From an uncultured Enterobacterales bacterium (GTDB lineage Bacteria > Pseudomonadota > Gammaproteobacteria > Enterobacterales > CALYQQ01): a stretch of 64,000 nucleotides of DNA. The notes below the pieces were generated by a model. The model was given only the letters and a program-made list of their open reading frames with translations. It was not told the origin of the DNA and made no database searches. This document shows positions 1 through 64,000 of this stretch, in pieces; position 1 is the first letter of the stretch, and every line of letters begins with the position of its first letter. The stretch spans positions 1-64,000 of the forward strand of contig CALYQQ010000007.1 of NCBI GenBank assembly GCA_945288535.1, written 5' to 3'. A program made the translations under genes and the position numbers.

Positions 1-5
1 GGGAT

Positions 6-338
6 TTAATCATATAACCACCGACCCGCTTTGGCAGATTTAAGTAACATTCGTATAGTAAGAGGGGCTGGTTTTTGTCCTGTTGGGCGTATAGATTTAG
101 GTAGAAATCTATTAGGTATTAACCAATCACCCTCGTTTGGAAAATATTTTAAAAAATCAAAATTATCTGATTTTATAGGAAATTTATCAAAATAGGCATT
201 AAAAAAATCGGATGCTTCATCCTGTACTATCCCCATATCACGATATAACTCAGTATATAATGTGATTTTTTTCTTACATGGGCGTCCATCTTGGCGTTTA
301 ATCAATTCGAGCACAGAGCGAGATATACTATTTTGCAT
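6..338 (-). CDS. DUF1493 family protein
   Basis: Small soluble protein of about 110 residues. The C-terminal half has the DUF1493 pattern as I recall it: an acidic region, a phenylalanine-rich FDFLKYFP segment, then PLTIRML and the ending SAKAGRWLYD. The function of this family is not established. I place the start at an ATG at 338, preceded by GGA at suitable spacing; the longer open frame would begin with TTG inside the upstream gene. The upstream membrane-protein gene ends at 343, four bases before this start, so the two are very likely co-translated. The pair lies downstream of tRNA-Val on the same strand, typical of an accessory insertion. Confidence 0.7.
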   Translation of the reverse strand: MQNSISRSVLELIKRQDGRPCKKKITLYTELYRDMGIVQDEASDFFNAYFDKFPIKSDNFDFLKYFPNEGDWLIPNRFLPKSIRPTGQKPAPLTIRMLLKSAKAGRWLYD

Positions 339-342
339 TTGA

Positions 343-792
343 TTAATTCCATAATTTATCATTGCTACGAGCAATAATATTATAATGTACTACTGTTTTA
401 TAAATAATTTGGCAAACATCATGTGCTAAAATAATCCACCCAACAAAAGGTACTGAACGCCCCACGAATGCGCCAAGATTATTAGTTAATCTAAATTTTA
501 AATTTGTCACAGGACCACCTACAAATGTAGGTAATATATTGAAAGGCAGGTTGTAATTAAGTAATTTTCTTGAATAAATTGAAGCAACAGAAGTTCCTCT
601 TATTGCACCTATAGGTTTTTGCCGGGTAGGAATGTTATTTCGCCCTAACAAAATACCAACAACCGCACCTACATCATCAACCCCCAATTGTTTCATTGTT
701 TCATCAACAGTGATCCAAAAAAACAATTCACCTGCAGAAAGGTTAGGCATCCCAGCATAAAAATATCCGTAGAGTTCTTCTGTTGTATCCAT
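343..792 (-). CDS. small membrane protein of an accessory gene pair
   Basis: Protein of 149 residues, starting at ATG 792 with GGA about 10 bases upstream. It resembles short proteins often labelled phage membrane protein in enterobacterial islands; I recognise the opening (MDTTEELYGYFYAG) and the NNLGAFVGRSVPFVGW block but know no function. The segment around residues 110-130 is hydrophobic and may insert in the membrane; the middle is basic and polar. It is followed four bases later by a DUF1493 gene. A decayed paralogue lies at about 61.86-62.28 kb, with similarity extending upstream of the start codon. Both copies lie downstream of a tRNA gene on the same strand. Confidence 0.7.
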   Translation of the reverse strand: MDTTEELYGYFYAGMPNLSAGELFFWITVDETMKQLGVDDVGAVVGILLGRNNIPTRQKPIGAIRGTSVASIYSRKLLNYNLPFNILPTFVGGPVTNLKFRLTNNLGAFVGRSVPFVGWIILAHDVCQIIYKTVVHYNIIARSNDKLWN

Positions 793-1090
793 TCAAAAGT
801 AATCCATTATTCACTATTAATAAATAAAGAGTAAAACAGTAAAAATAGTTAATCAAGGCTATGTTTATTAACAAATTTTATAAAAATGAACTTTGCGTGA
901 AATAGTAATGAGAAGTTTAAATGAATATGCTTTGTCATTTAGATAAGAATATGAATGAAATTCATCAAAGAGCGGCTTTTAGAAGATCAAAAAATCTAAT
1001 TTTTAGACAAACAAAAAAAAGAATATTTTTATCTTTGCAGAAGGTTAATTTTTGACAAAAGATGGTGTAATTTTACGGTGCAAAATGAAA

Positions 1091-1125
1091 TAGTTTTACC
1101 CCAGTTTTACCCCAGTTTTACCCCG
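1091..1125 (-). repeat. three direct repeats GGGGTAAAACT
   Basis: Read on the minus strand, GGGGTAAAACT occurs three times in a row, about 60-95 bases past the 3' end of tRNA-Val. Short GGGGTAA-type direct repeats are familiar beside tRNA genes upstream of P4-type integrase genes, where they probably act as arm-type sites. No integrase gene remains here, so a former attachment site is inferred. Confidence 0.5.
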
Positions 1126-1157
1126 GTACAAAATTTAACCGCACCTTTATTTCTCTG

Positions 1158-1179
1158 AAAGCCTTGTGGGATAAGGCTT
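1158..1179 (-). terminator. hairpin just after tRNA-Val
   Basis: Inverted repeat AAGCCTT/AAGGCTT with a short loop, within 30 bases of the tRNA 3' end on the minus strand and followed by a few T residues. It could terminate the tRNA transcript or belong to an old attachment site. Confidence 0.4.
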
Positions 1180-1184
1180 AGAAG

Positions 1185-1261
1185 TGGTGCGTCCGAGTGG
1201 ACTCGAACCACCGACCCCCACCATGTCAAGGTGGTGCTCTAACCAACTGAGCTACGGACGC
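1185..1261 (-). tRNA. tRNA-Val (GAC)
   Basis: Full cloverleaf on the minus strand: acceptor GCGTCCG pairs with CGGACGC, anticodon loop TTGACAT in a CACC/GGTG stem gives anticodon GAC, the T-loop GTTCGAGTC is present and CCA is encoded. It lies near mdtK, as E. coli valV/valW do. Confidence 0.97.
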
Positions 1262-1863
1262 ACTGTACAAATCAAACAATTCGCTTAACTGATTTCCTTG
1301 ATTTATGGGCTGAGATTATGGCGTAATTTTTCGTAGCTGACAAGTAATTTATCCATTTATAATTCGTTTGCTTGATCTGTAAGCAAAATATGCTGAAAAA
1401 GTAACTTCATTGTTGTTATTTTAGCTAATGAGTGTTAGTCATTATTGAAAATAGTGCGAGTAATTTACTTTCATAAGTAGCATAGCATTGTTAAAGATAA
1501 CCAATAGGTAATTATAAATTCGCTTCTGAACATTTATTTTTATGAACTTCATAAAATGCGCTCTTATGATTATTATTTTGTTTAGATGCATTGATTATTG
1601 CTATTTATCACGTTTGTATCAAAGTTATCTATCATAATTAGATAATTACCTTAGCAGCATTATGTAGAACCACTCAAGCGGAATACAGATAAGATATATG
1701 TCCGTTTATTCATAATCGTTTATTAAAACTAAATAATTCATTTAAATAAAATATTGGGTTAATAAACCTATTATGCGCTGGCTAGTTGATAAAAATTTTG
1801 TATGACAACTTTTACCAACAGAATAAACAATCAGTTACGTTTATAATACAAAAAGAGGTTATT
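1262..1863. other. AT-rich gene-free region
   Basis: About 600 bases without an ORF worth calling between tRNA-Val and the DUF486 gene. I see no clear repeat or RNA gene. Confidence 0.5.
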
Positions 1864-2205
1864 ATGCCTGTATGGATGATTACAGCAGTAATGCTTGTTT
1901 TATCAAATATTTTTATGACATTTGCATGGTATGGACATTTAAAAGGACTACATGATAAACCATGGATTATTGCAGCACTAATTAGTTGGGGTATTGCATT
2001 AGGGGAGTATCTGATTCAAGTTCCTGCCAATCGTATTGGTTATACGCAGTTGTCAGTTGCACAATTAAAAATAATGCAAGAAGTCATTACACTTGCTGTA
2101 TTCGTTCCTTTTAGTTTTTATTTTATGCATCAGCCAATTAAATTGGATTATCTTTGGGCTGGCTTATGTATGTTAGGTGCGGTCTATTTTATTTTTCGTT
2201 CGTAA
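1864..2205 (+). CDS. DUF486 (DMT superfamily) membrane protein
   Basis: Protein of 113 residues with about four hydrophobic helices. It has the DUF486 hallmarks: FMTFAWYGHLK near the N-terminus, LGEYLIQVPANRIGY in the middle, and the QLKIMQEVITLAVFVPFS segment. DUF486 proteins are predicted inner-membrane members of the drug/metabolite transporter group; substrate unknown. I start at ATG 1864, which has AGAGG upstream, rather than at an upstream ATG that would add 26 polar residues. It converges with mdtK. Confidence 0.85.
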   Translation: MPVWMITAVMLVLSNIFMTFAWYGHLKGLHDKPWIIAALISWGIALGEYLIQVPANRIGYTQLSVAQLKIMQEVITLAVFVPFSFYFMHQPIKLDYLWAGLCMLGAVYFIFRS

Positions 2206-2394
2206 ATTTAGGATGTTATGAAAAACAAAACAAGATAATGATTTTTTATCATGACGTTGTGTCAATGAAATCAGTGTGTTTAATACTGTTGCGGTATCAT
2301 CTATTTCATATAACAACGCCATAAAATGTAGCAATTTATATCGTTATTTTATTAAAAACTATAAAACTATAAATGTTATTAAAGGTTATTATTA

Positions 2395-3765
2395 TCACAG
2401 TATATGCTTAAGAATAACGTGTTTAGGTTGTTGCTGTAACCAACGCAGTCGTAATGTCATTAATGTAGATGAAGCTGCCAAGCCTGCAATAAAACCACAC
2501 CAAAAACCAGCAGGTCCCATTCGAGGTATTAACCAATCTGTTAATGCTAAAATATAGCCGATAGGTAAACCTAGAATCCAGTAAGATATAAATGTGATAA
2601 TAAATATGGGTCGATTATCCTTATAACCACGTAGAATACCACTAGAAACAACTTGAATAGCATCGGGACATTGATAAATGGCCGCTAATAACATAAGAGA
2701 TGATGCGACTAGAACAACATCAATCTCTTTGTTGTAAAGGAAAGAAATCTGTTCTCGTGCGATTATTGTAAATATTGCCGTAATAATGGCGATAGAAAGA
2801 CCTATGGTTAAACTAGTATAGGCCGCAATTTTCGCTTTTTCTGGTGCGCCTTGGCCCAAGCAATGTCCAACGCGTATTGCAGCAGCAACACTCATCGAAA
2901 GAGGAAAAACAAAAATAAAACTACTAAAATTAAGTGCTATTTGATGGCCTGCGACGGCAATTACGCCTAATGGTGCAATAAGTAAAGAAACTACAGAAAA
3001 AAGAAATACTTCAAAAAAGAGTGCCATGGCAATGGGCAGACCCAGCATAAATTGCCGTGCTAATATTGACCATTGAGGACCTCTAAAGTAGCTATACTTT
3101 TGAATATCACGTTGACTGGGCGTATGGCTAGTATAAATCCAAAATAGCAAAAACATCAGCCAGTAAACAATCGCTCCGGCTATACCACATCCGATACCGC
3201 CTAAAGCCGGGGCCCCGAGCTTACCATAGATAAAAATATAATTTACAGGTATATTAATTAAGAGTGCTAGAATGCCTATTATCATGCTGGGCAGTGTTTT
3301 CGAAATGCCTTCACATCGATTACGAAGCACCTGAAAAAAGAGAAAACCAGGAGCTCCCCACATAATTGTTCTTAAATATCCAATAGCGACTTTGCCTAAT
3401 GCAGGATCAGATGCACTGATTATATTAATAATAATATTGCTATTATAAAGAAATAGCATAATTAGTATTGACAGAAAAAAGGCTAACCAATAGCTTTGTG
3501 TAACTAGCTGCGCTATTCGACTTCGCCGCATTGAACCGTTTAATTGTGCAATTATAGGTGTCAATGCAATTAAAAAACCATTACCAAAATAGATAGCAGG
3601 GATCCAAATGGATGTCCCTAAAGCAACGCCGGCTAAATCAGTCGGACTAACACGCCCCGCCATGACTGCATCAACAACACCAAAAGCCGTTTGTGATCCT
3701 TGGGCAATAAACACGGGTATAGCAAGTAATAACAGCTTACGTGCTTCCTGAACATACTTTTGCAC
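2395..3765 (-). CDS. mdtK: MATE family multidrug efflux pump MdtK/NorM
   Basis: Protein of 456 residues with 12 predicted membrane helices, aligning along its whole length with E. coli MdtK ([16 protein letters not shown] start, VVDAVMAGR in helix 1, [37 protein letters not shown]). MATE pumps export cationic drugs and toxins across the inner membrane in exchange for sodium or protons. The start codon is GTG with GGAG upstream. The adjacent divergent gene is ribE and a tRNA-Val lies nearby, matching E. coli. Confidence 0.95.
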
Positions 3766-4206
3766 AGAAACTCCAATTAATTAGTTATGTGTTATAAAGA
3801 TATCTAAATAATGCTAGTTATAGGAGATCAATAAAATAGATATCATAAAAAGTCATTAACCCGAACAGCAGAAAAATGCCAATGAAATTGTTATTGTCAT
3901 ATTTGCTTATGAAGTTAATTAAAATTACTGTTTTTACCTGACTGTCACAGATAAAAAAGCTGCCCATTTTAGCAAAAAAAAGTATAAATGATAGTTATTA
4001 ACACTATCATAAGGCATAAATAGAGTGCTGAAATAGCCTATTCAGCGACAGCAAGGTATTACTGCGATGGAATGAAAAATACATTATTATATCGTTAAAT
4101 AAGTTGATGACGTTTGAATTAGCTAAAATGGCATAATTCGTTTGCATATTCATAAAGTTAAAAAGAAAAATAGTTGTTATTATCCGTGTAAAAGAGGATT
4201 TAAATT
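3766..4206. other. mdtK-ribE divergent intergenic region
   Basis: About 440 bases holding the two divergent promoters by position. I see no FMN riboswitch-like conserved core. Confidence 0.4.
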
Positions 4207-4818
4207 ATGTTTACTGGTATTGTTAAAGCTACAGCAACCTTAGTTTCGATAGAAGAACAAGAAAATTTTCGGACGCACGTGATAAAGTTCCCAAATTATT
4301 TATTGGATGGTTTAGTGCCGGGCGCATCTGTCGCAAATAATGGTTGTTGTCTGACCGTCACAAAGATTGATAATGATTTAGTCAGTTTCGATTTAATGGC
4401 AGAAACGCTTCGCTTAACTAATCTTGGCTTATTGAGGGTTGGTGATAGCGTTAATCTTGAACGTGCTGCGCGTTTTAATGATGAAATTGGTGGGCATTTG
4501 ATGTCCGGACATATTATCTGTATGGCGGAAATAACGCGAATTGTGCGTAGTAAAAATAATTGTCAAATGTGGTTCAAAATGCCATCATCATTAATGAATT
4601 ATATATTATATAAAGGGTTTATTGGCATTGATGGGGCGAGTTTAACTATTTGCGATATTATTGATAATACGTTTTGTGTTAATTTAATTCCTGAAACATT
4701 AGAAAGAACCTTATTTTTGAGCCGTAAAATTGGTGATAATGTCAATATTGAAATCGATCCTCAAACACAAACTATCGTGGATACGATAGAGCGTATTATG
4801 GCGTATAACTCCCGCTAA
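4207..4818 (+). CDS. ribE: riboflavin synthase alpha subunit
   Basis: Protein of 203 residues. It makes riboflavin by dismutation of two molecules of 6,7-dimethyl-8-ribityllumazine. Two tandem lumazine-binding repeats are visible: MFTGIV with CCLTV and GGHLMSGH in the first, and IDGASLT with LIPETLERT in the second. It aligns with E. coli RibE (213 residues) but lacks the last ten or so residues of the tail, which are not catalytic. AAAGAGG precedes the ATG. It is monocistronic and divergent from mdtK. Confidence 0.96.
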
Positions 4819-4824
4819 AAATAA

Positions 4825-4857
4825 GTTATATAAGATAATGACTTAATCTTATATGAC
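4825..4857 (+). terminator. probable ribE terminator
   Basis: Stem ATATAAGAT/ATCTTATAT, extended by GTT/GAC pairing with one wobble, starts seven bases after the ribE stop. The stem is AT-rich and the T tract weak, so confidence is moderate. Confidence 0.45.
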
Positions 4858-6373
4858 GGTTTGCTTATATTAGGTAAGAATTATCCTATGGACGGATCAT
4901 TCCTACTATGGGATGCGACGGATAAGGCATAATTTGCTTTAATATTTACTGTTTACGATGTTATTCGTCCTTTATATAAGGTATATACTGTTAATAAATG
5001 ACGGCATAAAGAATAAGGTATTATTAGTATTCCATTATAATTGCATATATTGATTTTTATATATTTTTTTACGATAAAAAATAAACAATTCAATCATAAC
5101 GTTTGGAACATTATATATACAAGCAAATGCTTTTTTGCTTATTGCTAGCATTTCATAAAGACGAATGTAATATAGACCAATTTTTAGCGTATTAATACCT
5201 GCCTTTAAGCTAGCAATTTGCTAAAACTACGACTTTTTGTTAAAAATAGAGAATGATTTAACGATATTGTCTAAATAAACAACAGTCGTTTTTTAGCATC
5301 AACGTCATCATTGTTAATGACTAAAACGCTATTGTGTGGGTATTAAGTATATAGGCAAGTATGTTCCATATCATTATCGTATAGAGGCACACAGCTTTTT
5401 GCCCATCAATAAATAAATCGTTTTATTTATCAAAGAAATTTCGTTGTTATTACTTATTAATTGTGAAAGGGTATTCACCATAAGTTTGGTTTAATAGTAT
5501 GCTTATTTTATTATTCATTCTAGGATTATTGAATCACGTAAATTGGCACGTAATATATTTTGGTAATGATCATGATACTATTAAGTTAAAAAACTAAATT
5601 AACTATACAATCAGAATGTTAAACCATCTTTTTTAAGTAAATAGAAAATGAATTTAAATTACCATTAGTGTTTTTTCAGATAAAAGAGATAAAATGTTTC
5701 TAAGGAAAAGAGGCGTTTTCTTAGAATGAAGTCAGTATCACTCTATGATCAATAAGCGTTAGTTGACATTAATAATAAATATACCGTACATAGTATGGTC
5801 TTTACTAATGAAGATAATGGGCTATTGGTAAGTAAGAGTAAATATATAGCACTTTGCTGATAAGAAAATATTACAGTAATTAAAAAGCATTAAGGTATAA
5901 GCAATATATCAATATTCTTAAAAATAGCGATTATAATAGCACTGTGGGTAAGTGGATTATTACACAGCCAGCAGCACTTAGCTCTTATTAATCCCTTAAA
6001 ATGATCACATTAAAATTCAGCATATATAGTATAAATGACGTTACTTATCATTAATAAAATGGTATTGAAAAATAAAAAATAGCTAAGTATAGGAAGTAGT
6101 ATTTTTGCTAGTAGAATGAGTTATATAGGTTTAACAAAGTAGCCTACCGATTAAGTAGGCTATTTATAGTATTACATATAAAAGAATAAAAAATTAAATA
6201 ACTATACTTTTAATTCTTATTAAGCTAACTATTGCGTTATTTCACTCATATTGCGAGTTATGAACAATAAAATAAGCACTTTTTAAACATAGATACTGGC
6301 ATTTAAAAAGCATTATTTTTTAAGGTAAATAAATCAGCTTAATTAACCATACGATCCATTAAATGGAATTAAC
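4858..6373. other. 1.5 kb gene-free region with an orphan hairpin
   Basis: No ORF of useful length. A strong hairpin lies at 6140-6162 and another inverted repeat at 5698-5726. In E. coli cfa converges with ribE here. A short minus-strand open stretch at about 5040-5230 is faintly protein-like, but I cannot claim it as a cfa remnant. Confidence 0.4.
6140..6162. terminator. orphan hairpin between ribE and ydgA
   Basis: Stem TAGCCTAC/GTAGGCTA with a 7-base loop, followed on the plus strand by TTTATAG. It is over 200 bases beyond the ydgA stop and 1.3 kb from ribE, so it may mark the end of a lost gene. Confidence 0.4.
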
Positions 6374-7828
6374 CTATCTATTAAATGCGTCTAAAAAAGT
6401 TTCAGCTTTTATTGAATGTCCATTAATAGAGAAGAGATCGTTTTCATAAAATAAGTCACTATGTAATGTTTTATCATCGATATCAATTAACATTGACAGT
6501 AAGTTTTCTCTACTATAGACCGTATCGTCTTTATTCATTTTTGCCTGCTGTAATGAATTAAACATCTCTTTTACCAATTGCAGTATTTGCGAAGGTTTCA
6601 TCGAATTATTTTTTAATGATATTAAATTAGCTAAAGAATATTCTAACATAGATCTTTGCGCATTTAGTTTAAATTTAATTAACTTTATAATATCTTTGGG
6701 CGAAGTAAGTTTGCCATTTTTCATTTGAAGATCAAATGAAGCATTGAGCTCGCCTTGATTATTTTTCCAATGAAATGAAGGTATAGAGAAAGTTGGATTA
6801 TTTTCTAAAATTTTCGTAATACCTTCATTAAATCTTTTATCTGTTAGATACTTCGTGTCACCCAATAGTAATTGATTATATAGATCGAGTAATACGCTAA
6901 ATCCTTGTGCATTTATATTATTGAAATTTGTGTTGAATTTTATAGTACCAAAATTAGCTTGATTAACGATTAACCCACCAAATTGGAACGTTGATTGGCC
7001 TTCATAATTATTGCCTTTAGGTATTGAAGATGAATTAATATGAACTTGGTTAAGATCCATATTAGGAAAATCAAGTGAGTTTGCACCATTAATTGAAAAG
7101 ACATTAAGGTCAAAATGTTCATTACCTGTGTATATATTTAATGGTTGTTGGTTTGGCTGATTTGGAAAACGATTAATATTATTTTTATATTTTAAACCAG
7201 ATAAAAGAAACTTTAGACCACCAAGATTAATATTAAGATCATCAATTTTAAAGGTTGAACTGATAGTATCTAAGTTGTTTTTAACTTTTCCTGAAAACTC
7301 AATACCTTTTACAAGAATGTTTGTATGCGCATCTTTCATATTTATTGTGGCAAATTTACCATTGAAACCCATATATTCCGTATACAAATCCAGATCAATT
7401 ATAAAAGGTTCTTTACCATTGGTTAACATTTTTTTAGCCATTTGAACCATTGGATTATCAGCAACAAGCATAATATTAACTGAAGCTAATTTAGGTTTGA
7501 ATGAAAAATGACTTAAAGAGGCTAATGGAAATGGACCATGTGATACATTTGCTGAAAGAGGAAGCGTTGCATTATCATAGCTAAGAGAAAAGAGAATTTT
7601 TGAGCTAAAAATACCACGATTAAATTTTACTAATTTAAATTCAGGTAATTTTACTAAGTTATTAAATCCAGTTTTATTATAGGGAATTTGGGTTATTATT
7701 TTAGTATTGATATATTGGACATACTCAGGTAAATCTTTTTCTATAATTTTACCTGTATTCCACGACATATAAACCCAACCAGCTAAGGTAACACCTGCTA
7801 CCGTTATCACTATATTGCTTTTTTTCAT
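6374..7828 (-). CDS. ydgA: YdgA-like DUF945 family protein
   Basis: Protein of 484 residues with one N-terminal membrane anchor (about residues 5-22) and a long periplasmic part. The motifs SHGPFPLASL and, later, PSFHWKNNQGE match the DUF945/YdgA family; E. coli YdgA has 502 residues. Function in the envelope is unknown. I start at ATG 7828 (MKKSNIVITVAG), which aligns with E. coli YdgA; an in-frame ATG 51 bases upstream would add a second hydrophobic stretch without a better ribosome site. It stands alone between two long gene-free regions. Confidence 0.88.
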   Translation of the reverse strand: MKKSNIVITVAGVTLAGWVYMSWNTGKIIEKDLPEYVQYINTKIITQIPYNKTGFNNLVKLPEFKLVKFNRGIFSSKILFSLSYDNATLPLSANVSHGPFPLASLSHFSFKPKLASVNIMLVADNPMVQMAKKMLTNGKEPFIIDLDLYTEYMGFNGKFATINMKDAHTNILVKGIEFSGKVKNNLDTISSTFKIDDLNINLGGLKFLLSGLKYKNNINRFPNQPNQQPLNIYTGNEHFDLNVFSINGANSLDFPNMDLNQVHINSSSIPKGNNYEGQSTFQFGGLIVNQANFGTIKFNTNFNNINAQGFSVLLDLYNQLLLGDTKYLTDKRFNEGITKILENNPTFSIPSFHWKNNQGELNASFDLQMKNGKLTSPKDIIKLIKFKLNAQRSMLEYSLANLISLKNNSMKPSQILQLVKEMFNSLQQAKMNKDDTVYSRENLLSMLIDIDDKTLHSDLFYENDLFSINGHSIKAETFLDAFNR

Positions 7829-8706
7829 TATATTATTCGCTCTAAAAATATAAATAAGAAATAATAGTAGATATATCATTACTATTAATAGTAGAATATC
7901 ATGTAATTAAAGATAATTGCTAATAAAAATTAATTTTAATTGTTTTAAATGACTTAACTTATAATGTAATTGATGATAGATCTATTAAATAATTTTATTT
8001 ATTAATAAAATAACTTCAGTAATATTATCTTCTTAATAAGTTTTATTTAATATTATCAAACAATTGTATTTATAAATTGATTAAAATTAATATTTTTTTA
8101 TTATCAATTTCTTTTAGAAAAGAATGATTTTCTATATTTTATTATATTATTGAAGAAATAAGTTGTTTATAATAAAAATATAACTAATTATTTAATTTTA
8201 ATGGTTATTTTTTAATAATTAAGTTGAGTGATAATAATTTAATAGTGTAAGTAATATTGTTAAATTATAAATATTTTTTATAGATATTTACTGTTGTTGA
8301 AACAAATCATAATAATGATATAAATAAAATAGGGTAATAATCAATATGATAAACTAATTTAATTTACATAAAATACTACAATAAACAAATTATCATAATA
8401 ATAGACTGATATTAAAGACTATATCAATATATTAACTTAAGATTACTATTATCATGACTATATTTAGTATAATTTATAGCTGTTTTATAATACTCGAAAT
8501 AACATAATAAATAAGTTACCAGTATCATTATGTATTTAGCAAAAAGATTTTTCTAGTTTGCTATCAGGGATTAATTAACGTGTTACTATATAATGCTATA
8601 AAGCGTATAATATAATTAATATATTGCGTCTTATTTGTCATTAGTTAATGGCTATTTGTAATTGTAACCGGATTAAAATACGAAGAATGCGTTATAAGCG
8701 TTGATT
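7829..8706. other. very AT-rich gene-free region
   Basis: About 880 bases between ydgA and fumA, almost entirely A and T runs. No ORF, RNA gene or repeat family seen. Confidence 0.5.
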
Positions 8707-8727
8707 CAGCCTGCTAAAAGCAGGCTG
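8707..8727 (-). terminator. fumA terminator
   Basis: Perfect 8-bp stem CAGCCTGC/GCAGGCTG with a 5-base loop, 10 bases beyond the fumA stop codon on the minus strand. Confidence 0.75.
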
Positions 8728-8736
8728 TTATTCTCA

Positions 8737-10371
8737 TTAAAAGCGTTTTCCAGCATCAATCATTGCAAAAAAATCGTTGCCTTTATCGTCAACTAAAATA
8801 AATGCAGGGAAGTCCACAACTTCAATGCGCCAGATGGCTTCCATACCGAGTTCAGGGAAAGCAATACATTCAATATTGGTAATACTATTTTGCGCTAAAA
8901 TTGCAGCTGGGCCCCCAATACTTCCTAAATAGAATCCACCATGTTTATGGCAAGCCTCGGTAACCTGTTTACTTCGATTACCTTTAGATAGCATTATCAA
9001 ACTACCGCCATGTGATTGGAATTCATCAACATAACCATCCATTCGACCTGCTGTTGTAGGTCCAAGTGAGCCACAAGGATATCCATTTGGTGTTTTTGCC
9101 GGACCAGCGTAATAAATAGGATGATCTTTAATATATTGTGGTAAATCCTCACCTCTATCTAGACGTTCTTTTAATCGAGCATGCGCAATATCACGTGCTA
9201 CAATGATAGTCCCTGTAAGAGATAATCTTGTGGATACAGGATATTGTGATAATTCCGTCAGAACCTCTTTTATGGGTCTGTTCAAATTAATTTTTACTGC
9301 CTCGCCTTCGCCAGCATTACGCATAGATTCGGGAATGTATTTACCTGGATTGTCTTCCATTTTTTCAATCCAAATACCCTCTTTATTGATTTTAGCTTTA
9401 ATATTACGGTCCGCTGAACAAGATACCCCGATCCCTATTGGGCAAGATGCGCCATGACGAGGCAGACGAATGACACGAATATCATGGGCAAAATATTTAC
9501 CACCAAACTGAGCACCAATACCAAATTGCTGTGCCGCTTTTAGTAATTTATCTTCCAATTCACGGTCACGAAATGCTTGTCCATGTTCATTACCTTGAGT
9601 AGGTAAATTGTCATAATATTTAGTAGAGGCTAGTTTTACTGTTTTTAAATTTGTTTCGGCAGATGTTCCACCTATAACAATTGCGACATGATAAGGTGGG
9701 CAAGCAGCTGTACCTAGAGAACGCATTTTTTCAATTAAATAACTTTCTAATTTACCTGGTACAATAAGTGCTTTTGTTTCTTGATAAAGAAAGGTTTTAT
9801 TTGCCGAGCCGCCACCTTTAGTCACACAGAGAAAATTGTATTCATTGCCTTTCGTTGCATATAAATCGATTTGTGCAGGTAAATTAGTACCTGTATTAAC
9901 CTCATCGTACATTGTCAGAGGAGCATTTTGTGAATAACGAAGATTTTCATTCGTATAGGTATTGTAAACGCCACGTGATAAAGCTTCTTCATCATTGCCA
10001 TCGGTCCAAACGTGCTGACCTTTTTTCCCCATAATGATTGCTGTTCCTGTATCTTGGCAGAAAGGTAAGATCCCTTTTGCCGAAATTTCGGCATTACGTA
10101 GAAAGGTTAAAGCAACATATTTATCATTTTCACTTGCTTGTGGATCATTAAGAATTTGGCTTACTTGTTGTTGGTGTGCTTTGCGTAATAAAAAAGCTGA
10201 ATCACGGAATGCGTGTTGTGCCAATAATGTTAAGGCTTCTGGGGCCACTTTTACAATTTCTTTTCCTTCAAATTCAGTGACAGAAATATGTTCTTTGCTT
10301 AGCAAATAATATTCTGTATCGTCTTTTTCCATAGGAAAAGGTTCTTGATAATAAAACTCAGGTGTTGACAT
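8737..10371 (-). CDS. fumA: class I fumarase (iron-sulfur, FumA/FumB type)
   Basis: Protein of 544 residues that reversibly hydrates fumarate to malate in the TCA cycle. It aligns end to end with E. coli FumA (548 residues). The three cysteines that hold the 4Fe-4S cluster are visible in [10 protein letters not shown] (about 104), TAACPPYH (about 223) and GASCPIG (about 317). I start at ATG 10371 ([13 protein letters not shown]) because AAGAG sits at proper spacing before it; an ATG six codons upstream overlaps that site. A terminator follows directly. FumA and FumB cannot be told apart from sequence alone. Confidence 0.96.
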
Positions 10372-10619
10372 GTTTTTTCTCTTTTTCATAGTAAATTAAC
10401 AACTTCCAGTGTGGGATATTATGGTAATGAAATAGCGATATATTGCAATAATTGTGTATTATTGTTGAAAAAATTCAGTCATTGATCACTATTTGGTAAT
10501 TTATCTGTATAAAGAAATAGTTAAAGTATCTCTATTTATTGAGCGAGCGCAAAAGTCAAACGGAAATAGTATGTTATAACGTTGATTCAGCCATTTTAAC
10601 TATAATCATAGATAACATA

Positions 10620-11294
10620 ATGAAAGCTCCGCTAATGCAATTTTTTATCGCTGGAACAGGGAAAGGTGTGGGAAAAACCTTGGTTACCCAGGCAATGATC
10701 CAGACATTTAATCATGCAGGTTATCAGGCAGTAGGTTATCAACCTATAAAATTTAGTTCTGAAGAGAGTCATAGTTTCTATTATGATAATATAACTACAC
10801 AAAATGTATCTTTGTCATTTTTAAACCAGCTGCAAATTAATCCGATAAAGTGTGACGAAAAAAGTATTTTTCAGGCGGAATGTAAACTAATTGATTTTGA
10901 TCAATTATCTCAACCCTTAGATCAATTACGCCAACACGTAGATGTGATCATGATTGATGGAGTAGGTGGTTGGTTTTCGCCAATAGGACCTCAGCAAAAC
11001 TTATCTGATTGGGTAATTAAAGAAAAATTACCTGTTATTTTAGTTGTCGGGATACAAAAGGATTGTATTAATCATGCACAATTAACCGCAGAAATTATTA
11101 GATATAAGGGGTTAATACTAGTAGGTTGGATAGTTAATCGCATTAATCCTGGGTTATCCTATTATATGGAAACCATAACGTTATTAAATCAAATAATAAA
11201 AGCTCCCTTATTAGGAGAAATTCCCTATCTAGGCTACACTGGTAGACAAGATTTAAGTCGTTATCTTAATCTTGCAAGTTTGATATCAAAGTAA
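10620..11294 (+). CDS. divergent dethiobiotin synthetase-like protein (BioD2/YnfK)
   Basis: About 224 residues, aligned with E. coli YnfK/BioD over most of its length (GVGKTL, GGWFSPI, LSDWVIKEKLPVILVVG, INHAQLTAE, APLLGEIPYL). BioD makes dethiobiotin from diaminopelargonic acid, CO2 and ATP. The P-loop lysine is kept, but GTDT/S becomes GTGKG, the catalytic lysine of YKPV becomes glutamine (YQPI), and the glutamate of EGAGGW becomes aspartate (DGVGGW). Activity is therefore doubtful. Start chosen at ATG 10620; an ATG five codons later is also possible and neither has a clear ribosome site. Confidence 0.75.
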   Translation: MKAPLMQFFIAGTGKGVGKTLVTQAMIQTFNHAGYQAVGYQPIKFSSEESHSFYYDNITTQNVSLSFLNQLQINPIKCDEKSIFQAECKLIDFDQLSQPLDQLRQHVDVIMIDGVGGWFSPIGPQQNLSDWVIKEKLPVILVVGIQKDCINHAQLTAEIIRYKGLILVGWIVNRINPGLSYYMETITLLNQIIKAPLLGEIPYLGYTGRQDLSRYLNLASLISK

Positions 11295-12415
11295 GGTATC
11301 CTGATAGTGTATTATTTATCGGAGTTACATAATCGATTATCTATTATTAGTCATATCATTATTTTACTCGTTATTCTTTGTATTTTGCCAAATAGATAAG
11401 CTTAAATAATAGTTGATTGAGTAAATTGAAGTAAGTTACATTTTAGTAGATTAACTTAGTATTTATGCGTAAATAGGGATTATATTCATAAAGTTATAAA
11501 CATTACTTATAAAAAGACTAAATTGCAATGATTAGCCTATTTTTAACTAAAGTATTTTATTTACATTATTAATTATGGAAATTAGCTTGGTAAAAACAGT
11601 GTGCTAATTATTAATAATAATTTTTATCAATAATTTTAAAAAAACTAACTAATATTACTTAGTTAAAAAGCATTTTATTATATCAAGCCTAATAAGAATA
11701 TAAGTTATATCTATAATATAATTTTAATATTTGTTATGTAAATTTAATTATTAAAAGTCATTTCACGTTATAACTAATTACAACACATTAATATTTATAT
11801 TGCTCTGCTTAATGTTTCTTTAATATATTTTTATTTTATGAGTAATAAAAATAGTATTGATATCATCAACAATTAATCTAAATAGGTGATGGATAATCTG
11901 CTATTATACTATATATATGATAGTATTTTGGTGGTGCTTATTTAAAAATTTATTTATTTTATAGAAATAAATTATTTACTTAATATATTATTTATACACA
12001 TCAAAATAGAGAATAATGATTAGGTTATTATTTCTGTCTGATAACCTTGAAAGGTTACGTGTGCTTTTTCTTTAGATAATAAATTATGCTTATACTATCA
12101 ATAGACATTATTACCAGACAATAACATCTATACTCGTTCCATACTGCACTAACAATTATTGTAATAATCCTATAACACCTGTTTTATTTTATTTATTATA
12201 TTCGCCATAAATGATTCGGTTAGTTTATCGGTAACAAAATAAAAGAAAGCGTAATTTCGTATTATACCATAGCATAGTATTAACTATTCATGATATAACC
12301 TATGGTCAGAAATAAATTAAGATAAGGTTATTAGTTAATTATGTTAAATTGTTTAGATAACAATATGATAAAAATAATAAAATTGATACGATTTAGCGTA
12401 AGGAAATAGTAGGTA
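11295..12415. other. 1.1 kb AT-rich gene-free region
   Basis: Between bioD2 and ydiJ. No ORF, tRNA or clear repeat found; the last 100 bases presumably carry the ydiJ promoter. Confidence 0.5.
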
Positions 12416-15400
12416 ATGCAAAATATGATCCCATTGATTACTCAAACAGCTGATGTTGAGCCTATAATTGTAGCATATATAAAAGCATTAACATCGGCTG
12501 GATTTACCGGCGATATTGAAACAAATTATACCAGCCGACTGACGATGGCAACAGATAATAGTATTTATCAAATGTTACCTGCTGCGATTTTATTTCCACG
12601 CTCAACCTCAGACGTTTGTATTTTGGCGCGAGTAGCCGAAGAGCCAGACTTTAAATTGATTACATTTTCACCTCGAGGTGGTGGAACTGGAACGAACGGT
12701 CAATCTTTAACCGGTGGTATTGTCGTTGATATGTCTCGTTTTATGAATCGTATCTTAGATTTTAATCAGAAAGAAGGATGGGTAAAAGTCGAAGCAGGTG
12801 TTGTGAAAGATCAACTTAATCAATTTCTTAAACCTTATGGTTATTTTTTCTCTCCGGAATTATCCACCAGTAATCGGGCTACGTTAGGTGGAATGATTAA
12901 TACAGACGCAAGTGGTCAAGGATCATTAGTTTATGGTAAAACATCCGATCATGTTTTAGGACTACGAGCAGTCCTTATCAGTGGCGAGTTATTGGATGTC
13001 TATCCGATGTCTACAAAATTAGCTCATACATTAGCTGATAATAGCAGCCATAGTGCGACGATTTATCGTACGGTTCTTGATCGTTGTGCTCAACAGCGTG
13101 AGTTAATTTTAAATCGATTTCCTAAATTAAATCGTTTCTTAACAGGTTACGATTTACGTCATGTTTATTCGGATGATATGACACAGTTTGACCTGACACG
13201 GTTATTATCAGGCTCTGAAGGGACACTGGCTTTTATTACTGAAGCAAAACTTAATATTACGCCGATACCCAAAATACGGCGTTTAATTAATATAAAATAT
13301 GATTCATTTGATTCAGCATTACGTAATGCATCTGTTATGTTAAAGGCGAATGCACTTTCAGTAGAAACTGTTGACTCAAAAGTATTTAATCTGGCGCGCC
13401 AAGATATTGTTTGGGATTCAGTAAAAGAATTGATAACAGATGTTGATGGCTGTGATATGCAAGGACTCAATATTGTTGAATATGCGGGTAATGATGAGCA
13501 AAAAATAAATCAGGATATAACGGCATTGTGCCAACAGCTTGATCAATTAATGCAACAACGACAGTCTGGTATTATTGGTTATCAACTATGTCACCATCTT
13601 GAAGACATAGAACGTATCTATGCTATGCGAAAAAAAGCGGTTGGATTATTAGGGAATGCGCCAGGTGATGCGAAACCGATTCCCTTTGCGGAAGATACCT
13701 GTGTACCACCTGAGCATTTAGCGGATTATATTTCTGAATTTAGAGCGTTGCTTGATCGCCATAACTTAGCTTATGGTATGTTTGGTCATGTTGACGCAGG
13801 TGTATTACATGTGCGTCCAGCATTAGATATGTGTGATCCCGAGCAAGAAAAACTAATAAAGATATTGTCTGATGAAATTGTTGCCTTAACGGCAAAATAT
13901 GGCGGATTGTTATGGGGGGAACATGGTAAAGGTTTCCGTGCTGAATACAGTCCGGCTTTTTTTGGAGACATTTTATTTAATGAATTAAGACATATTAAAG
14001 CCGTATTTGATCCTCATAATAGACTTAATCCGGGGAAAATTTGTACGCCTTATCATTCTAATAATGAAATGCTAAGCGTCGATGCACCAAAACGGGGAAC
14101 CTATGATAGGCAAATCCCTGTGCATGTGCGTCATTCATTTCGGGGAGCAATGGAATGTAATGGCAATGGATTATGCTTCAATTTTGATGTAAATAGTCCT
14201 ATGTGCCCTTCAATGAAGGTATCAGCAAATCGTATTCATTCACCCAAAGGTCGTGCGGGGATCGTGAGGGAATGGTTACGTTTATTAAGCCTGCAAGGTG
14301 TTGATCCAATTTTTCTGGAACAACAACTTATTGAAAAACGGTTGAGCTGGTATACTGTTTTTCAACGGACATATAACACAGTTAAAGCATTGCGAGGTGA
14401 ATATGATTTTTCGCATCAAGTTAAACATGCTTTATCAGGATGTCTAGCATGTAAGGCATGTTCGAGTCAATGTCCAATTAAGATTGATGTACCTACTTTT
14501 AAAGCACGATTCTTACAACTTTATTATGGTCGTTATTTAAGACCGCTTCGCGATCATGTTGTTGCAAGTGTTGAACGCTATACTCCTTTAATGGCTAAAG
14601 CACCGGGCCTATTTAATTTTTTCTTACGACAGCCGGTTACTCAAGCGTTAACGAAAAAGACGATTGGTTTAATAGATTTACCTTTATTATCAACACCAAA
14701 CCTTAAACAACAACTCATGGGGCATCGAGCATTTTCTATGACACTCGAACAACTTGAAGCACTGACTATTGAACAACGTGATCGTTATGTTCTGATAGTA
14801 CAGGATCCCTTTACGAGTTATTATGATGCTAAAATTGTTGCTGATTTTATTCATTTAGTTGAAAAATTGAATTTTATTCCCGTACTATTACCTTTTTTAC
14901 CTAATGGTAAAGCACAACATATTAAAGGTTTTTTACGGCAGTTTACTAAAACCGCTCAAAAGATGGCAGATATGTTGAATAGATTGAGTCAGCTATCGAT
15001 TCCTTTAGTGGGTATTGATCCTGCCATTGTTTTAAGTTACCGTGATGAGTATAAGGAAATTTTAGCTGAAAAGCGTGGTACATTTAACGTATTATTAATT
15101 CAGGAATGGCTATACGATCAACTCGATGTTATTCCTAAAGATATTACTAAAAATAATTCCTGTTATTATTTATTTGGTCATTGCACCGAGAGTACAGCCG
15201 TACCTGTACATATAAAACATTGGCAAGCGATTTTTCAACGTATTGGTAGTCGCTTAGAGCCAGTAAATGTCGGATGTTGTGGTATGGCGGGTACGTATGG
15301 TCATGAACAACAACATCTAGAAAGTTCACATCGGATTTACCAACTTTCCTGGCAAAAAGCATTACAAGCAAAAAATGCAGATTTTTGCCTAACAACGGGG

Positions 15401-15490
15401 TACTCCTGCCGTAGTCAAGTAAAGCGTTTTGATAACATGAAACTAAAACATCCGTTACAAGCTATTTTAGATTTATTGGAGAAGAAATAA
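12416..15490 (+). CDS. ydiJ: FAD-linked oxidase with 4Fe-4S domain YdiJ (D-2-hydroxyglutarate dehydrogenase type)
   Basis: Protein of 1024 residues with two fused halves. The N-terminal half is a PCMH-type FAD-binding domain (PRGGGTGTNGQ near residue 92) with the FAD oxidase C-domain (GMFGHVDAGVLHVRP, GEHGKGFRAEY). The C-terminal half is GlpC-like, with an iron-sulfur motif CLACKACSSQCP at about 678 and a late CCG motif in VGCCGMAGTYGHE. It aligns end to end with E. coli YdiJ (about 1018). Homologues oxidise D-2-hydroxyglutarate; that activity is inferred. It overlaps nothing and is followed one base later by menI, as in E. coli. Confidence 0.95.
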   Translation: MQNMIPLITQTADVEPIIVAYIKALTSAGFTGDIETNYTSRLTMATDNSIYQMLPAAILFPRSTSDVCILARVAEEPDFKLITFSPRGGGTGTNGQSLTGGIVVDMSRFMNRILDFNQKEGWVKVEAGVVKDQLNQFLKPYGYFFSPELSTSNRATLGGMINTDASGQGSLVYGKTSDHVLGLRAVLISGELLDVYPMSTKLAHTLADNSSHSATIYRTVLDRCAQQRELILNRFPKLNRFLTGYDLRHVYSDDMTQFDLTRLLSGSEGTLAFITEAKLNITPIPKIRRLINIKYDSFDSALRNASVMLKANALSVETVDSKVFNLARQDIVWDSVKELITDVDGCDMQGLNIVEYAGNDEQKINQDITALCQQLDQLMQQRQSGIIGYQLCHHLEDIERIYAMRKKAVGLLGNAPGDAKPIPFAEDTCVPPEHLADYISEFRALLDRHNLAYGMFGHVDAGVLHVRPALDMCDPEQEKLIKILSDEIVALTAKYGGLLWGEHGKGFRAEYSPAFFGDILFNELRHIKAVFDPHNRLNPGKICTPYHSNNEMLSVDAPKRGTYDRQIPVHVRHSFRGAMECNGNGLCFNFDVNSPMCPSMKVSANRIHSPKGRAGIVREWLRLLSLQGVDPIFLEQQLIEKRLSWYTVFQRTYNTVKALRGEYDFSHQVKHALSGCLACKACSSQCPIKIDVPTFKARFLQLYYGRYLRPLRDHVVASVERYTPLMAKAPGLFNFFLRQPVTQALTKKTIGLIDLPLLSTPNLKQQLMGHRAFSMTLEQLEALTIEQRDRYVLIVQDPFTSYYDAKIVADFIHLVEKLNFIPVLLPFLPNGKAQHIKGFLRQFTKTAQKMADMLNRLSQLSIPLVGIDPAIVLSYRDEYKEILAEKRGTFNVLLIQEWLYDQLDVIPKDITKNNSCYYLFGHCTESTAVPVHIKHWQAIFQRIGSRLEPVNVGCCGMAGTYGHEQQHLESSHRIYQLSWQKALQAKNADFCLTTGYSCRSQVKRFDNMKLKHPLQAILDLLEKK

Positions 15491-15491
15491 G

Positions 15492-15908
15492 ATGTTATGG
15501 AAACGACAAATAACTTTAGAACAGCTTAATCACTTGTCTTTTAACTCAATGATTAGCCATTTGGCCATTACTTTTACACATATTGGTGATGATTATCTTG
15601 AAGCCAAAATGCCAGTAAATCGTCAGACAATGCAACCTTTTGGCCTATTACATGGCGGAGCATCGGTCACATTGGCGGAGACGGTTGGATCTGCTGCAAG
15701 TTATCTCTGTTGTCAGGATAATGAGCAAGTAGTTGGACTGGAAATAAATGCAAGCCATATGCGAGCTGTATATAGAGGCTATATAAGAGCAGTTACCCGA
15801 TCTTTAAGACTTGGGAGTAAACATCATGTATGGCAAATTGAACTTTTTGATGACACGGATAACCTATGTTGTGTAGTACGTTTAACAACGGCAGTAATAT
15901 CTAAATAA
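15492..15908 (+). CDS. menI: 1,4-dihydroxy-2-naphthoyl-CoA hydrolase (hotdog thioesterase YdiI)
   Basis: Protein of 138 residues with a single hotdog thioesterase fold. The active-site region FGLLHGGASVTLAETVGS is that of the YdiI/MenI group, in which a glutamate is catalytic. E. coli MenI has 136 residues and releases 1,4-dihydroxy-2-naphthoate during menaquinone synthesis. The start codon lies one base after the ydiJ stop, so translation is coupled; the same pairing occurs in E. coli. A large stem-loop follows the stop. Confidence 0.9.
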   Translation: MLWKRQITLEQLNHLSFNSMISHLAITFTHIGDDYLEAKMPVNRQTMQPFGLLHGGASVTLAETVGSAASYLCCQDNEQVVGLEINASHMRAVYRGYIRAVTRSLRLGSKHHVWQIELFDDTDNLCCVVRLTTAVISK

Positions 15909-15923
15909 CAAAAGTAAATATAG

Positions 15924-15999
15924 TTAAATGACCAGAATAGCCATAGAAAATAATCAACTATACGCATTTTTTTAATGCAATTGCTATTCTGTCATTTAA
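15924..15999 (+). terminator. large stem-loop after ydiJ-menI
   Basis: Arms 15924-15941 and 15983-15999 pair over 17 bases with one bulged base (TTAAATGACCAGAATAGC with its complement). The 41-base loop contains a second small hairpin, GCATT/AATGC around a T run. It can serve as an operon terminator or cruciform. Confidence 0.55.
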
Positions 16000-16063
16000 C
16001 GATGGATCTAATTTTATCGCAATATTCCTTTCTTTAGTCATAATTCCTTCATAAATATAATAA

Positions 16064-16690
16064 TTATTTTTTATCTCGGAACGCCTGAGTTAATTTAAAG
16101 CGATAAATGGAGGTAGAAACAAAGCAAAGTGAATAGCCAAATAACTCAATACCTTCTTCAATAACATTTTTTACAATGCGGTTATAATTATTATCTAATA
16201 AGGTTTGCCAAATAATTTTTATACCAAATAAGCGAGAAAAAATTAATATAGCGATTAAGCCAGCAATCATATAACCATAAGTTGAATGACAACTATAAGC
16301 AACGAGTTGATTAATGGTGTCTTTAGGGTGTTTAAAAAAAGTATAGAAAATAGCTATTAAAGCCACGAGTATAGCAGGGTAGACCCAAAAGCCGTGAAAT
16401 ATGCTGTCTAAAATGCTGTCTAATTCTCGTATTAGCATGCAAGTAAACAAACCTGCAATCAAAATACTCGAGTATCTTACATAAGAGTGATGATAAGCAA
16501 TACGGAGGAAAGTATAAATAATACAAACTATTATTAATTCTTGTGCTATTTCTGTTAACGATATTTCTTCGATATAGTTTTTTAAATGGACAATATCAAT
16601 ATAAGGTAATGAAAATGTGGCGACTATAGCTATAGAATAGCATAGAAATTCTAGAATAGCAGAACGTAGTTTTTTTAATATATTGCTCAT
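16064..16690 (-). CDS. uncharacterised integral membrane protein
   Basis: Protein of 208 residues, starting at ATG 16690. About five hydrophobic helices are visible (roughly residues 12-30, 46-66, 74-90, 100-120 and 136-156). I do not recognise the family with certainty; the motif IRELDSILD followed by HGFWVYPA recalls uncharacterised membrane proteins of gammaproteobacteria and loosely the PsiE group. It is flanked by menI (convergent) and infA (same strand, separated by a strong hairpin), so it probably has its own promoter. Confidence 0.7.
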   Translation of the reverse strand: MSNILKKLRSAILEFLCYSIAIVATFSLPYIDIVHLKNYIEEISLTEIAQELIIVCIIYTFLRIAYHHSYVRYSSILIAGLFTCMLIRELDSILDSIFHGFWVYPAILVALIAIFYTFFKHPKDTINQLVAYSCHSTYGYMIAGLIAILIFSRLFGIKIIWQTLLDNNYNRIVKNVIEEGIELFGYSLCFVSTSIYRFKLTQAFRDKK

Positions 16691-16796
16691 TAATTAGTAG
16701 CTTTGAATAATAGTTATTATAATTATTGTTAATGTAATCTTTGATTATAATTATTCTATTTTTATTTTTGTTTTGATTCTATGAATTTAGCGAAAA

Positions 16797-16840
16797 ATAG
16801 CATAAAAAGAAAACAAATTATTATGTTCTTTTTATGCTAT
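16797..16840 (-). terminator. infA terminator
   Basis: Perfect 14-bp stem ATAGCATAAAAAGA/TCTTTTTATGCTAT with a 16-base loop, 85 bases beyond the infA stop; TTTTCG follows on the minus strand. Confidence 0.7.
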
Positions 16841-16924
16841 AGAATTAATAAGTGTAAAACTATACAGTAGTAAGCTAGGAAGATAAGAGTTACTACTGTT
16901 GATCACAGATAAATGAGTAAGTAA

Positions 16925-17155
<231 letters not shown>

Positions 17156-17390
17156 TTAGATAACGCTGAATTTTTAACGGCTGAATAATGCCGAAAAACA
17201 CAGACTCTGTAAAGTGATTGTCTGGAATTAAATTTAACAAATCCCTTTTCAGCTAAAAATCGTATAAATATAAATAAATTACTTCAAAATCGCGAAATAG
17301 CATTAATAAAGTTAACTTAACACACTTATTAAAAAACCCAATATCTAATTTCTCGCGATAATCAGATGATCCTGATTATATAACATTTTT

Positions 17391-18095
17391 CTACTTAAAG
17401 GGTAGTGATTGTGGTGACCACATGCCTTTAGGTAATTTTTCCTGCTGTAAATATCGTAATGCATTCATAAAGTCTGTTCGAGAAATAGTCCTAGCACCAA
17501 GTGATTGAGTATGATCATTAAGTACTTGACAATCAATCAATTGCCCACCTTGTTTCTTAAAATATTGACAAAAAGCTAACAATGCGATTTTAGATGCGTT
17601 AGTTTGTCGACAAAACATGGATTCCCCACAAAAGAGTTGACCTTGAGAAACACCATATAAACCGCCAACTAAAACCCCCTCTGTTGACCACACCTCTACC
17701 GAATGCGCTATTCCTATTTCATGTAGCCGTAGATAGGCCAATTGCATTTCGCTAGTGATCCAAGTTTCCTCGTTATGTTGACGATAGGCGCATTCATCAA
17801 TAACATTAGCAAACGCTTGATTAATGGTTACATGAAAAGCACACTTTTTAATAAATTTGGCAAAACTGCGACTAATATGTAGTGCTTCAGGTAATAAAAT
17901 TGCTCGTGGATTAGGTGACCACCATAAAATGGGTGAATTTGCATCAAACCATGGAAATATACCATTATAATAAGCCTGGCATAGTCGCAGCTCAGAAAGG
18001 TCACCGCCTATAGCTAACAGTCCGTTTGGTTCATCGAGTGCTGAATTGACGTCAGGGAAAGTATAATCGTCGTTTAATAATTGTTTAATTTTCAT
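17391..18095 (-). CDS. aat: leucyl/phenylalanyl-tRNA--protein transferase
   Basis: Protein of 234 residues, the usual length. It adds Leu or Phe to N-terminal Lys/Arg of proteins, marking them for ClpS/ClpAP degradation (N-end rule). Motifs seen: GLLAIGGDLS near residue 26, GIFPWF, WWSPNPRAIL, the GLYGVSQGQLFCGESMF block and IDCQVLNDHTQSLGA. Its ATG lies two bases after the cydC stop, so it is the last cistron of cydD-cydC-aat. Confidence 0.97.
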   Translation of the reverse strand: MKIKQLLNDDYTFPDVNSALDEPNGLLAIGGDLSELRLCQAYYNGIFPWFDANSPILWWSPNPRAILLPEALHISRSFAKFIKKCAFHVTINQAFANVIDECAYRQHNEETWITSEMQLAYLRLHEIGIAHSVEVWSTEGVLVGGLYGVSQGQLFCGESMFCRQTNASKIALLAFCQYFKKQGGQLIDCQVLNDHTQSLGARTISRTDFMNALRYLQQEKLPKGMWSPQSLPFK

Positions 18096-18097
18096 TA

Positions 18098-19837
18098 TTA
18101 TTGCCTGATATGCTGATGAAAATCATAATAACGACCTTGTTGTTTTAATAATGTATAATGATCTCCTTGTTCTATAATTGTGCCACCATCCATTACAAAA
18201 ATTGTGTCCATTTTATCAAGACCAATTAATCTATGTGTTATAACCAAGACTGTTTTATGTTGCAATTGTTGACGAAGCAATGACAAGATGTGCCGCTCTG
18301 TCACGGCATCTAATCCTTCTGTAGGTTCGTCCATCAAAATGATGGGGGCAGGATGTAATAGGGCGCGTGCAATAGCAATACGTCTACTCTCTCCTCCAGA
18401 TAATAGCCGTCCGCCTTCACCCAGCCAATTATCTAAACCATTACCATCCAGTAAATATAATAGTTCCGTTTTTTTAAGTACATCGATCAGTTGACTATCA
18501 TTGGCATCTTCATTACCTAGACGTAGGTTATCCCTAAGTGTTGCACTAAAAATATAGGTACGTTGGCCTATAACACAAACTAATTGACGTAATGTCGCTT
18601 CATCATAATCAATAATAGGTCGTTCATTTAGTAAAAGACTACCTTGTTGTATATCCCATGCACGAGTAATTAATTGTAGTAATGTTGATTTACCACATCC
18701 GGTTTTACCTAATAAAGCAACATGCTGCCCTGTTTTAATAGACAGTGATACAGCCTGTAAAACAGGTAAGGGCTGTTCAGGATAAACAAAATTGACCTTC
18801 GATAATTGGATCGCCACTGTTGTTTTCGCTGCTAATAATTGTGTTATGTTATTTGGCTTAGGAAAAATTACTGCAGGGACTTGGTTAATAAGGTCATGAA
18901 CACGATTGGCTGAACTGATAACTTGGCCCAAATGCTGGAAAGCATTTCCAAGAGGCATTAGGGCTTCAAAGGATGAAATGGTCGTGAATACAACAAGTGC
19001 AATGAATGCATCAGGTGGATTACCATTTATGCCATTTCCAGCGATCCAAAGGACTAAAATAAATGTTATACCGGATATTAGCGTCATGATTGCTTGAGAT
19101 ATTCCGGTAAGTGTGGCATTTTTCTTTTGTTGTTGTATTAATACTTGTTCGGTTTTATCCAATTGATAACGGAATCGAGCTTCTGCATTGAAAATAGTTA
19201 GTTCAGCATGGCCTGTAAGCCATGTGGTTAAATCGCTACGATATTGACTACGTAATTGTGTCATTTGTATGCCAATAGGTTTACCTAATTTATAAAAAAG
19301 CCATGGCATTACTATTAACAACGTTAGCATAATCATGGCTAACATAATAGCAATATCATAACAGATAAATGTTAAACCAATGGTAACAATAATAATGACA
19401 AAAAGTGCTGTCAATAATGGTGATAGTAATCGTAAATAAAGATGATCTAATACATCGATATCGGCAACAAAACGGTTAAGTAAATCAGCTTGTTTATAGC
19501 GAGTAATAACTGCCGGTGAAAGAGGAAATAATCGGTTGAAACTAACAACACGTAATAATGATAAAATACGAAATGTTGTATCATGGCTGACCAACCGTTC
19601 AGCGTAACGAGAGGCGGTTCTAATAATTGCCGCGCCACGCACCCCTGCAGCAGGTAATAGATAATTAAATACCATAATACCAAATAAACCCGCAAGTGAA
19701 GATGCGGCTAAGAACCAACCGGATAGGCTTAATAAGCCAATACTTGCAAGAATGGTCATAATAGCTAAAAACATACTTGCGCTGATACGAATCCAATGGT
19801 GTTTATAAAGTGCCAGAAAAGGAAATAATATTTTCAT
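18098..19837 (-). CDS. cydC: heme/thiol ABC exporter subunit CydC
   Basis: Protein of 579 residues: an N-terminal six-helix ABC exporter membrane domain (to about 320) and a C-terminal ATPase with Walker A GKTGCGKST, signature LSGGESRR and Walker B ILMDEP. CydC pairs with CydD in the inner membrane; the complex exports glutathione/cysteine, is linked to heme, and is needed for cytochrome bd assembly. The start ATG follows the cydD stop by two bases. Confidence 0.96.
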   Translation of the reverse strand: MKILFPFLALYKHHWIRISASMFLAIMTILASIGLLSLSGWFLAASSLAGLFGIMVFNYLLPAAGVRGAAIIRTASRYAERLVSHDTTFRILSLLRVVSFNRLFPLSPAVITRYKQADLLNRFVADIDVLDHLYLRLLSPLLTALFVIIIVTIGLTFICYDIAIMLAMIMLTLLIVMPWLFYKLGKPIGIQMTQLRSQYRSDLTTWLTGHAELTIFNAEARFRYQLDKTEQVLIQQQKKNATLTGISQAIMTLISGITFILVLWIAGNGINGNPPDAFIALVVFTTISSFEALMPLGNAFQHLGQVISSANRVHDLINQVPAVIFPKPNNITQLLAAKTTVAIQLSKVNFVYPEQPLPVLQAVSLSIKTGQHVALLGKTGCGKSTLLQLITRAWDIQQGSLLLNERPIIDYDEATLRQLVCVIGQRTYIFSATLRDNLRLGNEDANDSQLIDVLKKTELLYLLDGNGLDNWLGEGGRLLSGGESRRIAIARALLHPAPIILMDEPTEGLDAVTERHILSLLRQQLQHKTVLVITHRLIGLDKMDTIFVMDGGTIIEQGDHYTLLKQQGRYYDFHQHIRQ

Positions 19838-19839
19838 TT

Positions 19840-21618
19840 TTATATACTATCTTCTTGACTAGTTAACAATGAGTTGAATGCGCCAGATACTTTGGCTAAT
19901 ACAGAATAAGGTCCTGACTGAATAATTTTTCCATCAGCCATTACCCATATTTCATCATAATGAAGCGTTTGATCTAACTTATGCGTAATAAAAAGTGTCA
20001 GTTGATTAAATGCGACTTGCTGTAACGTCTCCATGATAAAGTGTTCACTGACCTCATCAAGACTCGATGTTGGTTCATCAAGTAATAACAATTTACATGG
20101 GTGTAATAAAGCACGTGCTAACGCGATTCGCTGGGCCTGGCCAACAGATAGTCTCGCAGCACTATCGCCGATTTTAGTTTCTAATCCATCAGGTAGTTTG
20201 TGCATAAATTCATCAATAGCAGTTTGTCTAACGACTTCCATTAATCGATTATTATCAGTAGCTGGATAAGCGAGTAAAATATTATTACGAATAGTATCTG
20301 CAGGTAAATGCGGTGTTTGGCCAATCCAACTAACCTGTTGTCGCCATTGCTGACTATTTAAAGTGTATAATTCAATACCATTAATCGTTAAGCTTCCTTG
20401 ATAAGGTAAAAAGCCAAGTAATACATTAAATAATGAACTTTTACCCGCACCACTATAACCCACAATTGCAATGCGTTGTCCAGAGTGTAGCGTAAAGTTC
20501 AATGGACCCGCCAATATTTTACCATCACGAGACTGAATGATCAGATTAGTTGCAACAATAATTATTGCTTTTTCAGCCTCATTATAGGTTAGTCCCAATG
20601 GATTCATCAGTTGGGGTTGAGGTTGCTTTTCGTCAAGGAAGGTAAAAAGGGTTTCTGCAGCCCCTATAGCCTGCGCTTTAGCATGATAAAATGTACCTAG
20701 GTCACGTAAAGGTTGGAAAAATTCAGGTGCAAGGATGAGGCAAAAAAAGCCAGTGAATAAAGATATAGATAAACCATAGCTACCGAAATTGAGCTCACCT
20801 AGATAAGAAAAACCAAAATAGACAGCAACAAGAGCAATAGATACCGAAGCAAAAAACTCCAAAACAGCAGAGGATAAAAAAGCCAATTTTAATACATCTA
20901 TTGTACGAATACGAAAAGCTTCTGATGCACAACGAATGATATCTGTTTCATATTTGCGTCGATTAAATAAACGCAAAGTATCGAGACCGCGTAATCTATC
21001 GAGAAAGTTACCACTCAAACGAGATAATGCTAGAAAGTTACGTCGGTTTGCATCGGCGGCTCCCATACCAACCATAATCATAAACAATGGAATTAACGGT
21101 GCCGTAAGGAGTAAAATTAATGCTACTACCCAGTTTTGGGGGAAAATAGCGATAATGATCATGATAGGAATAATCATAGCAATCATCATTTGCGGTAAAT
21201 ATCGAGCATAATAGTCTTGTATGTCTTCGATTTGTTCAAAAATCATAGTGGTCCAGCTACCAACAGCTTTTCCCTGTATCCAGATAGGACCATAATTTTG
21301 TAGACGTGTTAATACTGCACGCCTAACTTGTTGGCGAACAAGAGCACCACATGAAAAACTGATGGTTTCTTTGAGCCAGACTAAAACCGCTTTAATAATA
21401 ACCGTTAATACTACTAATCCGAAGTAAGGAATAAGTAAATGTCTATCACTTTTTTCAATAATAAAAGCGTGTAAAATAAATGCTAATAACCAAGCCTGAC
21501 TTATGATAATGATGCCATTTACAATACCAATAGCTAATAATGCTCTGAAACTATTTTTAGCAGGTTTACATTGTTTTTTTAACCAACTAACAAGTTCTTT
21601 CTGTCTATTTTTATTCAT
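19840..21618 (-). CDS. cydD: heme/thiol ABC exporter subunit CydD
   Basis: Protein of about 592 residues with the partner layout to CydC: membrane helices, then ATPase with Walker A GYSGAGKSS, signature LSVGQAQR and Walker B LLLDEP. It aligns with E. coli CydD from the first residues (MNKNRQKELVSWLKKQ), so I start at ATG 21618 rather than at a start 22 codons upstream. First gene of cydD-cydC-aat. trxB lies upstream on the same strand, separated by a 770-base gap that is longer than usual. Confidence 0.96.
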   Translation of the reverse strand: MNKNRQKELVSWLKKQCKPAKNSFRALLAIGIVNGIIIISQAWLLAFILHAFIIEKSDRHLLIPYFGLVVLTVIIKAVLVWLKETISFSCGALVRQQVRRAVLTRLQNYGPIWIQGKAVGSWTTMIFEQIEDIQDYYARYLPQMMIAMIIPIMIIIAIFPQNWVVALILLLTAPLIPLFMIMVGMGAADANRRNFLALSRLSGNFLDRLRGLDTLRLFNRRKYETDIIRCASEAFRIRTIDVLKLAFLSSAVLEFFASVSIALVAVYFGFSYLGELNFGSYGLSISLFTGFFCLILAPEFFQPLRDLGTFYHAKAQAIGAAETLFTFLDEKQPQPQLMNPLGLTYNEAEKAIIIVATNLIIQSRDGKILAGPLNFTLHSGQRIAIVGYSGAGKSSLFNVLLGFLPYQGSLTINGIELYTLNSQQWRQQVSWIGQTPHLPADTIRNNILLAYPATDNNRLMEVVRQTAIDEFMHKLPDGLETKIGDSAARLSVGQAQRIALARALLHPCKLLLLDEPTSSLDEVSEHFIMETLQQVAFNQLTLFITHKLDQTLHYDEIWVMADGKIIQSGPYSVLAKVSGAFNSLLTSQEDSI

Positions 21619-22388
21619 GTGTTCTTTTTTCTTAAAAACAAAAAGATAAGGTCTAACCATAAGTAAAATGTTATAAACCTGCAAGTGTAGCGTGTTATTA
21701 TGTTAAAAACCAGTACCTAAATAGAGAGTTAATATTATGTTAGTTTGTGAACAATATTATATTAAGGAATATAAAATAAATTATTTAAACTATTTACGAT
21801 TATAGTTATTATAATTAATAATATATTTTTGATTATATTTTTAATCATTATTAAACTTCATTACTTATTCTTTATAAAATACAAATAAATTTTTAGAAAA
21901 TCTAATATTAATTTATTTATGTAATAATATTTATTAACAACTGAATTAATATGCATTTTTATATTAATAATTATTTTATTTATATTAGACTTGATAATAT
22001 TAGTTAAAATGAATTATTTAATATGATGTCATTATCAGAATAAAACAACTCTACAATGTACAATATTACAGAATATAGATTAATGTATAAAATAGAGCTA
22101 ATGATTATCGTAATGTTTATAATTAATATTATATTATGTATAAATTATCACCTTATTAGAACATATTTTATCTGTATATAGAGTATCGTTAATAAGAAAG
22201 GTTTTAGAAATAGCGCATTAGATGAATATTAACAACATAAAAGTGGTATTTATTGGTAAGCTGTACTCAAGTACACCTATTAAAATAATGCGATGATAAT
22301 AGATTGATTGAATAACGAATTCATCATGAATATTAAGTGATGTATAAGATAAACATGATGAATTCTCGTAACTAACAAAATATAAGCA
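21619..22388. other. gap between trxB and cydD
   Basis: About 770 bases of A/T runs. It contains the inverted repeat at 22317-22365 near trxB and nothing else I can name. Confidence 0.45.
22317..22365 (-). terminator. inverted repeat downstream of trxB
   Basis: Perfect 12-bp arms GAATTCATCATG/CATGATGAATTC separated by 25 bases, beginning 23 bases past the trxB stop. Probably a transcription terminator or 3'-end stabilising stem; there is no strong T tract. Confidence 0.5.
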
Positions 22389-23908
<1,520 letters not shown>

Positions 23909-24403
23909 ATGGTTGAAACCAAAGTTCGCCCAGGGAAAGAATTAGATTATACAGACCGTTGTATTTTGAATGAACTACAAAAGGATGGCCGTATTTCTAA
24001 TGTAGAACTTTCAAAACGTGTAGGATTATCACCGACACCATGTTTGGAACGTGTTCGTCGTCTGGAACGACAAGGCTATATCCAGGGTTATACCGCTTTG
24101 TTAAATCCTCATTTTTTAAATGCGTCTTTACTTGTTTTTGTTGAAATTACGCTAAATCGTGGCACCTCTGATGTTTTCGAGCAATTTAATCAAGCTGTCC
24201 AAAAATTGGATGATATTCAAGAGTGTCATTTAGTTTCGGGTGATTTTGATTATTTGTTAAAAACGAGAGCGGCAGATATGTCAGCATATCGAAAGCTATT
24301 AGGGGAAACACTTTTACGTTTACCAGGAGTAAATGATACAAGAACCTATGTAGTTATGGAAGAAGTAAAACAGACCAATAATTTGGTTATTAAAGACAGT
24401 TAA
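23909..24403 (+). CDS. lrp: leucine-responsive regulatory protein
   Basis: Protein of 164 residues, as in E. coli. An N-terminal helix-turn-helix (LQKDGRISNVELSKRVGLSP) is followed by the RAM/Lrp ligand-binding domain (VSGDFDYLLKTRAADM). Lrp is a global regulator of amino-acid, fimbrial and transport genes. AAGGAGAGG is a strong ribosome site before the ATG. The C-terminus (YVVMEEVKQTNNLVIK) agrees with true Lrp rather than AsnC. ftsK follows on the same strand. Confidence 0.97.
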   Translation: MVETKVRPGKELDYTDRCILNELQKDGRISNVELSKRVGLSPTPCLERVRRLERQGYIQGYTALLNPHFLNASLLVFVEITLNRGTSDVFEQFNQAVQKLDDIQECHLVSGDFDYLLKTRAADMSAYRKLLGETLLRLPGVNDTRTYVVMEEVKQTNNLVIKDS

Positions 24404-24523
24404 TTTTGTACGGAATGATGCAAAATTACGACAAATCCGTTACACTCCTGTTTATCTATACAGCGTAGCGCCGAAGATAATTCGGTGCTAATGTTTTTTA
24501 TTACACCACCTGGAGAGCTTTGT

Positions 24524-27500
24524 TTGAGCCAGGAATATACTAAATCGAAAGCGTTTGTTTTGAAAAAGAGAACAGGATATAGTTTACTGCTTGAAGTTTT
24601 TTTTCTGATAGCCATAGTGTTTTCTGTCTATCTGATAATTGCTTTATTTACATTTGATTCTGCTGATCCAAGCTGGACACAGACTGCCTGGCATGATTTA
24701 ATCCATAATGCAGGCGGAAGGATAGGTGCTTGGATAGCTGATATTTTGTTTTTTTGTTGTGGGGTTATTGCATATTTTATACCTATCGTTGGCCTTCTTT
24801 TTTGTTGGATATTTGCTCAACAATACTACCAGGAAAGGCGAATTGATTATTTTACTTTAGCTCTAAAAGTAATTGGTGCTGTTGCGCTATTTTTAAGTTC
24901 ATGTGCTTTAGTGGCAATGAATGCTGATGACATGCATTACTTTTCGTCTGGTGGTGTGCTAGGGAGTTTACTCTCAGGATTTATGATTAATCAATTTAAT
25001 CATATTGGAGCAACACTCCTCTTTTTATCTATTTGGGGGGCGGGTTTTTCACTTTTTACTGGCTGGCCTTGGCTACTTATTGTAGAAAAAATTGGTTGGG
25101 GAACATTTTATCTATTTAATTTGCTGCGTTGTTTATGCCAGCATTGGAAAAAATCGGCTATAAAAGACCCGCTTCCAGAGCGTAAAAATAAATCGTCTCA
25201 TTTTAGTTATAACCAATTGAATATCATCCATGATAAAAATGAACTCTGTACTGTTTATCCTCAGATCATACCAGAAGAACATGAACTACAACTAGATAAA
25301 CAAATAGAAATAAGTAATGATAGTATTTTGACAAATAAGCAACCGAATGTTGACGATGTCGATCCTTCTTATTTATCCTCTGGTGCAATCCAGAAGAAAA
25401 TAGAGCCACTCTATTCAACACTAATGCCAAATGTTACAGAGAATAATTATACTACATCGCCTAGCATTACTTTATCTAATGATCATAAATTAGTTGAGGA
25501 TAAAGCACATGATGCAAATAATGTGTCATTTGAGCAAGTAACAACTTATACCGAGAAAACGAGTTCTATTTTCAATAATACGAATGATAAGTCAGAAATA
25601 AATGAACCTTATAACGTTGCTACTTCTAATAAAATAAATGCGTTAAATAAAGAAGCTGTAACACCTAAAGAAACAGCAGCACATCAAGAAAATGTAACGC
25701 ATAATAACGCCCCTAAACGCTATAATAAAGAAAAACGAAAAGTTCATCAGATGTTACCACGGCCTAATCCGGTACGTATTCCTACTCGTCGTGAATTATT
25801 ATCTTATGGTATTCGCTTACCATCCCAGCGTCAGCAAGAGGTTGAAATACGAAAACAAGAACGATCTGAAGATCGTATCACATTTGATGAATTAGCTACT
25901 TCGTCCATTAACTATTATGAAAACGGAGATCATCATTGTTATGATAAAAAGCTAACCACAGAGACAGCATTTAATTTAGATACACATGAGGATAGCGAAA
26001 TGGCACTTGATGTTATCGCTAATCCATATCAGGGTGAAGCTAAAGAAGTAATATTTGATAAAACGGATAATTTTTATCAGGATCATGATGCGTTTCTATC
26101 CGTTACACGATCCAATCAACATCATAATATGATGCCTCGAGACGATATAGAAGAAGTAAAAGTACAGGAGAAACCTTATAATCAACCCTTACATGATCTT
26201 TATGTATCACATACATTTTGCGATGATAGCCAAAAACTAAAAAGCGTTTCTAGGGATAGGGATTACGATATTAATGAGGGATTAATCCATCCTTTTTTAA
26301 TGAGAAATGATCCCTCATTACCTAAACCAACGACGCCTTTGCCTACACTCGATTTGTTGACGCCGCCTCCTGCATCTAAAATGCCAATTAATATGGGGGC
26401 CTTACAACGTCAGGGTGAGTTACTTGAAGAAAGATTAATGGATTATCGAGTAAATGCCAAAGTTGTCGGTATTCATCCTGGCCCTGTAATTACCTTATTT
26501 GAGCTGGATTTAGCCCCAGGCGTAAAAGTTGCCCGTATTTCTAATTTAGCACGTGATTTAGCTCGTTCATTATCAACAACAGCTGTTCGGGTGGTTGAAA
26601 TTTTACCGGGTCGTCCTTATGTTGGGCTTGAGTTACCAAATATACATCGTCAAACAGTTTATTTACGAGAAGTTCTTGATTGTGAACAATTCCGTGAAAT
26701 CAACTCACCATTAGCTATTGTATTAGGTCAAAATATATCGGGTAAGCCCGTTATCGCTGACTTAGCTAAAATGCCACACGTATTAGTCGCAGGTACAACG
26801 GGTTCAGGTAAATCGGTTGGGGTAAATGCTATGATTATTAGTATGCTTTATAAAGCGACACCCGACGATGTTCGCTTTATCATGATTGACCCTAAAATGT
26901 TAGAGTTGTCTGTCTATGAAGGCATTCCTCATCTATTAACTGAAGTTGTGACGGATATGAAGGATGCATCTAACGCGCTTAATTGGTGTGTGGGAGAGAT
27001 GGAACGTCGTTATAAATTAATGTCAGCACTCGGTGTACGTAATCTATCTGGCTATAATGAACGTATAGCGCAGGCAGAACAAATGGGACGTCCCGTACCC
27101 GATCCATTTTGGAAACCAGGTATGACAATGGATGATTTTCCACCACATCTGGAAAAATTACCTTACATTGTTGTTATTGTGGATGAATTTGCCGATCTTA
27201 TGATGGCAGTCGGTAAAAAAGTAGAAGAGCTTATTGCACGACTGGCACAAAAAGCACGTGCTGCAGGTATTCATTTAGTTCTTGCGACACAGCGACCTTC
27301 TGTTGATGTTATTACAGGACTAATTAAAGCGAATATCCCAACACGGATAGCCTTTACTGTATCCAGTAAAATTGATTCAAGGACAATTTTGGATCAAGGG
27401 GGGGCAGAATCCTTACTTGGTATGGGGGATATGCTTTATTTGCCGGCAAGCTCATCAATTCCGATGCGTGTACATGGTGCTTTTGTCCGTGATGAAGAAG

Positions 27501-27811
27501 TGCACGCTGTTGCGCAAGATTGGAAAGCACGAGGAAAACCACAGTATATTGAAAGCATTACTGCAACGGTAGAAGATAGTAGTACAGGTAATAATTCTGA
27601 TAATCAAGATGATCTTGATCCACTCTATGATAGTGCTGTTGCATTTGTTATTGAAAAACGCAAAGCATCTATTTCTGCAGTGCAGAGGCAATTTAGAATT
27701 GGTTATAATCGGGCGGCTCGAATCGTTGAACAAATGGAAGCGGATGGTACTGTTAGTCCTCCAGGCCATAATGGTAATCGTGAAGTATTAGCGCCGCCAC
27801 CTTTTGAATAA
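24524..27811 (+). CDS. ftsK: DNA translocase FtsK
   Basis: Protein of about 1095 residues. Four N-terminal membrane helices anchor it at the septum (to about 220). A long, low-complexity, Asn/Glu/Lys-rich linker of some 400 residues follows. The C-terminal motor has Walker [11 protein letters not shown] near residue 757 and a winged-helix gamma domain at the end ([20 protein letters not shown]), which reads KOPS sequences and activates XerCD. I choose the TTG at 24524 because GGAG sits upstream and the product then begins like E. coli FtsK (SQEY). Confidence 0.96.
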
Positions 27812-27921
27812 AAGTTAGCAGAAAATATCGTACTGTAAAAGTTAGAAATCGTCTTGAAAATAGTAGTATTAGCGAATAATCCATCATCTATTTTGAATTC
27901 ACTAAAGGATAAGATAGCAAT

Positions 27922-28533
27922 ATGAAAAAGATATTTACCTTGTGTTACTTTATTATCGGCTTATTTTCTATGTCAGTTATGGCAGATGTTCGTAGTGAAT
28001 TACAACAACGCTTAAGCAAAGTAAATAGTTTACATGCCCATTTTATTCAGACAGTTAAAGATGCGCAGGGAAAATTAATCCAGGAAGGTAAAGGCGAATT
28101 ATGGTTAAAGCAACCTGATCTTTTTCGCTGGCATATGTTAGAGCCTGATGAAAGTATACTCGTTTCAGATGGTAAAACTTTATGGTTTTATGATCCCTTT
28201 GTGGAACAAGTTACGGCTAACTGGCTGAATGATGCAGCAAAAAATACACCTCTTATATTAATTACACGTAATAGGGCCCAAGACTGGAATAATTATATGA
28301 TTATGCAAGTAGGTAATAAATTTGATTTATCACCACGTTCTTCTATGAAAAATTTGCATCCCTTTAGTATTGTCATTAATACACAAGGTGTAATCGATTC
28401 CTTTATCACGAAAGAAATGGATGGACAAACGAGCATATATAAACTTGATAAAAATACAACGGCGTTGGTTGATAACAAAGCATTTATTTTTACACCGCCG
28501 AAAGGTACGACCGTAGATGATCAACGTCGCTGA
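27922..28533 (+). CDS. lolA: outer-membrane lipoprotein carrier protein LolA
   Basis: Protein of 203 residues with a signal peptide ending near MAD (residue 21). LolA ferries lipoproteins through the periplasm from LolCDE to LolB. Family features: [59 protein letters not shown] precedes the ATG. It sits between ftsK and rarA, eight bases before rarA, the conserved enterobacterial order. Confidence 0.96.
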
Positions 28534-28541
28534 GGATAATT

Positions 28542-29888
28542 GTGTCAAACCTATCACTTGATTTTGTAGGAAATATTTTTCAGCCATTAGCGGCGCGTAT
28601 GCGGCCAACAACATTACAGCATTATATTGGCCAACAACATCTATTGGGGAAAGGAAAACCCTTACCTCGGGCAATAGAAGCTGGGCAATTACATTCTATG
28701 ATTTTATGGGGACCGCCAGGGACAGGCAAAACAACATTAGCTGAATTAATTGCACATTATGCAGATGCAAACGTTGAACGCGTTTCAGCAATTACCTCTG
28801 GAATAAAAGAGATCCGCGATGCTATTGAAAAAGCTAAACAGCATCGTCAAATGGGACGTCAAACAATTTTATTTGTTGATGAAGTTCATCGTTTCAACAA
28901 AAGTCAGCAAGATGCTTTTTTACCTTATATAGAAGATGGCACAATCACTTTTATTGGTGCGACAACTGAAAATCCTTCTTTTGAGTTAAATTCGGCATTA
29001 TTATCGCGAGCAAAAGTCTATCTATTAAAATCGTTAACCAATAAAGAAATAGAGCAAGTGGTTGATCAGGCCATGAGCGATGATATGTATGGATATGGCA
29101 AACAAGCGGATATTCTTTTAAATGAGGATACACGTCATATTTTGTCTGAATTAGCCAATGGAGATGCAAGACGAGCACTCAATACATTGGAAATGATGGT
29201 CGATATGGCACCGATAAATCATCAAGGTAAACGGGTGCTTTCCGTTGAATTATTAAAAGAAGTTACAGGAGAACACACTGCCCGGTTTGATAATAAAGGT
29301 GATCGTTATTATGACCTGATTTCAGCATTACATAAATCGATACGTGGCTCTGCACCTGATGCAGCACTTTATTGGTATGCAAGAATTATTACGGCAGGGG
29401 GCGATCCGCTTTATGTTGCTAGACGTTTACTTGCCATAGCATCGGAAGACATCGGTAATGCTGATCCGCGTGCAATGCAAATTGCCATTGCTGCATGGGA
29501 TTGTTTCACGCGTGTTGGTCCTGCGGAAGGAGAGCGTGCTATTGCTCAAGCTATCGTCTATTTGGCATGTGCACCGAAAAGTAATGCGGTATATCTTGCA
29601 TTCAAAGCAGCGCTAAAAGATGCAAAAGAAAAACCCGATTATGATGTCCCAGAACATTTACGGAATGCACCGACGAACCTTATGAAGAATATGGGAATAG
29701 GTAGTGAATATCGCTATGCACATGATGAAGAAAGTGCCTATGCTGCCGGCGAGTGCTATTTTCCAAAAGAGATGGAAAATAACCGTTATTATTATCCAAC
29801 TAATCGAGGTCTTGAAGCTAAAATAGCTGAAAAGTTAGATTGGTTAGTAAAGTTAGATAAAAATAGTCCAATAAAACGCTATCGTTAA
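28542..29888 (+). CDS. rarA: replication-associated recombination protein A (RarA/MgsA)
   Basis: Protein of 448 residues of the AAA+ clamp-loader-like group. RarA acts at stalled replication forks and binds SSB. Walker A is GPPGTGKTT, Walker [10 protein letters not shown], with sensor 1 GATTENPSF and the arginine finger region SALLSRAK. It aligns end to end with E. coli RarA (447). The start is GTG at 28542, giving MSNLSLDF as in E. coli, with GAGGA upstream. A clear terminator follows. Confidence 0.97.
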
Positions 29889-29925
29889 TTTAAATATTAC
29901 GGTAAGGTTATATAACCTATTATAC

Positions 29926-29960
29926 ACACCGTTATCTTATCTTTAACGGTGTCTTTTTTT
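29926..29960 (+). terminator. rarA terminator
   Basis: Stem ACACCGTTA/TAACGGTGT with a 9-base loop followed by C and seven T residues; classic rho-independent form, 37 bases after the rarA stop. Confidence 0.85.
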
Positions 29961-29995
29961 AAGAAAACCATTAATTTTAACCCTAAATTGACTAA

Positions 29996-31300
<1,305 letters not shown>

Positions 31301-31330
31301 ATTTAACGTCTATTCAAACCATTATTGATA

Positions 31331-31362
31331 CAAAAAGCACAAAGTTATTTGTGCTTTTTGTT
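31331..31362 (+). terminator. serS terminator
   Basis: Perfect 13-bp stem CAAAAAGCACAAA/TTTGTGCTTTTTG with a 4-base loop, then TTTAT. It can work in both directions. Confidence 0.88.
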
Positions 31363-32062
31363 TATATTCATCAATAATGAATTCTTGGTAGCTAATAACA
31401 TTTAACATATTAAAAATTTTTGTAGCATTTATTACCGTTAGATGTCTGATCAGATCATTATCATCAAGTGTGATTATAATAAAAATATACTATTTAACTT
31501 GAGTATCTATAGCATAGATTAACGTTATCCAAAATAAACTAAGCAAGCTCTCTGTAATTAATAAGCGAGCTCACTAAACTTATCCTCTTGTTTATTATGT
31601 TTAACAGAGCGAATGCTATTTACTTTTATTTTCTTTAATGGCAATTGAAGCATGTCATAATAAAAACTTCTGCGACTAATAGCGAATAAATATTAATTAG
31701 ACTATAGTTAGTATAAATAATAATATTTAATAATATAATCATTAAAATTAAATAGAGATTATGATTATTTTATTAATTCATTTATTCTTTAATTTTTATT
31801 AAAAAGAATAGAATGGTAAAGAAAGTTATAATATTAATAATAGAAATAGCCAATTAATTTATATGGTATAGAAAAAATGCATTTTATATAAAAATAACCT
31901 AGCATAAATACTATAGTTTTTGAAAAAATTAATTACACTAATTAATTCTGTTAAAATTAATTAACAATATAAGTAATAGTTATTTTATTATTGCTATTGA
32001 CTTTTTTAACGCAAATGACATTATGCAAGAGATTTTGTTTATTCTCTTTGGTAGTCGTATTT
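31363..32062. other. serS-ycaD gap
   Basis: About 700 bases of mostly A/T runs. In E. coli dmsABC and ycaC lie between serS and ycaD; neither is present and I recognise no remnant. Confidence 0.4.
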
Positions 32063-33205
32063 ATGTTTTTTCAGTCATCGATTTTTCGCTCAGTCTGTTT
32101 TTTATTGAGCGGACTTATGTTGTTTACACTTTCTACAGCAGTTTTGAATACATTAACACCCTTATGGGTTGGCTCTACACTGGCGGCAAGCTTAATTGGT
32201 TCTGGCTATTTTATTGGTAATCTCATTGGTGCTTTGGTTTCTGGCAGGATGATAAAATTATGGGCATTTCATAAGAGTTACTGTTTTGCCTGCTTACTGT
32301 TTGCGTTATCTACAATTGCCCTTTTAATTTCAACTAATTATTTTTGGTGGGGTTTTAGCCGTATGTTAGCAGGTATCGCCTGCGCAATGGTGTGGGTCAT
32401 TGTTGAGAGTGCATTATTAAAAATGGGAACTGTATCGAATCGCGGATTATTTTTAGCTGCTTATATGGTAGTTTATTATCTAGGAACTGTTAGCGGTCAA
32501 TTATTATTAAAGATCGTCCCAACCACAAGTATTAGTGTATTACCCTGGACAAGTCTCTTATTTCTTTGTGCAATACTGCCTATTGCATTCGTACATGTTG
32601 TAGACGATGAAACAGATACAACAAATACAACAAATAATAAGACTGAATTAGGTAATATTAAAAAATTATTACAACGGCAAGATCTTCATATTAGTATCAT
32701 CGGTTGCATTATATCTGGTATTATTATTGGTTCTCTGTATAGTTTATTGCCTTTATATTTAGACTATTTAGGTTATTCTAATAGCGAAATAGCGACATGG
32801 ATAGCTTGGTTGGTTGCAGCGGGTATACTTGGTCAATTTCCGATTGGCCGTTTAGCCGATCATTATGGGCGATCGCTTATTTTAAAAATTCTCGCATGTC
32901 TAATAATTGTAGCAGCCACGTTGATTTTGATAGATGTTTCTTTTTTACGTGTAGCACTTTTTTTACTTGGTTGTACGAGCTTCACACTTTATCCTGTCAC
33001 GATGGCATGGGGATGTGAAAGAGTTTCTCATAAAGAATTAGTTACTATGAATCAATTATTATTAATTAGCTATACCGTTGGTGGCATATTAGGATTAGCG
33101 TGTATAGGTGTCTGTATGCAATATCTATCTAATAATTTCTTATTTATCATAATAATGGCCGTTGATGCATTCTTTCTTTTTTTATTATCAAGAAAAAAGG
33201 ATTAA
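32063..33205 (+). CDS. ycaD: MFS transporter YcaD
   Basis: Protein of about 380 residues with 12 hydrophobic helices. It aligns along its length with E. coli YcaD (LLSGLMLFTLSTAVLNTLTPLW, GNLIGALVSGRMIK, CAMVWVIVESALL, AAYMVVYYLGT, GILGQFPIGRLADHYGR, FTLYPVTMAWGCE). YcaD is an uncharacterised major facilitator family exporter. I place the start at ATG 32063 by alignment; it has only a weak ribosome site, and upstream starts would add a poorly matching hydrophobic stretch. It precedes comEC, as ycaD and ycaI are near each other in E. coli. Confidence 0.85.
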   Translation: MFFQSSIFRSVCFLLSGLMLFTLSTAVLNTLTPLWVGSTLAASLIGSGYFIGNLIGALVSGRMIKLWAFHKSYCFACLLFALSTIALLISTNYFWWGFSRMLAGIACAMVWVIVESALLKMGTVSNRGLFLAAYMVVYYLGTVSGQLLLKIVPTTSISVLPWTSLLFLCAILPIAFVHVVDDETDTTNTTNNKTELGNIKKLLQRQDLHISIIGCIISGIIIGSLYSLLPLYLDYLGYSNSEIATWIAWLVAAGILGQFPIGRLADHYGRSLILKILACLIIVAATLILIDVSFLRVALFLLGCTSFTLYPVTMAWGCERVSHKELVTMNQLLLISYTVGGILGLACIGVCMQYLSNNFLFIIIMAVDAFFLFLLSRKKD

Positions 33206-33387
33206 GATATATAGCGCGTACTTTCTATTTTGTCGAGAAATATACCCAACTCCTTTTAACAGAGGCTAAATAGTTTCTTTATTATCATTTTTATTTGCTC
33301 TACAACTCTCATATAGAGAGCTATATTGTAGAGCAAAGATTTTTAATCTGTATACTTATTCTTTATTTCATCAAACAGGCATATCCT

Positions 33388-35676
33388 TTGTTGCCAATCA
33401 TATCAATTGGACAGGCTGCTTTTGCTATCGTTATCGGTGCATTGCCTTTATTATTTTTACCACAGCTTATCAATAATAGCATACTAGGGTTGTTTATTGG
33501 TTGTGCTGTTTTTTTGTGGCGATATCATCAATGTTGGTCACAATATATTGCAGTAAGCTTACTTAGTTTCGTGTGGTGTTCATTTTCAGCACAAAAAATT
33601 ATGCAGCCGATTTATTACTATGCTACGGACAAATCCGTTACTATTACGGGACGTGTTCTGAGTGCCAATATAAGCATAGCATCGGCATCAAGCATTTTAT
33701 TTTTAGTTGAAAAGGTTGAAGAACGCCAACTTAATTGGTATCAGCAATTTCGCGTATTACTCAAAGGAGATTTAACAGTATATCATTTCCAATCAGGTCA
33801 GGAGTGGAAATTAAAAAGCCAGCTACGCCCGATTCATAGCAGATTGAACCAAGGCGGGTTTGACAGTCAACGCTGGGCGATAACAAATCATTGTGTCATG
33901 AGTGCAAGAGTCAATAATGCGGAGTTACTTAATGCCAATATAGGATTACGTCAACGTATTATTAGTACGGCTGCAAAATATATTCGCGATTTACCGACTG
34001 CTGATATTCTCTTTGCGTTGACCTTTGGCGAACGTAGTTTAATGAATGCTGACCGAAAAAACTTAATGATAAATACCGGTATAGCTCATTTGATCGCAAT
34101 TTCTGGTTTGCATGTAGCTATGGCTGGTTTAGTTGGTTTTTACTTTATTAGAGGGATACATTATTTTCTTCCAACTCATTTTATTAATAGTCAGCAAGCT
34201 TATATTATTGGATGGATTTGTGCCGCATCTTATGTCTGGTTAGCGGGAGCCGAGCCACCGGCATTACGAACACTCATTGCAATGACTATTTGGCTTACTT
34301 TACACAAACGAGGTTATCTTTGGTCTAGTTGGCAAGTGTTTATTGTCACATTAGCAATAATGATATTATGTGACCCTGTAACAATTTTATCGGAAAGTAC
34401 ATGGCTTTCTTGCTATGCTGTATTTAGTTTACTCTTTTGGTATAAATTGGCCCCCCTTTCTTCTCGTTTAAAAAAATGGCACTATAGCATTGTTAACTTT
34501 ATTTACTTACAATTTGCCATTACATTATTGTTGTCCCCTCTACAAATTTGGTTATTTCATGGTCTTAGCTGGACATCATTCGCAGCAAATCTCATTGCAG
34601 TACCTGTCATAACATTTATTACCGTTCCAATACTACTATTTGCATTGTTAACAAGCCCTTTACCAATATTATCTACATCACTATGGTTTCTTGCTGATAA
34701 ATCGCTTTATTTTATTTTACCTTACTTAGTTGAGTTACAAATAGGGTGGTTAGCTATAGGAAAATCAATCATGCCTATAAGCTGCCTAGGTTGGTTTTTT
34801 TTGGTAATTATACGATTATCAATTTGGCGTAGTCAGCCTATTTTAATTTTGTCATTGTTAATGGTAATGCTCATACCTGAATGGTATAAATCTCGCTATA
34901 ATTGGCGTATGGATGTATTAGATGTTGGGCATGGTTTAGCTATTGTTATACATAATGACAAACATGCCATTCTTTATGATACCGGGACTAGTTGGCCAGG
35001 GGGAAATATGGCGAAGCAGGAAATTTTACCTTATTTACACTGGCATCAGTTAAAATTGGACGGTATTATCATCAGTCATCAAGATAATGATCATCTAGGC
35101 GGATTAAATGATTTAACGCACGTTTACCCACAACGCTGGTTATACAGCTCATCTGTCTTCCTGGCAGGTAAATGCGTGGCAGGTCAGCATTTTCAATGGC
35201 AAGGATTACATTTTGATGTTTTATGGCCGCCGATATTAGCATGGCGCGCCTATAATGCAGATTCATGTGTCATTCGCCTAACAGATGGCCATAGTACGGT
35301 ATTATTAACCGGAGATCTGGAAAAAACACAAGAATTAGCATTGGTAAGTAATCAAATATCACGGAAAAAATTATCAGCTGATATTTTATTAACACCACAC
35401 CATGGTAGTAATACATCATCATCCGGACCATTTATTCGGGCGGTAAAACCATCGGCCACAATTGCCTCTGTAGCTAGATACAGTCCTTGGCGTTTACCCG
35501 CAGAAAATGTTTATAAACGCTACGTTAATCAACAAATAAAGTGGTATGACACAGCACATTCAGGTCAAATTAGTGTATTATTTTTTGATAAACATTTTGA
35601 AATAAAACGTTATCGTTCTGAATTGATGCCAAGATGGTATCATAACTGGTTTGGAACATCGCGTTATAATGAGTAG
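33388..35676 (+). CDS. comEC: ComEC/Rec2 family DNA uptake channel (YcaI)
   Basis: Protein of about 762 residues. The ComEC competence membrane domain (GIAHLIAISGLHVAMAG, AEPPALRTLIAM, LSPLQIWLFHGLSW) is followed by a C-terminal metallo-beta-lactamase-like domain (LDVGHGLAIVI, SHQDNDHLGGL, LLTGDLE, PHHGSNTSSS). ComEC carries single-stranded DNA across the inner membrane in transformable bacteria; in E. coli the role of YcaI is minor. There is no ATG near the expected start; I infer TTG 33388, with AGG eight bases upstream. The frame remains open from 33295. It runs into msbA after 35 bases, as in E. coli. Confidence 0.9.
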   Translation: MLPIISIGQAAFAIVIGALPLLFLPQLINNSILGLFIGCAVFLWRYHQCWSQYIAVSLLSFVWCSFSAQKIMQPIYYYATDKSVTITGRVLSANISIASASSILFLVEKVEERQLNWYQQFRVLLKGDLTVYHFQSGQEWKLKSQLRPIHSRLNQGGFDSQRWAITNHCVMSARVNNAELLNANIGLRQRIISTAAKYIRDLPTADILFALTFGERSLMNADRKNLMINTGIAHLIAISGLHVAMAGLVGFYFIRGIHYFLPTHFINSQQAYIIGWICAASYVWLAGAEPPALRTLIAMTIWLTLHKRGYLWSSWQVFIVTLAIMILCDPVTILSESTWLSCYAVFSLLFWYKLAPLSSRLKKWHYSIVNFIYLQFAITLLLSPLQIWLFHGLSWTSFAANLIAVPVITFITVPILLFALLTSPLPILSTSLWFLADKSLYFILPYLVELQIGWLAIGKSIMPISCLGWFFLVIIRLSIWRSQPILILSLLMVMLIPEWYKSRYNWRMDVLDVGHGLAIVIHNDKHAILYDTGTSWPGGNMAKQEILPYLHWHQLKLDGIIISHQDNDHLGGLNDLTHVYPQRWLYSSSVFLAGKCVAGQHFQWQGLHFDVLWPPILAWRAYNADSCVIRLTDGHSTVLLTGDLEKTQELALVSNQISRKKLSADILLTPHHGSNTSSSGPFIRAVKPSATIASVARYSPWRLPAENVYKRYVNQQIKWYDTAHSGQISVLFFDKHFEIKRYRSELMPRWYHNWFGTSRYNE

Positions 35677-35711
35677 AATAGACACTTATCATTTTTTATA
35701 TCGGTATTTAC

Positions 35712-37460
35712 ATGTTAAACGATAAAGACCTTTCAACCCGTAAAACGTTCAGTCGGTTATGGCCACTAATTGTACCATACAAACTAGGACTACTTATCGC
35801 AGCCATTGCTTTGATTATTAATGCAGCAACGGACACATTTCTTATCTCATTATTAAAACCTTTATTAGATAAAGGTTTTGGAGAAGCTGACAGCCATATA
35901 TTAGGTAAACTCGCTATTATTGTATTTGGTTTAATGATCTTGCGCGGATTAAGTAGTTTTATTTCCACGTACGGTTTATCTTGGGTATCAGGTAAAGTTA
36001 TAATGGAATTACGTCGTCGTTTGTTTAGTCATATGATGGCAATGCCAGTAAGCTTTTTTGATCAGCAATCAACAGGATCATTATTATCCCGCATCACTTA
36101 TGATACAGAGCAAGTCGCTTCAGCATCTTCTAATGCGTTGGTTACTGTCGTGCGCGAAGGAGCTTATATTATTGGCTTATTTAGTGTCATGTTTTACTAT
36201 AGCTGGCAACTTTCTGTTATTTTAATTGTACTCGCCCCTATTGTGGCAAGCGTGATCCGTCTAGTTTCTAGACGTTTCAGAGATATTAGCAAGAATATGC
36301 AAAATACTATGGGAAGTGTGACAGCCAGTGCTGAACAAATGTTAAAAGGACATAGAGAAGTACGTATTTTTGGTGGGCAGAAACTCGAAGCTGAACGCTT
36401 TAATCGTGTTAGTAATCAAATGCGTCAGCAAGGAATGCGAATGACCGCTGCATCGGCGATCTCGGATCCATTAGTTCAATTGATTGCCTCACTTGCTGTA
36501 TCTTTTGTCTTATTTGCTGCTAGCTTTCCAACTGTAATGCATACACTCAGTGCGGGTACCTTTACCGTGGTATTCTCGTCTATGTTCGCATTAATGAAAC
36601 CCTTAAAATCGTTGACTAATGTTAATGCACAATTTCAACGTGGTATGGCAGCCTGTCAGACATTGTTTGCTATTTTAGATATGGAGCAAGAAAAAGATCA
36701 AGGTTCCCTTCTGATTAAACGTGTCAAAGGTGATATCGAATTTCGTAATGTAACATTTACTTATCCAACAAAGGATACTCCAGTATTAAAAAATATTAGT
36801 TTTAAAATCAATGCGGGAAAAACAGTTGCCTTAGTGGGACGTTCTGGTTCAGGTAAATCGACAATAGCAAATTTACTCACACGTTTTTACGACATACCAG
36901 AAGGGCATATTTTGTTGGATGGACATGATTTATATACTTATGAACTTTCATCGTTACGCCAGCAAGTTGGATTAGTTTCCCAGAATGTACATTTATTTAA
37001 TGATACGATTGCCAATAATATAGCTTATGCTTGTGGCAATAAATATAGTCGTGAAGATATTGAAAAAGTAGCTAAAATGGCACATGCCATGGACTTTATC
37101 GAAAAAATGGATAATGGTCTAGATACGCTTATTGGTGAAAATGGTGTATTACTTTCTGGTGGGCAACGCCAAAGAATAGCTATTGCACGTGCATTATTAC
37201 GCGATAATCCCATACTAATCCTCGATGAAGCAACATCCGCATTGGATACGGAATCTGAACGCGCTATTCAGTCTGCATTGGATGAACTACAAAAGAATAG
37301 AACCTCATTAGTTATTGCACATCGATTATCGACAATAGAAAAGGCGGATGAAATATTGGTTGTTGATGAGGGACAAATCATAGAGAGGGGGCATCATAAA
37401 GACTTATTAGTGAAGGAGGGGGCTTATGCGCAATTATATCGGATGCAATTTGGTCAATGA
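35712..37460 (+). CDS. msbA: lipid A flippase MsbA
   Basis: Protein of 582 residues, the usual length. This homodimeric ABC exporter flips lipid A core across the inner membrane. Six membrane helices come first, then Walker [11 protein letters not shown]-loop SQNVHLFND, signature LSGGQRQR and Walker [12 protein letters not shown]. Its stop overlaps the lpxK start by four bases (ATGA), so the two are translationally coupled. Confidence 0.98.
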
Positions 37461-38458
37461 TTGAGCATATTTGGTCAGGTCGATCGTTATTCTATATACT
37501 GCTATTACCGTTTGCGTGGTTATATGGTGGGATAATGGCGTTACGCCATATTCTCTATCAACAAGGTTGGTTTCGTTCATGGCGGGCTCCTGTTCCAGTT
37601 GTTGTTGTAGGAAATCTTACGGTAGGGGGAAATGGGAAAACGCCTATTGTTATTTGGTTAGTAGAGCAACTGAAGCAACGAGGCATTAAGGTAGGGGTTG
37701 TTTCTCGTGGTTATGGTGGTAAATCAGATAATTATCCCTTATTAGTGAGCGCAACAACATCACCACAGCAAGCAGGCGATGAACCCGTATTAATTTACCA
37801 ACGTACGGGCGTCGCTGTTGCCGTTGCGCCAAAGCGTAGTGAAGCCATTAAAGCTTTATTAGCCTCAAACGATCTCGATTTAATTATTACTGATGACGGG
37901 TTGCAACATTATGCATTACAACGCGATATTGAGTTCGTGGTTATTGATGGTATTAGGCGTTTTGGTAATGGCTGGTGGCTACCCGCAGGCCCTATGCGAG
38001 AGCGCGAGTCTCGTTTAGCAAGTGTTGATGGCATTATCACTAATGGTGGAACGGCCCAACCAGGTGAAATAGCCATGCAGCTTAAACCGAGTCAAGCCAT
38101 TAATTTGGTCAGTGGTGAACGTATCGAGGTGAATCAGTTGAAGCAAGTTATTGCTATCGCGGGTATTGGTCATCCACCACGTTTTTTTAATTTACTTAAA
38201 CAACTTTCTGTTTCGGTTAAACAAGAGCACGCTTTTCAAGATCATCAACCTTATACACCTGAAATAGTAACCGCGTTAGCGGCAAATAATGAAACATTAT
38301 TAATGACGGAAAAAGATGCTGTAAAATGTCGTCCATTTGCCAAAAAAAATTGGTGGTATTTACCTGTTGACGCTGTTTTTTCAAAAGATGATGCCGAACA
38401 ATTACTCAATAAAGTGTTATCTGCTTTACCCTCTAAAGAATTTAGTATCATCAAATGA
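37457..38458 (+). CDS. lpxK: tetraacyldisaccharide 4'-kinase
   Basis: Protein of 333 residues. It phosphorylates the 4' position of the lipid A disaccharide precursor. Visible: an N-terminal hydrophobic anchor, Walker [13 protein letters not shown] at about 52, [17 protein letters not shown] with the catalytic Asp, and GIGHPPRFF. It aligns end to end with E. coli LpxK (328). It is followed at 90 bases by ycaR; the ycaQ gene found between them in E. coli is absent. Confidence 0.97.
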
Positions 38459-38549
38459 GTTTTAAAAAGAGTAGAAAATAGGGGGACATAGCCTGTGTTT
38501 TTCACTACTATGCGGATATTATGTTTACAATATATAGTTTGAGGTCATT

Positions 38550-38732
38550 ATGGATCAACGTTTGTTAGGTATTCTCGCTTGTCCAATTTGTTACGGAAAG
38601 CTTAGCTTAAATAAACAAACCAACGAGTTGATATGTAAAATTGACTCATTAGCTTTTCCTATTAGAGATGATATTCCCGTTTTACTTAAAAATGAAGCAA
38701 GAAAATTAACTAGCGAAGAGAAATCATCATGA
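38550..38732 (+). CDS. ycaR: Trm112-like small protein YcaR
   Basis: Protein of 60 residues of the UPF0434/Trm112 group. [18 protein letters not shown] has the CxxC of the zinc-ribbon start, and [14 protein letters not shown] is the conserved second half. Its role in bacteria is unknown; Trm112 proteins elsewhere activate methyltransferases. GAGG precedes the ATG, and its stop overlaps the kdsB start. Confidence 0.93.
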
Positions 38733-39484
38733 ATTTTACTGTTATTATTCCTGCACGTTATGCATCTAGTCGTTTGCCTGGTAAACCATTAGCCGATATT
38801 GCTGGAAAACCCATGGTTGTTCATGTAATGGAGAAGGCTCAGGCATCTGGTGCTAATCGAATTATTGTAGCAACAGATCATCAAGCTGTATTTGATGTAG
38901 TTAGTGAAGCAGGAGGCGAAGTAATTATGACGAGTCCTCATCACAACTCAGGAACAGAGCGTTTAGCAGAAGTTATAGATATTGCAAAGCTTTCAGATGA
39001 TAATGTCATTGTAAATGTTCAAGGTGATGAGCCATTGATCCCAGAAGTTATTATTACTCAAGTAGCAAATAATCTCATAGCCGCTGATTGTGGTATGGCA
39101 ACGTTGGCCGCACCGATTCATAATGTTGATGATGTCTTTAATCCAAATATTGTTAAAGTGATTGTTGATAAATATGGTTATGCAATATATTTTTCAAGAG
39201 CGGCGATCCCTTGGGATCGTGATCGCTTTATGTATGACAAAACAGATATTGGGAATTTTTATTTGCGTCATTTAGGTATTTATGCTTATCGGGCAGGATT
39301 TATCCGACATTATGTAAATTGGCCGCCAGTTGCATTAGAAAAAATCGAAATGCTCGAACAATTACGTGTCTTATGGTATGGTGAAAAAATTCATGTTGAA
39401 CAAGCATTGGAAGTTCCGGCTATTGGGGTAGATACTATAGAGGATCTCGAACATGTCCGACAGATTTTTAAGCATTCATCTTAA
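38729..39484 (+). CDS. kdsB: 3-deoxy-manno-octulosonate cytidylyltransferase
   Basis: Protein of 251 residues. It activates Kdo as CMP-Kdo for addition to lipid A. Motifs: [46 protein letters not shown], and the C-terminal [10 protein letters not shown]. It overlaps ycaR by four bases. Together with msbA and lpxK it makes an operon for lipid A-Kdo assembly and export. Confidence 0.98.
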
Positions 39485-40177
39485 GTATTTGCATTGTTAT
39501 TTCTGACAAAAATTAACAATACAATATTATTGCTTCATTGATATCATGGCTCGATGTAATTATATTTTATTAATTGCAGGCATAAGATGCATTACTGGGA
39601 AATTAGCGGTTATGCATGTTATGCACGACTTAAGAATTAACTAATTTATTTATCTTCCTTATTGCGGTATTAATAGCATATGCTATGGTATAATGGCTTA
39701 ATCAGATTAAATTGACGTAATATTGTTATTTTAATATCAAATAAGCTGTTTTAAATACCGTGTTTTATTATGCTTAAAAATAAACATTTTTGCTATTTGT
39801 AATGGCTATCTCTCGAATAGATCTCCCGATCCGCTACTGTTGCAATGAGAGGTTATTTTACATTTTATCTCCTTTTAGGAGAGAGGGGAGAGCACCACCT
39901 TTTTTCTATTTTTCTCCTAGCTGAAAAATAAAAGTGTATTATTAACGTAATCAAATATGACTTTTATAATGATTTTTATGTTGGGTTTTTAAAAGATGTT
40001 AATTGTTATTTCTATATAAAGTAGGTATAGATATTGCATAGTTATAGGAATTATCGTTTTCTAATTTGGGATATTTTTATATTTTATACTATTTTTAGAA
40101 TAAAGGTGAGTAAACTGATAGTCTGGATAATTATGTAATCTAGTTATAGGATGAAACGATAACTAACAGAGGGATAG
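39485..40177. other. kdsB downstream gap
   Basis: About 690 bases without an ORF. At 39868-39884 a short hairpin (TCTCCT/AGGAGA) lies in a purine-rich patch with GGAGAGAGGGGAGAG and later CTCC, richer in G+C than its surroundings. It could be a small structured RNA, but I do not recognise a class. Confidence 0.35.
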
Positions 40178-40206
40178 GCCGTTTTATGAGCATCGCATAA
40201 AACGGC
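40178..40206 (-). terminator. terminator of the SAM-hydrolase family gene
   Basis: Perfect 11-bp stem GCCGTTTTATG/CATAAAACGGC with a 7-base loop, 21 bases beyond the stop of the minus-strand gene. Confidence 0.65.
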
Positions 40207-40226
40207 AAAAGCATAGATAAATTAGG

Positions 40227-41135
40227 TTAATCCACTTTACTCATTTCAATGATCCAGTTAGCACCGTGTTTAATATGATAAACATCTGCAAAGTTACCCA
40301 TATTAATCGCTAATGAAAGATTATCTAAACTATTAAAATAGACTAGATTTTTCCCTTCAGTCACATTACCAAAGCTATTTGCGAAAGGGATAATTTCATC
40401 GAAAACAATATGATCATTATGGCTAATTTTAACCTTAATTTGATCGCCAAAATGAAGATTTAACGGCGAAGCAACAGTACGACTAATATTAGTCCATACA
40501 TTACCATACTGTGCATCAAGTACTGGAATAGTACCTAGTAATCGATTCTCTTTTAGAACTGCTTTTTGATAATTTATTTTAACTACATTTGGTGGTAATT
40601 TTTTTCCTACCTGTTCAAATGTTATTTTACCAGAAGCAAGTTTAGCTGCAGTGTAGGCATAAACATCGCGGCCATGAAATGTGTAGGATTTTTCTGAATT
40701 TTTACGGCGATTAATACTTTCATTGATTTGACGTACTTCATCAATTCCAAATTTATCAGCAACCAATGTTAATGTACCATTGTCAGGTGTAACAAAATAT
40801 TGACCATTTTTAGTTTTCAGTACGACAGATAATCGTTCAGTGCCAACACCTGGATCAACCACGGAGACAAATACGGTTCCTTGAGGCCAGTATTCAGCCG
40901 TTTGATATAAGCTATAAGCTGCATCCCAAATATTATAGGCAGGAATTTCATGTGTAATGTCATAAATTTTTAGATTTTTATCCACACTAGCAGAAACACC
41001 TTTCATTGTTGAAACTGCACCATCCTTTAGACCAAAGTCTGATTGAAAAACTAAAATATTAGAATCTGCAAATAATGGATAGGTTGTGGCGCTAAGAATA
41101 ACTGCTAATAATGTTGATTTGATATTGATATTCAT
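40227..41135 (-). CDS. exported SAM hydrolase/adenosyltransferase family protein (DUF62)
   Basis: Protein of 302 residues. The N-terminal 23 residues look like a signal peptide ending at LFA-DS, so the mature protein should be periplasmic. The rest matches the SAM hydroxide adenosyltransferase (DUF62) family: QSDFGLKDGAVSTMKG, VVDPGVGTER, FVTPDNGTL and FHGRDVYAYTAA carry the conserved Asp, Arg and His positions. Family enzymes split SAM to adenosine and methionine. Why this activity would be exported is unclear. GAGG precedes the ATG. Terminator downstream; long gene-free sequence upstream. Confidence 0.85.
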   Translation of the reverse strand: MNINIKSTLLAVILSATTYPLFADSNILVFQSDFGLKDGAVSTMKGVSASVDKNLKIYDITHEIPAYNIWDAAYSLYQTAEYWPQGTVFVSVVDPGVGTERLSVVLKTKNGQYFVTPDNGTLTLVADKFGIDEVRQINESINRRKNSEKSYTFHGRDVYAYTAAKLASGKITFEQVGKKLPPNVVKINYQKAVLKENRLLGTIPVLDAQYGNVWTNISRTVASPLNLHFGDQIKVKISHNDHIVFDEIIPFANSFGNVTEGKNLVYFNSLDNLSLAINMGNFADVYHIKHGANWIIEMSKVD

Positions 41136-42720
41136 AATAACCTCAAGAAGGAATGTTCGATTTTTACTTTAATCTTTAATAAAGGTTAATTCATAAGGAA
41201 CGCTATTATCTCTTTCTTTTATTGTGCCATTTGATAGCATATTGATAATTATAATATTTACTCATATATATTGATGATGCTTAACAAGAGATAAATAGTA
41301 TATATAAAGTAAAAAATATAAAGTGCTATGCTATAATAGCATTCTTATTTAAAAACATGTTGATATTATTAATATAGAAATACCATTTTCTATTGATGGA
41401 GTAAATAATAAAAATAGCGTAATGATGCTATAAATGATCCTTGTGATTTTCAGTAAAACCGTTTTCCAAGATTAAAAAATTTTAAATAAGGCTATGTACT
41501 CATAATATAATAAACGATGATTATTAATTACATTTTATTTTTCAAATAAGGGAAGTATTGTATCATAAGTAACATAAAATAATAAAATGAGCTATTAATT
41601 GATTTACTGGTATCTCTTATAATTAAGAAAGTTTCTATAGTCGTAGTAAAATAAGAATATCATAAATATTCTAAGACATCTTTAAATAATGAAACTTGCT
41701 ATGTTAGCATAATGATAGTATAATATGCTGTTTTTTTATAAAACTAGATTAAATCAAAATATTATTTATCTTCTATTTCATTTAATACTTTATTAATTTA
41801 AAGTACCATTGATTTTTATACTTTAAACGATTATCTAAATATAGATATTATTATTGATGACATTACTAATAAAGCGTAATCAAATAGTATTAGAAAAGTA
41901 TCTTAATCAAATTATAAAAATAATGTATTAAGATTTTTTAAATGTTATGATAGTAAAATAAAATATATAAAATAATTTTATTTAAATATAAATTAATAAA
42001 CGTAATATAAAATTATTTAATAACATATTGATTAAGCCTATTATTTACTTAAATTTGATATTCTTTTAATTATTGCTTGTCAAAATAAATTTATTATTAT
42101 TACTAACTTATTTATAAAAATAGAAACACATATTAATTTTAATAACTTGCTAATTTTACTAGAATAGTTATGTCTTATAGGATTAAATTATTTACTCGTA
42201 TTATTATTTGTAAAACAAATTTAGTCAAAAATATTGATCATTATTTAGATTATTCTTTTAATTATCTGTTAGTGTATAAAAATAATTATATAAAAGAATA
42301 TTAGAGAGTTAAAAGCTATGAGAGATAAAAAATCCCTACATTATTTATATTACGCTTTATGTAAAAATAGATAATATAAAGTGTAATAAAATACAGTAAA
42401 TATGAATAAAATTATGATGTAAGGAGGGTACTTTTAGAAGGTAAATAAACTTGCTTTCAAAACTAAATATTAGAATAATTACAGCAACCAATTGACGGTA
42501 TTTTAGCAAGAAAAAACTTTTCTTTATATTATATGTAATAATCTGTATTTAGCGTGGTTAGTACTAAAATAAAGGAAGATCACATTTTATAATAGTATTC
42601 ATTTTTTGTTGTTCTCTAATAATATGTAATACTAATCGGAAGGATCACTAAAAATATTACCAGTGTATCGCATTTATTACAGGATACTTATTATGACGAG
42701 TTGATTATTCGATTAAAATT
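41136..42720. other. 1.6 kb gene-free region
   Basis: The longest empty stretch of this half of the window, made of A/T runs with no ORF, tRNA or obvious repeat. Confidence 0.5.
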
Positions 42721-43128
42721 TTACTCTTTTTCAAACTGATGGCTTACTGAAGTACATAGTTCATACCATTGGCAACCATGGCAAGCGCGTCGAATAGTAC
42801 CCGCAGCAAATGCCTGGCGCAATAATTGGATATGTTGTGGTGTTAAACTAAATATCTGGCCGTCTTCAATGTTAAATCCAAGCATACTCATATCTTGTTG
42901 AGCTAATTTATCTCGTTGGCAAACACTGGCATTAAAGCAATGACAAACCTCATCTGGTTCATTTAGTAATGGTTGACAGATATCATCAGGTGTCAGAACA
43001 ATTTGTAATGGATTTCCCGCTAAAATGACCGGTAATAACCGGTCAAAATTAGCCGTAAAAGCCTTTGTATAGCCCTTACCTACATAAGTTAGCATGCATA
43101 ATAAATGATGTGGCCGTAATCGTATCAT
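42721..43128 (-). CDS. DUF1284 cysteine-rich protein coupled to bioY
   Basis: Protein of 135 residues of the DUF1284 family (RLRPHHLLCMLTYVGKGY at the start). It has eight cysteines, at 11, 51, 62, 64, 70, 116, 119 and 125, plus the HH pair at 7-8, which suggests an iron-sulfur or zinc site. The family function is unknown to me. Its ATG overlaps the bioY stop by four bases, so translation is coupled and both should follow the same biotin control. It may support biotin metabolism; that is inference from context only. Confidence 0.85.
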   Translation of the reverse strand: MIRLRPHHLLCMLTYVGKGYTKAFTANFDRLLPVILAGNPLQIVLTPDDICQPLLNEPDEVCHCFNASVCQRDKLAQQDMSMLGFNIEDGQIFSLTPQHIQLLRQAFAAGTIRRACHGCQWYELCTSVSHQFEKE

Positions 43129-43688
43129 TTAAAATAAGCAGAACGTATATTATGACCGATCTTTATCAGACAAAATAACAGAGCGACTTTAATAAACGTA
43201 CCAAAAATAAAAGGATAAAATCCCACATACAACGCTGATGATAATGAGATGTTAAGTAGCGACATCAGCCATAAACTACCTAACGTTAGACAAATAGCAT
43301 GGGTTAGTAATGCAACAAACAGCACAAGTAGATCGCTTTTTTTGTCTGCTGCTTTGCCACATAAATAAGCCATTAAAGGGAAACTGAGCAAATAACCTGC
43401 TGTTGTTCCCATAAATACCGCAGGGCCTGCATTAGGTCCGGCTAAAACAGGTAAGCCTAATGCTGCTTCTAGCAACCAAAGTAGGACAGCTTGCATTCCC
43501 ATTCGGCTACCAAACATAACGCCAGTCAGGCATACTGCTAGAGTTTGCATGGTGATAGGCACTAATGGATTGACTATATTTATATGGGAGCCAAGAATTA
43601 AAATTGCGTTTGCAAACAATAATCCAGCTATTTTATTTTGTTGTAACGATATACTACGTTTTGCGACCGAACTTAGGGTTATTTGCAT
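43125..43688 (-). CDS. bioY: biotin transporter BioY
   Basis: Protein of 187 residues with about six helices, the S component of biotin ECF transporters. Family signatures: LGSHINIVNPLVPITMQT, CLTGVMFGSRMGM, LAGPNAGPAVFMGTTAGYLLSFP and the LTHAICLTLGSLWL helix. No EcfT/EcfA genes are adjacent, so it acts alone or with shared energising units elsewhere. AAGAGG precedes the ATG. A BirA-type operator lies 14 bases upstream. DUF1284 follows with a four-base overlap. Confidence 0.93.
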   Translation of the reverse strand: MQITLSSVAKRSISLQQNKIAGLLFANAILILGSHINIVNPLVPITMQTLAVCLTGVMFGSRMGMQAVLLWLLEAALGLPVLAGPNAGPAVFMGTTAGYLLSFPLMAYLCGKAADKKSDLLVLFVALLTHAICLTLGSLWLMSLLNISLSSALYVGFYPFIFGTFIKVALLFCLIKIGHNIRSAYFK

Positions 43689-43701
43689 TTTTACCTCTTA
43701 C

Positions 43702-43734
43702 TTGTAAACTAAAAATTAAAATGAAAGTTAACAT
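43702..43734 (-). promoter_or_regulatory. probable BirA operator upstream of bioY
   Basis: Inverted half-sites TTGTAAACT and AGTTAACAT separated by 15 bases, ending 14 bases before the bioY start. The BirA consensus in gammaproteobacteria is TTGTAAACC, a 14-16 base spacer, then GGTTTACAA, so spacing and both half-sites fit. Biotin-loaded BirA should repress bioY and the coupled DUF1284 gene. Confidence 0.75.
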
Positions 43735-44418
43735 AAGAGTAAAAGAGGATCAATAAATTAAATGAATTTACTCATAATTATTAACAGGCTATATTTCTTT
43801 AATAAATATAAACCAATTTATATAAATTTCTTATCTCATTAAAAAATTTATATTAACATCATACTAATATTGGAAGAGAATAGCCTCCAATAAAACTTTA
43901 AGTAATCGTACGTAATTTTGTTTTTTGAAAATGGCCTAATGATCATACTTTATCTTTAACAGATTATAACTCTTGGTTTTATGAAGCATTTAGTTGCTGC
44001 AACTCATATATTTTTCAATATGATATAACCAATCAGGTGTAACCGAAAAATACCTACTTTGTATTTTCTTTTTTTATAAGCCTATAAATAGTGTCACTAT
44101 AGCAAAAGTACTCATTAATCATGATCAAATAAGATAAATTTCGTGACATTATACAATGATGTTATTTAATTTATATATTGCCTGTCTTAACTATTCTCAT
44201 GCATATTTACTATTATTTAGATGCTTTACAATTAGGCAAAGTAGGTTTAGGCATGTATTGGTCATGGTATAGTAATCTTGTTTACTATGAGTTAAGCGGA
44301 TAGCAATAGATTAGATTCTTTTAGCAATTAATGAGATAGTCATCAAACGAGCGTTATTATCTCAAGAAATAGGTGTATACATGTATATGATAAAAACATG
44401 CAAAAAAGATAAAAATAT
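43735..44418. other. gap between bioY and citT
   Basis: About 680 bases, no ORF; the citT terminator lies at its far end and the bioY promoter at the near end. Confidence 0.4.
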
Positions 44419-44445
44419 AACGGGGAGATTAAATGTCTCCCCGTT
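44419..44445 (-). terminator. terminator of the citrate operon
   Basis: Perfect 10-bp stem AACGGGGAGA/TCTCCCCGTT with a 7-base loop, followed on the minus strand by a T-rich tract, 31 bases past the citT stop. Confidence 0.88.
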
Positions 44446-44475
44446 ATCATTATAATAAGTGAAGATAAAATTGAT

Positions 44476-45942
44476 TTATCTAACTAACGTTGTTGCAAGG
44501 CTTATATAACCTTTAGAGATCAAAAACTCCCACCAGGCTAAACCAATAGTACAGTGAACTAATAAGCTGCCAAAACCAATAATAGCACCAACAATCCACC
44601 ATGATTTTGTATCGTTATAACCTGCACCGAAGATAATAGGTGCCGCTGCACCGCCGTAATGTGTCATACAACCACCATAGGCATTTGAGAATAATAAGCC
44701 AAGTGCTAATAACATTGGGTTAGCGCCAGCAACATGACCTACGGTTGCAAACACAGGTACCATAGCAGCAACATACGCACCACCAGAAGCGAACAGATAA
44801 CGAATCGCGACACTAATAAATAGAATAACTAATAACGCGATAGTACTATGGTCACCAAATTGCAGTGTTGTTTGTAAAACATCTGCTAACCATTTAAAGA
44901 AGCCAGCTTTTGTTAAGGTTGCAGATAGACCTATAATCCCACCGTACCAAATCAGTGTATTCCAGCCACCTTTATTTTTTAATACATCATCCCAGCTGAC
45001 AACATTAATGATTAAGGTACAAGCCATTACACATAAAGCAACTGTTGCAGCGTCAATCCTTAAGTATTTTGAGAAGATCCAACCACCTAAAGCCATAAGA
45101 AAGATAACTAAAAGCAGTTTCTCTGACACCTTCATTGGGCCAAGTTCTTTTAATCCTTTAGCAGCAATTTCTTTATTATTAACCTTTTTAAGTTCTGGTG
45201 GATAGCAAAAGTAAATCACAAGTGGTGTTAATAATAAGCAAATAAGTCCAGGTACGGCAGCCGCTAATGCCCATTGTCCCCAGCTAAGATTAATCTTAAG
45301 AATAGGGGCCATCATCGAAAGTGCTAATGCATTAGGAGCCATTGCCGTCAAGAACATATAGCTTGTTGATTTGGTTACCATATATACGTTAAGCATTAAA
45401 TAATGTCCTGCTCTACGAGGATTGGTAACGGGATCTGAGCCAAGTGCATTTGCTACACTGTTCATTATTGGGAAGACAATTCCTCCTGCACGAGCTGTAT
45501 TTGAAGGTGTAGCTGGCGCAATTAATAAATCAAGAAATGCAGTAACATACCCTAACTTTAAAGTAGTATTAGCCATTCTATCAATAAGATGATAAGCAAT
45601 ACGTTTACCTAAGCCAGTAGTAACAAATGCAGCACTTAATGTGAAAGCAGCAAATACGAGCCAAGTTGTGCCGGATTGATAACCACTAAGTACTGCATCA
45701 GGTTTTAGTACCATATTTTCTGGCAACGGCGTATTACCAATAGTAACAGCAGAAGCAGCAACGGTACCTAATAAGATCACAGGTTCTGAATAAGGTTTAA
45801 TTACTAATCCCACAATAGCTGTGAGATATAGGCCGAATAATCGCCAGCCTATTAATGGTAGCCCTTCCGGTGGTGGTATGAGGAAGATAATCAAGGGAAT
45901 CAATACAAGGATCCCTAACTTCCACATTTTTGTTTTATTCAT
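44476..45942 (-). CDS. citT: DASS family dicarboxylate/citrate antiporter (CitT type)
   Basis: Protein of 488 residues with about 12 helices. It belongs to the divalent anion:sodium/antiporter (DASS) family; the first substrate motif is APATPSNTARAGG and the second half repeats the fold. CitT imports citrate against succinate during anaerobic growth. The sequence is not especially close to E. coli CitT and may be nearer to TtdT-like members, so citrate specificity rests on the operon. I start at ATG 45942, which has GGAG eight bases upstream; an in-frame GTG at 45951 overlaps that site. Terminator downstream. Confidence 0.85.
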   Translation of the reverse strand: MNKTKMWKLGILVLIPLIIFLIPPPEGLPLIGWRLFGLYLTAIVGLVIKPYSEPVILLGTVAASAVTIGNTPLPENMVLKPDAVLSGYQSGTTWLVFAAFTLSAAFVTTGLGKRIAYHLIDRMANTTLKLGYVTAFLDLLIAPATPSNTARAGGIVFPIMNSVANALGSDPVTNPRRAGHYLMLNVYMVTKSTSYMFLTAMAPNALALSMMAPILKINLSWGQWALAAAVPGLICLLLTPLVIYFCYPPELKKVNNKEIAAKGLKELGPMKVSEKLLLVIFLMALGGWIFSKYLRIDAATVALCVMACTLIINVVSWDDVLKNKGGWNTLIWYGGIIGLSATLTKAGFFKWLADVLQTTLQFGDHSTIALLVILFISVAIRYLFASGGAYVAAMVPVFATVGHVAGANPMLLALGLLFSNAYGGCMTHYGGAAAPIIFGAGYNDTKSWWIVGAIIGFGSLLVHCTIGLAWWEFLISKGYISLATTLVR

Positions 45943-46327
45943 ATATAACACTCCAAAATATAAAACTAATGAATACTTTAAAAATTAAACTCTATTTAGC
46001 TAAAAAAACAGAAATGCATTGGTATAGCTATTAATCCCAAACTCTGTTTAATACTATTTTTCAATATGTTACTATTTGTTTAGCTAAATTTTAAATTAAT
46101 TCAATACGCTTTTAATAATAAATTTTTTAACATTTAATATCGCAGCCATCACACCTTACCAGATCCTATACTTTTTATCGCACGCGGTTACAGGTTTATA
46201 TATCAAAATTTAGTCATAGTTATACAATTAGCATTTTATACGCCTTAGTTTACCATTTTTATTCGCATTTTTATGCAATGATAAACTATATGCTTTATTT
46301 TATCCTGTTTTAATATGTCAAATTATT
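45943..46327. other. citG-citT intergenic region
   Basis: About 385 bases between the citG stop and citT start. It is long enough for a separate citT promoter; no hairpin of note. Confidence 0.4.
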
Positions 46328-47224
46328 TTAAGTGTCAAGATGATAAAGAAACCAAGTTAATATTAATAAATCCGCACAACCACCAGGGCTCAAATTTCGT
46401 TCAATACAATGTTTATCCAATTGGTTAATGCATTCGGCATAATGGTTTTGCTTTATACAATCAGATAATAATATGTTATTTGCCTGTGTTTTTAGCCATG
46501 TAAGCGCAGTCATTCCGCCACGCGATACAACGTTAGTATCATTAGTCAATACAATTAGCCTTAATAAGGCTTGATGTAATGCTTGCTGCTCACTATAACC
46601 TTGCAAGAGCATTAATGTATATTCAGGGAGAATATGATTAATGATAACATCATAACCAGATTCAGCCTGGCCTCTAGCACCAGTTAAACCATAGCGTTGA
46701 TAAAGTCGTTGGCCCGCTGTTGTATAACTGTTATTATTTTTTAGTTCTCTTTCGACTATCCCCTGACACATAAGTGAAACTTCGTGGCATAGTCGTTTGG
46801 CGAGTATTGGCTGTTTACTTGCTTTAAGTCTACCAATCGCTGTACATAGTAAGCCTAAAGAAAATATACTGCCTTTATGTGTATTAACATTGCCTGTCGC
46901 TGCATACATAGCCTTCTCACACGCAATGCCAATAGAGCGTAAAGTAGGCAATACAGCGATTGGCGTAAGTAAATAAGTTTTAGCACCTTGATGAATAAAC
47001 TCAATGAGCCAAGGAAAAATAGCATCTGCGCTCGCATAAAAATCCGCTAGTGTCATATCATGATGAGCACCATTATTTATTCGATCGACTAAACCCGGTT
47101 TAGGTGTTAAATTGACTTCTGTCAACATCGCTTTCTTAGCTAAATTCGCATAATACATTACCCACGCGTCGGAGCATGTACTATCATAATCGATGGTACT
47201 ATGTTGCTGGTGATTAGTTTTCAT
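46328..47224 (-). CDS. citG: triphosphoribosyl-dephospho-CoA synthase
   Basis: Protein of about 298 residues. CitG joins dephospho-CoA to ATP to make the precursor of the citrate lyase prosthetic group. Family features: EVNLTPKPGLVDRINNGAHHDM, GNVNTHKGSIFSLGLL, GARGQAESGYD, LTNDTNVVSRGG and the C-terminal LSPGGCADLL. I start at ATG 47224, which has AGGA closely upstream and overlaps the end of citX by 11 bases. Confidence 0.94.
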   Translation of the reverse strand: MKTNHQQHSTIDYDSTCSDAWVMYYANLAKKAMLTEVNLTPKPGLVDRINNGAHHDMTLADFYASADAIFPWLIEFIHQGAKTYLLTPIAVLPTLRSIGIACEKAMYAATGNVNTHKGSIFSLGLLCTAIGRLKASKQPILAKRLCHEVSLMCQGIVERELKNNNSYTTAGQRLYQRYGLTGARGQAESGYDVIINHILPEYTLMLLQGYSEQQALHQALLRLIVLTNDTNVVSRGGMTALTWLKTQANNILLSDCIKQNHYAECINQLDKHCIERNLSPGGCADLLILTWFLYHLDT

Positions 47225-47768
47225 CGCTATCCTGAGCATGGTATACAAGAGACTGCATTGCTGCTAGTAATTCCTGTGATGTATGTTGACGATTTCTGCT
47301 ACAAACTTTAGCGTTTTGATGACAAACTAAACATTGACGAGCAGGAAAACCATACGCTTGGCGGGATAATAACGTTCCATCTTTATCGAAAACATCGATA
47401 TCCCATAATCGACCGATGGCGCATGATTGTTCTAACTCTATCATTGCCTGTTTAAGATCGAACGCATTGATATCTATTACCATCAAGGCCTCTGGTCCAG
47501 TGGGTAACAAAGAAACTGTTTCAGCAATAGGTTGCCAGTTATTATGCATACACAGTTGATGTATTGCCCGCCAGGCTAAATTAAAAGCCTGACGAGTAAT
47601 AGGCATGTCTTTCACTATTCCTGGCGTCACAATAGTTAATGAAATTAAACTTACTTGATAGTACGCCAACCAAGCATGTTGACGAGATTGACGTGATTCA
47701 CGACAATCCAACATCTCAGTCAACGTAACAATATGGTTTGTTGCCAGTTCAGTAAAAGCCCAATGCAT
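47214..47768 (-). CDS. citX: apo-citrate lyase phosphoribosyl-dephospho-CoA transferase
   Basis: Protein of 184 residues. CitX attaches the prosthetic group to the acyl carrier CitD. It aligns with E. coli CitX from MHWAFTELATNH; motifs include RQSRQHAWL, GPEALM, IGRLWDIDV and the cysteine pair region RQCLVCHQNAKVC. I start at ATG 47768, five bases after the citF stop, rather than at an upstream start inside citF. Confidence 0.94.
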   Translation of the reverse strand: MHWAFTELATNHIVTLTEMLDCRESRQSRQHAWLAYYQVSLISLTIVTPGIVKDMPITRQAFNLAWRAIHQLCMHNNWQPIAETVSLLPTGPEALMVIDINAFDLKQAMIELEQSCAIGRLWDIDVFDKDGTLLSRQAYGFPARQCLVCHQNAKVCSRNRQHTSQELLAAMQSLVYHAQDSDEN

Positions 47769-47772
47769 TTTG

Positions 47773-49284
47773 TTACTCTTTGATTTGTTTGACAACATCA
47801 ATAACCGAACCATCACGATAACGAACAACAGCAATCGTCCGATCAGTGAATTCGATCGGTTTTGGTTGTCCAGTTAACTGGATAGCACGTTGATGAAGTT
47901 CTTCTATTGTGGTCAAAGTAACGCCTTCAGCTTGTAATTTTTCGTGTAAATCTTTACGGGCTGGGTTTACTGCAATACCATGATCGGTCACTAAAATATC
48001 TACACTAGAGCCTGGTGTAATACAGGTGATCACTTCATCAACTACCGTTGGAATACGGCCACGAACCAGTGGAGCAACAATAATAGATAATTTTGAACCG
48101 ATAGCTGTATCGCAGTGACCACCAGATGCACCGCGTAGAACGCCATCTGAGCCCGTTAACACATTAACATTAAATTGAGTATCTATTTCTAATGCACTGA
48201 GGATCACGATATCAAGATGATTAACTGATGCACCTTTAGAACTAAAATTAGCATATTGGTTTGCAGTGATCTCAACATGATTAGGATTACGCGATAAAGA
48301 AGACGCAGCACCAGCATCAAAGCTTTGTACATCAAGCAGTTTTTCGATTAATCCTTTTTCATGCAAATCTACCATAGCGGACGTAATACCCCCTAAGGCA
48401 AAACTCGCTTTGATGTTATCTCGACGCATTCTGTTTTCAAGAAAACGGACAACCGCTAATGATGCACCGCCAGTACCGGTCTGGATAGAAAAGCCATTTT
48501 GGAAATAGCCCGATTTTGTAATAACATCGGCAGCTCGACGTGCTATCAATAATTCACGTGGATTAGTTGTCATACGTGTTGCATCAGCACCAATTTTTGC
48601 CGCATCACCAACACAGTCAACTTTAACAATAAGATCAACTTGATCTTGAGCAAGGCTAATAGGATGGAATGGATAAGGATGGATCTCTTCGGTAAGTAAA
48701 ACGACACTGTTAGCATACTCAGCATCAACACGCGCATAACCTAATGATCCACAGCAAGCTTTACCTGTTTGGCCATTAGCATTACCAAATTCATCACAAG
48801 CTGGAACACCTAAAAATGCAACATCAATTTTTAATTCGCCACTTTTTACTAGATGAACCCGACCACCATGTGAATGAATTTGTACTGGTTTTTCTAATAG
48901 ACCACGCGAGATTTCTTCAGCCAATGGACCACGTAATCCAGACGTATAAATTTGTGATACTACACCATTACGAATATGGTCAACTACCGGGGAATGGCTA
49001 CTTACTAGTGAACTGGATGCTAATGTCAGGTCTTTAAAACCCATGCGAGCGATCACATCCATGACCAAATTTAAGGTGAGATCACCACCACGAAAGGCAT
49101 GATGAAATGAAATAGTCATACCATCTTTTAAGCCTGAACGACGAATCGCTTCTTCTAGCGTTTCGCAAAGTTTTTTATTACGAGGCTGTTCAGCCTGATA
49201 TTGCTGCTTAGTTACATTATGATAGGCAACTTTATTTGATTTATCTTCGCTCATAAAAGCGTTTACACGTTGTTGATGACTCAT
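47773..49284 (-). CDS. citF: citrate lyase alpha subunit (citrate CoA-transferase)
   Basis: Protein of 503 residues aligning with E. coli CitF along its length (SFHHAFRGGDLTLN, IYTSGLRGPLAEEISRG, GNANGQTGKACCGSLGYA, NPNHVEITANQYAN, GASGGHCDTAIGS, ITPGSSVDILVTDHGIAV). It moves citrate onto the acyl carrier of CitD, giving citryl-ACP for CitE. It lies 17 bases after citE. Confidence 0.97.
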   Translation of the reverse strand: MSHQQRVNAFMSEDKSNKVAYHNVTKQQYQAEQPRNKKLCETLEEAIRRSGLKDGMTISFHHAFRGGDLTLNLVMDVIARMGFKDLTLASSSLVSSHSPVVDHIRNGVVSQIYTSGLRGPLAEEISRGLLEKPVQIHSHGGRVHLVKSGELKIDVAFLGVPACDEFGNANGQTGKACCGSLGYARVDAEYANSVVLLTEEIHPYPFHPISLAQDQVDLIVKVDCVGDAAKIGADATRMTTNPRELLIARRAADVITKSGYFQNGFSIQTGTGGASLAVVRFLENRMRRDNIKASFALGGITSAMVDLHEKGLIEKLLDVQSFDAGAASSLSRNPNHVEITANQYANFSSKGASVNHLDIVILSALEIDTQFNVNVLTGSDGVLRGASGGHCDTAIGSKLSIIVAPLVRGRIPTVVDEVITCITPGSSVDILVTDHGIAVNPARKDLHEKLQAEGVTLTTIEELHQRAIQLTGQPKPIEFTDRTIAVVRYRDGSVIDVVKQIKE

Positions 49285-49301
49285 TATTCAGTTACCTCAT
49301 C

Positions 49302-50213
49302 TTACTCTTCACGGATACCTGAAAGTGCTGCACGTTGAACAACCAGACGGGCACGTTCGATAATTGGACTGTCGATCATTTTGCCATTGAGTGAAACAAC
49401 ACCCAGACCTTGGCGTTCAGCTGCTTCAGCAGCTTCGATAACTTTTGTTGCATGATCAAGTTCTTTTTGTGTTGGTGCAAATAAGTTATGCAATAATTCG
49501 ATCTGACGTGGATTAACTAGCGATTTACCATCAAAACCTAATTGTTTAATTAATGATGCTTCTCGTAGGAAACCTTCTTCATTATTTGCATCCGAATAAA
49601 CAGTATCAAATGCGCCAATACCTGCAGCACGGGCTGCTTGTAAAATAGAACAACGCGCGAAGAGTAATTCAATACCTTCAGGAGAACGTTCTGTGCGTAG
49701 ATTTCTTACATAGTCCTCAGCACCGAGCGCAATTCCCACTAGGCGTGGTGAAGCATGTGCAATAGATACCACATTTGTAATACCTAACGCTGACTCTATC
49801 GCAGCTAACATACCGGTACTACCGACTTCACGACCACATTCTTTTTCGATACGTGTAATTTCACGTTCCATATCGATAACATCTTGAGCAGAGTCTGTTT
49901 TAGGTAAACGGACAATATCAACACCTGCACGAACAACACATTCAAGATCTTGTAAACCAAATTCAGAGTCTAATGCATTTACACGTACAACAGTTTCAAT
50001 TTCTTTATATAAAGGATGTTGTAATGCATGAAACACTAATAATCGGGCGGTATCTTTTTCACGTAATGCAACTGAATCTTCTAAATCGAACATAATTGAA
50101 TCAGCAGCATAAATAAAGGAATTACTTACCATTGCAGCGTTAGCACCAGGTACAAACAACATGCTACGGCGAACTTTTTGTCTCAAAGAGGCTTGTTTTT
50201 GTTCAATATTCAT
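49302..50213 (-). CDS. citE: citrate lyase beta subunit (citryl-ACP lyase)
   Basis: Protein of 303 residues of the HpcH/HpaI aldolase-like fold. It splits citryl-ACP into acetyl-ACP and oxaloacetate. Visible: [47 protein letters not shown]-type [16 protein letters not shown], and [13 protein letters not shown]. It aligns with E. coli CitE across the whole length. Start and citD stop share one base (TAATG), so translation is coupled. Confidence 0.97.
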
Positions 50214-50506
50214 TAGAGGTTACTCCAAGGTACAGATTTTGTATCACTGGCTCTTATTACAGCAGCTTGTACGCGTGCACGCAGAATGCAATCCAGTGCC
50301 CCTTTATCATCAATATTGATTTTTATTCCAGAAACGCCGAGTTTTGCAAGCGTATCAAGCACGGTTTGGCGTATTGCATCAGCAAATTGTTTTTGAACGC
50401 TACTTTTTATTTGCAGATCAATATCATTGTTGTCAGAGGGAGCTATCTGCACCATAACATCGCTTGACTCTAGTGTGCCAGCGACCGCTTCTTTGACTAT
50501 TTTCAT
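50213..50506 (-). CDS. citD: citrate lyase acyl carrier protein (gamma subunit)
   Basis: Protein of 97 residues. Ser14 in GTLESSDV is where the triphosphoribosyl-dephospho-CoA group attaches; the C-terminal half has [17 protein letters not shown] as in E. coli CitD. It is the first gene of this operon here: citC, which precedes citD in E. coli and acetylates this group, is not present upstream. Confidence 0.96.
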
Positions 50507-51699
50507 ATTTCACCCGATATTCACTTATAAATTGAATAATATTTATTGAGCATCTAAATTACATTATTGCCCTAGATAGGATATTTACATCCTACTACGA
50601 TAAATTTTGTTGTATTTGATCGCTATCCTACTAATTGTAGTCACATCATAAAATAGTCTAATGACTTCCAGCTAATTAATTCTGCAATTAGCTAAAAAAT
50701 GGCCTACTATTGTTAAATAATCCTCTTTTGGCCTGCTATAAAATATTTTTTTATTACAATGTATTGAATAAGGATATCGAAATTTCTCTGTTACACAGAA
50801 TATAAAATAAGCTGCACTTTTTGTGCATGGCGATACTTTTAACAAAACAAGTAACCATTGTTCATAAATGCAACATAGGTATTTAGTTAATCGTTTTTTA
50901 GAAATATTGTTTTGTTTGTAACGGATAGAGTAATTTTTATCAAATCGGCTATCAAAGACATTGATCGAATACACTATTTTTTTACAAATTTCTAACATCT
51001 TTAACCATTTATTAACATTATGAATTCATTATATTTTGATCTTATGAAAAATAGCCTATAGCCGTCAATATAAAACAATTAAATTCATTATAAATAGTGT
51101 TAATGCGTATAAGGTAATCATATTATTTTGTTTAATAATAAAATAACTATTCTTTTTTCCGCTTAATAAAAAGTGTTCGCACTGTAATGATTAAATAACT
51201 AACTAATTTAACATTGTTATATAAATTTAATTAATTTAATTGACTTAATTGATTTAATAAGAAGAGAAATTGGTCAGTTTAATAAATGGCTATTTTAGAC
51301 TAAAGCGAGGTAATAAAATTGTATATAACGTATCCGTTAGCAATAATATGTCAAACAGGGCTATTTAATTTTTGTCTTATGGCTGAGATGGATCACTATC
51401 GGATGCTTTTTACTTATTAAAGTAAACTATCGCCAATGGTAATATATGAAGTGCAGAGTAATAAATTAAATAAAAACTTATCACTTATCGTTTTGCTAAT
51501 ACTAAATAGTTAACCCGTTTGGTAGCAATAAACATATTGATATCGTTATAGCCCTGCATTAGCATCTTGATGCTGGAAAGAGAAGTATTAGCGTTTATGA
51601 AGCAAGTTGCCTTTGTTATTCAAATTAAAATAAATTTAACTTGCCGATAGCTTATAATACACTGTGATAAAACGCGAAAACAGCTATCTTATTAAGAGT
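50507..51699. other. region upstream of citD; promoter area and unrecognised sequence
   Basis: About 1.2 kb. By position it contains the citD promoter and should hold the start of the decayed sensor kinase gene. A minus-strand open stretch at 50672-50998 does not resemble CitC or any family I know. Weak kinase-like residues may begin around 51.5 kb on the plus strand. Confidence 0.35.
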
Positions 51700-52885
51700 A
51701 TAACGCAATATCAGCCATTTGAGAGTACCTATTACTATTTCGATCTATCATGAGTACTCTCAGATGATTGGTATTATTTTTGGGGATTACGCTTGGGTAG
51801 CACAGCGCATTAATATAATGATCTTACTTTCTTTAGCAATGAACATTTTTAATGTTTATTGCTATTTTCCTAGCATTTATTTCAATAAGAAAAACAGCAC
51901 AGTACGGTAATGGAACCGAAAGCGATTGCTAGAGTCAAATTTCAATAAGATGTGCTCTTTTATATGGTATTTATAGGATTTTTTTGTGGCAATCCCTTAT
52001 AACAAAATTACTATAATAAATAATATAATAGTGTAGATAATTGCTTGATATTAGGTGATTCGTTAAACGGGTGACAGAAAAAGAGATTGATAATATTTGC
52101 CGCTAGGCGCTTTTTATGATGTTACCAACTAAAAATAATCTAGTTGTTGTTCGTCGCATTAAGCAAATTAATAGGATGGCTAATTGCCCGTGATTGTAGA
52201 GAAATTATATTGTTTAGTAAGGGATGTTCAACTGCTGTTGTAATAAGGATCTCAATATTTTAAATGCCTAACTAGGTTAATATTGGCTATATGTCGAAAA
52301 GCTGAAAATATTTTGATAGAAACATAGTTGCCAACAATCAATACGTGATGATTTATTGTAAAAGAAAGACAAATATAAATAATCACATTGCATATAACGA
52401 GATCACCAAGAGGGTGATTTTATCTGATATCTGTTTAAAAAAAATCAGTATGTTGGGTATAGTGTTTTCGGCAAATATCACCACGCAAAAAACGCACTAC
52501 TATTTTATTTTTTTATTAAAGGATAGCTTTTATCCTTGTCGTCTGTTGATAAGGATAAGCTTATGTTAGCTACAATAACAACTAGTTTGTTAGATAATGC
52601 TTGTGCTAAAACGTGAGTCGGTGTCAAGAGTTATAAAAAAATAGCATTCTATTTATCTGATTTAAAATAAATTTTCATTATTCAAGTGTCAGATCCTAGA
52701 AGTGAAATAACGCCCACTCTATAAGCAAATTTTTATAAGGTGTTAAGGCTAAGAAAAAAGAACAAGTCATGGGACTTTATCTCTATATACCTATATAAAA
52801 CAGTATAATGGAGAGATATTCATTGGATCACATAGACCATTTGGCATCTGTTTTTTAATTATTATACCTGACAGTGAGAAATGTA
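51700..52885 (+). pseudogene. dpiB: decayed CitA/DpiB sensor histidine kinase
   Basis: Conceptual translation upstream of dpiA recovers the CitA/DpiB protein in pieces. At 51707-51860 the end of the sensor domain and start of a membrane helix are seen (HLRVPI, MIGIIFGDY). Near 52320-52350 there is a remnant of the H-box (ANNQYV for RANNHEY, histidine lost). The ATPase domain is readable in one frame from about 52470: VFGKYHHAK, TSLLDNACAK (N-box, 52581), KKIAFYLSD, IFIIQVSD, interrupted by in-frame stops at 52524, 52614, 52668 and 52722. After a frameshift, SHGTLSLYTYIKQYNGEI and FGICFLIIIPD (from 52765) match the C-terminus. No functional kinase can be made. Confidence 0.85.
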
Positions 52886-53581
52886 ATGAACGGGCTTAAC
52901 ATATTAATTGTTGAAGATGAAACACCATTAGCTGAGATGTACGCTGAGCTTATAAAACAAAGTAAGGTATGTCGTCAAATATGGTTAGCCGGGAATATTC
53001 AGCAAGCAAAAATGATAATTGAGCGATTAAAGCCAGATCTAATTTTATTGGACAATTATTTGCCCGATGGTAAAGGAATTGAATTTCTTGATGAACTTGC
53101 TAGCCAAAAATTTTTGGGTGGCATCATTTTTATTACGGCGGCTAGTGATATGAAAACAGTCTCTGAAGCGGTACGTTTAGGTGTATTTGATTATTTGATA
53201 AAGCCAGTAGCGTATGAACGTCTTGAGCATTCTCTCAATCGCTATGCTCATTTAAAGCGAATTATTGATGAACACCATTATGTGACACAACGGCAAATTG
53301 ATGACATATTTAATACATTTTCACGAAGCGAATTAAAATCATCATGCCCTATTGGCATTGACGATATAACACTTGATAAAGTGAAGCAATTTTTTGTTTC
53401 ATCTGATACGGCTTATACGGCAGAGCAAATTGCGCAGAGCACTGGACTCAGTAGAACGACAGCTAGACGTTATCTGGAATTTTGTTCGACAGAAGGTTTT
53501 TTACTGGCAGAAATCGTTTACGGCAAAGTAGGGCGGCCACAGCGTATTTATCATCGTAATGAACAGAAAATAGATAAGTAA
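52886..53581 (+). CDS. dpiA: CitB/DpiA family response regulator
   Basis: Protein of about 231 residues, aligned with E. coli DpiA. The receiver domain has the acidic pair in VEDE, phospho-acceptor Asp in LILLDNYLPDG, Thr in FITAAS and Lys in YLIKPV; the C-terminal helix-turn-helix has LSRTTARRYLEFC and KVGRPQRIYH. It activates citrate genes when phosphorylated by its kinase, but that kinase is a pseudogene directly upstream. I start at ATG 52886 with GAGA upstream; a GTG four codons earlier is also in frame. It sits where uvrY normally lies before uvrC. Confidence 0.94.
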   Translation: MNGLNILIVEDETPLAEMYAELIKQSKVCRQIWLAGNIQQAKMIIERLKPDLILLDNYLPDGKGIEFLDELASQKFLGGIIFITAASDMKTVSEAVRLGVFDYLIKPVAYERLEHSLNRYAHLKRIIDEHHYVTQRQIDDIFNTFSRSELKSSCPIGIDDITLDKVKQFFVSSDTAYTAEQIAQSTGLSRTTARRYLEFCSTEGFLLAEIVYGKVGRPQRIYHRNEQKIDK

Positions 53582-53661
53582 TGTAAATGATCTTTACCTT
53601 ATGCAGATAAGCCATAATACGAGATTAAAAACATACGGATTAATTAACACTAAACAGAACC

Positions 53662-53691
53662 TGACTCTATAGGTTATAACAAACAGAGTCA
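53662..53691 (+). terminator. inverted repeat between dpiA and uvrC
   Basis: Stem TGACTCT/AGAGTCA with a 16-base loop followed by ATTTAG. Possible dpiA terminator; weak. Confidence 0.35.
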
Positions 53692-53713
53692 TTTAGTTAA
53701 ATGAGTTTATCGC

Positions 53714-55546
53714 GTGACTGAACAATTTGATTCAAAATTATTTTTAAACACAGTAACCAATCAGCCGGGTGTTTACCGAATGTATGATGGCGCTAATACG
53801 GTTATCTATGTCGGTAAAGCAAAAAATCTAAAAAAAAGATTAGCTAGTTACTTTCGTAGTAATTTATCTAGTCGTAAAACTGAAGCCTTGGTTAAAAGTA
53901 TTCATCGCATTGATGTCACCGTTACGCATACGGAAACGGAAGCCTTACTGTTAGAACATAATTATATAAAGAAGTATCAACCACGTTATAATGTGTTGTT
54001 GAGAGACGATAAGTCATACCCTTATATTCTCTTAAGTGCTGATAAGCATCAACGTATTTCAATGTATCGTGGGGCAAAACATGCCAAAGGTGAATATTTT
54101 GGTCCTTTTCCTAACTCTGGTGCCGCACGTGACACGTTGTTATTGATACAGCGCTTATTTCCAATTCGTCAATGTGAAAATAGCTTTTATCGAAACCGCT
54201 CTCGCCCTTGTTTACAATATCAGATTAAGCGCTGTTTAGGACCCTGTGTCGCTGGATTAGTGAGCGATAAAGAGTATCAGGAACAGGTTGACTATGTTCG
54301 TTTATTTTTATCAGGAAAAGATCAACAAGTCATTGAACATCTTGTAATAAAAATGGAAAAAGCCAGTCAACAATTAAAATTTGAGGAGGCGGCCCGGTTA
54401 CGAGATTTAATTCAAGCAGTAAGAAAAACAACCGAACGCCAGTTTGTTTCGGGAAACCATAATGATATGGATGTTATAAGTGTAGCCTATAAAAACGGTA
54501 TGGCGTGTGTACATGTTTTATTTATTCGCCAGGGTAAGATTTTTGGTAATCGCAGTTATTTTCCTAAAATCCCTACAGGTACTGACTTATCAGAAGTGCT
54601 GCAAACATTTGTTGGTCAATTTTATTTACAAGGTAGTCAATCAAGAACAATTCCTGCGGAAATTTTACTTGATTTTACTCTTGCAGAAACGGATGTTCTA
54701 AGTGAAACGCTTACCGCATTAGCGGGTCATAAAATACACATTCAATCGAAATCACGAGGTGATCGAGCTCGTTATATTAAACTGGCACGGACAAATGCAT
54801 CTGTCGCTTTAACAACACGGTTATCTCAGCGAACAACAACACAACAACGATTAAAGGCATTAGGTGAATTACTTCAGTTGCCACTAATAAAACGCATGGA
54901 ATGTTTTGATATCAGCCATACTATGGGTGAACAAACTGTCGCATCATGTGTTGTCTTTGACCATAATGGACCTCAAAGAAACGAATATCGTCGTTATAAT
55001 ATTAAAGATATCACGCCAGGTGACGATTATGCGGCAATGAATCAAGTGTTACAACGTAGATATGGCAAGTCACTTAGTGAAGATAAAATTCCTGATATTA
55101 TCTTTATTGATGGCGGTAAAGGACAACTTGCGCAAGCGATAGCAGTATTTAATGAACTTACTGTTGATTGGGATAAAACAAAACCCTTGCTTATTGGTGT
55201 CGCGAAAGGTTCTGATCGTAAAGCAGGACTGGAGACATTATTTTTTAAAGCGGAAGGTGAGGGTATGGCCTTGTCACCTGATTCGCCAGCGTTACACATT
55301 ATTCAACATATACGTGATGAATCTCATGATCATGCGATCACAGGTCATCGTAAGCGTCGAGCAAAAGTAAGAAATAGCAGTACACTGGAAGAAATTGAAG
55401 GTGTTGGTCCAAAACGTCGGCAAGCATTATTAAAATATATGGGAGGATTGCAGGCACTAAAACAAGCTTCATCCGAAGAGATTGCAAAAGTTCCAGGGAT
55501 ATCAAATGCATTAGCAGAAAAAATTTTTAATATATTGAAACAGTAG
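53714..55546 (+). CDS. uvrC: excinuclease ABC subunit C
   Basis: Protein of 610 residues, the E. coli length. It makes both incisions around UvrB-bound DNA lesions. Domains: GIY-YIG nuclease ([20 protein letters not shown], residues 16-95), cysteine-rich region ([13 protein letters not shown]), UVR motif (about 204-240), RNase H-like nuclease ([18 protein letters not shown]) and two C-terminal HhH motifs ([18 protein letters not shown]). The start codon is GTG. pgsA follows after 56 bases. Confidence 0.98.
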
Positions 55547-55602
55547 ACTAGTTATAGGAAGATAGTTCAATTGATGTAATTTCATTTTAGAGTGATTTCA
55601 CT

Positions 55603-56160
55603 ATGCGACTAAATTTACCTATCGGGCTGACACTTTTCCGAATTGCGCTTATTCCTTTTTTTATGATCGCTTTTTATTTACCGTTTACTGATGCTTCATT
55701 TGTATGCGCATTATTATTTATTATTGCATCTATCACCGATTGGTTTGATGGATTCTTAGCTCGAAAATTAAAACAAACAACGCGTTTTGGTGCTTTTCTT
55801 GATCCAGTGGCTGATAAGGTTATGGTAACTGCTGCATTGGTTTTAGTTATTGAATATTATCATAGCTGGTGGATCTCTTTGCCGGCTGTGATAATGATTT
55901 CTCGGGAAATTATTATTTCCGCATTACGAGAATGGATGGCTGAAATCGGTAAACGCAACAGTGTTGCTGTTTCGTGGATAGGTAAAATCAAAACAAGTGC
56001 TCAAATGTTTTCGTTAGTTGCTCTCTTGTGGCATCCTTGGCTTTGGGTTGAAATTATTGGTGTTATTGCTTTATATATTGCGATGATCCTAACGTTTTGG
56101 TCAATGTACCAATATTTAAATATAGCTCGCGATGATTTATTAAATGCAACTAAACAATAG
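55603..56160 (+). CDS. pgsA: CDP-diacylglycerol--glycerol-3-phosphate 3-phosphatidyltransferase
   Basis: Protein of 185 residues with about four to five helices in the inner membrane. It makes phosphatidylglycerol phosphate, the committed step to phosphatidylglycerol and cardiolipin. The CDP-alcohol phosphotransferase motif is complete: DWFDGFLAR, then [10 protein letters not shown]. It sits between uvrC and the tRNA genes, as in E. coli. Confidence 0.97.
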
Positions 56161-56550
56161 AATAACTAAGTTTAAAATCATATTATTCTAAAATTATTAT
56201 TTATTGTTAATTGTTTATTGCTTATTTAATATTATGACTAAATCATTTAATCAATAAGCAAATATATTCATTATTCGTTAAGATTATTCAATTCAATAAA
56301 AATTTGAATTAACAAGTGGTTATTTTTTGTTAAATATTTAAGTAAAAATGACTAATATTTACCATATTGAGCAACAAATACGCAATCGAACTAAATTTAG
56401 TTTTAAATTGCTTGAAAACAAATTCGAATCAGTCCATAATTAAGCCCGCTAACGAGATGGTGGCTGGAAATATTAGAGATATCAAATAATTATGTGATAT
56501 TGTCTAAATTAACATACTGGTTAAGCAGTAAGTAGGAATAACCATCTTCT
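56161..56550. other. pgsA-tRNA gap
   Basis: About 390 AT-rich bases. In E. coli a tRNA-Gly gene (glyW) stands here ahead of tRNA-Cys; I find no tRNA-Gly. Confidence 0.5.
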
Positions 56551-56624
56551 GGCGCGTTGGCAGAATGGCTATGCAGCGGATTGCAAATCCGTGGATCTCG
56601 GTTCGACTCCGGGACGCGCCTCCA
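56551..56624 (+). tRNA. cysT: tRNA-Cys (GCA)
   Basis: Acceptor GGCGCGT pairs with ACGCGCC, anticodon loop TTGCAAA gives GCA, T-loop GTTCGACTC present, discriminator T with encoded CCA. 74 bases. Confidence 0.97.
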
Positions 56625-56643
56625 TATTACATAGAAATATAAT

Positions 56644-56731
56644 GCCCGGGTGGTGGAATCGGTAGACACAAGGGATTTAAAATCCCTCGGATGTATAATC
56701 CGTGCGAGTTCAAGTCTCGCCCCGGGCACCA
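56644..56731 (+). tRNA. leuZ: tRNA-Leu (TAA), copy 1
   Basis: Class II tRNA with long variable arm, acceptor GCCCGGG/CCCGGGC, anticodon loop TTTAAAA giving TAA, CCA encoded. 88 bases. Confidence 0.97.
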
Positions 56732-56835
56732 TTATAAAAGTTGTGATAAGAGTAATATAATTAGTGTATTTAAATTAACGTAGTTATAATAAAAGAAAAA
56801 TTATTTCTATAATCATTATAATAGATAGTAGTTTT

Positions 56836-56923
56836 GCCCGGGTGGTGGAATCGGTAGACACAAGGGATTTAAAATCCCTCGGATGTATAATCCGTGCGAG
56901 TTCAAGTCTCGCCCCGGGCACCA
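56836..56923 (+). tRNA. tRNA-Leu (TAA), copy 2
   Basis: Identical in all 88 bases to the copy at 56644. The flanking bases differ, so only the tRNA itself is conserved between the copies. Confidence 0.97.
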
Positions 56924-57712
56924 TTATTAAATATAAAATTTAGTCCTTTCTATTTCATAACCTCCAATAATTAAACTTACGCACTCTTGTTATTAGACGT
57001 AAATTGTCAAAGTAATAGAGTAGCAATATATTTGAAATGCGATTTATAAACCGATCATAATTCATTATCCTATCTATAAAAATCACGCATGACATATCGT
57101 TTGTCAACGCCGTAAGATGATCCGCATTTTAGTAAAAGCAAACTGGGCTTACTGGCTTATTTTGTGAACAACTAAAAAGTTTATAGCAGATAAATTTATA
57201 TAGATTGCGTCCTATAGAAAATAGAGTAAGTTGAAGTCAGTGTTTTAAAAAATGTAAATACCGACACTTGTACTATTTTATATAATGTTAAAATTAGCAT
57301 AGTGAATGGCTATATCGACTTAGATTAACTATGACATCATCCAGGCAGTAAGGATATTACAATCATTGTTTAAAAAAGAGCAGTTGTTTACGGGTTAAAA
57401 AATTTTCTTTAAAAAGTGTCGATATATTTTTTAGCAAATATTTTTATGTTTTTTATATAGCTAATAAGAGGTTATTGGCTAAATTCTCATACGAGCTATA
57501 AATTTATCTATTTGTTACAAAAGATCAATATTATAGTTATTTTCTTCATTACCAGAAGAAGCTATGAACATGCGATAGCCTATTTTTTTTGTACGGAAAT
57601 GAAACATTATACAGATTAATACATTTGTTTTAGGCTCATAAAGTATAATTGGTTGATCTATTCGTGCCAAAAAGCGATATACTAAGCCGGTTTTTATTTT
57701 ACGGAACATGTT
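56924..57712. other. gap between tRNA-Leu and yqjA
   Basis: About 790 bases. A stretch at 57091-57170 is less AT-rich and open in one plus frame for about 24 codons, but I recognise nothing in it. Confidence 0.35.
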
Positions 57713-58375
57713 ATGGATCATATCACAACATTATTCTGGGCATTATGGCATCAGGATTATCTTACTTTATCTAAACCAGGATTATTATGGTTAATTTATA
57801 GTATGCTAATAATGATCATTTTTTTTGAAAATGGTTTTTTATTAACTGCTTTTTTTCCCGGTGACAGCTTATTATTCTTAACTGGAACGTTAATTGCTAA
57901 TGGTTCGCTTCACTTTATACCAACTATTGGATTATTAACACTCGCTTCTTATTTGGGTGGATGGTTTAGTTTTTTACAGGGTCGATGGCTAGGTAAAACG
58001 ACATTGATGCAGCGTTTATTAGCGCACTTTCCTGAAAAATATCATCAACAAGCGGAAAACCTTTTCAACAAGCATGGCTTGTTAGCGTTATTACTTGCTC
58101 GATTTATTGCTTTTGTACGTACATTATTTCCAGTTGTTGCTGGTTTATCTACACTAAACAGTCGCCGTTTTCATTTGTTTAATTTTTTTAGTAGTTTACT
58201 TTGGGTTGCCAGTATAGTGACATTAGGCTATTTATTTGCGATTACATCCCTATTTAAGCATTATCAACATCAAATTATGTCACTCTTGACGTTGCTGCCT
58301 ATTGTTTTACTTGCCGTTGGCTTAGCAGGCGCATTACTTACTTTTTGGCGACAATATACTAAAAAACACAAATAG
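57713..58375 (+). CDS. yqjA: DedA family membrane protein YqjA/YghB
   Basis: Protein of 220 residues aligned along its length with E. coli YqjA. DedA proteins are proton-dependent inner-membrane transporters needed for osmotic and pH tolerance and normal division; some act as polyprenyl-phosphate or phospholipid flippases. Glu39 and Asp51, essential in E. coli YqjA, are both kept (FFENGFLLTAFFPGDSLL), as are the arginines of RFIAFVRT. GGAA precedes the ATG. In E. coli mzrA follows yqjA; here acyP does. Confidence 0.93.
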   Translation: MDHITTLFWALWHQDYLTLSKPGLLWLIYSMLIMIIFFENGFLLTAFFPGDSLLFLTGTLIANGSLHFIPTIGLLTLASYLGGWFSFLQGRWLGKTTLMQRLLAHFPEKYHQQAENLFNKHGLLALLLARFIAFVRTLFPVVAGLSTLNSRRFHLFNFFSSLLWVASIVTLGYLFAITSLFKHYQHQIMSLLTLLPIVLLAVGLAGALLTFWRQYTKKHK

Positions 58376-58401
58376 TATATAGATTACGATGAGGTAATTA
58401 A

Positions 58402-58680
58402 ATGGAACAAAAAACTGTGAGTATTATTGTTTCTGGTCGTGTACAAGGGGTAGGTTTTCGCTATACAACGCAGCAATTTGCTAAAAGTAATGCAATTACT
58501 GGCTATGTACGTAATCGTAATGATGGGTGCGTTGAAATTGTAGCACAAGGCGAAGAGACGCAAATTAATACTTTATTGAAATGGTTAAAAGAAGGCGGAC
58601 CAGCCTATGCGACCATTGCACACATTAATTTTAATGAAATAAATAGTCAGTACTTTGATATATTTTCAATTAAATGTTAA
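58402..58680 (+). CDS. acyP: acylphosphatase
   Basis: Protein of 92 residues that hydrolyses acyl phosphates. The catalytic Arg20 lies in GRVQGVGFRYTT and Asn38 in GYVRNRNDG, as the family requires. TGAGG precedes the ATG. It is convergent with tusE, the same neighbours as in E. coli (yccX, yccK). Confidence 0.95.
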   Translation: MEQKTVSIIVSGRVQGVGFRYTTQQFAKSNAITGYVRNRNDGCVEIVAQGEETQINTLLKWLKEGGPAYATIAHINFNEINSQYFDIFSIKC

Positions 58681-58693
58681 AAAGCGAATCTGT

Positions 58694-59023
58694 CTAAATA
58701 CATTTTACCGGTTTAGGTAAACCTGCGATTTTACATGCTTGTTTAGCAGGACCTTTTGGAAAAAGGCGATATAAATAACGACTATTGCCTTTTTCTTCCC
58801 CATACTCTTTGGTTAAGGCTTTAACCAGCATACGAATGGCAGGTGAAGTATTATATTGTTGATAAAAATTACGAACGAAATTAATAACTAACCAGTGTTC
58901 TTCCGTTAAGTGTATGCCTTCTTGAATAGCAATATATTCTGCTAATGATTCGCTCCAAAGAGACATATCTTTTAGATAACCATGGTCATCTGTTTCTATA
59001 ATGTTTTGATTAAATTGTAGCAT
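58694..59023 (-). CDS. tusE: sulfurtransferase TusE
   Basis: Protein of 109 residues. TusE accepts sulfur from the TusBCD complex and hands it to MnmA for 2-thiouridine at tRNA position 34. The sulfur-carrying Cys108 is the penultimate residue (KPVKCI), and [12 protein letters not shown] with [18 protein letters not shown] is diagnostic (DsrC family). I start at ATG 59023, which gives the E. coli length; the open frame extends 29 codons further upstream. Confidence 0.96.
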
Positions 59024-60012
59024 ACGTAAACGATTATAATAGTAGCAAAAATTCGTTAAATTATAGAACAACCATTCATGAACGGATATTACATCATGAA
59101 CGCTAATCATCTATAAAAGTTATCAGGTAGCTCTAAATATATCATGTCATGGTCTATTTATAGGATGTTCTTTTTTGATCCAAATAATCAACTTTAATGA
59201 ATAACACCAAGATGAGCGGCCAATTATATTACTTTATGATTCATATTTTTTATTATACTACACTTTCTATTATTCCTAAATATGTTCTCTAAGAGAATCG
59301 ACCTATATTGATATGTAGTTAAAATAATCTTTATGGTCATTTTTCGTTCACTGTTTATAAGATAAAACGTTGTTATAATATTAATAACATAATAGTAAGC
59401 ATATTAACATGTGTACCAATTATTTTTAATGTGAAAATTATTATGTTAATTTTGATAGGATCGTGTTGATGTTGGCACTTGATATAAAAATAGAGTCATT
59501 ACACAATTACGATACCAATACTATTGATATAAAGAGAGCTTATTTATATTAAATGCTATATACCGTCTATAAATAAGCAGAAGGTGTTATTAGTATAACA
59601 CTATTTAGTTTATAGCTTTTTGCTAAATAGATAATTCTTCCTAAAAAACATACCCCATCTATGCTTATATTAAATGATTTATCTAGTTATCTTTTTCAGC
59701 AATTATCGTAATCTTTTATTCGTCCTGTTTGTCTCTTTTATTTGCTTGAAAAGAGTAAATTATAACTTATAAATAGCGTATAATATTTTTATTTAAATTA
59801 ATTACTCTATAATCATTATAATATATCATAAGGTTTATTAAATTATTTTTTATAATAATAAGGAGATTGAATAGCCGTATTATATATAGATTATTAAGCT
59901 ATAATATTGGTAAATATACACTACACTTATTTAAAACAACAAATAAATTAAGTTAATTATTTTCAATTAGTAAACTTATTTTTTACTTAATTAACGATAT
60001 AAAGGATAATAT
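59024..60012. other. about 1 kb gene-free region with tandem hairpins
   Basis: No ORF of note. Three consecutive perfect hairpins occupy 59538-59630. In E. coli yccA follows tusE; no trace of it is seen. Confidence 0.4.
59538..59630. ncRNA. three consecutive hairpins, possible structured RNA
   Basis: Hairpin 1: GCTTATTTATA/TATAAATAAGC (59538-59548 with 59568-59578). Hairpin 2: GTGTTAT/ATAACAC with loop TAGT (59584-59601). Hairpin 3: CTATTTAG/CTAAATAG (59601-59608 with 59623-59630). The series is unusual even for AT-rich sequence, but no RNA class is recognised. Confidence 0.25.
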
Positions 60013-60246
60013 ATGAGGATCTATGTTGCCTTGCTTTTATTTATTTTATTATTAAGTTATCATTCATCATGTGTTGAATCAAAAGATGTATGGACGCTTA
60101 CTGGATCATGGTCAAAATCAATAATAACAACTTATTGTTATTATAGTTTAATTGCATCGACAACCAATATGATTAAAGAAATTACGACATACCATGTCTA
60201 TAGCCTTTTTGAACATTCATGTCCATTACAACCGAATAAAAGATAA
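60013..60246 (+). CDS. small putative exported protein
   Basis: ORF of 77 residues with a good ribosome site (AAGGA) before the ATG. The first 20 residues are a plausible signal peptide (charged RIY, hydrophobic VALLLFILLLSY). The mature part would have about 55 residues with cysteines at about 42 and 70. I recognise no family. It could be a real small secreted factor or a remnant, as it lies in a decayed region. Confidence 0.45.
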   Translation: MRIYVALLLFILLLSYHSSCVESKDVWTLTGSWSKSIITTYCYYSLIASTTNMIKEITTYHVYSLFEHSCPLQPNKR

Positions 60247-61850
60247 AAATTTTATCATTAAAACTTACTTTACTATATAAAAGGTTTATTGTACTCACTT
60301 TTATTTCTGACATAATGAGCTTAATGATAAACAAACACCTATAAACAATTTATTTTTAAATATAATATGTTAAACACTATTATATCATGGATTTTAATTA
60401 AAAAATAAAGTATTAAACAAATTAAAATTTGATAATTTTTTACAATCTTATTGAAAAATTCAATTTATCATAATAAAAGAATAGTAATATTTTTAAAAAA
60501 ACATTATATCGATTCATTTTGATAGTTATTGTATTGTTAATGATGGCTCAAATGAGCTTTTTGAAGTTATAATGGTATTGTATCATGTGTTAATTGCTTT
60601 TAATGCAAAGTCTTTATGAAAAATAAGTATAAATAATTATTAATATAATAATATGTAAACTATAAATGAGTCACAAAGCAAAATTTTAACTAATGTATTT
60701 ATAAATATACACTATATAAAAGAGGTAACTAAGTTAATATATATCATATGTCTTATTAATCTAGATGTAAAAAAATGCTTATTGTTAATAAGTAATAGCA
60801 AAAATTGATCAGTAATAATTTAGGCTAGTTAGATAAATTCATAACAATCTATATAATATATAAATATGAGAAAACTTTTATAATTTTTATTATAAATTTA
60901 TCATTTATAATATCTAATTTTTAGATTACCTATGCCATTTAGTTTTCTTCACTATTCACACCATTTATTAATTAAATTATTTTGGTTATTTTGTAAATAA
61001 CTAAGAAAGGATAACACTAGTAGTATTATTAATATTTGTTTTAGGTAAGTATAATATTATAAGAATTTAATAAAATAACTATTTATAGTCTATTTTAGCT
61101 TAATAGTGTTGTACTTACTTGAGCCATTTTAATACTAATTAAATTATTTTATTATTTTTATAAAAATTTAAATCATCAACTAATGAATTATATTAATAAA
61201 ATTTTAGATTCTTTCTATTTATAATTAACAAAGAATACATAGTAATTAGTTTATTTTTAAGTGAATTTTAAAAATTAATTAGTCTAATCATAAATAAATC
61301 GTCTAGAAGATAAATATGACTACTTTGTTATTTTTTATTAATAAATAATAACAGCCATCACTATTTTTTAGAAAAAGGATATCGTTGTGAAGTCACTAGC
61401 TTTTTTCGATAACTTTTGCTCTGTTTCTAGCAGTTAATAATAAGATGATAAGTATAATGGCTGAAAGGTTTATGAATAATTACCATAAAAATTTTATTTA
61501 TAGAGGACGTACGCTTTTAATTAATAAAATAAGTAACAACACATTATTAAATCAATATAAAATAATGCGAAATATTATTATTTGTCGTTATAGTGAAAGC
61601 AATCAGAATGTTATTCTGATATATTTTCATATTAAAAATAGCGATAAATCTAATCAAGTTATTTTTTGATAGAAATGTATTTGATATCTACTAATATTTA
61701 GTTTTAATATTAGGCATGCTTTACCTCCCTTGTAAAATATAATTTTGTAGCAAATGAAGATTAATATTTATTTTAATCAATAAATTAAAATTTCATAAAA
61801 TAGTAATTTTATTGGTAGATTTAACCAGTTTTTGAAATATCATATAAAAT
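60247..61850. other. 1.6 kb region with one unsupported ORF
   Basis: Very AT-rich. A GTG with AAAAAGGA upstream at about 61387 opens a signal-peptide-like frame of 16 codons that stops at once. An ORF of 74 codons at 61445-61669 follows in another frame. They may be pieces of one broken exported-protein gene, but no family is recognised. Confidence 0.35.
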
Positions 61851-61854
61851 AATG

Positions 61855-62284
61855 GATTAGATAAAGAGTATTCTCAATATGCGCGGGACTAAACCGTTAT
61901 TTTATCTTAGGATATAGCTAAAATAACATAATCCACTATTGGAAAGGTTCTTCTGACAAGCATTCCTAGATTATTGACTAATACAATTTTTTAATGTTCT
62001 TACACGTTTTCCGATAATTGTGGGTAGTTCTCGATAAGACAGTTTGATAGGTAAAAGTTTTCTAGTATAAAGGGGTTCAATAGATGTGCTTTTGATCTTG
62101 GTGTTAACTTTATGCTTGGTAAGCAATATTTATTAATTACTTAGAATAACAAGGATAGCTTCAATGTTATTAATACCTAACTGTTTCACGATTTCATCAA
62201 CAATCATTAAAAAAATGACGGGTTTACTAAAATATTAAGTATTTCCTTATAGAAATAATCATAAACATCTTCGATTGTGTTTAT
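61855..62284 (-). pseudogene. decayed paralogue of the membrane protein at 343-792
   Basis: Minus-strand translation in pieces follows the protein at 343-792 from end to end: INTIEDVYDYFY (for MDTTEELYGYFY), a frameshift at a run of seven T, IVDEIVKQLGINNIEAI, two stops, STSIEPLYTRKLL (for GTSVASIYSRKLL), ELPTIIG, then another shift and NNLGMLVRRTFPIVDYVILA (for NNLGAFVGRSVPFVGWIILA). The start codon has become ATA. DNA similarity also extends about 100 bases upstream of the start. No DUF1493 partner is recognisable after it. Confidence 0.85.
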
Positions 62285-62766
62285 TAATAAGTAATTCATT
62301 ATTAACTATGCCTAGATAGAAGCTAAAAGAATAAAATTGAGTAATTAAGGCTAGTCTATTGACATATTTTATAAAAAAAGAAACTTAGGCGTTATATTAA
62401 TAAGAAGTTTATACGAGTTGTTAAATATATTTTATAACCAGATAAAAGAATGCGGCAAAAAGACGTTTTAAAAAATTATATTATCACCCAAATATAGCAT
62501 ATGTCGACATTCCTCTTTAAAGACGCTTATTATTCTATATAGATTTTTCTATTGTAGCAATAGAGAAAGTATGGAAGAATGTATAGCGAGTTATTATGCA
62601 TACCAACTGGAATAATGAATATTTTCCAATGCGATAAATATAGAGTACGGAGCGTTTGCAGGTTGTTTTCTTTGTGGAATAGAAAGTAAAATAGACTTAC
62701 TGTCTATGTCAACAATAACAGTATGTTCTATTTAGGGATGACAGTCGAATAATTTATTAAAATAAT
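62285..62766. other. spacer between decayed paralogue and tRNA-Ser
   Basis: About 480 bases. The part next to the pseudogene resembles the sequence upstream of 792; the rest shows no ORF. The GGGGTAAAACT repeats seen beside tRNA-Val are not present. Confidence 0.45.
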
Positions 62767-62854
62767 TGGCGGAGGAGGTGAGATTCGAACTCACGGTGGG
62801 TCACCCCACGGCGGTTTTCAAGACCGCTGCCTTCAGCCACTCGGCCACTCCTCC
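62767..62854 (-). tRNA. serT: tRNA-Ser (TGA)
   Basis: Class II tRNA on the minus strand: acceptor GGAGGAG/CTCCTCC, anticodon loop CTTGAAA giving TGA, a long variable arm (GTGGGGTGACCCAC), T-loop GTTCGAATC and encoded CCA. 88 bases. Confidence 0.97.
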
Positions 62855-63662
62855 GTAACGGCATGCACTATAAATCAGTGTGATTTAATTGTAAATACCT
62901 TATGCGTTTATTTGCTTGAAAAAGCAGCAAATAAGGTGTGTTTGACTGAAATATACCCTAGAAGATTCGCTAATTGCTTTTTCTAATTGTTCATTGATAT
63001 GACTAAGTATCAACAATACTTAATGGCTAAGTGTACCAATGAAAAGAATATTATTAATAAATATAATTTACTTATCATAATGCTTTTATTTCTATTCTGC
63101 TTTTTGCCACTGTTATAAATAAAAGAAAGTAGCTAGATGATAGAGTTGACTCGGTAACACACTAAAAATAACAATAATTTTATAAATCACTTTTTCTTAT
63201 TCATAAAACAAAAAAGTAAGCAGCCTATTTATGATGCTGATTTATAAGCTAAGATAAACCATGCTTTCAAATGATAGAAAGTTGTTTTAAATTATTATGT
63301 TACCTAATGACATAATAATATGTTGTAAGTATGCTTATTGTTAATCTATTAACTAGTGTTATTGAATAGCTAATAAAAATAATGCTAATACAGGCTATCG
63401 TCAAATCAGAATAAGGAAATCTTATTAATGTTCATCTATAGCTTAAGATTACGCTATTTTTTCCCTTTATTTCTTGTTTTAAACGAAGTGGAAATAGCTC
63501 ATCCATGTTTATTTTTAGCAAATTCTTTCTATAACAAGACTATAAAAAATAATAATTTATAGCAATACCATCTTAAATAAGGAAAAGTTTATATTCATTA
63601 GCTATTCTTACTGTGTCACGTTATTTATTTAATAATCACTGAGGTGTTTTTAGGGGGAATAA
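62855..63662. other. gap between tRNA-Ser and the last gene
   Basis: About 800 AT-rich bases holding the tRNA-Ser promoter and, at the right end, the promoter and ribosome site of the last gene. Nothing else is recognised. Confidence 0.4.
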
Positions 63663-64000
63663 ATGATGAACTATGAAGTTAATGAATATTATTCAAAAAG
63701 GGTCTATTGGAGTAGCATCTTTGCGGGCGTTATTGCTGTTATCGCTATTTCCATTTTATTATCTATGCTTGCAACCAGTTTAGGCTTCTCAATGGTTGAG
63801 CCGCTTTCAGCTCATCCAGTAGAAGGGGTTGGTTCATCTGCTGTGGTTTGGGCGCTTTGTATATTAATCAGTCTCGCGTGTGGGGGGTTTTTGGCAGGGC
63901 GCTTAGTTTCTTCAAATGGGATGGTTCACGGTTTTTTAGTGTGGGCTACAACGCTAATTGTTGCTTTAATCTTTGGTAGCATGTTAATTTCTGGTATGTT
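63663..64000 (+). CDS. membrane protein, PhnA-like hypothetical family, cut by the window edge
   Basis: ATG-ATG start with AGGGGGA upstream; the frame is open to the end of the window (about 112 codons). Three hydrophobic helices are visible. The first, WSSIFAGVIAVIAISILLSM followed by SLGFSMVEP, resembles a family of small integral membrane proteins that databases often name PhnA-like, despite no link to phosphonate use. Next come VVWALCILISLACGGFLAGR and a third helix. The function is unknown. Confidence 0.65.
   Translation, partial: MMNYEVNEYYSKRVYWSSIFAGVIAVIAISILLSMLATSLGFSMVEPLSAHPVEGVGSSAVVWALCILISLACGGFLAGRLVSSNGMVHGFLVWATTLIVALIFGSMLISGM

What the first reader, a model, noticed from the sequence alone, without database searches (positions are those of the whole stretch)
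343..792. One gene family, two copies, both downstream of a tRNA gene
The protein at 343-792 (minus strand) has a decayed paralogue at 61855-62284 (minus strand). The intact copy lies about 390 bases after the 3' end of tRNA-Val, the decayed copy about 480 bases after the 3' end of tRNA-Ser. DNA similarity continues upstream of the start codon in both. Two different tRNAs with the same gene in the same orientation and distance point to a mobile element family that targets tRNA 3' ends and carries this gene.
Basis: partly seen in the sequence, partly recalled or inferred. Interest (0 to 1): 0.72.

Follow-up and report, generated by a model that had tools for sequence, protein, structure and literature searches.

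The report
Mobile toxin-and-immunity pair, probably T6SS-delivered

Summary
343-792 (minus) encodes an STM2901-family protein (NF045926) and has a decayed paralogue at about 61855-62299. Both lie just past a tRNA 3' end, and the homology runs upstream of the start codon.

The tRNA reading holds only in part. The shared upstream block ends before either tRNA. A third copy (contig C13) has the same block with no tRNA within about 8 kb. In 79 relatives, 75 have no tRNA in the DNA held (5 kb each side for most). The other four repeat the geometry exactly, and one (Yersinia aldovae) is flanked by an 82-bp repeat containing the tRNA 3' end. So tRNA sites are an occasional route of spread.

The working unit is a pair: STM2901 plus a DUF1493 gene directly downstream (6-362; 79/79 relatives). 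It adjoins an hcp/tssD gene in 30 of 79 loci, with hcp nearby in six more. All 12 genomes carrying it have TssB (43% background). The toxin-like gene is broken or lost while DUF1493 stays 16 times; the reverse was never seen. DUF1493 is predicted to fold like an acyl carrier protein without the active serine.

Best reading: an undescribed Hcp-linked T6SS effector-immunity family carried as prophage, plasmid or island cargo.

The parts
343..792 (-). STM2901-family gene, 149 aa, intact; proposed T6SS effector
   Evidence: NF045926 190.6 bits against a cut-off of 110; phrog_21993 1e-46; intact paralogues in C13 and C1
6..362 (-). DUF1493 gene (start ATG at 362 or 338), directly downstream of and overlapping or abutting the STM2901 gene; proposed immunity gene. 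The contig ends right after it
   Evidence: PF07377 70.7 bits against a cut-off of 21; window base 1 is the contig end
793..990 (-). Upstream block shared with the C13 copy (about 198 bp); its first 127 bp (793-919) also shared with the decayed copy; probably the cassette's own promoter region
   Evidence: blastn, 75.8% over 657 columns reaching 198 bp upstream; 72% to the decayed copy
1092..1124 (.). Perfect 11-bp repeat AGTTTTACCCC x3 just after tRNA-Val; possible integrase arm sites (inference)
   Evidence: Tandem Repeats Finder, 100% matches
1185..1261 (-). tRNA-Val(gac)
   Evidence: ARAGORN
61855..62299 (-). Decayed STM2901-family copy: start codon lost, several in-frame stops; no recognisable DUF1493 partner left
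   Evidence: DUF1493 tblastn best E 0.12
62300..62411 (-). Upstream block of the decayed copy, homologous to the block upstream of the intact copy
62767..62854 (-). tRNA-Ser(tga)
   Evidence: ARAGORN

Best explanation
The gene is the first half of a two-gene effector-immunity cassette. STM2901 is a small (about 150 aa, 17 kDa) antibacterial effector loaded in the Hcp tube of a type VI secretion system and injected into neighbouring cells; its conserved C-terminal hydrophobic helix suggests action on membranes. DUF1493, made from the next gene, is its cognate immunity protein and protects the producer and its kin. The cassette has no mobility genes of its own. It spreads as cargo: at the variable gene slots of P2-like prophages, on plasmids, beside orphan hcp genes or in T6SS clusters, and sometimes within elements at tRNA 3' ends. 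Shown here: the pair, its family membership, its linkage to hcp and to T6SS, the host's T6SS, the asymmetric loss, the phage and tRNA settings. Inferred: toxicity, neutralisation, secretion, membrane target.
For: DUF1493 directly follows STM2901 in 79/79 genome loci and 78/80 viral loci. hcp/tssD is adjacent in 30/79 loci from well over a dozen genera; in 6 more it lies about 3 kb upstream, and in one of these read in full (Y. frederiksenii, L037=L109) the order is tssD-clpV-STM2901-DUF1493-vgrG; in the independent draw of 16 chromosomal loci hcp is adjacent in 9. All 12 STM2901-bearing genomes of 395 have TssB, against 170/395 overall (Fisher p 3e-5, not corrected for phylogeny). The window's genome has TssB, TssC, Hcp, ClpV, TssM and TssK in one cluster. 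STM2901 broken with DUF1493 intact 13 times, DUF1493 alone 3 times, intact STM2901 with a broken or missing DUF1493 0 times; strong solitary DUF1493 in 4 places of the order survey, two beside hcp or an hcp fragment, against no solitary STM2901. The partner diverges faster (median identity 31% against 49%) and the two co-vary (r 0.76). Tandem arrays with decayed copies (L078, L097, L104, L119, L120).
Against: None of this genome's copies has an hcp beside it (C13 and C1 checked; the C7 copy runs into the contig end). The genome's single Hcp is only remotely related to the linked tssD (E 3e-5). 43/79 genome loci and 77/80 viral loci show no hcp in the DNA held. STM2901 has no detectable fold match, so no activity can be read from it, and the hydrophobic helix is marginal as a membrane segment (KD19 maximum 1.38 for the window copy, family median 1.65). 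No toxicity data found in the literature held.
Confidence: 0.66

Rival explanations
1. Anti-phage or superinfection-exclusion system: a two-gene module carried by prophages and defence islands, with STM2901 as a membrane effector and DUF1493 as its regulator or antitoxin.
For: The C1 copy sits in the cos-proximal gpA-gpQ gap of a P2-like prophage, a known hotspot of anti-phage systems (PMC9122126); 17 of 131 proteins next to viral copies are gpQ-type portals; C13 lies next to type I RM genes, a Serratia plasmid copy next to Shedu.
Against: No PADLOC model matches either protein; defence genes are rare among neighbours: a handful in 131 viral and 140 chromosomal neighbour proteins; linkage to hcp and T6SS is far commoner, and 14/14 genomes have TssB, which this reading does not predict.
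Confidence: 0.17
2. Plain type II toxin-antitoxin or addiction module that stabilises plasmids and prophages, with no secretion.
For: Two-gene operon, partner kept when the toxin-like gene is lost; found on 156 plasmid records and in prophages.
Against: Does not explain the recurrent position beside hcp and between clpV and vgrG, nor TssB in every host; the second gene is not a DNA-binding antitoxin but ACP-like.
Confidence: 0.1
3. One reading: a mobile element family that targets tRNA 3' ends and carries this gene as its own cargo.
For: 6 copies with the same tRNA geometry (2 in this window, 4 of 79 relatives) and an 82-bp tRNA 3'-end repeat around the pair in Y. aldovae.
Against: No integrase and no second tRNA 3' end for the copies in this genome; 75/79 relatives without a tRNA in the DNA held; upstream homology stops short of the tRNA. 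Accounts for the address of some copies, not for the pair or its function.
Confidence: 0.07

Closest known systems
Ssp6-Sip6 family (Serratia marcescens T6SS pore-forming effector and immunity; PMC6889166)
   Same: Small effector outside the main T6SS cluster or next to orphan hcp or inside a T6SS cluster, patchy within species, small downstream overlapping immunity gene, widespread in Enterobacteria
   Different: Sip6 is encoded by a 204-bp frame and has two transmembrane helices; DUF1493 is about 108 aa with an ACP-like predicted fold. Sequence homology of STM2901 to Ssp6 was not tested (no Ssp6 sequence at hand)
Hcp-bound small effectors of P. aeruginosa such as Tse4, 19.2 kDa with predicted transmembrane segments (PMC8262886)
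   Same: Size suited to the Hcp lumen, hydrophobic segment
   Different: Not shown to be related in sequence; here hcp is often in the same gene cluster
Vibrio cholerae Aux3 (PMC7721734)
   Same: T6SS effector cargo on a prophage-like element with att sites
   Different: Aux3 moves by its own site-specific recombination; this cassette carries no recombinase
P2-like gpA-gpQ hotspot cargo such as old/tin (PMC9122126)
   Same: The C1 copy occupies that slot
   Different: Known occupants are anti-phage systems
NCBIfam NF045926 (STM2901 family) and Pfam PF07377 (DUF1493)
   Same: Both proteins belong to these families by score
   Different: Both are of unknown function; the papers found under these names mention them only in passing

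Membership tests
STM2901 family (NF045926) | Score above curated cut-off (110 bits) | tested here: met
   190.6 bits
DUF1493 (PF07377) | Score above curated cut-off (21 bits) | tested here: met
   70.7 bits
T6SS effector-immunity pair | Linkage to hcp, vgrG or the T6SS cluster | tested here: met
   At family level 30/79 adjacent to hcp and 6 more with hcp about 3 kb away; not seen for the copies in this genome
T6SS effector-immunity pair | Host encodes a T6SS | tested here: met
   Window genome: cluster on C3; 14/14 carriers have TssB
T6SS effector-immunity pair | Immunity gene adjacent and retained when the effector is lost | tested here: met
   79/79 adjacency; 13 broken and 3 absent against 0 in the other direction
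T6SS effector-immunity pair | Toxicity, neutralisation by the partner, T6SS-dependent export | not testable with these tools
   needs bench work
Ssp6 family | Sequence homology to Ssp6 | not tested
   no Ssp6 sequence in the collections used
Ssp6 family | Immunity protein a very short protein with two transmembrane helices | tested here: not met
   DUF1493 about 108 aa, ACP-like model, no such helices
Acyl carrier protein | Fold | tested here: met
   VIA Z 9.2, rmsd 2.2, 71 aligned; nearly every row an ACP; the profile's PDB hits down to E 1.7 are all ACPs. Helical folds can score high, so fold only
Acyl carrier protein | Phosphopantetheine serine (DSL) at the start of helix II | tested here: not met
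   Ser in 0-6% of sequences at the candidate columns; the window protein reads V-Q-D-E there
tRNA-targeting integrative element | Integrase in or beside the unit | tested here: not met
   none between the tRNAs and the gene, nor in the Y. aldovae unit
tRNA-targeting integrative element | Duplicated tRNA 3' end | tested here: inconclusive
   absent in this assembly, but the contig ends at base 1; present in Y. aldovae
Known anti-phage defence system | Match to a PADLOC model | tested here: not met
   none

The most novel reading that the evidence does not exclude
DUF1493 is a pseudo-acyl-carrier protein that neutralises STM2901 by mimicking ACP, which would make ACP or an ACP-dependent membrane-lipid enzyme the target of a previously unknown kind of T6SS toxin.
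Probability: 0.12. Interest if true: 0.78.

Novelty: new member of a known kind. Interest (0 to 1): 0.52.

Why it matters
Two families of unknown function, spread over Enterobacterales chromosomes, 156 plasmid records, P2-like prophages and 405 of 5426 complete E. coli genomes (counting partial DUF1493 matches), get one testable role. If right, prophages and plasmids carry T6SS ammunition and shields as cargo, and an acyl-carrier-protein fold has been reused as an immunity protein. It also explains why the same small gene turns up beside tRNAs, phage cos sites and hcp genes.

Tried and rejected
Single-protein scans of genome contigs and viral contigs found nothing; the alignment scan worked. 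Genus and family searches hold only this genome. A weak STM2901 match on C2 (E 0.08) near another tRNA-Ser was taken as chance. STM2901 fold and sequence searches of the PDB gave no usable match. Hcp-STM2901 fusion: not seen; overlapping frames in L049 are separate genes. A 275-284 aa neighbour in Tatumella with an RNase A toxin domain was tested as an STM2901 fusion and rejected. Rfam search round the C13 copy gave nothing. The E. coli copy between icd and rluE has no mobility genes in the region shown.

Full report
Observation. The window is the first 64 kb of contig C7 (139,639 bp) of a 2.52-Mb genome in 29 contigs; base 1 is the contig end. 343-792(-) encodes 149 aa and belongs to the STM2901 family (NF045926, 190.6 bits, cut-off 110). 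It starts 392 bp after the 3' end of tRNA-Val. A decayed relative lies at about 61855-62299(-), starting about 480 bp after the 3' end of tRNA-Ser. It is significant at protein level (E 6e-11) and at DNA level (3e-19), far above Markov resampling. It has lost its start codon, has stops in frame, and has no recognisable DUF1493 partner.

The unit. Directly downstream of the intact gene lies a DUF1493 gene (PF07377, 70.7 bits). The genome has two more intact STM2901-DUF1493 pairs: C13:85192, beside type I restriction-modification genes, and C1:192101, beside a P2-type portal gene. The 202 bp before the C1 copy match many phages (154 records at a permissive E-value limit; the best at 5e-9); in Erwinia phage ENT90, a peduovirus, the match lies between replication gene A and the portal gene. 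That gap is a known cargo hotspot of P2-like phages (PMC9122126).

The tRNA question. Homology between the two window copies covers about 125 bp upstream of the start and then ends; the remaining stretch up to each tRNA is unrelated. The C13 copy shares about 195 bp of the same upstream block but has no tRNA within 10 kb upstream or 7.6 kb downstream. The block is therefore most simply the cassette's own promoter region. The tRNA-Val 3' end is not repeated in the assembly, and the tRNA-Ser 3' end recurs only in a second complete tRNA-Ser gene. In 79 relatives from named genomes, only four have a tRNA in the locus. But all four tRNAs (Gly-CCC twice, Pro-GGG twice) lie 268-576 bp upstream on the same strand. 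If tRNAs fell anywhere in the flanks on either strand, each would have about a 3% chance of that placement (rough estimate made after seeing the pattern), so it is unlikely to be chance. In Yersinia aldovae (L107) an 82-bp exact repeat containing the tRNA-Pro 3' end flanks just the pair (period 1475 bp); the flanks inside the unit also carry short repeats. Tyrosine-integrase-type insertion at tRNA 3' ends is thus one way the cassette reaches a site, but not what defines it. The perfect 3 x 11-bp repeat after tRNA-Val may be integrase arm sites of a lost element (inference).

T6SS link. hcp/tssD lies directly next to the pair in 30 of 79 loci. In six more, tssD lies about 3 kb upstream; in the one read in full (L037, the same place as L109, Yersinia frederiksenii) the gene order is tssD-clpV-STM2901-DUF1493-vgrG. 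In the independent draw of 395 genomes of the order, hcp is adjacent at 9 of 16 chromosomal loci (L038, L039, L040, L041, L044, L046, L047, L048, L049). Two of the plasmid loci read also have tssD next to the pair. With a few hcp genes per 4.5-Mb genome, chance adjacency would be well under 1% (estimate). Every one of the 12 STM2901-bearing genomes has TssB against 170 of 395 (Fisher p 3e-5; relatedness not corrected, and most carriers are from one family). The window's own genome has a T6SS cluster with TssB, TssC, Hcp, ClpV, TssM and TssK.

Effector and immunity. Among paired or solitary genes in the 159 loci, 148 pairs are intact in both genes. STM2901 is broken and DUF1493 intact 13 times (a few of these are close relatives of each other), both are broken 3 times, DUF1493 stands alone 3 times, and an intact STM2901 with a broken or missing partner was never seen. 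The loci were picked by the STM2901 N-terminus, which if anything favours finding intact STM2901. In the order survey four strong DUF1493 matches have no STM2901, two of them beside hcp or an hcp fragment, and no STM2901 lacks DUF1493. The partner evolves faster (median identity 31% against 49%) and in step (r 0.76; shared ancestry contributes). Arrays with decayed copies occur (L078, L097, L104, L119, L120), and in Tatumella an RNase A-type toxin gene stands beside such an array. These are the usual marks of a toxin and its immunity gene.

Structures. DUF1493 is predicted with pLDDT 85.8. Its matches are acyl carrier proteins almost without exception (Z up to 9.2, rmsd 2.2, 71 residues), and its sequence profile finds only ACPs in the PDB, each weakly (best E 0.05). 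The serine that carries phosphopantetheine is missing. STM2901 is predicted less well (pLDDT 79, pTM 0.62), with a near-invariant N-terminus (MDT-x-EEL-x-GTYFY) and a long hydrophobic C-terminal helix (106-140); it resembles nothing solved.

Phage and plasmid cargo. In viral contigs the nearest neighbours are mostly gpQ portals (17 proteins) and tail-fibre assembly genes (about 11); phage EtG has the pair between tail sheath and tail-fibre assembly. 156 plasmid records carry STM2901. In E. coli 405 of 5426 genomes have a match to the pair, 360 of them over most of it; in the two looked at it stands between icd and rluE without mobility genes. Known defence genes are rare neighbours.

Verdict. 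An Hcp-linked T6SS effector-immunity family carried as mobile cargo fits linkage, co-occurrence and asymmetric loss together; the defence and addiction readings each explain only part. Toxicity, neutralisation and export remain to be shown. The main weakness is that no copy in this genome has a visible hcp beside it and most phage copies have none. No paper found in the library describes the pair in this role.

Noticed in passing
window 59110-62300: About 3.2 kb of very AT-rich DNA with no credible gene between a small intact gene (58694-59110) and tRNA-Ser; the decayed STM2901 copy lies at its end, so it may be a decayed island.
   Followed up: partly
L007 9640-9790 (contig C13, before the third copy): Two GC-rich hairpin-like stretches (CATCCCCGCATACGTGGGAG, TTACCCCTGCGTACGCGGGGAATA) that look by eye like worn type I-E CRISPR repeats, next to type I restriction-modification genes; not tested.
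   Followed up: no
L107 4548-6105: Yersinia aldovae: 82-bp direct repeat with the tRNA-Pro 3' end around a 1475-bp unit holding only the pair; short sequence repeats inside look by eye like remnants of a tail-fibre assembly gene.
   Followed up: partly
L119 6117-6971, L120 5964-6791: Tatumella: 275-284 aa protein with a C-terminal CdiA-type RNase A toxin domain beside arrays of the pair.
   Followed up: partly
L056 5117-6111: E. coli AR_0128: hcp and DUF1493 gene fragments next to a His-Xaa-Ser (hxsABCD) cluster.
   Followed up: no
L244-L249, L257: Weak, divergent DUF1493 matches without STM2901 or hcp in the DNA held (1-1.5 kb each side); may be a wider family of ACP-like proteins.
   Followed up: no
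window 56644-56731 and 56836-56923: Two tRNA-Leu(taa) genes 105 bp apart.
   Followed up: no
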